Shown: positions 1-32,076 of the stretch, one piece after another
Layout of the letters: the number at the start of each line of letters is the position of its first letter
Position numbering within the stretch: the first letter of the stretch is position 1
Origin: Alphaproteobacteria bacterium
GTDB taxonomy: Bacteria > Pseudomonadota > Alphaproteobacteria > Thalassobaculales > Thalassobaculaceae
DNA length: 32,076 nt
Assembly (NCBI GenBank): GCA_024742605.1
Contig: JANSYC010000044.1
Span: 1-32,076 of the forward strand
Direction of reading: 5' to 3'
Notes under the pieces: generated by a model
The model's input: the letters and a program-made list of their open reading frames with translations, nothing else
What the model was told of the DNA's origin: nothing
Database searches by the model: none
Program-made: the position numbers and the translations under genes

Positions 1-1
1 C

Positions 2-601
2 GCGATGATCTTCCAGCAGTTCAACCTGATTCCGCGCCTGGACGTGCTGACCAACGTTCTGCTGGGCCAGGCCAATTCCATGGGTCTGTTCAAGAGCGTG
101 TTCAAGCTGTTCACCGACGACGAGCGGCGCGAGGCGCTGCTGGCGCTGGAACGGCTGGGCATCATCGAGACCGCGCTTCAGCAGGCAGCCACCCTGTCCG
201 GCGGGCAGCAGCAGCGGGTCGCGATCGCCCGCGCCCTGGTGCAGCGCCCGAAGATCATTCTTGCCGACGAGCCGATCGCCTCGCTCGACCCGATGAACGC
301 GCAACTGGTGATGGACGCGCTGCGGCGGATCAATGGCGATGACGGCATGACGGTGATCTGCAACCTCCACACCCTGGATACCGCGCGCAATTACTGCGAC
401 CGGATCATCGGTATGCGCGACGGCCGGGTGGTGTTCGACGGCAACGCCAAGGACCTCACCACCGCCGCGGCGCGCGAGATCTACGGCGCCGGGGCCGAGT
501 TCGACGAGAGTTCGACCTCGACCAGCATTCGAGACGAAGAGATTCCCGACGCGCCCGTCCTGCGGGAAGTCGGGAGTGCCGTCGCCGCGGGCGGCGGTTG
601 A
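2..601 (+). CDS. phnC: Phosphonate ABC transporter ATP-binding protein PhnC (5' end outside window)
   Basis: This is the cytoplasmic ATPase that drives import of phosphonate or phosphate-type ligands with PhnD and PhnE. The reading frame is open to the left edge, so the N-terminus with the Walker A motif lies outside the window. What remains starts at the Q-loop (MIFQQFNL) and shows the ABC signature LSGGQQQR, the Walker B strand IILADEP followed by SLDP, and the H-loop histidine in NLHTLD. The last 40 or so residues form an acidic and then Gly/Ala-rich tail that is not part of the ATPase core. phnD follows after 73 bases on the same strand, which fixes the PhnC identity over other ABC ATPases. 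Whether the natural substrate is phosphonate, phosphite or phosphate cannot be told from the sequence. Confidence 0.93.
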
Positions 602-674
602 AACCCGAAGATCAACTGCGGACCAGTCAACCGGTGCCGCACCAACATAAGCTCATCCGAGCGAGGGGAAAATC

Positions 675-1601
675 ATGACATTCATGCGCACCGCGGCCGC
701 AATGGCCGTTACCGCCATGGTCGCCGTCTCGGGCACGAACGCCGCCCTGGCGAACGACCTTGGGATCGAGGAATTCCGCATCGGCCTGCTCGGCGGCGAG
801 AATGCCTCCGACCGTCTCCGCAGCAATGAGTGCCTGCGCGAGCGAACCGAGAATCTGCTCGGCGTGCCGACCAAGCTGTTCGCCCCGGCCGACTATAACG
901 GCGTGATCGAGGGCCTTCTGGGCGGCAATCTGGACCTGGCCTGGCTGGGTGCTTCGGGCTATGCGGCGGTGTATCTGGAAGACCCGGAAGCGGTCGAGCC
1001 GGTGCTGGTCAAGATCAATGTGGACGGCTCCTACGGCTACCATTCGATCGGCTTCGCCCGCGCCGACAGCGGCGTCACGTCGCTGGACGACATGAAGGAC
1101 AAGATCTTCGGGTTCGGCGATCCGAACTCCACCTCCGGCTACCTGATCCCGTCGATCGAGATCCCCGCCGCTGGCTACTCCATGAAGCCGGGCGAGTACT
1201 TCTCCGACGTGAAGTTCACCGGCGGTCATGAGCAGACCATCGTCGCGGTCTACAACGGCGACATCAACGGCGGCGTGACCTGGGCCGACGGCATCGGCTC
1301 CTGGGAAGAGGGCTTCAACTCGGGCGCGCTGCGCAAGGCGGTCGACGCGGGCCTGATCGACATGAACGAGCTGGTCGAGATCTGGCGCTCGAAGGTCATC
1401 CCGGAAGGCCCGATCGTGCTGCGCAAGGCGCTGCCCGAGAAGGTCAAGCTCAAGATGGTCGGCCTGATGGCGTCGCTCGAGTCGATGGATCCGGAATGCG
1501 CCTACGGCGTGATGGCCGGTGAGGTGAAGGGCATGGCCCCGATCGATCACAGTGAGTACGTCTCGGTGGTCGAGGCCCGCAAGGCCAAGATCGGCAAGTA
1601 A
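675..1601 (+). CDS. phnD: Phosphonate ABC transporter substrate-binding protein PhnD
   Basis: This is the periplasmic binding protein that captures the phosphonate/phosphate-type ligand and delivers it to the PhnE permeases. It has 308 residues, normal for the family. A Sec signal peptide covers about residues 1-26 and ends in ALA before NDL. The mature protein opens with the IGLLGGEN strand and carries the ligand loop STSG at residues 152-155, which in PhnD proteins contacts the phosphonate oxygens. The start is supported by GAGGGG about 6 bases before the ATG. A strong hairpin lies between this gene and phnE1, as is common where the binding protein is needed in excess over the membrane parts. 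The GGEN-type N-terminus resembles the PhoD/PhnD branch of rhizobia, so phosphate is a possible ligand (inference). Confidence 0.94.
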   Translation: MTFMRTAAAMAVTAMVAVSGTNAALANDLGIEEFRIGLLGGENASDRLRSNECLRERTENLLGVPTKLFAPADYNGVIEGLLGGNLDLAWLGASGYAAVYLEDPEAVEPVLVKINVDGSYGYHSIGFARADSGVTSLDDMKDKIFGFGDPNSTSGYLIPSIEIPAAGYSMKPGEYFSDVKFTGGHEQTIVAVYNGDINGGVTWADGIGSWEEGFNSGALRKAVDAGLIDMNELVEIWRSKVIPEGPIVLRKALPEKVKLKMVGLMASLESMDPECAYGVMAGEVKGMAPIDHSEYVSVVEARKAKIGK

Positions 1602-1617
1602 CCGATCCACGATCTGC

Positions 1618-1649
1618 GAGCGCCGCGCGGCATCCGTCGCGCGGCGTTC
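1618..1649 (+). terminator. Strong intercistronic hairpin between phnD and phnE1
   Basis: Bases 1618-1629 pair with 1638-1649 over 12 pairs, including one G-U, around an 8-base loop (GCATCCGT). No T-run follows, so it is unlikely to be a complete intrinsic terminator. A 3'-protecting or partially terminating stem that raises phnD mRNA over phnE mRNA is the likely role (inference). Confidence 0.6.
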
Positions 1650-1704
1650 CACATGGCGCGACCCCGCGCCGACCGACGCCAACCTCCTTCGAGTTCAGCC
1701 CGTC

Positions 1705-2571
1705 ATGACCGCCCAAACACTGACCCGTGTCGATCAGATCCTCGAACATTCCTCCGGGCTGGAAAAGCGTCGGCGGCTCTATTCCGGGCTGTTCGGGGCG
1801 ATCTTCGTTGCCCTGGTGATTTCGGGATTCATCGCCGCCGAGGAGATGAACTCGGGTGGATTCGTTCAGGGCATCACCAGTTTCTTCGACTACCCCGCCG
1901 ACATCGTAATGGAGACCTGGGAGGCGGGCCCGGCCTGGTTCGGCCTGCTGTGGACCTATTTTCCGGCCCTGATCGAAACCATCAACATGGCGGCGGTCGC
2001 CACGATCTTCGGCACGGTCTTCGCCATGGGTCTGTCGCTCGCCGCGACCCGGGATCTGGGTGTCCACCCGGTGCTGGTTCCGATCGCCCGGCGCACAATG
2101 GATGTCATGCGGGCCTTTCCCGAGCTGATCATTGCTCTTTTCCTGATCTTCATGTTGGGCACCACGCCGGTCCCCGCGATCATCGCGATCGCGATCCACA
2201 CCTCCGGGGCGCTCGGCAAGCTGTTCAGCGAGGTCAATGAAAACGTCGATCGCGGTCCGCTCGAAGGCATGTCGGCGGCCGGTGCCGGCTGGTTCAAGCG
2301 GGTGCGCTGGGCGGTGATTCCCCAGGTGCTGCCGAACTACACGAGCTACATGCTGCTGCGCTTCGAGATCAACATCCGAGCCTCGGCCATCCTGGGCTTC
2401 GTCGGCGCGGGCGGCATCGGGAGCGAGCTGCGCAAGGCGATCAGCTGGTCGAACGGTGCCGACATCATGGCTCTGTTCGCGCTCCTGTTCCTGACGATCA
2501 TGCTGATCGACCAGTTCTCCGGCTATCTGCGCCGCCGGCTGGTCGGTTCCAGCTTCATGCTGGCGAGCTGA
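1705..2571 (+). CDS. phnE: Phosphonate ABC transporter permease PhnE (first)
   Basis: This is an inner-membrane permease subunit of the PhnCDE importer, 288 residues long, which is usual for PhnE. The binding-protein-dependent transport domain fills the C-terminal two thirds, with the EAA coupling loop at about residues 171-194 (GKLFSEVNEN through AAGA), which docks on PhnC. Membrane segments are visible near 28-45, 85-112, 138-165 and in the last 60 residues. The frame is open further upstream to 1552, but that extension would overlap phnD and has an Arg/Ser-rich non-family composition, so the ATG at 1705 was chosen even though no clear ribosome site precedes it. phnE2 follows 11 bases after the stop; the two permeases probably form a heterodimer. 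Confidence 0.9.
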   Translation: MTAQTLTRVDQILEHSSGLEKRRRLYSGLFGAIFVALVISGFIAAEEMNSGGFVQGITSFFDYPADIVMETWEAGPAWFGLLWTYFPALIETINMAAVATIFGTVFAMGLSLAATRDLGVHPVLVPIARRTMDVMRAFPELIIALFLIFMLGTTPVPAIIAIAIHTSGALGKLFSEVNENVDRGPLEGMSAAGAGWFKRVRWAVIPQVLPNYTSYMLLRFEINIRASAILGFVGAGGIGSELRKAISWSNGADIMALFALLFLTIMLIDQFSGYLRRRLVGSSFMLAS

Positions 2572-2582
2572 GGAGCCAAAGG

Positions 2583-3941
2583 ATGAGCACCCAGACCGCC
2601 CCCAGCATGGCCCCCGGCGACGCCGCCCGAATCAACGCCGGCCAGGCCGACGTGATCGCCAGCCATCGCCGTGGGGTCCTGTGGCCCGCCGGATTGCTGG
2701 CGATGGTCTGCGTCTATCTGATCTACGCGTTCATCGCCTTCGACGTTCCGGGCCTGATCGCGAAGTCACGGCTCGACCGCGGCGTGCTTCTGGGCCTCGA
2801 TTCGGTCGCCTACAAGGTCCATATCGAGAAGAATCTGCGCCGCGATCAGCTCGAGATCGCGGTCGAGGGCGAGCGCGCCGCCGTCTACGAGACCCCGCCC
2901 GACTGGGTCACCATAGACGGCGCGGATCCGATGACCTCCACGGTCGACATCGATATGGGCAGCGGCTACCGGTTCGTGATCGAAGGATCGTCGGTCACGC
3001 TCACCGGTCCGGAGCTATACGAGCCGCTGGTCATCACATCGACCGCGGAGGGGGTGGAATGGACTGGTGCCACGCCGGACTGGGTCCTGCTGGACCCGCG
3101 CAAGGTCGAGGCGCGACCGAGCCTGTTCGAACGGGTCCAGGTCACCAGCGGCCGGATTCTGGTGTTCCGATATTTCTGGGGCTGGGAGGATTTCTGGTTC
3201 GAATTCCGTTCGCCCCTGAACGGTCTGTCAGCGGGCGCGCTCTGGTCTCTGGCCTGGTCGGATGAACGGATCGAACCCGAAACCTCCAACGCGCGCTTCA
3301 TATTCGATGAGTTCTGGGGCAATCCGGGCTGGCAGCACGGGGACGTCTTCAAGGCGCTGCTGGAGACCATCATCATGGCCTTTCTGGGCACGGTGGTCGC
3401 CGCCTTCATCGGCCTGCCGCTCGCCTTCCTGGCAGCCGCCAACTTCAACCCCGATCCGGTCAGCCGCTTCGCCATCCGGCGGGTGTTCGATTTCGTGCGC
3501 GGGGTCGACAATCTGATCTGGTCGCTGATCTTCATTCGCGCCTTCGGGCTCGGCCCGCTCACCGGCGTGATGGCGATCGCGCTGACCGATATCGGCACCC
3601 TGGGCAAACTGTTCTCGGAGGCGATCGAGAACATCGACAACAAGCAGGTCGAGGGCATGCAGTCGGCCGGCGCGCCGGCCGTCACCCGCTATCGCTTCGG
3701 GGTGATCCCCCAGATTCTGCCGGTGTTCATCTCGCAGTCGCTGTACTATCTGGAGAGCAACACCCGCTCGGCCACCGTGATCGGCGCGCTGGGCGCGGGC
3801 GGCATCGGCCTCAAGCTGGTCGAGACCCTGAGGACGGGCAAGGACTGGGAGAACACCCTCTACATCGTCGTGCTGACGGTGATTGTGGTGGTCGGGATGG
3901 ATATGCTTTCGGGCTGGCTGCGGCGACGCCTGAGCAACTGA
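2583..3941 (+). CDS. phnE: Phosphonate ABC transporter permease PhnE (second, long form with periplasmic domain)
   Basis: This is the second permease of the importer. At 452 residues it is far longer than a standard PhnE of about 270. Residues 30-60 form a first membrane helix. Residues 60-250 are soluble, rich in beta-type and charged sequence, and probably lie in the periplasm. The permease domain occupies residues 255-452, with its EAA loop at 341-364 (GKLFSEAIEN through SAGA) closely matching that of the first permease. GAGGAG lies about 7 bases before the ATG. Long second permeases are known in some alphaproteobacterial PhnE/PhoT pairs; I infer that the extra domain contacts PhnD or ligand. 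The gene ends the operon, with a hairpin 13 bases past the stop and a convergent porin gene beyond. Confidence 0.88.
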   Translation: MSTQTAPSMAPGDAARINAGQADVIASHRRGVLWPAGLLAMVCVYLIYAFIAFDVPGLIAKSRLDRGVLLGLDSVAYKVHIEKNLRRDQLEIAVEGERAAVYETPPDWVTIDGADPMTSTVDIDMGSGYRFVIEGSSVTLTGPELYEPLVITSTAEGVEWTGATPDWVLLDPRKVEARPSLFERVQVTSGRILVFRYFWGWEDFWFEFRSPLNGLSAGALWSLAWSDERIEPETSNARFIFDEFWGNPGWQHGDVFKALLETIIMAFLGTVVAAFIGLPLAFLAAANFNPDPVSRFAIRRVFDFVRGVDNLIWSLIFIRAFGLGPLTGVMAIALTDIGTLGKLFSEAIENIDNKQVEGMQSAGAPAVTRYRFGVIPQILPVFISQSLYYLESNTRSATVIGALGAGGIGLKLVETLRTGKDWENTLYIVVLTVIVVVGMDMLSGWLRRRLSN

Positions 3942-3954
3942 CCCAGAATCCGAT

Positions 3955-3990
3955 GGCGGATCCGAAGCCGATAGGCACTTCGGACCCGCC
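3955..3990. terminator. Bidirectional hairpin between convergent phnE2 and porin genes
   Basis: GGCGG-A-TCCGAAG (3955-3967) pairs with CTTCGGA-C-CCGCC (3978-3990), giving 12 pairs with a single A-C mismatch around a 10-base loop. It sits centrally between the two converging stop codons. There is no good T-run on either side, so termination efficiency is uncertain. Confidence 0.6.
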
Positions 3991-4001
3991 GGCAGCTCAA
4001 A

Positions 4002-5093
4002 TCAGAACTCCAGCACGATGCCGGAAATGGCGGCCCAGCCTTCGTTGTCGGCGCCGGTATCCGCCTCGAACTTGGAGCGGAAAACCGATGCCGTCGCCGT
4101 CACGCCCGGACCCAAACCGTAGGCCCCGGACAGCATGATGGTCTCGTGCTTGCTGTCGCCGGCTGCCGCACTGTCGGCAACCTGGCCGCGATAGTAGGAC
4201 AAGGATACCTGCGCATCGCCGAACGCGTAGGCGGCGCCGATATCGAAGCCGCGGCCGTCAAACGAAACAGCGCTGTCCGTGCCGCCGGACCCGTTCCCTC
4301 GGGTGTCCGCATAGGACCCCCCGAAAGTGAACCCGGCATAGCCGATGTTGCCGCCAAAACTGTAGCCTTCGGCGTCCTTGATACCGGTGGCCGCGTTGTC
4401 GGGCTTGTCGGCGCGGAGATACCCGGCGGAAAGCGCCAGATCGACACCGCCAAAGCTGTTGACGTAGTTCACCCCGAACGCCACGCCGGTGTTGTAGAGG
4501 TCGTCGGACGGCTGCGCGTTGCTGTTGCGCTCGAATTCGGGAATGAATGAGGCACCGAACTGGACGCCTTCGAAGCGGGGGGTGAAGTAGCTGATCTTGG
4601 TCGCTTTGTCTTCGCCCAGAAAGAGGTAGGTGGACTGAAACGCGGAGTCCTCGTCGACCCCGGTCAGGTTCACGACCCAATCCGAAATGTCGCTGTCGTT
4701 GACGCCGAACCCGACATCCGGAGCGGCGTAATGCAAAAGGGCGGCAGCGTTGTCCCGGTCGCCGATCTCGACCCGTCCGAACCCGCCTTCGCTGTAGAGA
4801 TAGGAATCGTCGATCTGATCTTCGCTGTCGGAGTACGTGAACAGGCCGACCGTCATGCCGAACGTGAGTCCGCTGTCGAGCGTGGTTTCGCCCGCAAACT
4901 CGAGAACGCCATCCGAATATATGTCGAAACCGTCGAAATCTCCGGTTCCGGTATCGTTTTCCGCATATCCGAAATACTGGACGAATTCACCGCCGATGCT
5001 GACCTGCAGTTTTTCGGCGGCGGTGGAGGTCCCCGAAATCGTGGACGTCAGAAGCGCCATAGTGGCGGCCAGGGACAGTCGTCTCGCGTGCAT
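4002..5093 (-). CDS. Outer-membrane porin, Gram-negative porin family
   Basis: This is an outer-membrane beta-barrel channel of 363 residues. A Sec signal peptide spans about residues 1-25 and ends around TSTAA before EKLQVS. The mature chain consists of alternating strands with many Gly, Tyr and Asp residues, typical strand phrases such as FGMTVGL and FGGSYAD, and acidic loops. It ends in ...GIVLEF with a terminal Phe, the signal recognised by the BAM complex. AGGA sits 5 bases before the ATG. It is divergent from the imelysin cluster and shares the AT-rich control region with it, so it may be co-regulated by iron. Solute specificity cannot be read from the sequence; the acidic loops hint at cation preference, but this is weak. 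Confidence 0.88.
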   Translation of the reverse strand: MHARRLSLAATMALLTSTISGTSTAAEKLQVSIGGEFVQYFGYAENDTGTGDFDGFDIYSDGVLEFAGETTLDSGLTFGMTVGLFTYSDSEDQIDDSYLYSEGGFGRVEIGDRDNAAALLHYAAPDVGFGVNDSDISDWVVNLTGVDEDSAFQSTYLFLGEDKATKISYFTPRFEGVQFGASFIPEFERNSNAQPSDDLYNTGVAFGVNYVNSFGGVDLALSAGYLRADKPDNAATGIKDAEGYSFGGNIGYAGFTFGGSYADTRGNGSGGTDSAVSFDGRGFDIGAAYAFGDAQVSLSYYRGQVADSAAAGDSKHETIMLSGAYGLGPGVTATASVFRSKFEADTGADNEGWAAISGIVLEF

Positions 5094-5217
5094 GGAATCC
5101 TCGTGATCTGGGTGAAGTCGTGCGCCTTTTCGGCAGGAAGCTTGTGCGGCGCATTCGGAAAGAGCAATCGCCGAAACGGTCGGATGGGTCCCGCACTCAA
5201 GAGGGCGCCATCATATC

Positions 5218-5273
5218 ATTTGCAAACACGTCGCATTTGCAAATTAATTATTGCATTTGAGAATGATTTGCAA
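5218..5273. promoter_or_regulatory. AT-rich operator array with three ATTTGCAA copies
   Basis: The 300-base gap between the porin and the imelysin gene contains an AT-rich island in otherwise GC-rich DNA. ATTTGCAA occurs three times in the same orientation, at 5218-5225, 5235-5242 and 5266-5273. The middle copy lies within a perfect palindrome ATTTGCAAAT (5235-5244). ATTGCA at 5250-5255 mirrors TGCAAT at 5269-5274. Such TGCAAAT-type half sites resemble alphaproteobacterial Fur/Mur operators. Divergent promoters probably lie here for both genes. A weak minus-strand candidate for the porin is TTGCAA (5273-5268) with AATAAT 15 bases further on. Bases 5281-5393 show no further structure and are probably leader. 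Confidence 0.5.
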
Positions 5274-5280
5274 TACTAAT
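5251..5280 (+). promoter_or_regulatory. Candidate promoter with Fur-like box for the imelysin cluster
   Basis: A -35-like TTGCAT (5251-5256) is followed after 18 bases by ACTAAT (5275-5280). Between them lies TGAGAATGATTTGCA (5258-5272), a 7-1-7 imperfect inverted repeat close to the Fur pattern TGATAATnATTATCA. A repressor bound in this spacer would block RNA polymerase. The downstream genes belong to families known to be iron-regulated, which supports Fur or a related metal regulator, but the assignment remains an inference. Confidence 0.5.
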
Positions 5281-5393
5281 TTTAAACGCCGAACGACAGA
5301 TCTCGGTCGGCTCTGTGAGCTCGGCGGTCCCGCGTCGGAACTGCTGGAATGACCAGAAAACGTCCCTGACGGATCAACAAGAGAGGCTTAACG

Positions 5394-6674
5394 ATGAAGG
5401 TTCTTACCTATGCGGCGGGAATGGCTGCGGCGATTTCTCTGGGATTCAGTCCGCTTCCCTCAGAGGCGGCGGTCGTGACGGTCGAGTCCGTGCTCCAGAC
5501 CTATGCCGACATCGCCGAAGCCACCTATGGAGATTCTCTTGCCACTGCCAAGGACCTTCAGGGATCAATCGACGCCTTTCTCGCGGCTCCTTCGGTCGGA
5601 TCGCTCGAGGCGGCGAAGCTTGCCTGGAAACTGGCACGCGTTCCCTATCAGCAGACCGAAGCCTTCCGCTTCGGCAATGCGATCGTCGACGAATGGGAAG
5701 GTCGTGTGAACGCGTGGCCGCTCGACGAGGGCCTCATCGACTATGTCGACAGCGGCCGTTACGGCGAATCCAGCGACGAGAACGTCTACTTCACCGCCAA
5801 TATCGTCGCCAATCCGGCGCTCGAACTCGGCGGCCGCACCTTGGAGACCCCCCGGATCACCAAAGACCTGATCCAGCAGCTCCATGAACTGGACGAGATC
5901 GAAGCCAATGTGACGACGGGCTATCACGCCATCGAGTTTCTCCTGTGGGGCCAGGACCTCAACGGCAACGGTCCGGGTGCCGGCGCGCGGCCCTATACGG
6001 ATTACCATCCGGCCCAATGCACACATGGCAATTGCGACCGGCGCGCCGCCTATCTGAAGGTCGCGGTCGATCTGCTGGTCCAGGATCTTGAGGAAATGAC
6101 GGCGAGTTGGGCCACCGACGGGGCGGCCCGGGCGGCCGTCATGGACGGTGCCGGCCGACAGCGCCTGGCCCGGATCCTGACCGGTCTGGGCAGCCTGTCC
6201 TACGGAGAGCTGGCCGGCGAACGGATGAAGCTGGGCCTGATGCTGCATGACCCGGAAGAGGAGCATGACTGCTTCTCCGACAACACGCACTGGTCCCATT
6301 ACTACGATCAGATGGGCATCGTGAACGTCTATACCGGGCGTTACGTGCGGGTGGGTGGTGCCGTCGTCGAAGGTCCCAGCGTCTCCGACCTGGTGGCCGC
6401 AAAGGCGCCGGATGTGGACCTAGCCCTGTCCGAGGCCCTGGCTGCGACTCAGGAGAGGATGGGCGCGATCGCTCAGGCGGCGCTGGATGGCGAGGCCTAT
6501 GACCAGCAGATCGGAGACAGCAACGACGACGGTAATGCGCGGGTCCAGGCCGCCATCGATGGTCTGCTTCAGCAAACCAAGCAGATCGAGGCGGCCGTCG
6601 CGGCTTTGGATCTTTCAACCCTGCAGATCGAAGGCTCCGACAGCTTGGACAACCCGGCGGCCGTTTTCCAATAG
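5394..6674 (+). CDS. Imelysin family periplasmic protein, IrpA/ICMP type
   Basis: This is an exported imelysin-domain protein of 426 residues, a family tied to iron uptake in many bacteria (IrpA of cyanobacteria, ICMP of Vibrio and Pseudomonas, EfeO relatives). The signal peptide is about residues 1-25 (ending PSEA). The family GxHxxE motif is GYHAIE at residues 176-181, followed by LLWGQDLNGNGPG. A second conserved block, FSDNTH, lies at 294-299, and Cys209, Cys214 and Cys293 could form disulfides. AGAGG lies about 8 bases before the ATG. It is the first gene of the four-gene cluster, behind a Fur-like box. Peptidase activity was claimed for some members, but a metal or haem-binding role is now favoured; neither can be decided here. 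Confidence 0.92.
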   Translation: MKVLTYAAGMAAAISLGFSPLPSEAAVVTVESVLQTYADIAEATYGDSLATAKDLQGSIDAFLAAPSVGSLEAAKLAWKLARVPYQQTEAFRFGNAIVDEWEGRVNAWPLDEGLIDYVDSGRYGESSDENVYFTANIVANPALELGGRTLETPRITKDLIQQLHELDEIEANVTTGYHAIEFLLWGQDLNGNGPGAGARPYTDYHPAQCTHGNCDRRAAYLKVAVDLLVQDLEEMTASWATDGAARAAVMDGAGRQRLARILTGLGSLSYGELAGERMKLGLMLHDPEEEHDCFSDNTHWSHYYDQMGIVNVYTGRYVRVGGAVVEGPSVSDLVAAKAPDVDLALSEALAATQERMGAIAQAALDGEAYDQQIGDSNDDGNARVQAAIDGLLQQTKQIEAAVAALDLSTLQIEGSDSLDNPAAVFQ

Positions 6675-6725
6675 ACCGCGTATTGCAGTCTGACCCCCCC
6701 AAGCGCCCAGCGCTGGCGTGATTTG

Positions 6726-6754
6726 GCGGCCTCCGGAGCAAAACCGGAGGCCGC
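6726..6754 (+). terminator. Perfect 11-bp hairpin between imelysin and di-haem genes
   Basis: GCGGCCTCCGG (6726-6736) pairs perfectly with 6744-6754 around the loop AGCAAAA. Only a poor T-tract follows. It lies in the 119-base gap of an otherwise tightly packed cluster and may partly terminate, or protect the 3' end of, the imelysin transcript so that the first gene is made in excess. Confidence 0.65.
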
Positions 6755-6793
6755 GTCGCACGTTTAGTTCATCCCACGCCATTGGTGGCTTGA

Positions 6794-8212
6794 ATGACAT
6801 CGTCCTCGCCTACAGCACTTGCCGCCGCGGCCGTCGTCCTCTGCTGCGTCGCCGTCATAGGATCCGGCCTGCACGGTGCCGAGAAACCGGGTGCCGGACA
6901 GCCCGGAGGCACCGCGACCTATACCGGTCCCATCTCCGGCAACGCCTTCTCCAAGAGCTCCGCGAGCTTGCCGTTCGAGAAGGAACTGGACTTCAAGGTC
7001 GGAAACGGCCTGTTCAAGAAGCTCTGGGTGCCGGCCCCGTCATCGACCAAATCCTCCGACGGACTCGGCCCGTTCTATAACGCGCGATCCTGCCAGCGCT
7101 GTCATCTGAAGGACGGCAGAGGCCATCCGCCCTCGGCCAATTTTCCCGCCGACAACGCGGTCTCTCTTCTGATCCGTCTGGGTATCCCGAGTGGCGACCG
7201 CGGGGCGAAACCGGATCCGGTCTATGGTGGCCAGTTGCAGGACTTCGCGATGGCCAACATCCCGATCGAGGGCCGTCCGCATGTCACCTGGCGGGAAGAG
7301 ACGGTCGCGCTCAGTGACGGGTCTCGCGTGTCGCTGCGGCGACCGACCTGGACCATCGCGGATCTCGGCTACGGACCGTTGCATGCCGACACGAGGATAT
7401 CACCCCGGATCGCCCCACCGATGATCGGTCTCGGGTTGCTCGAGGCGGTTCCCGCAGAGCAGATCCTGGAGCGCGCCGATCCCGACGACCGTGACGGTGA
7501 CGGGATCTCGGGCGTCGCGGCGCAGGTCATCGATGTTGCCGTCGGGCGGCGCGTTCTGGGCCGTTTCGGCTGGAAAGCCAGCCAACCCTCGCTGCGTCAG
7601 CAGGCGGCCGGCGCCTTCCTCGGCGACATCGGCCTGTCCACCAGCCTCTTTCCGGATGGCCGGGGCGACTGCACCGAACGGCAAGGTCTCTGCCGGACGG
7701 CTCCGATCGGAGCGGATCCGGGTGCGCCCGAGATATCCGACACGATGCTGGATCTCGTGAGTTTCTACAGCCGGCACCTGGCCGTTCCGGCGCGCCGGAA
7801 CGCCGAGGACGACGAGGTTCGGCGGGGCGAACAGGTGTTCGCGGACTCGGGCTGCACGGCTTGCCATCGGCCCTCGCTCAGCACCGCCTCCGCCGGGGTC
7901 GATCCCGCCCTTGCCGACCAGACGATCTGGCCGTTCACCGATCTCCTGCTGCACGATATGGGAGACGGGCTCGCCGATGGTCTGCCGGAGGGCATGGCGA
8001 ATGGACGCGAATGGCGGACGCCGCCGCTCTGGGGCATTGGGCTGACAGAGCGGGTCAGCGGCCACACCTACTTTCTCCATGATGGCCGAGCCCGTTCGAT
8101 CCTGGAGGCGATCCTCTGGCACGGCGGCGAAGGCAGGGCCGCCCGGGACAGAGTCGTCGCCTTGCCGGGTCCCGATCGCGAGGCCCTGCTTGCCTACATC
8201 AACTCGCTTTAG
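6794..8212 (+). CDS. Di-haem c-type oxidoreductase family protein (DUF1111/DHOR)
   Basis: This is an exported c-type cytochrome of 472 residues related to the MauG/cytochrome c peroxidase group. An N-terminal hydrophobic segment (about residues 8-25) serves as signal peptide. Two haem-attachment sites are visible: CQRCH at residues 100-104 and CTACH at 354-358. An acidic DRDGDG segment near 232-237 could bind calcium, and Cys293 and Cys300 may pair. The family is often encoded beside imelysins in Fur-controlled operons, and I infer that it performs electron transfer in the periplasm, perhaps changing the redox state of iron. The imelysin-2 gene starts 11 bases after the stop. The ribosome site is weak, so the start is less certain than the gene. 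Confidence 0.9.
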   Translation: MTSSSPTALAAAAVVLCCVAVIGSGLHGAEKPGAGQPGGTATYTGPISGNAFSKSSASLPFEKELDFKVGNGLFKKLWVPAPSSTKSSDGLGPFYNARSCQRCHLKDGRGHPPSANFPADNAVSLLIRLGIPSGDRGAKPDPVYGGQLQDFAMANIPIEGRPHVTWREETVALSDGSRVSLRRPTWTIADLGYGPLHADTRISPRIAPPMIGLGLLEAVPAEQILERADPDDRDGDGISGVAAQVIDVAVGRRVLGRFGWKASQPSLRQQAAGAFLGDIGLSTSLFPDGRGDCTERQGLCRTAPIGADPGAPEISDTMLDLVSFYSRHLAVPARRNAEDDEVRRGEQVFADSGCTACHRPSLSTASAGVDPALADQTIWPFTDLLLHDMGDGLADGLPEGMANGREWRTPPLWGIGLTERVSGHTYFLHDGRARSILEAILWHGGEGRAARDRVVALPGPDREALLAYINSL

Positions 8213-8223
8213 GGATTTCTGAC

Positions 8224-9303
8224 ATGCATCGGGTGATTCGGTTTTCCGTTGTGGCGGTTCTGCTGGTCTTCCACGTGCCGCACGCGCGCGCGGATAACGC
8301 CAACCTCTTGATCCGCCTGATCGATCATCACGTGATCCCGGGCTACGAGGGTTTCGCCGTGGCCTCCAGGCTGCTGGATGACGAGGTCACCTCCTGGTGC
8401 CTGGCGAGCCGGTCGTCCGACCCGGATGCGATGATCGCGGCCTTCAAGGCCGCTTACGCGGATTGGGCCCGGATCGCCCATATCGATGTCGGCCCGGTCC
8501 GCTATCTCGACCGCCGGTTCCGCATCCAGTTCTGGCCGGACCCTCGCGGGCTGACCGGCCGCGAGCTGCAGCTGCTGCTAAACACGGATACCACCTTTTC
8601 GGATATCCTGCCGCTGGATATGACGGACGCCTCGGTCGCGGTTCAAGGGTTCCCGGCGTTGGAGCGCCTGCTGCCCTCTCCGGGAAACACGGACGCCCCG
8701 CCGAAAAGAACATCCTGCCCAATTGCTCGGGGCATCACCCAAAACCTTGCCTCCATGTCGTCGGACATCGTGCTGGACTGGTCCCGCCCGGACGGTTTCA
8801 GATATGCGATTGAACGCAGCATCGATGGCACGGGGCCATTTGATTCTGCGGACAGCGCGCTCTCGAGGCTGATGACCGGCGTGCTCGCCGGCCTCCAGAG
8901 CATCAGCGATCTCCAGATCTCCAGACCACTGGGAGAGACGCTCGCAAAGGCCCGTCCGGAGAAAGCCGAAGCGTGGCGAAGCCAGGTGTCGCTGGATCTC
9001 ATCCGGGCCCGGCTCGGCGCCTATGCCGACGCGTATGCTCTCGGCGGCCAGGGGCTGGATGAGGCGCTGCGGCGCGCCGAACAGACGGAACTGGCCGATC
9101 TGATGCAGCGCGCCTTCGCCCAGACCCGGGCCACCGCCGACGGGATCGACGGACCCCTGTCCGCCGGTGTTCGGGACCCCCGGGTCCGGGACCAGCTTGA
9201 GACCCTTGTGGTCGAGGTGCGTGCGGTCCGCGCCTTGCTGGCAACCAGGGTTGCCCCGGCGCTCGGCGTCCCTGCGGGATTCAACAGCCTTGATGGAGAT
9301 TGA
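8224..9303 (+). CDS. Second imelysin family protein with altered GxHxxE motif
   Basis: This exported protein of 359 residues has a signal peptide at about residues 1-23 (ending HARA). It is a divergent imelysin: an early helix (IDHHVIPGYEGFA) and the block VAVQGFPALERLL match the family layout, but the motif reads G142-F-P-A-L-E147, so the histidine of GxHxxE is replaced by Pro144. AGGGA precedes the ATG. It sits 11 bases after the di-haem gene and 1 base before the DUF1513 Tat signal gene, so translation is probably coupled. Clusters with two imelysins flanking a di-haem protein are known in Proteobacteria. The changed motif suggests that this copy has a different ligand or a partner role to the first one. 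Confidence 0.85.
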   Translation: MHRVIRFSVVAVLLVFHVPHARADNANLLIRLIDHHVIPGYEGFAVASRLLDDEVTSWCLASRSSDPDAMIAAFKAAYADWARIAHIDVGPVRYLDRRFRIQFWPDPRGLTGRELQLLLNTDTTFSDILPLDMTDASVAVQGFPALERLLPSPGNTDAPPKRTSCPIARGITQNLASMSSDIVLDWSRPDGFRYAIERSIDGTGPFDSADSALSRLMTGVLAGLQSISDLQISRPLGETLAKARPEKAEAWRSQVSLDLIRARLGAYADAYALGGQGLDEALRRAEQTELADLMQRAFAQTRATADGIDGPLSAGVRDPRVRDQLETLVVEVRAVRALLATRVAPALGVPAGFNSLDGD

Positions 9304-9304
9304 A

Positions 9305-10429
9305 ATGACCATCACCAGGCGGCATCTGCTCGCCTCGATCAGCGGTCTCATCGCGGCAGCCCATCCGTACATGTCCGCATGGGCTGCGGATTCGGCCGTC
9401 GACAGCGGCCAGTTCGCGACCGCGCGCGTTCCCGACGGCTCGTTTCAGGTGGTCCGGGTGCAAGACCGGGCGTTGCGGACGATCGTGGCGCTCCCCGATC
9501 GGGGGCATGGCCTTGTGAAGCGGCCGAAGGGGTCGGATCTGGTGGTGATGGCCCGACGTCCCGGAGACTGGGGGATTGTCCTGGACCGGCGGTCCGGCGA
9601 CGCGAGAGCCCGGCTGTCCGCGCCCGAAGGCCACCATTTCTATGGGCACGCGGCTTTTTCCGCCGACGGCCGCTGTCTGTTCACCACCGAAAACGCGTTC
9701 GGGACGATGCACCTGGATGAGGAGACCGGACGGCTCGGACTTTGGGACGCGGAGAACGGCTACGCCCGTATCGGAACCCTGCGGACCGGCGGCGTGGGGC
9801 CGCATGATGTGGCACGAGACCGCAAGGGCCGTGGAGTCTGGGTCGCGAATGGCGGTATACTGACCCATCCCGATACCGGACGCGCCAAGCTGAATGTGGC
9901 CGACATGACCCCGTCGGTCTGTCTGATCGACAGCGTCACCGGCGCGGTTGAGACGGAGATCCGCTTGCCGGCATCGCTTCACCAGCTGAGCTTGCGTCAC
10001 ATCGACACGAACGAGAGCGGCCGGGTCGCCTTCGCGGCACAGGACGAAGGCGCGTCGGAGGCTGGTGTTTCGCTCGTGGGGGTCATTGACGGCCCGGACT
10101 CGTACCGACTGTTCGAGCTTCCGGACGACCTGTTCGGACAATCCCAGGGCTATTGCGGAGACGTCTCGTTCAATCGTACGGGCACGATTGTGGGCGGCGG
10201 GTTTCCCCGCGGCGGCTTCTTCGCCTTCTGGGACGCTGAATCGGGGCGTTTCCTGCGAAGTGTCGAGATCGCCGACGGCTGTGGGGTGTCAAAGACCCAG
10301 GCCTCTGGCGGCTTCGTGGTCAGCAGCGGAAGCGGCATCTTGGGCTCGGTTGAGCCGCACGATCCGAATGTCCTTGGGTGGGACGTGATTCTCCAGACCG
10401 AGGCCGCGTTCGACAATCACATGGCGTAA
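9305..10429 (+). CDS. DUF1513 domain protein, Tat-exported, likely beta-propeller
   Basis: This protein of 374 residues has a twin-arginine signal (TRRHLLAS, hydrophobic stretch, AWA cleavage near residue 27). The rest is a repeating pattern of short strands with HDV, GH and WD-like turns, for example YGHAAFSADGRCLFTTEN and GPHDVARDRKGRGVWVANGG, typical of DUF1513, which is predicted to fold as a propeller. The start at 9305 was chosen because GGAG lies 6 bases ahead; an ATG at 9293 lacks a ribosome site and overlaps the preceding gene more. Tat export implies folding, or cofactor loading, before transport. It closes the imelysin cluster; its biochemical function is unknown. Confidence 0.87.
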   Translation: MTITRRHLLASISGLIAAAHPYMSAWAADSAVDSGQFATARVPDGSFQVVRVQDRALRTIVALPDRGHGLVKRPKGSDLVVMARRPGDWGIVLDRRSGDARARLSAPEGHHFYGHAAFSADGRCLFTTENAFGTMHLDEETGRLGLWDAENGYARIGTLRTGGVGPHDVARDRKGRGVWVANGGILTHPDTGRAKLNVADMTPSVCLIDSVTGAVETEIRLPASLHQLSLRHIDTNESGRVAFAAQDEGASEAGVSLVGVIDGPDSYRLFELPDDLFGQSQGYCGDVSFNRTGTIVGGGFPRGGFFAFWDAESGRFLRSVEIADGCGVSKTQASGGFVVSSGSGILGSVEPHDPNVLGWDVILQTEAAFDNHMA

Positions 10430-10469
10430 CCGGGTTCTCCCCGGCGGCGAGCCTGCGCGCGACGGCAAT

Positions 10470-11780
10470 CTAGTCCTTTTCGGCCGATCCCGTCGCCTTC
10501 TTGATCATCGCGTCTCGCCTCTGCGCATCCCGTTCGGCGGCTTCTTTCTCGGCAGCCTCGGGGCTCATCCAAACTTTGCGCCCGGACTCGCGCTCCTTGC
10601 CCTTTTCGACCCGGTCGGCGAGTTCGGAGTCCAGTTGGTCGTTCTCCCAGGCGTGCATCTGGTTCACATTACGGACCCGCGCGCGCTCGTATTCCGAGCC
10701 TTTCTTGACCAGCTCGTGGTCGGGATAAAGTTCCTTGATGGGAATGCGCGGGGCATAGCCGCTGATCCGGGCGATCGCCCGCTCCATCGCGACCTCGCCT
10801 CCGATTGCCTCCCGCGCGACAAAGGCCTCGTCCCAGAGACGGATCATATCGACCCAACCGTCCAGGCCGTACGCCACGTCGCGCCGCAGGCGGTCCAGGC
10901 GGTCGATGACGCTCATGTTCCGATCGAACATGTCGGCCAGCATGCCCAGCATTCCGTTGAGCTCCGTCAGCCGCTCGTTCACATATCCGATGCATTCGTC
11001 GGCGGCTTCCAGGATCAGGATCACCGAGGTCTCAAGTTCCTCGCGCACTGTCGGCTGCACCTCCGCCACCTGGGCCCGGAACGTGATGAGATCGGTGTGC
11101 TGAAGGTACAGAAACCCGTTCGACTTGGTCTCTCCCCGGGCGGTCACATTGCCGAACGGGGTGATCATGCCGACCAGCGGGTCGAGATAGGCTTTCGCGT
11201 CCGCGACCGTGGTCCCGCTCCGTTCGGCCGCGAAGATCATCACCCGCTCGATCAGCAGATCCAGATCGATCTTCGTGCGAGAGGTCTCGCCGCTCATCAG
11301 GTCGAGCAGGGTCCGGGTATCGGTGCGGGACATCAGCTTGTCGCCCATTGCGATGCCGCATTCGCGGGTCAGCTCAGCAATACAGGACAACCGGACCATC
11401 ATCCGGTCTTCGTCTTCCTGTTCTGCAACCTTCCGGGCCAGGTTCCGGCTCTGGGTGTCGACCGCGAACTCGGTGTCGGCATTGATACAGATCTCCCGGA
11501 TCGCGATCGGATCCAGGTCCCGCGTCGACATCGTCGCCATAACCTCTTCATGCACCGCCGCGTCTCTGGGATTGAGAGAGCTCATACCGGTAAGCTGTGG
11601 CCACGGCAGCACCAATTGCTCGCCGCGGCGGGTGCCTGAAAAATTAGGCAAGACGGCTTCCAGCTGACGCTCCTCTCCGTGGAAGTATTCACGGACGCGG
11701 GCGTGAGCCAAATCTCTTTGCTGGAATGGAACGGTTGTGCCGCGCCGTTCAAATGTCTGTGGAAGATTGACGCCCCGCAT
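10470..11780 (-). CDS. Conserved-looking protein of unknown function
   Basis: I cannot assign a function to this 436-residue protein. It has no signal peptide or membrane helix and is probably cytoplasmic. The N-terminus LPQTFERRGTTVPF followed by a Leu/Pro patch ending LVLPW looks like a conserved block. The middle is helical, with a long heptad-like region from about residue 250 to 330 (ELETSVILILEAADECIGYVNERL onward), and the last 50 residues are strongly charged (KGKERESGRKVW, EAAEKEAAERDAQRRDA). The frame extends to an ATG at 11858, but the ATG at 11780 has GGAG 6 bases ahead, and a TATAGC -10-like element (11841-11836) lies inside the longer version, so the shorter start is preferred. 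It converges on the DUF1513 gene, with a 40-base gap. Confidence 0.72.
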   Translation of the reverse strand: MRGVNLPQTFERRGTTVPFQQRDLAHARVREYFHGEERQLEAVLPNFSGTRRGEQLVLPWPQLTGMSSLNPRDAAVHEEVMATMSTRDLDPIAIREICINADTEFAVDTQSRNLARKVAEQEDEDRMMVRLSCIAELTRECGIAMGDKLMSRTDTRTLLDLMSGETSRTKIDLDLLIERVMIFAAERSGTTVADAKAYLDPLVGMITPFGNVTARGETKSNGFLYLQHTDLITFRAQVAEVQPTVREELETSVILILEAADECIGYVNERLTELNGMLGMLADMFDRNMSVIDRLDRLRRDVAYGLDGWVDMIRLWDEAFVAREAIGGEVAMERAIARISGYAPRIPIKELYPDHELVKKGSEYERARVRNVNQMHAWENDQLDSELADRVEKGKERESGRKVWMSPEAAEKEAAERDAQRRDAMIKKATGSAEKD

Positions 11781-11934
11781 GAATGTCTCCGGAAGCACGT
11801 ACATCTGGGTGGAACCGAAATCGGCCCGTGCGTCTGCTATACTCCAACCCACCCGCATTTATGGTTTCGTCATTTGGGGGCTTAGTCAACGATATTGGCG
11901 TCGGCCTCAGCCAAGAACGATCGGCGAAACCGGA

Positions 11935-12432
11935 CTAGCTACAACCCTGCTGGGCGCGTACGACCGTTCCGAAAGCGTCGATAACCGTCTCGTAGACCGC
12001 ACGCTTGAATGGCACGATCCGCTTGGGAACATCATCCAGATCAATCCATTGCCAGGCATCGAACTCCGGATCAGACGCCCCGATCACGTCGATTTCTCCA
12101 TCCTCTCCGGTGAATGCGCAGGCGAACCACATCTGCTTCTGGCCACGCCATTTCCCGCGTCCTGCAGCGTCCAGGATAGCGTCGGGAAAATCATAGGTTA
12201 CCCAGTCCTCGGTCGCGGCGACAATCTCAACCGAGGTGATGCCGGTTTCCTCGCGCAGCTCGCGGAGGGCGGCGTCCGCGGGTGCCTCGCCCTTGTCGAT
12301 GCCGCCTTGTGGCATTTGCCAGGCCCCCGGGGTGTCCACCCGACTGGCGACGAACACCCGACCTGCCCGATTGAACACCAGAACGCCGGCGCAGGGCCGA
12401 TAGGCGAGTTTGGAGCGGTCCCGGTCGGTCAT
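11935..12432 (-). CDS. rppH: RNA pyrophosphohydrolase RppH (Nudix)
   Basis: This enzyme removes pyrophosphate from the 5' triphosphate of mRNA, which starts decay by RNase E-type nucleases in the cytoplasm. The 165-residue protein has the complete Nudix box at residues 43-65 (G-x5-E-x7-REL-REETGI). The N-terminus YRPCAGVLVFN and the segment QKQMWFACAF are typical of RppH rather than of other Nudix enzymes. AAGGAG lies 6 bases ahead of the ATG, which fixes the start; the frame stays open far upstream only because it runs antiparallel through the deacetylase gene. The stop of that gene is 11 bases upstream on the same strand, so the two form an operon, an arrangement also common in other Alphaproteobacteria. 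Confidence 0.95.
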   Translation of the reverse strand: MTDRDRSKLAYRPCAGVLVFNRAGRVFVASRVDTPGAWQMPQGGIDKGEAPADAALRELREETGITSVEIVAATEDWVTYDFPDAILDAAGRGKWRGQKQMWFACAFTGEDGEIDVIGASDPEFDAWQWIDLDDVPKRIVPFKRAVYETVIDAFGTVVRAQQGCS

Positions 12433-12443
12433 CGGCCGCTCCT

Positions 12444-13760
12444 TCAGCGGATGCTTTGCCGGTCGGCAATGGCCGAGACCGGGGCGACGGCGATCCCGCG
12501 CGCCTCGAGCGCCGGCACCCAGGCCGCGAGCCGATTGATGGTTATGGGCAGGGGCCGGGCCAACCCGATGGCGAAATCGTTCTGCTTGGCGCTCAGTTCC
12601 AAGTCCTGCATGGACCGGTCGATCGCACCGCGCGAGGGCGGGTTGTCTATGAAGCGGTTGTTGAAGGCCCGCGGCACCTGAATCGACGAGGCCAATTCGG
12701 ACGCCAGGGAGCGCGACGAATCCCGGGAATCCAGAAACAGGACCCCCCGCTCCTTCAGACTTTCCAGGACCGGCATCATCGCGTCCTCCACGGTTGTGAA
12801 CTGCGAGCCCATCCAGGTCGTCACCCCGACATATCCGGGGGCCTGCCCCAGCACCCATTCCAGCCGGTTGAGATTCTCGACCGTCGACAGGGAGGTCAGC
12901 AGGGTGTGCGGGCCGGGATCGTCGCGCGGAAAGGCCAGCGGTTCCATCGGCAGGTCGATCATCACCTCGTGCCCGTCGGCCCGCGCACGTTCCAGCTTCT
13001 CGGCCAGATCGGACGCATAGGGCGAGTAACTCAAGGTCACCTGGCCCGGCAGCATCTCAAGAACCATATCCGTCACGCTGTCATCCAAGCCCAGGTTCAT
13101 GATGACGATCGCCAGGCGGGGGCGGCGGTCGTCGAAGTCGAACGGGCGCGCATAATCGGTCCACACCTTGCGCCCGTCCAAGCCGACGATCGGCAGGATC
13201 AGTTCGTCGCGTTCTTCGTGGAGCTGCGGATCGATCGGGTTGAGGAGCACACCTCCGGCCAACGCGTCCAGTTTTTCGTCCGCCGCTGCGGATTGAGTTC
13301 CGTCTGCGTTGCCCGCCTGGGATTGCCCGCCGGCAGTATTGTCATCGCTCGGAACACTCGCCGAGGCGGAGCTGTTGGGGCGCGGCGTCTCATCCTCCGA
13401 GAGGATATCGACCGTGAGCTGGGGGCGCAGGAGATCGCGTCGTGCCGTCGTATGTTCGGCGTTCATGTAGAGCCATCCGAACAGGCCGCCGGTTCCACCT
13501 ATCACCAGCAGAGCCAGCAGACTGATTCCCAGCAGGCCAAGGACTCGTTTGATCCGGGCCCAGCGTCCCGGCTTCGGGCTTGGCGACGGTTCCGGTGCTG
13601 CGGGCTCGATGTCCGGCGCCTGTGACTCGACACCCTCTTCGGTTCCGTCATCCGAGATCTCGTCCAGGGCTTCGTCGCCGGTTCCCTCAGGATTCGCCGC
13701 CTCGTCCTTCCGTCCTTTCAGGAACGGCAGCCGGAGTTTCGGAATCTTCGGGAGCTTCAC
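12444..13760 (-). CDS. Divergent polysaccharide deacetylase family protein (YibQ-like)
   Basis: This is an inner-membrane-anchored protein of 438 residues. Residues 1-70 are a basic then acidic, Pro-rich cytoplasmic part, 74-98 is one membrane helix, 100-200 is a low-complexity Ser/Gly/Asn linker, and the deacetylase-like domain covers the remainder. Family landmarks include RPRLAIVIMNLGLD, the VTLSYSPYA strand, MIDLPMEP, and GVLFLDSRDSS. The strand that in canonical members carries an Asp pair (IVIDD) reads IVIMN here, so classical metal-dependent hydrolysis may be lost, as in several alphaproteobacterial relatives. The start is GTG with only a weak AAGG about 12 bases ahead. A role in envelope or peptidoglycan turnover is inferred. 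Confidence 0.87.
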   Translation of the reverse strand: MKLPKIPKLRLPFLKGRKDEAANPEGTGDEALDEISDDGTEEGVESQAPDIEPAAPEPSPSPKPGRWARIKRVLGLLGISLLALLVIGGTGGLFGWLYMNAEHTTARRDLLRPQLTVDILSEDETPRPNSSASASVPSDDNTAGGQSQAGNADGTQSAAADEKLDALAGGVLLNPIDPQLHEERDELILPIVGLDGRKVWTDYARPFDFDDRRPRLAIVIMNLGLDDSVTDMVLEMLPGQVTLSYSPYASDLAEKLERARADGHEVMIDLPMEPLAFPRDDPGPHTLLTSLSTVENLNRLEWVLGQAPGYVGVTTWMGSQFTTVEDAMMPVLESLKERGVLFLDSRDSSRSLASELASSIQVPRAFNNRFIDNPPSRGAIDRSMQDLELSAKQNDFAIGLARPLPITINRLAAWVPALEARGIAVAPVSAIADRQSIR

Positions 13761-13920
13761 GTCGAGGCGCGCCTTGGTTGGGAGCCGGCATCACGCCGGG
13801 CCGGTTACGTCCAATCCTGAACTCAGGCTCAGATTAAACCGCGAATCCGTCTCGATTCCAATGTGTTAGAGCGCGACGCAACAAGTGAAGCTGAACCGGA
13901 TTCTGCGCGGCGGGTCAAAT

Positions 13921-13935
13921 CCCGCTCGGAGCGGG
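13921..13935 (-). terminator. Short hairpin downstream of the TerB-like gene
   Basis: CCCGCT (13921-13926) pairs with AGCGGG (13930-13935) around a 3-base loop. Read on the minus strand it is followed by ATTTG. It lies 33 bases past the terB-like stop in a 208-base gap that otherwise shows no gene. It is a weak terminator candidate. Confidence 0.35.
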
Positions 13936-13968
13936 CCCATTCCGGAGCCGGGCGCCGGTCCAAGCCGC

Positions 13969-14436
13969 TCAGCTGTCCATCCCGAGCTTATCAAGCGCGC
14001 GCTTGCGCGCGGCCCCGCTTTCCCGGTCTCCGACGAACAGTAAGCCGCTGACACGGCGCATCAATTGGGCTTCGTACTCATGCAGGGTGCCGTCGGCATA
14101 GACCACTTCCCACATCGCCTCCAACAGCTCGACCCGGCCGGTCTCGTCCAACAGATCCTTAGCGACCCGGGTGAAGTGATAGAGATCAACCGAGTCCTCG
14201 GCGGTCTGTTCCGCTTCGGCCATCACCGCCGACAGTTCGTCAGCCTCGACGCCGTATCGGACGGAAAGCCGGTCCGCGACGATTCGCCGTTCGTCGTCGT
14301 CAACGCCTCCGTCGAGGGCGGCCGCCTTTGCGAGAAGCACCGCGACCGCCGTCGCCAACTCGTCCTTGGGGCGCGCATTCGGCGTGTCGCCGTTCTCCAA
14401 TCCGTCGATGAAGCGTTTGAAACGTGCGAACATCAT
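13969..14436 (-). CDS. TerB-like tellurite resistance family protein
   Basis: This cytoplasmic all-helical protein of 155 residues belongs to the TerB/YebE-type fold. The core is AVAVLLAKAAALDGGVDDDERRIVADRL, with the acidic DGGVDDDE turn that in TerB binds metal, followed by a second similar half (LLEAMWEVVYADGTLHEYEAQLMRRVSGLL). No other ter genes are nearby, so tellurite resistance is unlikely to be its main task; the family is often a stand-alone stress-linked protein. Two ATG codons lie in tandem at 14436 and 14433. GGAG fits the second slightly better by spacing. The DUF938 gene is divergent, with about 50 bases between starts. Confidence 0.85.
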   Translation of the reverse strand: MMFARFKRFIDGLENGDTPNARPKDELATAVAVLLAKAAALDGGVDDDERRIVADRLSVRYGVEADELSAVMAEAEQTAEDSVDLYHFTRVAKDLLDETGRVELLEAMWEVVYADGTLHEYEAQLMRRVSGLLFVGDRESGAARKRALDKLGMDS

Positions 14437-14488
14437 CTCTCCAGTCTATCTTTCGGAAACATACAGATTGAACCCTACATAGGCCGTC

Positions 14489-15187
14489 ATGAGCGACCCG
14501 TCAGCCCCTTACCTCGATGATCTTCCGCCGCTTGACGGTCCCGCGCCCATCGGCGCCCGGGACGCGCCTCCGGGACGTCGCAACGCTCGTGCGATCCTGG
14601 CGGTCCTGCGCGAACTGGTTCCCGGTGCGGCAGGCCCGGAGCACGGTGCGGCCACGCTGCTGGAAATTGGCAGCGGACCCGGTCTGCATGCCGCGGCTTT
14701 CGCCGAGCCATTGGCCCCGCTCCGGTGGCTTCCGACCGATCACGCCGCCGACAACCACGGCAGCATCCTGGCCTGGAGCGAGTCGATCCCCCAAGGCCGT
14801 GCCCGGCCCTTGGCGCCCCGCGTCCTGGACGCCGGCGCCCCGGACACCTGGCCGGTGGACGCAACCGATTCCGTGCGTGTGATCTTTTCCGCCAACGTCA
14901 TCCACATTGCGCCCTGGCCGGTTGCCCTGGGGCTTTTCGACGGCGCCGGACGGGTGCTGCCGAAAGGTGGGCTCCTGATGCTCTATGGGCCGTTTCGGCG
15001 CCATGGCGCGTTCACCGGCGACGGTGACGTAGCCTTTCAGGACTGGCTGCTCAGCCTCGACCCTCGCAACGGGGTGCGGGATCTCGACGGCGAGGTCATT
15101 CCCGCCGCCGCCGCCCACGGTCTGGTCTTTGACCATGCTCGCCCGATGCCCGCCAACAACCTGATGGTGGTGCTCCGGAAGGATTAG
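14489..15187 (+). CDS. DUF938 SAM-dependent methyltransferase-like protein
   Basis: This 232-residue cytoplasmic protein has the class I methyltransferase fold. Motif I is LLEIGSGPG near residues 52-60, followed by LRWLPTDHAADN, which matches the acidic second strand, and by VIFSANVIHIAPW, the usual DUF938 phrase. GGLLMLYGPFRRHGAFT is the post-motif that lines the active site. The natural substrate of the family is not established. The start ATG lies after a weak AGG. Its stop codon overlaps the stop of the convergent 3-hydroxyacyl-CoA dehydrogenase by two bases, so the two transcripts must read into each other. Confidence 0.86.
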   Translation: MSDPSAPYLDDLPPLDGPAPIGARDAPPGRRNARAILAVLRELVPGAAGPEHGAATLLEIGSGPGLHAAAFAEPLAPLRWLPTDHAADNHGSILAWSESIPQGRARPLAPRVLDAGAPDTWPVDATDSVRVIFSANVIHIAPWPVALGLFDGAGRVLPKGGLLMLYGPFRRHGAFTGDGDVAFQDWLLSLDPRNGVRDLDGEVIPAAAAHGLVFDHARPMPANNLMVVLRKD

Positions 15188-16149
15188 GGTTTCAGCGGGA
15201 CCTCTGTCTCGACCTGATCCACGGTCGCCTTCAGCTTCAACAGCCCGATGTCCCGGTTCCGGAACAGGTCTTCCGGGCGCATGTCACCGTAGTCGAAATA
15301 GCCGCCGCCGTTCATCACGCCCTGTTTGCCCTCGGCGATCAGCCCTTCCAGGGTGGCGCTGCGGCCGGTCGGGACCGGCGGTGTGTACATGCCGTTTGCC
15401 ATCGCCCGGCGCATCATGTCGAGACCGGTGAAATCGGCCTTCATCAGCGCCCCCATCAGCGCCATCCGCAGGGCCAGCCCGTATTTGATCGAGTCGTCGA
15501 TCGCCTCTGCCGACGCCCAGCCCTCGTCCAACAGCAGGGTGATCTCGAGCCCCATCGCCGCCTGCAGCCGGTTCGCCACGTAGCCGGGAATGAATTTCTC
15601 GAACCGCACGGGCTTCTTCCCCATGCCGTCGTACAGCGCCTGGGCCGCACTCATCACCTCCGGCTCGGTCTGAGGGCCCGGGGCCAGATCGACCAGATCG
15701 ATGATGTAGGGCGGGGTGTACCAGTGGGTGATCAGGCAGCGACGCTGGCGGGCGTCGGGAATCAGCGGAAACACATCCAGATGCGAGGTGTTGCTGGCGA
15801 CCACCGCGTCGGACGGGGCGGCGGCGTCGATCTCGGTGAAGACCTGGCGTTTGACCTCGGCGTTCTCGACCACCGCCTCGACGATCAGATCGGCGTCCGC
15901 CACCGTCTCGGCCAGGCTGGCGACCGGGGTGATCCGCCCCAGAATGGCGGGAACCTCATCAGCCGCCAGCGCGTCGGCCTCGACCATGGTGCCGAGCGCG
16001 CTCTCGATCAGCCCCATTCCGCTGGCCAGCTTTTCGGCACTCAAATCGGTGATCTTCACCGAACAGCCGCCGGCCGCGTGCACAAGCGCCAGCCCATGCC
16101 CCATCAGCCCGGCCCCGATCATCGCGACCCGCCCGTTTTGTAGCTGCAT
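15184..16149 (-). CDS. 3-hydroxyacyl-CoA dehydrogenase family protein (NAD-dependent)
   Basis: This is an NAD-dependent oxidoreductase of 321 residues with the two-domain 3-hydroxyacyl-CoA dehydrogenase fold. The dinucleotide loop is GAGLMG at residues 12-17, and SNTS is at 119-122. The catalytic histidine is His142 in THWYTPP. Asn193 is in GYVANRL. The residue 12 after the histidine, Glu in beta-oxidation enzymes, is Asp154. The replacement of the usual HFFNP by HWYTPP and the lack of a hydratase domain suggest a substrate other than classical fatty acyl-CoA, for example a carnitine-type or branched 3-hydroxy acid. GGAGG lies 5 bases before the ATG. The class V aminotransferase gene ends 60 bases upstream and may be co-transcribed. 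Confidence 0.88.
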   Translation of the reverse strand: MQLQNGRVAMIGAGLMGHGLALVHAAGGCSVKITDLSAEKLASGMGLIESALGTMVEADALAADEVPAILGRITPVASLAETVADADLIVEAVVENAEVKRQVFTEIDAAAPSDAVVASNTSHLDVFPLIPDARQRRCLITHWYTPPYIIDLVDLAPGPQTEPEVMSAAQALYDGMGKKPVRFEKFIPGYVANRLQAAMGLEITLLLDEGWASAEAIDDSIKYGLALRMALMGALMKADFTGLDMMRRAMANGMYTPPVPTGRSATLEGLIAEGKQGVMNGGGYFDYGDMRPEDLFRNRDIGLLKLKATVDQVETEVPLKP

Positions 16150-16209
16150 CGAATCCTCCCCGAAGTTTTTTGAATCTTGGTCTGCTGCAGCCGGCAAGGC
16201 CGCTGGAGT

Positions 16210-17388
16210 TCAGGCTGCGATCTCGGTCACAAAGCGATCGATCTCGTCCGTGGTGTTCAGATAGTGGACGCTGGCCCGGACCACGGATTCAAGGCCCCGC
16301 CGCCCGAAACCGACCCGGCTGCCCGATCCGGCGCTTGCCGTCACGTTGATGCCGATTGGCGCCAGGCGCGCCTTGATGTCGGCGGCGGCCTCGCCGTCTT
16401 TGGTGAAGGTGACGATGCCGCAACGGCGCTGGCCCTGGTCCTGGATCGTGATGCCGGGGATCTCCGACAGGCGTGCGCGCAGGCGCTCGGCGATCTCGGT
16501 CACCCGCGCCTCGATAGCCTCGAGCCCCCAGCCGAGCGCATAGTCGATGGCAGTGCCGAGCGCCGCCTTACCTGCGAAATGGCACTCCCAGTTCTCGAAG
16601 CGCCGCGCGTCGTCGCGGATTTCGTATTCGGTCTCGCTCAACAGGGTGGCGGCGTGCTGGTCCAGCAGCGGCGGGTCGAGGCGGGTGATCCAGTCACGGC
16701 GGACGTAGAGCAGCCCGGTCCCGCGGGGGCCGCGCAGGTATTTGCGACCGGTGGCGGACAGGAAATCGCAGCCGATCGCCTTCACGTCGACGGGCATCTG
16801 GCCGACCGACTGGCAGGCGTCCAGCAGATAGGGAATGCCGTGGCGCCGCGCGACCGCGCCGACCGCTTCGGCCGGGTTCACCAACCCGCCGCCGGTGGGG
16901 ATATGGCTGATCGAGATCAGCTTCACCCGATCGTCGATCATGGCCTCGAGCGCCGCCACGTCGAGCTGCCCGTGTGCGTCGTCCGGCACGATATCGACGA
17001 CACAGCCGGTCCGCTTCGCCCGATGCAGATAGGCGATCATGTTCGAGCCGTATTCGCAGGCGGCGGTGAGGATCCGGTCTCCGGGACCGAGATCCAGGGC
17101 GTAGAACGCCATGTCCCAGGCCCGGGTCGCGTTCTCGACGAAGGCGATCTCGTCCCGGTGGCAGTTCAGCAGCCGGGCGCTGGCATCGTAGAAGTTCTCG
17201 AGTTCGTGCCGCCGCCGGTTCGCGGTCTCATAGCCGCCGCGAAATTCCTCTTCCCGTTGCCAGCCGATCAGATGGTCGGCGACCGCCGCAGGCATCAGCG
17301 AGGAGCCGGCGTGATTGAAATGGATGAGGCCGCCGCAGCCCCGGGTTTCCAGGCGGGCGCGGTCGACGTCGATGGGCGTATGGGTCAC
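16210..17388 (-). CDS. Class V aminotransferase-fold PLP-dependent enzyme
   Basis: This is a PLP enzyme of 392 residues in the cysteine desulfurase / isopenicillin epimerase / EgtE superfamily. The phosphate-loop region is FVENATRAWDMAF. His162 lies in SISHIPT, Asp190 and Gln193 in LLDACQSVG hold the pyridine ring, and the Schiff-base lysine is Lys216 in SATGRKYLRGPRGTG. There is no catalytic Cys loop of the IscS kind near the C-terminus, where ASAGSGSRVGF stands, so a desulfurase role is doubtful; C-S lyase or an epimerase/aminotransferase role fits better. The start is GTG with GAGG about 7 bases upstream. It lies between the S4 protein and the acyl-CoA dehydrogenase genes on the same strand, but pathway links are not obvious. 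Confidence 0.88.
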   Translation of the reverse strand: MTHTPIDVDRARLETRGCGGLIHFNHAGSSLMPAAVADHLIGWQREEEFRGGYETANRRRHELENFYDASARLLNCHRDEIAFVENATRAWDMAFYALDLGPGDRILTAACEYGSNMIAYLHRAKRTGCVVDIVPDDAHGQLDVAALEAMIDDRVKLISISHIPTGGGLVNPAEAVGAVARRHGIPYLLDACQSVGQMPVDVKAIGCDFLSATGRKYLRGPRGTGLLYVRRDWITRLDPPLLDQHAATLLSETEYEIRDDARRFENWECHFAGKAALGTAIDYALGWGLEAIEARVTEIAERLRARLSEIPGITIQDQGQRRCGIVTFTKDGEAAADIKARLAPIGINVTASAGSGSRVGFGRRGLESVVRASVHYLNTTDEIDRFVTEIAA

Positions 17389-17424
17389 GGTTGAGCCTCA
17401 AGCTGGAAGAATGACGCCCGGACG

Positions 17425-17874
17425 TTAGCCCTCGGAATCGTCCTCGTCCATCAGCCGATCGAGTTTCCGGCGGTCCCGTTTGGTCGGGCGTCCCGCACCG
17501 CGCTCGCGTTTCGGGACCGGGCCCTTCACGCCGCTGGGGCCATCCGGGTCGCCGTCGTCCTGGAATTCCGCAGACTCGATCTGGCCGGCCGAAGCCTTGT
17601 CGGGGATGGGGGCCAGATCCTCGTACAGGCCCTGAGCCTCGGTGGCGGGCCCGCGCCGGGTGCCCAGTGCCAAGATCTTTACCACCCGGATGTGCGGACC
17701 TTGCGGAAAGGTGAGCACGTCTCCGGGCCGGACCTTCTGGTGGGCCTTGGTGGTGACGGTGCCTGACAGACGCAGCTTTCCCCCGGCCACGATCTTGGAC
17801 GCAAGACTTCGGGTCTTGAAGAACCGGGCATACCAGAGCCACTTGTCGATCCGCAGGCTGTCGGTCTCCGACAT
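17425..17874 (-). CDS. S4-domain RNA-binding protein, Hsp15/HslR family
   Basis: This small cytoplasmic protein of 149 residues has its S4 domain in residues 8-70 (LRIDKWLWYARFFKTRSLASKIV, GKLRLSGT, KVRPGDVLTF), the pattern of Hsp15/HslR. That protein binds free 50S subunits carrying a nascent chain and helps recycle them. The C-terminus (KRERGAGRPTKRDRRKLDRL) is highly basic and probably adds RNA affinity; between them is an acidic linker. A GGGGA lies about 6 bases before the ATG. The SUV3-like helicase ends 24 bases upstream on the same strand, a neighbour pair seen in other Alphaproteobacteria, so joint work on RNA is likely. Confidence 0.9.
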   Translation of the reverse strand: MSETDSLRIDKWLWYARFFKTRSLASKIVAGGKLRLSGTVTTKAHQKVRPGDVLTFPQGPHIRVVKILALGTRRGPATEAQGLYEDLAPIPDKASAGQIESAEFQDDGDPDGPSGVKGPVPKRERGAGRPTKRDRRKLDRLMDEDDSEG

Positions 17875-17898
17875 CTCGTATCCCCGACCCGAACCAGG

Positions 17899-20742
17899 TC
17901 AGTCGGATTTCATCGACTGCTTCAGCTTGGCCAGCACGGCGAAGGGCGAGTCCGGATCGACTCCGTCCGACGGTTTGGTCGGCCCGGCGCTGAAGGATTT
18001 CGGACCGGATTCCCGTTTCGGGCCCCGGTTTCCATCCCGGTTCGGTCTGCCGCCCTGGGGGCCGCGGTTACCCTGCGAGCCCCGATTGCCTTGGGCGCCC
18101 CGATTGGTCTGCGATGGACGATTGCCCTGCTGCTGGGGCGGGATCTCCGCGGCGGACGCCGCTGCCGGGGCCGGGGTCCCGCCTTCGGCTGCGACCGCCC
18201 CCTCCGGAGTTCCGGCAGCAGCGGCGGCGGGCGCCTGCGGGCCGCTGCCAGAGGGACGACGCTTGCGCCGGCGGCGGGGTTCGCCCTCGGCCTTCTCACC
18301 GGTTTCGCCGTCGCGTCGCTGGTCGACCCGGCGGCGGCGCTGGAACAGCGGTTTCTCTTCCTCGTCGACGCCGACCTGTCGATAGCCCATGTCGAGGAGC
18401 ATGGCGCCGAAGGTCTCGTGATCGGCGCCGGTCAGCGACAGCATGTCTGCGGTGATGCCGAACTTGCCCTCGCGCGCGGATTTCCGAACCAAGGCCGCGA
18501 CCCGTTCCAGCATGTCGACCCGCACCGCGCGGCCGCCCAGACGCGCGAAGCCGAGCGCGGCGTCGTACTCGCCGGGGGTTTCCGGGTTCCGGGCGACCTG
18601 AACGCGGCCGTCGGCGGGCGGGCCTTCCTCCGGGAAGACATTCTTGGCGATCGACCACAGGACCGCGCGCAGCTTGACCGCCTTGGGTTTCAGCAGGTCC
18701 GGGACATAGGCGGATTCGGTGCCGAGCCGGATGCCGACCCGGGCCACATCCTTGCGGCCTTCCTCGTCGAGATCCTTGATCAGCGGGGCGACGCTTTCGG
18801 CGGAGGCGCTGCCCAGGCCTTCCAGAACCTGGAACACCACGCCACGGGCCGGGCCCGAGAGATCCGCGCGCTTCAACTGGGCCAGGCGCGGGGCACCGGC
18901 TTCCACATGGGCGTCAAACCAGTCGACAAGCTTCTTCTCCAAGCGCTCGCGCTGGGCCGGTTCGATCAGCTCGTTCCGGCTGGCGCGCACCTGCGGGTTC
19001 CAGGTGGTCTCGCCCTTCTCCAGTTGACCGACCGGCGCGCCGCGCCAGAGGAAGCGGCCCCGGTCATCGAGGGTGAACATCATCCCATCATCGCCGAGCA
19101 GCCGCGCGATCCGCCGCGCGATCTCACCCGGAAGCACCCGGCGGGCGGCGGCCAGGACCGGTTTGCCCTCCTGGCCCGACACATCCTCCGGCACGAAGTC
19201 CAGACCTTCCAGATGTCCGACGCGGTGGCCTTCCACCACCACGGCTCCATCCGCCTGGACCGCCGCCGTCAATTCCCCGTGTTCTTCCGTCAATTTACGC
19301 ACCAGTGTAGCGGCTCGTTTGTCGACGAAGCGTTGCGTGAGCCGATCGTGCAACGCATCCGAAAGTCTATCCTCTATCGCGCGAGCGCGCTGTTGCCAAT
19401 GGATAGGATCGGATATCCACTCTCCGTGATGTGTCACGTAGGTCCAGGTTCGGACATGTGCAATGCGTCCGGCAAGGGTATCGATGTCGCCGTCGACCCG
19501 GTCGAAACGGGACATCTGGGTCTGCACCCAGTCCGGCGGCAGGCGCTCCGCGCCGGTGGTCAGGTGGCCGTAGATCTGGCTCAGGAGCCGGGCATGGGAT
19601 TCCGTCATGGACTTCTGGAAATCCGGAATCTGACAGACATCCCAGAGCAGTTTGATCCGCGAGACCGAGGTCGCCCGTTCGGTTATTTCGGTCATCTGGG
19701 ACAGCGCTTCCAGGGCCTGATGGTCCTCCGCGTCCCGTTTGCGGAACAGGGCCTGATGGGGCGGACGCTCTTCCAATGACCGCTTCAGATCGCGCAGTGT
19801 CCGGAAACTGAGGTCGGTGTTGCGCCAGTAGATGTTGCGCAGCGCCGGGAAGCTGTGGCCTTCCACCTGCTCGATGACCTCCTCGTCCAGCGGCCTGCAA
19901 TCCCCGGTCACGCCGAAGGTGCCGTCCCGCTGAAACCGTCCCGCCCGGCCCGCGATCTGGGCGAACTCGGCGGCGATCAGGCGGCGGGGATAGCGACCGT
20001 CGAATTTCGAGGAGGCCGCGAAGGCCACATGGTCGATATCCATGTTGAGGCCCATGCCGATCGCATCGGTCGCGATCAGATAGTCGACCTCGCCCTCCTG
20101 ATACATGGCCACCTGGGCGTTGCGGGTGCGCGGGCTCAGGGCGCCCATCACCACCGCGGCGCCGCCGCGCTGGCGGCGCACCAGTTCGGCGATCGCGTAG
20201 ACCTCGGAGGCGGAGAAGGCGACCACGGCGGTCCGGCGCGGCAGTTTGGTGATCTTGCGCGGTCCGATATAGGTCAGGCGGGACAGCCGCTCCCGGATCT
20301 CGAACCGGGCCTTGGGGATCAGCGTCTTCAACAGCGGCCGGATCGTCTCGGCACCGAGGAACATGGTCTCTTCGAGTCCGCGCGCCCGCATCAGCCGGTC
20401 GGTGAAGATGTGCCCCCGCTCCGGGTCACCCGCGAGCTGGATCTCGTCGACCGCCAGGAACTCGACCTCCCGGTCGGTCGGCATGGATTCCACGGTGCAG
20501 ATGAAATACCGCGCCTCCGGCGGGATGATCTTCTCCTCGCCGGTGATCAGCGCCACGTGCCGGACCCCCAGGCGGGCCACCACCTTGTCGTAGTTCTCGC
20601 GCGCCAGGAGCCGCAGCGGAAATCCGATCATCCCGGATTTGTGGCCCAGCATGCGCTCGATCGCCAGGTGGGTCTTGCCGGTATTGGTCGGTCCCAAGAC
20701 CGCCGTGACCGGCGCATCGAAGGACATGAAATCGGCGGTCAT
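17899..20742 (-). CDS. SUV3-like DExH RNA helicase with RG-rich tail
   Basis: This ATP-dependent helicase of 947 residues is related to the mitochondrial degradosome helicase SUV3. Walker A is GPTNTGKT (17-24), the DEIQ box is at 99-102, SFPALRNI follows the core, and motif VI is QIAGRAGR (262-269). A long middle region has SUV3-type helical sequence. From about residue 810 the chain becomes low complexity, first basic (RRRRKRRPSG), then Ala/Pro-rich, then a run of QGNRG-type repeats that resembles RGG RNA-binding tails, ending in a short hydrophobic-acidic segment. GGGAG lies about 9 bases before the ATG. Together with the S4 protein it probably acts in RNA turnover or ribosome-linked processes. 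The substrate of the bacterial forms is not settled. Confidence 0.9.
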   Translation of the reverse strand: MTADFMSFDAPVTAVLGPTNTGKTHLAIERMLGHKSGMIGFPLRLLARENYDKVVARLGVRHVALITGEEKIIPPEARYFICTVESMPTDREVEFLAVDEIQLAGDPERGHIFTDRLMRARGLEETMFLGAETIRPLLKTLIPKARFEIRERLSRLTYIGPRKITKLPRRTAVVAFSASEVYAIAELVRRQRGGAAVVMGALSPRTRNAQVAMYQEGEVDYLIATDAIGMGLNMDIDHVAFAASSKFDGRYPRRLIAAEFAQIAGRAGRFQRDGTFGVTGDCRPLDEEVIEQVEGHSFPALRNIYWRNTDLSFRTLRDLKRSLEERPPHQALFRKRDAEDHQALEALSQMTEITERATSVSRIKLLWDVCQIPDFQKSMTESHARLLSQIYGHLTTGAERLPPDWVQTQMSRFDRVDGDIDTLAGRIAHVRTWTYVTHHGEWISDPIHWQQRARAIEDRLSDALHDRLTQRFVDKRAATLVRKLTEEHGELTAAVQADGAVVVEGHRVGHLEGLDFVPEDVSGQEGKPVLAAARRVLPGEIARRIARLLGDDGMMFTLDDRGRFLWRGAPVGQLEKGETTWNPQVRASRNELIEPAQRERLEKKLVDWFDAHVEAGAPRLAQLKRADLSGPARGVVFQVLEGLGSASAESVAPLIKDLDEEGRKDVARVGIRLGTESAYVPDLLKPKAVKLRAVLWSIAKNVFPEEGPPADGRVQVARNPETPGEYDAALGFARLGGRAVRVDMLERVAALVRKSAREGKFGITADMLSLTGADHETFGAMLLDMGYRQVGVDEEEKPLFQRRRRVDQRRDGETGEKAEGEPRRRRKRRPSGSGPQAPAAAAAGTPEGAVAAEGGTPAPAAASAAEIPPQQQGNRPSQTNRGAQGNRGSQGNRGPQGGRPNRDGNRGPKRESGPKSFSAGPTKPSDGVDPDSPFAVLAKLKQSMKSD

Positions 20743-20893
20743 GGCGCGCCACTCCCGTGTCTGGCCCGATATCGGGGGGTGCGGGATCTTGGTGGGAGGT
20801 CTGAGGGCGAGGGGCTGCGGGACATCGTCTGCACAATTACGACTGTTCGCCGTGGTTGCAAGGCCGCTTGTTGCGAGGTCGCCGGGGGCTTCG

Positions 20894-20925
20894 CTCTTGC
20901 ATCCGTCGGCCCCGTGTCACATATC
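20894..20925 (+). promoter_or_regulatory. Candidate heat-shock (sigma-32-type) promoter of htpG
   Basis: In the 228-base divergent gap before htpG, CTCTTGCAT (20894-20902) is followed after 15 bases by CACATATC (20918-20925). This resembles alphaproteobacterial RpoH promoters (CTTGAA and CCATAT type). A vegetative reading, TTGCAT with CATATC at 17 bases, is equally possible, so the sigma factor is uncertain. Confidence 0.4.
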
Positions 20926-20970
20926 CACGCCTTAATCCTTCCATCGATATAAAGAGACGGACCACGCGTG

Positions 20971-22890
20971 ATGACCGCTGAGAAGAGAAGCTTTCAAGCC
21001 GAAGTCAGCAAACTCCTCCATATTGTCGCCAATGCGCTGTATTCCGAGCGCGAGGTGTTCCTGCGAGAGCTGATTTCCAACGCGGCCGATGCCTGCGACA
21101 AGCTGCGTTTTCTCGCGCTGTCGGACCCGGCCCTTTCTGCCGACGACAGTGCCTTCAAGATCAAGATTTCGGTCGATGCCGAGGCCAAGACCCTGACGAT
21201 CTCGGACAACGGCGTCGGCATGACGGAAGACGAGCTGCACGGGAATCTGGGGACGATCGCCAGTTCCGGCACCTCGGCCTTCGTCGAGAATCTGTCGGGC
21301 GACTCCAAGAAGGACGTGGGCCTGATCGGCCAGTTCGGCGTCGGTTTCTACTCGGCCTTCATGGTCTCCGAGAAGGTCGAGGTGCTGACCCGCAAGGCCG
21401 GAACCGAGACCGGCTATCACTGGGTGTCGGACGGGCTTGGCGAATACACGGTCGAGGAGGCGGAGAAGGCCACCCGTGGCACCGTGATCACCCTGCACCT
21501 GAAGGATGATGCTTCGGAGTTCCTGGAGCGCAGCCGGATCCAGACCGTGGTGCGGACCTATTCCGACCACATCCCGTTTCCGATCGTCTTCCTCGAGACC
21601 AAGACCGATCCCGAAACGAAGGACGAAGCCGAGACCGAGGACACGCTGAATCAGGCCTCGGCCCTGTGGACCCGCTCGAAAAGCGAGATCTCCGAGGACG
21701 ACTACAAGGAATTCTACAAGCACGCCGGTCACGCCTTCGACGACCCGTGGATGACCCTGCATTGGAAGGCCGAGGGGCGGATCGAGTATCATTCCCTGCT
21801 GTTCGTGCCGAGCCAGCGGCCGTTCGACCTGTTCAACCCGGAGCGCCGCCATCACGTGAAGCTGTACGTGAAACGGGTTTTCATCACCGACGAGTGCGAA
21901 GGGCTTATCCCGTCCTGGCTGCGCTTCCTGAAGGGCGTGGTCGACTGCGAGGATCTGCCGCTGAACATCAGCCGCGAGATGCTGCAGAACAATCCGCTGG
22001 TCGGCTCGATCAGCCAGGCGGTGACAAAGCGGGTGCTGTCGGAGCTGTCGAAGAAAGCCGAGAAGGACAAGGAGGGCTACGAAACGTTCTGGGGCACCTT
22101 CGGCGCTGTCCTGAAGGAAGGTCTTTATGGCGGCGAGACCGAGCACCGCGAGACCCTGCTGAAGCTGGCGCGGTTCCGGTCGTCGACCCAGGACGGTCTG
22201 GTCAGTCTGGCCGACTATATCGGCCGGATGAAGGAGGGTCAGACCACGATCTTCTACATCGCCGGCGAGAACGAGGCGACGGTCAAGGCCTCACCGCAGC
22301 TGGAAGGCTTCATCAAGAAGGGCGTAGAGGTGCTCTATCTGGTGGATCCGATCGACGAGTTCTGGGTGCAGAGCGCCTATGACGGGTTCGACGGCAAGCC
22401 GTTCAAATCGGTCACCCGGGGCGGTGCCGATCTGTCGGCCATCGCGGGCGAGACAACCGACGCGGATGCGGACAAGACGGACGAGCCGAAGGACGAGGGT
22501 GCCGAGGACGCGATCAGCGCCCTGATCGCCTCGATCAAGCTGTCCCTGGGCGACAAGGTCAAGGACGTGCGCACCACCGACCGGCTGTCGGACAGCCCGG
22601 TCTGTCTGGTCGCCGACGAGACCGATCTCGACATGAACATCGAGCGGATGCTGCGCGCCCACAATCAGGTCACCGAGGCTTCACCCCGGATTCTGGAGCT
22701 GAACCCGGATCACGTGCTGGTCAAGAACCTGGGCAAGCTGATCAAGGACGGCCAGGGCGCCGATTTCATGGAGGACGCGGCCTATCTGCTGCTCGACCAG
22801 GCCCGTATCCTGGAGGGTGAGCCGCCCAGCGATACCAAGGCCTTCACCCGCCGCTTCTCCGAGGTGATGGTCAAGGCGCTGGCGGCGTAG
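20971..22890 (+). CDS. htpG: Molecular chaperone HtpG (bacterial Hsp90)
   Basis: This is the cytoplasmic ATP-dependent chaperone of 639 residues, close to the usual length. The N-terminal GHKL ATPase domain shows RELISNAADACDKLR with the catalytic Glu33 and the Mg-binding Asn37, DNGVGMT, GTIASSGTSAF, and the lid motif GQFGVGFYSAFMV. The middle domain includes the arginine region ending NISREMLQ, and the C-terminal dimer domain ends at MVKALAA. An acidic linker near residue 500 (DADADKTDEPKDEGAED) is longer than in enteric HtpG. GTG at 20968 directly precedes the chosen ATG; no good ribosome site separates them. It is monocistronic by layout, being divergent from the helicase and convergent with the dehydrogenase. 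Confidence 0.97.
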   Translation: MTAEKRSFQAEVSKLLHIVANALYSEREVFLRELISNAADACDKLRFLALSDPALSADDSAFKIKISVDAEAKTLTISDNGVGMTEDELHGNLGTIASSGTSAFVENLSGDSKKDVGLIGQFGVGFYSAFMVSEKVEVLTRKAGTETGYHWVSDGLGEYTVEEAEKATRGTVITLHLKDDASEFLERSRIQTVVRTYSDHIPFPIVFLETKTDPETKDEAETEDTLNQASALWTRSKSEISEDDYKEFYKHAGHAFDDPWMTLHWKAEGRIEYHSLLFVPSQRPFDLFNPERRHHVKLYVKRVFITDECEGLIPSWLRFLKGVVDCEDLPLNISREMLQNNPLVGSISQAVTKRVLSELSKKAEKDKEGYETFWGTFGAVLKEGLYGGETEHRETLLKLARFRSSTQDGLVSLADYIGRMKEGQTTIFYIAGENEATVKASPQLEGFIKKGVEVLYLVDPIDEFWVQSAYDGFDGKPFKSVTRGGADLSAIAGETTDADADKTDEPKDEGAEDAISALIASIKLSLGDKVKDVRTTDRLSDSPVCLVADETDLDMNIERMLRAHNQVTEASPRILELNPDHVLVKNLGKLIKDGQGADFMEDAAYLLLDQARILEGEPPSDTKAFTRRFSEVMVKALAA

Positions 22891-22936
22891 TGCCGCCTCC
22901 CGCCGCCGGTTTTGTGGTCCTGAGCCTGTCGGCGGG
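22881..22936. terminator. Possible terminator structures between htpG and the SDR gene
   Basis: GGCGGC (22881-22886) pairs with GCCGCC (22892-22897) over the htpG stop codon, and CCCGCCG (22899-22905) can pair with CGGCGGG (22930-22936) across a loop containing TTTT. Either could end the two convergent transcripts. The high GC content makes chance pairing likely, so this is only a candidate. Confidence 0.3.
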
Positions 22937-22939
22937 GCG

Positions 22940-23698
22940 TCAGTTCGAGACCGCCTGTCCGCCGTCGATGTAGAAGGTCTCGCCGTTCAGGAACGGGATG
23001 TCCTCGACCAGCAGGGCGGCCACGAACCTGGCGATCTCCCAGGCCTCGCCCGGGGTGCCGCGCGGGATGGCTTTCTGGATGAAGGCGCGGAACCGTTCGT
23101 CGTCCATATGGCTGCGGTTCAGGTCGGTCAGGGTGAAGCCGGGGGCCACGTCGACCACGCGGATGCCGTGCTTGGCCCATTCCACGCCCAGACAGCGGGT
23201 GATCGCGCCCACCGCCGCCTTGGAGGCCGCGTAGGCCGCGTTGTACTTGACCCCCATCTTGTCGTAGTGCGAGCCGATATTGACGATCAGCCCGCCACGG
23301 ATCCCGTCCTTCTCGGCTTTGAGATGGGGGAAGGCCGCCTGACAGGCCCCGAAGGTGGCGGTCGCGTTGGTGTGCAGGACCTGGTTGAAATCGCCCAGAT
23401 CGAAGCTTTCGCTGCGCCCGTCCAGGTGGATGCCGGCATTGTTGACCAGCCCGTGCAGACCGCCGGTTCGCGCCGCCAGCCCGTCGAGGGCGGTGACCAG
23501 GGCCGCCTGATCGGTCACGTCGCAGGCGATCGGGATCAGCCTGTCCGCGAGGTCGGGCGGCACCCCGTCTTCCTCGATCCCCAGCCCCTTGCGGCTGAGG
23601 CAACCGACGGTCCACCCCCGTCGCGCCAGTTCGAGGGCGATGGCGGCTCCCAGGCCACGGGACGCGCCGGTGACGGCGACGGTGCGAGATGTAGGCAT
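22940..23698 (-). CDS. Short-chain dehydrogenase/reductase (SDR)
   Basis: This NAD(P)-dependent classical SDR has 252 residues. The cofactor loop is TGASRGLG at 10-17, NNAG at 86-89, the catalytic Ser143 lies in IVNIGSHYDKMG and the YxxxK pair is Tyr156/Lys160 in YAASK. The C-terminus ETFYIDGGQAVSN is the usual SDR ending. The Arg in the TGASRG loop and SRK after strand 2 would favour NADP (inference). The LysR gene ends 14 bases upstream on the same strand, so both are probably one transcript. The start has GGAG about 8 bases ahead. The physiological substrate is unknown. Confidence 0.9.
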   Translation of the reverse strand: MPTSRTVAVTGASRGLGAAIALELARRGWTVGCLSRKGLGIEEDGVPPDLADRLIPIACDVTDQAALVTALDGLAARTGGLHGLVNNAGIHLDGRSESFDLGDFNQVLHTNATATFGACQAAFPHLKAEKDGIRGGLIVNIGSHYDKMGVKYNAAYAASKAAVGAITRCLGVEWAKHGIRVVDVAPGFTLTDLNRSHMDDERFRAFIQKAIPRGTPGEAWEIARFVAALLVEDIPFLNGETFYIDGGQAVSN

Positions 23699-23712
23699 GG
23701 CAGGCTCTCCGG

Positions 23713-24618
23713 TCAGTAGGATTCGGTTCGGGCGCGCATTTCGCTGGCCAGGAAATCGATGAACACCCGCAGCTTGGCGGGCGCCAGCCGGGACTGATGG
23801 TGGACCGCATGGACCCGCAGCGGCTCCGGCTCCCAATCCGGCAGGATGCGGATCAGGCGCTTGTCCTCCAGCGCGCGGCCCTGGATGAACAGCGGCTGCT
23901 GGATGATCCCGGCCCCCGAGATCGCGGCCTCCGCCAGGGCGTCGCCGTTGTTCGCCCGGATCGGCCCGGAGACCCGGACCTGTTCCTCGGATCCGTTGCG
24001 GACATGTCGTAGTCTCCAGACGTCGCCATGGGCCGCATAGCGGTAGCAGAGGCAGGCATGGTCGGCCAAGTCCTCCGGCCGCTGCGGCAGACCGTGTTTC
24101 GCGATGTACCCTGGGGCGGCGGCCAGCACCACCTTGACCGGCGCCAGCGGACGCGCCATCAGGCTCGAATCCTCCAGCACCCCGATCCGGATCGCCAGGT
24201 CGAAACCCTCCTCGATCAGATCGACCCGGCGGTCGTTGAGGGTCAGATCGACCTGGAGGGCGGGATAGGCCTCGGTGAACTTGGCGACCAGCGGCGCCAG
24301 ATGGGCCCAGCCGAAACTGACCGGCGCGTTCACCCGCAAGGTGCCGCGCGGCTCCACCGTCTCGCCCCGCACTTCGATGTCGGCGTCGTCGAAATCGGCC
24401 ATCAGCCGCTGCGCCCGTTCGAGATAGCGCAACCCCGCCTCGGTCAGCCGGACCCGTCGGGTGGTCCGCTGCATCAGCTTGACCCCCAGCCGATCCTCCA
24501 GCAGTTGCACATGCTTGCTGCACACCGCCCGGGACAGGCCGAGCCTGTCGGCGGCGTCGGAGAAGCTGGCGGCCTCGGCGACTGCGATGAAGGTTTCGAG
24601 ATGCGCGAACCGGTCCAT
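23713..24618 (-). CDS. LysR-family transcriptional regulator
   Basis: This DNA-binding regulator has 301 residues. The N-terminal winged helix-turn-helix is residues 1-60 (FIAVAEAASFSDAADRLGLSRAVCSKHVQLLEDRLG), followed by a linker helix and the periplasmic-binding-protein-like effector domain starting near APVSFGWAHLAPLV, typical of the CrgA/AaeR-like subgroup. Arg instead of the usual Ser/Pro occupies the recognition turn (SRAVCSKHV). The ATG at 24618 was chosen over TTG at 24624. No Shine-Dalgarno is present, which fits a short or absent leader. It is divergent from doxX, with an inverted repeat over its own start, and co-directional with the SDR gene, so it probably controls doxX and/or the SDR and itself. 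Confidence 0.9.
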   Translation of the reverse strand: MDRFAHLETFIAVAEAASFSDAADRLGLSRAVCSKHVQLLEDRLGVKLMQRTTRRVRLTEAGLRYLERAQRLMADFDDADIEVRGETVEPRGTLRVNAPVSFGWAHLAPLVAKFTEAYPALQVDLTLNDRRVDLIEEGFDLAIRIGVLEDSSLMARPLAPVKVVLAAAPGYIAKHGLPQRPEDLADHACLCYRYAAHGDVWRLRHVRNGSEEQVRVSGPIRANNGDALAEAAISGAGIIQQPLFIQGRALEDKRLIRILPDWEPEPLRVHAVHHQSRLAPAKLRVFIDFLASEMRARTESY

Positions 24619-24640
24619 TGTCAAAATTTAGACGACAATG
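24616..24640. promoter_or_regulatory. Perfect 7-11-7 inverted repeat at the LysR start, candidate operator
   Basis: CATTGTC (24616-24622) and GACAATG (24634-24640) form a perfect inverted repeat with an 11-base AT-rich spacer, itself nearly palindromic (TCAAAATTTAGA). The left arm contains the LysR start codon. Position and symmetry suit an autoregulatory LysR site in the LysR/doxX divergent gap. The binding protein is inferred. Confidence 0.5.
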
Positions 24641-24730
24641 TTTTCGAATTCACCCCAATTATTCACGAACGGACCGATGCCATATTCCTCATCAGTAAAC
24701 GACATCCCTGATCCACCACTGGAGGCATCC

Positions 24731-25168
24731 ATGTTCACCACCCTGACCGACACCACCAAGACCACCCCCTACGGCGCCCTGCTGTTGCGGCTCACCCTCG
24801 GTACCGCGCTCCTCGCCCACGGCCTGCTCAAGGTCCTGGTCTTCACCGTGCCCGGCACCGTCGCCTTCTTCGACTCCATCGGCTATCCAGGCTTCATGGC
24901 CTATCTTGTGATCGCGGCCGAGCTTGGCGGCGGGGCGGCGCTGATCGCCGGCGTCTACGTGCGGACGATCTCCTTGGCCCTGGTTCCGGTCCTGATCGGC
25001 GCCACGCTGCAGCATGCCGGGAACGGCTGGCTGTTCACCAATGAGGGCGGCGGCTACGAGTTCCCGCTGTTCTGGACCGCGACCCTGCTGGTTCAGGCGC
25101 TTCTCGGGGCGGGCGCCCATGCCGTCAAGCTGCCGTCCGCCTTGGAGCTCAAGCCCGCCGATGCCTGA
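24731..25168 (+). CDS. DoxX family membrane protein
   Basis: This inner-membrane protein of 145 residues contains four hydrophobic helices at about 18-38, 52-77, 80-100 and 112-132. The first carries LRLTLGTALLAHGLLK, the DoxX signature region. DoxX/YphA-type proteins are linked with redox and thiol stress, but bacterial members mostly lack a defined reaction. GGAGG lies 5 bases before the ATG. A longer frame upstream lacks this support and would run into the LysR control region. It is divergent from the LysR gene and is a natural regulatory target of it. The SIMPL gene follows after 135 bases, with its own candidate -10 (TATACT at 25237-25242). Confidence 0.88.
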   Translation: MFTTLTDTTKTTPYGALLLRLTLGTALLAHGLLKVLVFTVPGTVAFFDSIGYPGFMAYLVIAAELGGGAALIAGVYVRTISLALVPVLIGATLQHAGNGWLFTNEGGGYEFPLFWTATLLVQALLGAGAHAVKLPSALELKPADA

Positions 25169-25303
25169 CCGCCGCTCTGCCGACGGCCCCGGTCTCGCCC
25201 AGCGACATCCCCTCTCGCGCTTGCCGGGTTTCGCCCTATACTCCGCCCCTGGATGGGGGATCCCGCAACGCGCGGGAAATGAGGAAGCGGAGACTTTGAC
25301 GCC

Positions 25304-26071
25304 ATGACCGACATGCAGCATCACCCCAAGCTCGTGCTCCTGGCAGGGGTCTTGGGCGCGGCGATCCTGGCGGTCGGACTCGCGGTCGCCGGGGCCCTGA
25401 TCGGCGGCTCGGGATCCGATGAGGCGGCCGACAAGGCCAACGGCATCGGGTCCAGAGGGATCACCGTGGTCGGCACCGCCGAACGGGTGGTGACGGCAGA
25501 TATGGCGATCTGGCCCGTCACGGTGAATGCCAGCGGCGTCGACCTGGGCGAGGCCCAGACTCAACTGGACCGGGAAGTGGACTCGCTCCTGGTTTTTCTG
25601 GTGGGTGAGGGAATCGATCAAAACACCATCGATCTGGGCCGCCCGGAGGTGATCGACCTGCTGGCGCAATCCGTCCGACCGATTGGCGTGTCCGACGATG
25701 TCCGTTACCTGCTGGTTCAGGCCGTCACGGTGCGCAGCGCCGATGTGGTCACCGTCAGCCGCGCCGCCGGCCGAATCGGGGAATTGTCCAAGCTGGGCGT
25801 CGACGTGGCCGAGGCCAAGGGGCCGGTCTACCGCTTCATGGGGCTGGCGCAGTTGAAGCCCGAACTGATCACCGAGGCGGTCGAGGCGGCGCGGGCGGCC
25901 GCATCCGGCGTGGTGACCCCCGCCGATGGCACGCTCGGCGCGATCCGGCGGGCCCAGGAGGGGGCGCTGATCGTCGAGCCCCGGGATGGACCCAGCTTCG
26001 GCCCGGCCGCGGCAGCTCTCGAAAAGCGGGTCCGGCTCACGACCACGGTGGAATTCGTCCTGAACGACTAG
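25304..26071 (+). CDS. SIMPL domain (DUF541) protein
   Basis: This protein of 255 residues has an N-terminal hydrophobic segment at 9-35 acting as signal peptide or membrane anchor, so the body is periplasmic. The SIMPL fold starts at GITVVGTAERVVTADMAIWPVTV and ends with RVRLTTTVEFVLND, as in family members. The function is unclear; relatives affect outer-membrane or oxidative-stress traits. A hairpin, TCCCGC (25261-25266) with GCGGGA (25272-25277), lies in the probable leader. The ribosome site is weak, and an in-frame ATG three codons on is an alternative. It converges on lepA with only 10 bases between stops and no visible terminator. Confidence 0.85.
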   Translation: MTDMQHHPKLVLLAGVLGAAILAVGLAVAGALIGGSGSDEAADKANGIGSRGITVVGTAERVVTADMAIWPVTVNASGVDLGEAQTQLDREVDSLLVFLVGEGIDQNTIDLGRPEVIDLLAQSVRPIGVSDDVRYLLVQAVTVRSADVVTVSRAAGRIGELSKLGVDVAEAKGPVYRFMGLAQLKPELITEAVEAARAAASGVVTPADGTLGAIRRAQEGALIVEPRDGPSFGPAAAALEKRVRLTTTVEFVLND

Positions 26072-26081
26072 CCGCTTCTCG

Positions 26082-27941
26082 CTACCCGTCCATCTTCAGG
26101 GCGGCGAGGAAGGCGGATTGCGGAATTTCGACCTTGCCGAACTGCCGCATCTTCTTTTTGCCTTCCTTCTGCTTGTCCAGCAGCTTGCGCTTCCGAGACA
26201 CGTCGCCGCCGTAACATTTGGCGGTCACGTCCTTGCGCATGGCGCTCACCGTCTCGCGCGCGATCACCTTGCCGCCGATGGCGGCCTGGATGGCGATCTT
26301 GAACAGCTGACGCGGGATCAGATCCTTCAGGCGCGCGCACATGGCGCGGCCGCGCGGCTCCGCCTGGCCCCGGTGGACGATCATCGACAGCGCGTCGACC
26401 GGCTCCGCATTCACCAGCACCGACAGTTTGACCAGATCGCTCTCGGCATAGCCATCCATCTGGTAGTCGAAGCTGGCATAGCCCCGGCTGATCGATTTCA
26501 GGCGGTCGTAGAAATCGAACACCACCTCGTTCAGCGGCAGACGATAGACCACCATGGCCCGGGCGCCGGCATAGGTCAGCTCGATCTGCTCGCCCCGTCG
26601 GTCGGTGCAGAGGGTCAGGATCTGGCCGAGGTAATCGTCCGGCACGAAGATCGTCGCCTTGATCCACGGCTCCTCGATGAAATCGATCTTCATGACGTCC
26701 GGCATGTCCGCCGGATTGTGCAGCTCGACCAGGTCGCCATTGGTCTGGTGGATCTTGTAGATCACGCTGGGCGCGGTGGTGATCAGGTCCAGATTGAATT
26801 CCCGCTCCAGCCGCTCCTGGATGATTTCCAGATGCAGCAGACCCAGGAACCCGCAGCGGAATCCGAAGCCGAGCGCCGCCGAGGTCTCCGCCTCGAACGA
26901 AAAGCTGGCATCGTTCAGCCGCAGCTTCTCGAGACTGTCGCGCAGATCCTCGAAATCGGCCGCATCGATCGGGAACAGTCCGCAGAACACCACCGGAATG
27001 CTCGGCTTGAAACCGGGCAGCGCCTTGGCGGTCTGCCGTTTCTCCTCGGTCAGCGTGTCGCCAACATTGGTGTCGGCGACGGTCTTGATGGCGGCGTTGA
27101 TGAAGCCGATCTCGCCCGGACCCAGACTTTCGACCTCAAGCCCCTTCGGCGTCAGGACGCCCACACGCTCGACCTGATGGACGGCGTTGGCGGCCATCAT
27201 CCGGATCTTCTGGCCCTTTTTCAGACGTCCGTCGATCACCCGCACCAGACAGGTCACGCCCAGATAGGGATCGTACCAGCTGTCCACCAGCATCGCCTTC
27301 AGCGGGGCCGCAGCGTCGCCTTCCTTGGGCGGCGGCAGGCGGGTGACGATGGCCTCCAGAAGTTCTTCCATGCCAATGCCGGATTTGGCGGAAATCTCCA
27401 CCGCCCCGTCGGCTTCCAGCCCGATGACATCCTCGATCTGCTGCTTGACCCGGTCCGGCTCGGCGGCCGGCAGGTCGATCTTGTTCAGCACCGGAATGAT
27501 CTCGTGATCGACCTCGATCGCCTGGTAGACGTTGGCCAGGGTCTGGGCCTCGACCCCCTGGGCCGCGTCGACCACCAGCAGCGAGCCCTCGCAGGCCGCC
27601 AGCGACCGGCTGACCTCATAGGCGAAGTCCACGTGGCCGGGCGTGTCCATCAGGTTGAGGGTATAGCGCTTGCCGTCCTTGGCGTCGTAGATCAGCCGGA
27701 CCGTCTGCGCCTTGATGGTGATGCCGCGTTCCCGCTCGATATCCATCGAGTCGAGCACCTGCTCCTTCATCTCGCGATTGGTCAGCCCGCCACACATCTG
27801 GATCAGTCGGTCGGCCAGGGTCGACTTGCCGTGATCGATATGGGCGATGATCGCGAAGTTGCGGATCCGCGACCGAATTTCGAGATCGGCTTCGGAGACG
27901 GCGGGAGCGGTTGTGGCGGCGGGCGCTGGCATCTGGTTCAT
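26082..27941 (-). CDS. lepA: Elongation factor 4 (LepA)
   Basis: This translational GTPase acts on the ribosome, where it affects back-translocation or initiation/assembly. The chosen form has 619 residues. The G domain shows AHIDHGKST (33-41), the switch I region [18 protein letters not shown], and NKIDLP. Domains II, III and V follow, with [14 protein letters not shown], and the LepA-specific C-terminal domain ends [25 protein letters not shown] and [15 protein letters not shown], all diagnostic. The ATG at 27941 gives a 27-residue lead before [10 protein letters not shown]; an ATG at 27932 and others up to 28025 are in frame, and none has a clear ribosome site, so the N-terminus is uncertain. 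GTPase residues appear intact. Confidence 0.97.
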
Positions 27942-28036
27942 GGCGCGCAAAATAGGGCGAAACGGGGCTTTCGGCAATGCGGCAATCTTGCGATGGAGCG
28001 TGCCCATTGATGAACGCTGCGCCACGCGCTGTAGAG

Positions 28037-28363
28037 ATGGGGACTAAGAGGTTTGCGTCGGTTGTCGGAGATGGATGCAGCGTTGAGGCAGCTCAATCCC
28101 CGACACCTGGAGTGCCCGGCACTCTCGGGACCCTTGGAGCGCGCGGTACCCTAGGGACACGTGGGACCCTTGGAACCCGGGGTACCCGAGCAACTCGTTG
28201 TGTGCCGGGGACCCGCGGTACATTTTCGCCCTGTGACATGGGATATCGCTCCGATTATTCGGATCGCCGGGGGGGCTGCCAGGCCCTGGACTCGCACGAG
28301 CCGGGATCACGGCTACCCCGTCGCTTCGATCCTCATGGGCTCACGGGTCGAACTATTCGGTAA
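28037..28363 (+). CDS. Possible short protein with collagen-like Gly-Thr-Leu/Arg repeat
   Basis: In the 411-base gap between lepA and the next gene, this frame encodes 108 residues (an ATG at 27977 would give 128). At 28109-28225 it reads 13 consecutive triplets: [39 protein letters not shown]. The first two bases of the Gly codons are nearly constant while the third varies over all four bases, which points to selection on this reading frame. There is no good ribosome site and no recognisable domain on either side, so it may be a remnant of a longer gene. The 3' end overlaps the convergent lipoprotein gene by 11 bases. Confidence 0.25.
28109..28225. repeat. Degenerate 9-bp tandem repeat (GGN ACN CTN/CGN)
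   Basis: The stretch consists of about 13 imperfect 9-base units, densest from 28118 to 28189, with pattern GGN-ACC-CTN or GGN-ACC-CGN. Because differences between units fall mostly on the third base of the plus-strand Gly-Thr-Leu/Arg frame, it looks like a protein-coding repeat and not a simple satellite. Several units create GGTACC or GGGACC palindromes. Confidence 0.6.
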
Positions 28364-28799
28364 TCTGCGGAATGATTACCGAATCCTTTGGCGCGGCGCG
28401 AAGGCCATAATCCGCGAAGCCTTGGGCCAAAGTTTGCGCAGCCGAACCGGTCGCAAAGAACTTCCCCAGCCCTACGGACACAATCGTGTTGTCACCGGTA
28501 TTCAGCGCGAAACTGCCGAAGGTCGACAGGGCATCCTGTCCTGCCCCGTTGATAGAGGAGCTTATGATCGTGAGATTTCCGTTTTCGTCACGCGTGGCAG
28601 CCGGGACGATCGCGACGTTGTCGCTGTTGTATCCAAGGCTCAGTTCGGCATTCTGCTGCGGGCCGGACCCCGCGATCTTCAGCCCGACGGAATCCGACTG
28701 CCCGAACACAAGATTCGACGAATCAAGATTTCCGCAGGCTGAAATCGAAACGGCCAACGGCATCAGAACCGCAATCGCTTTAATCGTGTCTTTTCTCAC
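28353..28799 (-). CDS. Small lipoprotein of unknown function (GY-x-S-x-N-x-AI-x-P family)
   Basis: This exported lipoprotein of 148 residues has the signal RKDTIKAIAVLMPLAVSISAC, with lipobox ISAC, so the mature protein begins at Cys22. The mature chain has NLVFGQSDSVGLKI, AELSLGYNSDNVAIVP, DALSTFGSF and VGLGKFFATGSAAQTLAQG, a set of phrases that looks like a conserved but uncharacterised family. The GTG at 28799 was chosen because GGGGGAA lies about 6 bases ahead; an ATG at 28814 directly abuts the preceding stop. It is the last gene of an amidase-lipoprotein-lipoprotein unit. LGYNSDNVAIVP matches IGYHSTNMAILP in the upstream lipoprotein, so the two are sisters or share a binding feature. 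No function can be given. Confidence 0.75.
   Translation of the reverse strand: MRKDTIKAIAVLMPLAVSISACGNLDSSNLVFGQSDSVGLKIAGSGPQQNAELSLGYNSDNVAIVPAATRDENGNLTIISSSINGAGQDALSTFGSFALNTGDNTIVSVGLGKFFATGSAAQTLAQGFADYGLRAAPKDSVIIPQITE
28355..28384. terminator. Perfect 10-bp hairpin at the 3' end of the lipoprotein gene
   Basis: ATTCGGTAAT (28355-28364) pairs perfectly with ATTACCGAAT (28375-28384) around a 10-base loop. It covers the last codons and first stop base of the minus-strand lipoprotein gene and the stop codon of the convergent short frame. There is no T-run, so it may end or stabilise transcripts, or bind a protein. Confidence 0.5.
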
Positions 28800-28814
28800 C
28801 ACATCTTCCCCCAT

Positions 28815-29183
28815 TTATTCCGACGCCAAGGTCTTGGCGCCTGGTCCAACGTCACAAAGCCGGCTGTCACCAGCCAGCAGGTCCGTCATGCGGTCCGGGT
28901 CCGCATTCCTGCCGATCCAGACCACCACCCGACAGTCATCAATCGGCAGAATCGCCATATTGGTGCTGTGGTATCCGATCACTGCCGCTCCATTGAGAGT
29001 GGTCACGCCAAACCCGTCGATCTTGACGATCTGGGGCTGTGTTGCCGGCCGGGTCTCGAGGTTCACCAATCCCCACGCGGTCCGGCTCGACACCGTTCCG
29101 TCTGCCTGGTGAACCGTGACCCGCGTGCAGGCTGTGCCGAGGAGCAGACTGCCGAGGAGCATCGGCCAGAGAAAGCCGCGCAA
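28815..29183 (-). CDS. Small lipoprotein of unknown function, sister of the downstream one
   Basis: This is a probable exported lipoprotein of 122 residues. The signal MRGFLWPMLLGSLLLGTAC has lipobox LGTAC, making Cys19 the lipidated residue. The mature chain (TRVTVHQADGTVSSRTAWGLVNLE, a GFGVTT strand, AAVIGYHSTNMAILPIDDCRVVVWI) has an uncharacterised family look and shares the GY-S-N-AI-P phrase with the next gene. The start is uncertain: TTG at 29183 supplies a basic n-region but its AGGAG is 12 bases away, while the ATG at 29162 has no ribosome site. The amidase gene ends about 50 bases upstream, and the stop TAA abuts the next possible ATG, so the three genes are very probably one transcript. 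Confidence 0.68.
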   Translation of the reverse strand: MRGFLWPMLLGSLLLGTACTRVTVHQADGTVSSRTAWGLVNLETRPATQPQIVKIDGFGVTTLNGAAVIGYHSTNMAILPIDDCRVVVWIGRNADPDRMTDLLAGDSRLCDVGPGAKTLASE

Positions 29184-29236
29184 GAGGACGGTCGGCTCCT
29201 GTCGGCACCGGGTTGGGCAGGGGCGCGACACCGGCG

Positions 29237-30058
29237 CTAGCCACTTCGCGCGAGGTAGTTGCCATGGACCCAACCGGTCAGGTCGGGCGCGCCGGTCGCG
29301 TCCAGAACCTCCACATAGCACCAGACACCTTCGCGCCCTTCCAGGCGGACCTTGGTGCCCTTCGCCAGGGCTTCGGGGCGCACCTTCTCGAAATCCACAC
29401 CGGGACCGGATCGGATGTTGAGATTGGCCGCGCAAACGAACAGCGGTTCCGGCTCGTCCGCACGACCCAACAGGCGCGATTTGAACTGAGCCAGCGGAAA
29501 GGCCGGGCCGGGATCCCGTTTGCGGTCGGGGGCGATGTCGTCGTGTCCGAGGACATCAATCAGACCGTAGTGCGCAACGATCGCGGTTGCGGCCTCCAGC
29601 GCGGCGGCGATCTGAACCTCGGTATACTCCTGCCAGGCCGATGGACCCGCGTCGTACTGGTGGGTGGCGATGGCAACCTGATCATCGGGATAGACGGTGC
29701 CGAACCAGGCGGTCCAGCGACCCGGCTCACCGGACAGTTCGCCCGCATTGTCCAGCTCGATCCCGATCGAATGACGGTTGAGCCCCCGCAGCTCATGCAA
29801 ACGGCTGCGCCCGGCATGCCATGCCACCCGATCGAACGGTACAAGCTGCACGATCGAACCGTCGCGGCCGATGACGAGATGCGCGGATGCCTTGGCGGAC
29901 GGGTTCTTGAGATGCTCGATCGAGCTGCGTGCGCTCGATCCCGCAGTGAAATGCATGATCAGGTAGGTGGGATCGAGCTTGCCGCTCTGATTCGGGCTGC
30001 GTTCATATGGAACGGCTTGCCCATCCTTCCCAACCAGGCGGTGGTTCTTGATTTTCAT
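29237..30058 (-). CDS. N-acetylmuramoyl-L-alanine amidase (Amidase_2) with C-terminal SH3 domain
   Basis: This zinc amidase of 273 residues is predicted to cleave the bond between MurNAc and L-Ala in peptidoglycan or its fragments. Zn ligands of the AmpD/T7-lysozyme fold are His36 (IMHFTAGSS), His172 (GHDDIAPDRKRDPG) and Asp182; Glu101 in GIELDN is the likely catalytic aid. Residues 205-270 form a bacterial SH3 domain (LNIRSGPG, GWVHGNYL), which usually binds cell wall. No signal peptide is present, so it is cytoplasmic like AmpD, or released by lysis or a secretion system. GGAAGG lies 5 bases before the ATG at 30058; an ATG at 30085 is less well supported. Two lipoprotein genes follow on the same strand. 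Confidence 0.9.
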   Translation of the reverse strand: MKIKNHRLVGKDGQAVPYERSPNQSGKLDPTYLIMHFTAGSSARSSIEHLKNPSAKASAHLVIGRDGSIVQLVPFDRVAWHAGRSRLHELRGLNRHSIGIELDNAGELSGEPGRWTAWFGTVYPDDQVAIATHQYDAGPSAWQEYTEVQIAAALEAATAIVAHYGLIDVLGHDDIAPDRKRDPGPAFPLAQFKSRLLGRADEPEPLFVCAANLNIRSGPGVDFEKVRPEALAKGTKVRLEGREGVWCYVEVLDATGAPDLTGWVHGNYLARSG

Positions 30059-30103
30059 GATCGCCTTCCCCCAAAGATCAATCATTCAACGCCTGAGGAA
30101 GCT

Positions 30104-30109
30104 AGTATA
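30104..30109 (-). promoter_or_regulatory. Candidate -10 element of the amidase unit
   Basis: On the minus strand TATACT occurs 46 bases before the amidase ATG within a markedly AT-rich stretch (30101-30170). No convincing -35 lies at the usual spacing, so the promoter may rely on an activator or another sigma factor. Confidence 0.3.
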
Positions 30110-30169
30110 AATACAATCCTAGGTAAATGTTTTTATGAGAATGAAATTTAAGGATGTAAAATAAAGATG

Positions 30170-30946
30170 TTATTCTTCGTAGATCATCTTCTTCGTCACC
30201 CCGCCGTCGACCGTGATGTTCTGGCCGGTCACGAACCCGGCTCCGTCGCCCAGCAGATAGAGCACGGCCGATGCGATGTCCTCCGGCGTCCCGACGCGCC
30301 CCACCGGGTGCTGGCGCCTGTCGGCTTCGCTGTGCTTGACGGCGAAACGGGCTGCAGGTTTCCGGTGGGCACCGGTCTCGATCCAGCCGGGGGAGATGCA
30401 GTTGACCCGGATCGGGAGCCGCTCGGCATGATCGTCGCGGACGCCCAACTAGGCTGCCAGGGCATGGGTGACGGCGAGGACGGCCCCTTTGGAGGCGCTG
30501 TAGGCCTCGGTGTCCGGCTCGCTCATCATGGCACGGGTGGAGGCGATGTTGACGATGGCGCCCCGACCGGTGGCGCGGAGGAACTCGGCTCCATGTTTGG
30601 CGCCCGCCAGGATGCTCAGCACATTTACGTCGAGAACCCGGCGGACCGCGTCGAGATCCAGCTCCTCGACCGGACCGTTGGCGTTTATGCCCGCATTGTT
30701 GACGATCGCGTCCAGGCGGCCGAACTGCTCGAAGATATGGCCGATGCAGCCGGCGATGACCTCTTCCGAGCCCGCATCGCCTTCGAGTGCCAGCAGGTCC
30801 CGGCCCAGTTCCGCCGCCAGATCCTCGAGCGCCTCGGCGTCCAGATCGAGCGCCGCCACGGTCCAGCCGTCGCGGGCAAGTGCGCGCGAGATCGCCCGGC
30901 CGATGCCTTGCGCTCCGGCAGTGACCAGGACAACCCGCGCGGCCAT
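30170..30946 (-). pseudogene. Short-chain dehydrogenase/reductase split by an in-frame TAG
   Basis: Together the two halves encode a classical SDR of 258 residues in one frame. The first 165 residues hold the cofactor loop (TAGAQGIG), NNAG, Ser136 in IVNIAST and Tyr149/Lys153 in YSASK. Codon 166 is TAG (30449-30451), after which the same frame resumes with [26 protein letters not shown] and ends [20 protein letters not shown]. The family usually has ALA-x-ELG at this place, so a single GAG-to-TAG change explains the stop. The truncated product would lack the substrate-binding half. It starts 5 bases after the argG stop, so it is translated from the argG transcript. Recent inactivation, a sequencing error or readthrough are possible. 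Confidence 0.85.
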
Positions 30947-30951
30947 CTCTC

Positions 30952-32076
30952 TTAGCCCTGGAAGATCTTCTTCAGGCGCAGGCGCAGGGCGTTCAGCTTG
31001 ATGAACCCTGCCGCGTCCGCGTGGTCGTAGTCGGCGACCGCGCTTTCCTCGAAGGTCACCCAGTCGGCGGAATACAGGCTCTTTTCCGCCTTGCGGCCGA
31101 CCACGGTGGTGTTGCCCTTGTAGAGCTTGAGCCGGACCACGCCGGTCACATCCTGCTGACTGTAGTCGATCGCCGCCTGCAGCATCAGACGCTCAGGTGC
31201 GAACCAGAAGCCGTTGTAGATCAGCTTGGCGTAGCGCGGCATCAGTTCGTCCTTGAGGTGCCCCATCTCGCGGTCCAGCGTGACGCTCTCCACCGCCCGG
31301 TGGGCGACATGCAGGATGGTGCCGCCGGGGGTCTCGTAGAGGCCGCGGTTCTTCATGCCGACGAAGCGGTTCTCGACCAGATCCAAGCGTCCGATGCCGT
31401 TGTCGTGGCCGAGCTGGTTCAGCTTGGTCAGCAGGGTCGCGGGGCTGAGCGCCTCACCGTCGATCGACACCGCGTCGCCTCTTTCGAACCCGATCTCCAC
31501 ATAGGTCGGCTTGTCCGGCGCATCCTCAGGGGAAATGGTCCGGCCCCAGATATAATCCGCACCCTCGACCCAGGGGTCCTCGAGCACCTTGCCCTCGGAG
31601 GAGGCGTGCAGCAGGTTGGCGTCGACCGAGAACGGCGCTTCGCCGCGCTTGTCCTTCGAGATCGGGATCTGCCGGGCCTCGGCGTAGTCCAGCAGGGCGG
31701 TGCGGGAGGTCAGGTCCCATTCGCGCCAGGGTGCGATGATCTTGATGTCGGGCTTGAGTGCGTAATAGCTCAGCTCGAACCGGACCTGGTCATTGCCCTT
31801 GCCGGTGGCGCCGTGGGAGACCGCATCGGCGCCGGTCTCGTTGGCGATCTCGATCTGGCGCTTGGAGATCAGCGGCCGGGCGATCGAGGTGCCCAGCAGG
31901 TAGGTGCCCTCGTACAATGTGTTGGCGCGGAACATCGGGTAGACGAAATCGCGCACGAACTCCTCGCGGAGATCCTCGATATAGATCTCCTCGATGCCCA
32001 TCAGCTTGGCCTTCTCCCGGGCCGGCTCGATATCCTCGCCCTGACCCAGATCGGCGGTGAAGGTCACGACCTCGCA
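30952..32076 (-). CDS. argG: Argininosuccinate synthase ArgG (5' end outside window)
   Basis: This enzyme joins citrulline and aspartate with ATP in arginine synthesis in the cytoplasm. The visible 374 residues run from [15 protein letters not shown] to the C-terminus; the N-terminal 20-30 residues with the ATP loop lie outside the window. Diagnostic blocks are [60 protein letters not shown] and the final helix. Everything seen agrees with the family, and no key residue appears altered. The split SDR gene follows directly on the same strand. Confidence 0.97.

Follow-up and report, generated by a model that had tools for sequence, protein, structure and literature searches.

Does the SDR gene that lies next to argG in the window (the whole 32,076-nucleotide stretch of DNA analysed) still encode an enzyme, when a single in-frame TAG stands within its reading frame? 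The gene occupies the minus strand and comprises 258 codons plus a stop, codon 166 being the internal TAG (Table 1); the initial annotation, which gave no strand, had described it in just these terms, as an SDR gene with one in-frame amber at codon 166. When the TAG was read as a sense codon the frame extended to 340 codons, with the TAG as its sole stop. Because of this read-through length, and because it matched its six nearest orthologues, all free of stops, at 57–84% identity, the frame is by these comparisons more than a product of chance. The six orthologues come from one genome of the same genus (G001) and from five of the same family (G026, G030, G034, G022 and G014).

Table 1. Features of the interrupted SDR locus, in window coordinates.
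Feature	Position	Strand	Basis
SDR-family oxidoreductase gene, 258 codons + stop, broken at codon 166	30170..30946	-	PF13561, NF005559, six orthologues
In-frame amber TAG, codon 166 (read 30451-30449)	30449..30451	-	Ser in 6/6 nearest orthologues
Pre-stop part, 165 codons: glycine-rich loop (residues 11-16), NNAG 83, Ser136, Tyr149, Lys153	30452..30946	-	Motif positions
Post-stop part, 92 codons + normal stop: PGWIETG 186, VDGG 246; intact, constrained	30170..30448	-	Motifs, dN/dS 0.186
argG (argininosuccinate synthase), 5' end off contig, upstream neighbour of SDR	30952..32076	-	NF001770, 546.6 bits vs cut-off 334

A search with the translated sequence, in which an X was placed at the stop, gave a match to the Pfam family PF13561 (adh_short_C2) of 200.9 bits against a cut-off of 27, as expected of a classical SDR. 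Classical SDRs carry an active-site Ser, a YxxxK motif, a Gly-rich loop and an NNAG motif, and all four were found here (e.g., GAQGIG at residue 11 and NNAG at residue 83), with Ser136, Tyr149 and Lys153 invariant across 15 sequences compared. The Gly-rich loop reads TAGAQGIG, Ala replacing the first Gly, and does so likewise in G001, G026, G030 and G034. Scores against curated families, including that for NF001770 in Table 1, were taken from the best 25 of 227 families; among these the sequence passed the cut-off of NF005559, a broad subfamily named glucose 1-dehydrogenase (218.7 bits, cut-off 215). We rejected the SDR equivalog NF004324 (PRK05717) as a narrower identity, as the score of 235.7 bits was below its curated cut-off of 384. 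A close paralogue that could act as a backup was likewise rejected, the next best match from the same genome being 38% identical (C127; among the matches listed).

Our comparisons bore out the link to argG made in the initial annotation: the SDR gene starts five bases after the argG stop (TAA-GAGAG-ATG), and argG lies upstream of the SDR gene, adjoining or near it, in all six relatives, at ~4 to 21 bases in G001, G026, G030 and G034, and at roughly 0.8–0.9 kb in G022 and G014. On the other side of the gene, a lepA-matching frame starts ~25 bases after the SDR stop in G001 (the lepA region used in this comparison being window 26082-28025); here ~2.1 kb with an amidase gene separates the two. 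This SDR-lepA block (window ~28020-30169) consists of an Amidase_2 gene (29237-30085, minus strand), which also has an SH3_3 match just below the cut-off, and small ORFs lacking a Pfam match. A DNA search of G001, the draft sister genome, with window 28000-30200 found nothing at E-values up to 0.001, and the best-scoring match to the amidase elsewhere (36 relatives) was of 43% identity over residues 28-116. The SDR gene of G001 is itself split across two contig ends (L149 5755-5820 and L150 2974-3039, on contigs C610 and C914); its match to our gene runs to residue 237, where the first contig ends, and the remainder lies on the second. Compared over 66 bases, the two ends show one difference, and the split is perhaps a strain-variation break in an assembly of ~950 contigs. 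The SDR gene is also far more diverged from its G001 counterpart than are its neighbours, with a dS of 0.52 (argG 0.31, lepA 0.25) and a protein identity of 84% before and 86% after the contig break (argG 97.6%, the lepA frame 97.5%).

What probably stood at codon 166 before the stop can be gathered from the relatives. The counterpart is Ser in all six nearest orthologues, encoded by TCT in G001 and by TCG in the other five, and at 80 wider loci (named records) we found Ser in 71, Thr in six, Gly in two and a gap in one. None of these 86 sequences (0/6 near, 0/80 wider) contained a stop within its matched stretch, as would be expected if the stop had recently inactivated the gene, and not as expected of a UAG kept for readthrough. 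In 40 SDR genes sampled from the same genome (40 of 66 matches, mostly higher-scoring, with the interrupted gene left out), TCG outnumbers every other Ser codon (182/503), and from the TCG of the relatives a single C-to-A change suffices to produce TAG. The claim that the family has Glu at this position did not hold for the subfamily to which the gene belongs; Glu was found in a remoter SDR of solved structure, 1vl8, and a further solved SDR, 4ni5, has Asp (two alignments, each with a gap just beyond the cut). The expectation that sequencing reads from an intact gene would show GAG was accordingly wrong, as the nearest intact relatives carry a serine codon and the wider ones mostly encode Ser. 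The case also illustrates that the residue to be expected at an internal stop should be sought in the nearest orthologues (here Ser) and not across the superfamily at large (Glu). CTAG, the tetranucleotide that contains the amber codon, occurs nine times in the window, compared with ~104 expected from base composition alone.

We then consider the age of the stop. Against G001 the dN/dS of the whole gene was 0.178, with similar values for the pre-stop (0.171) and post-stop (0.186) parts, and pairs of stop-free orthologues gave comparable figures (0.170 for G026-G030 and 0.166 for G026-G034). With G026, G030 and G034 as the outgroup and the stop codon left out, changes at codon positions 1 and 2 numbered 21/410 on this branch versus 19/408 on the sister branch, and third-position changes 38/154 versus 23/139. 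We also estimated, by a simple likelihood, what fraction of the branch had passed unconstrained; this used parsimony counts, took third positions as neutral and relied on a sister copy pieced together across two contigs. The estimate had its best value at 0 and a 95% upper bound of 0.165. As the two parts have similar dN/dS, we take the stop to be young: purifying selection is similar on both, with constraint absent for at most ~17% of the branch, and the part beyond the stop shows the little or no decay expected of a recent nonsense pseudogene. An older decay was not supported, given the likeness of dN/dS before and after the stop together with the branch test. Some counts hint at a mild relaxation on this branch, below significance: at columns invariant in the six relatives this copy departs at 9/119 (eight without the stop) and the sister copy at 3/113 (Fisher p 0.22 without the stop), and positions 1 and 2 of the post-stop part have nine changes here versus four on the sister branch (p 0.49). 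A cluster of errors at the stop was also considered and rejected, since the branch shows no unusual concentration of changes near it; the densest 12 bases hold five changes at alignment column 476 (the stop being column 510), a density that was reached in 474/2000 shuffles.

The TAG could be a wrong consensus base in a draft assembly, the gene being intact in the organism. This would be in keeping with a genome in 187 contigs, of which the window is one whole contig with the codon 1625 bases from its end, with two gene parts that both look constrained, and with an inferred change of just one transversion; however, this gene was the only one of 66 SDR-family matches (E-values up to 0.001) to have an internal stop, and none was seen among the listed ABC-transporter matches of this genome (107 in total), so that such errors would seem to be infrequent in the sampled genes. 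Short-read consensus sequences seldom contain substitution errors and genuine nonsense mutations are common; we regard a base error as unlikely. In the sister genome one of 59 SDR-family matches has an internal stop, a TAA in a different gene.

A second possibility is readthrough of the stop, or a regulatory role for it in expression, with full-length SDR still being made at some level, and a dN/dS under 1 in bacterial genes with in-frame stops has indeed been taken as a sign of frequent readthrough (PMC7918605). The post-stop part of our gene is under constraint like that of the pre-stop part, but a young stop would lead one to expect the same, and the stop is found in none of the six near or 80 wider relatives compared. 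Using the Rfam tRNA model we identified 43 tRNA genes in the genome, none of them within the window, and read the anticodons of all 43 with ARAGORN; none was CUA, so the suppressor tRNA for which the initial annotation had proposed a search (or a pyrrolysine tRNA) was absent from those detected. Ala-UGC and Arg-UCU tRNAs, which most bacteria have, were absent from the list, which is therefore not quite complete and could have missed a suppressor. The 40 sampled SDR genes end with TGA in 25 cases, TAG in nine and TAA in six; with TAG ending 9/40 genes and no CUA anticodon among the 43 tRNAs detected, we rejected a reassignment of TAG in this organism, and nothing that we found points to a novel form of decoding. 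We consider readthrough or regulation by the stop to be very improbable, and would give as little credence to the particular form in which the amber is tolerated, near-cognate tRNAs decoding it often enough to sustain a little full-length SDR; the stop might then act as a damper on expression while selection continues beyond it. It is also conceivable that the gene is split, with translation restarting at codon 167, a TTG and hence a possible start directly adjoining the stop, and the two fragments assembling. On visual inspection the preceding 40 bases lack a suitably spaced Shine-Dalgarno-like sequence, TTG is an unremarkable Leu codon (76/759 in the 40 sampled genes), and the cut would divide the one SDR domain, separating the Tyr/Lys pair from the PG motif; a split gene is in our view barely credible.

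The explanation that we favor, and that we hold to be probable, is that the interrupted SDR gene is a recent nonsense pseudogene. In this scenario the SDR gene beside argG, presumably functional until very recently, would have suffered a nonsense mutation when one of its serine codons changed from TCG to TAG through a single C-to-A substitution; we infer that TCG was the direct ancestor codon and that the TAG base is real in the organism. Translation would now stop after 165 residues, leaving a fragment that would keep the cofactor-binding N-terminal half and the Ser, Tyr and Lys residues and would lose the PG motif (PGWIETG 186) and all beyond it, including VDGG 246. The lost part is the one that we take to carry the cofactor/substrate loop and the last strands of the SDR fold. 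As the PG motif and the C-terminal part are lost, the truncated product is probably inactive. The initial annotation had named recent loss of function, sequencing error and readthrough as the options; this was the right list, and the evidence ranks loss first, base error second and readthrough last. The interrupted SDR gene may thus serve as a clean example of a gene just after its inactivation, or of one wrongly shown as inactivated, although it is of little wider consequence.

In known systems, losses of this type have been surveyed in Salmonella, where a single inactivating mutation was present in 346 of 378 pseudogenes, with a premature stop in 131 of these 346 (PMC2916853); by analogy, a loss through a single nonsense mutation would be of a common kind. 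Like young single-nonsense pseudogenes such as those of Salmonella (PMC2916853), the SDR gene has one probably inactivating point mutation, a frame shortened by more than 20% (165 of 258 codons kept) and a conserved neighbour alongside, whereas, unlike that survey, ours concerns a draft genome with one congener, G001, for comparison. For in-frame stops in bacteria, the large-scale part of one study builds its case for readthrough on stops that orthologues from at least two species have in common, and the study also finds that in-frame stops of this kind tend to persist only briefly (PMC7918605). The SDR gene resembles the cases described there in having an internal TAG with a dN/dS of 0.17–0.19 around it, and differs from the large-scale set in that its stop occurs in no orthologue examined, and so does not pass the filter of the same place in two or more species (PMC7918605). 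Also close to it are the SDR genes of the six relatives from the same bacterial family (G001, G026, G030, G034, G022 and G014): unlike ours these have no internal stop in the matched stretch, the G001 copy lying over two contigs, but they are orthologous to it and share with it an argG gene that adjoins or lies near the SDR gene.
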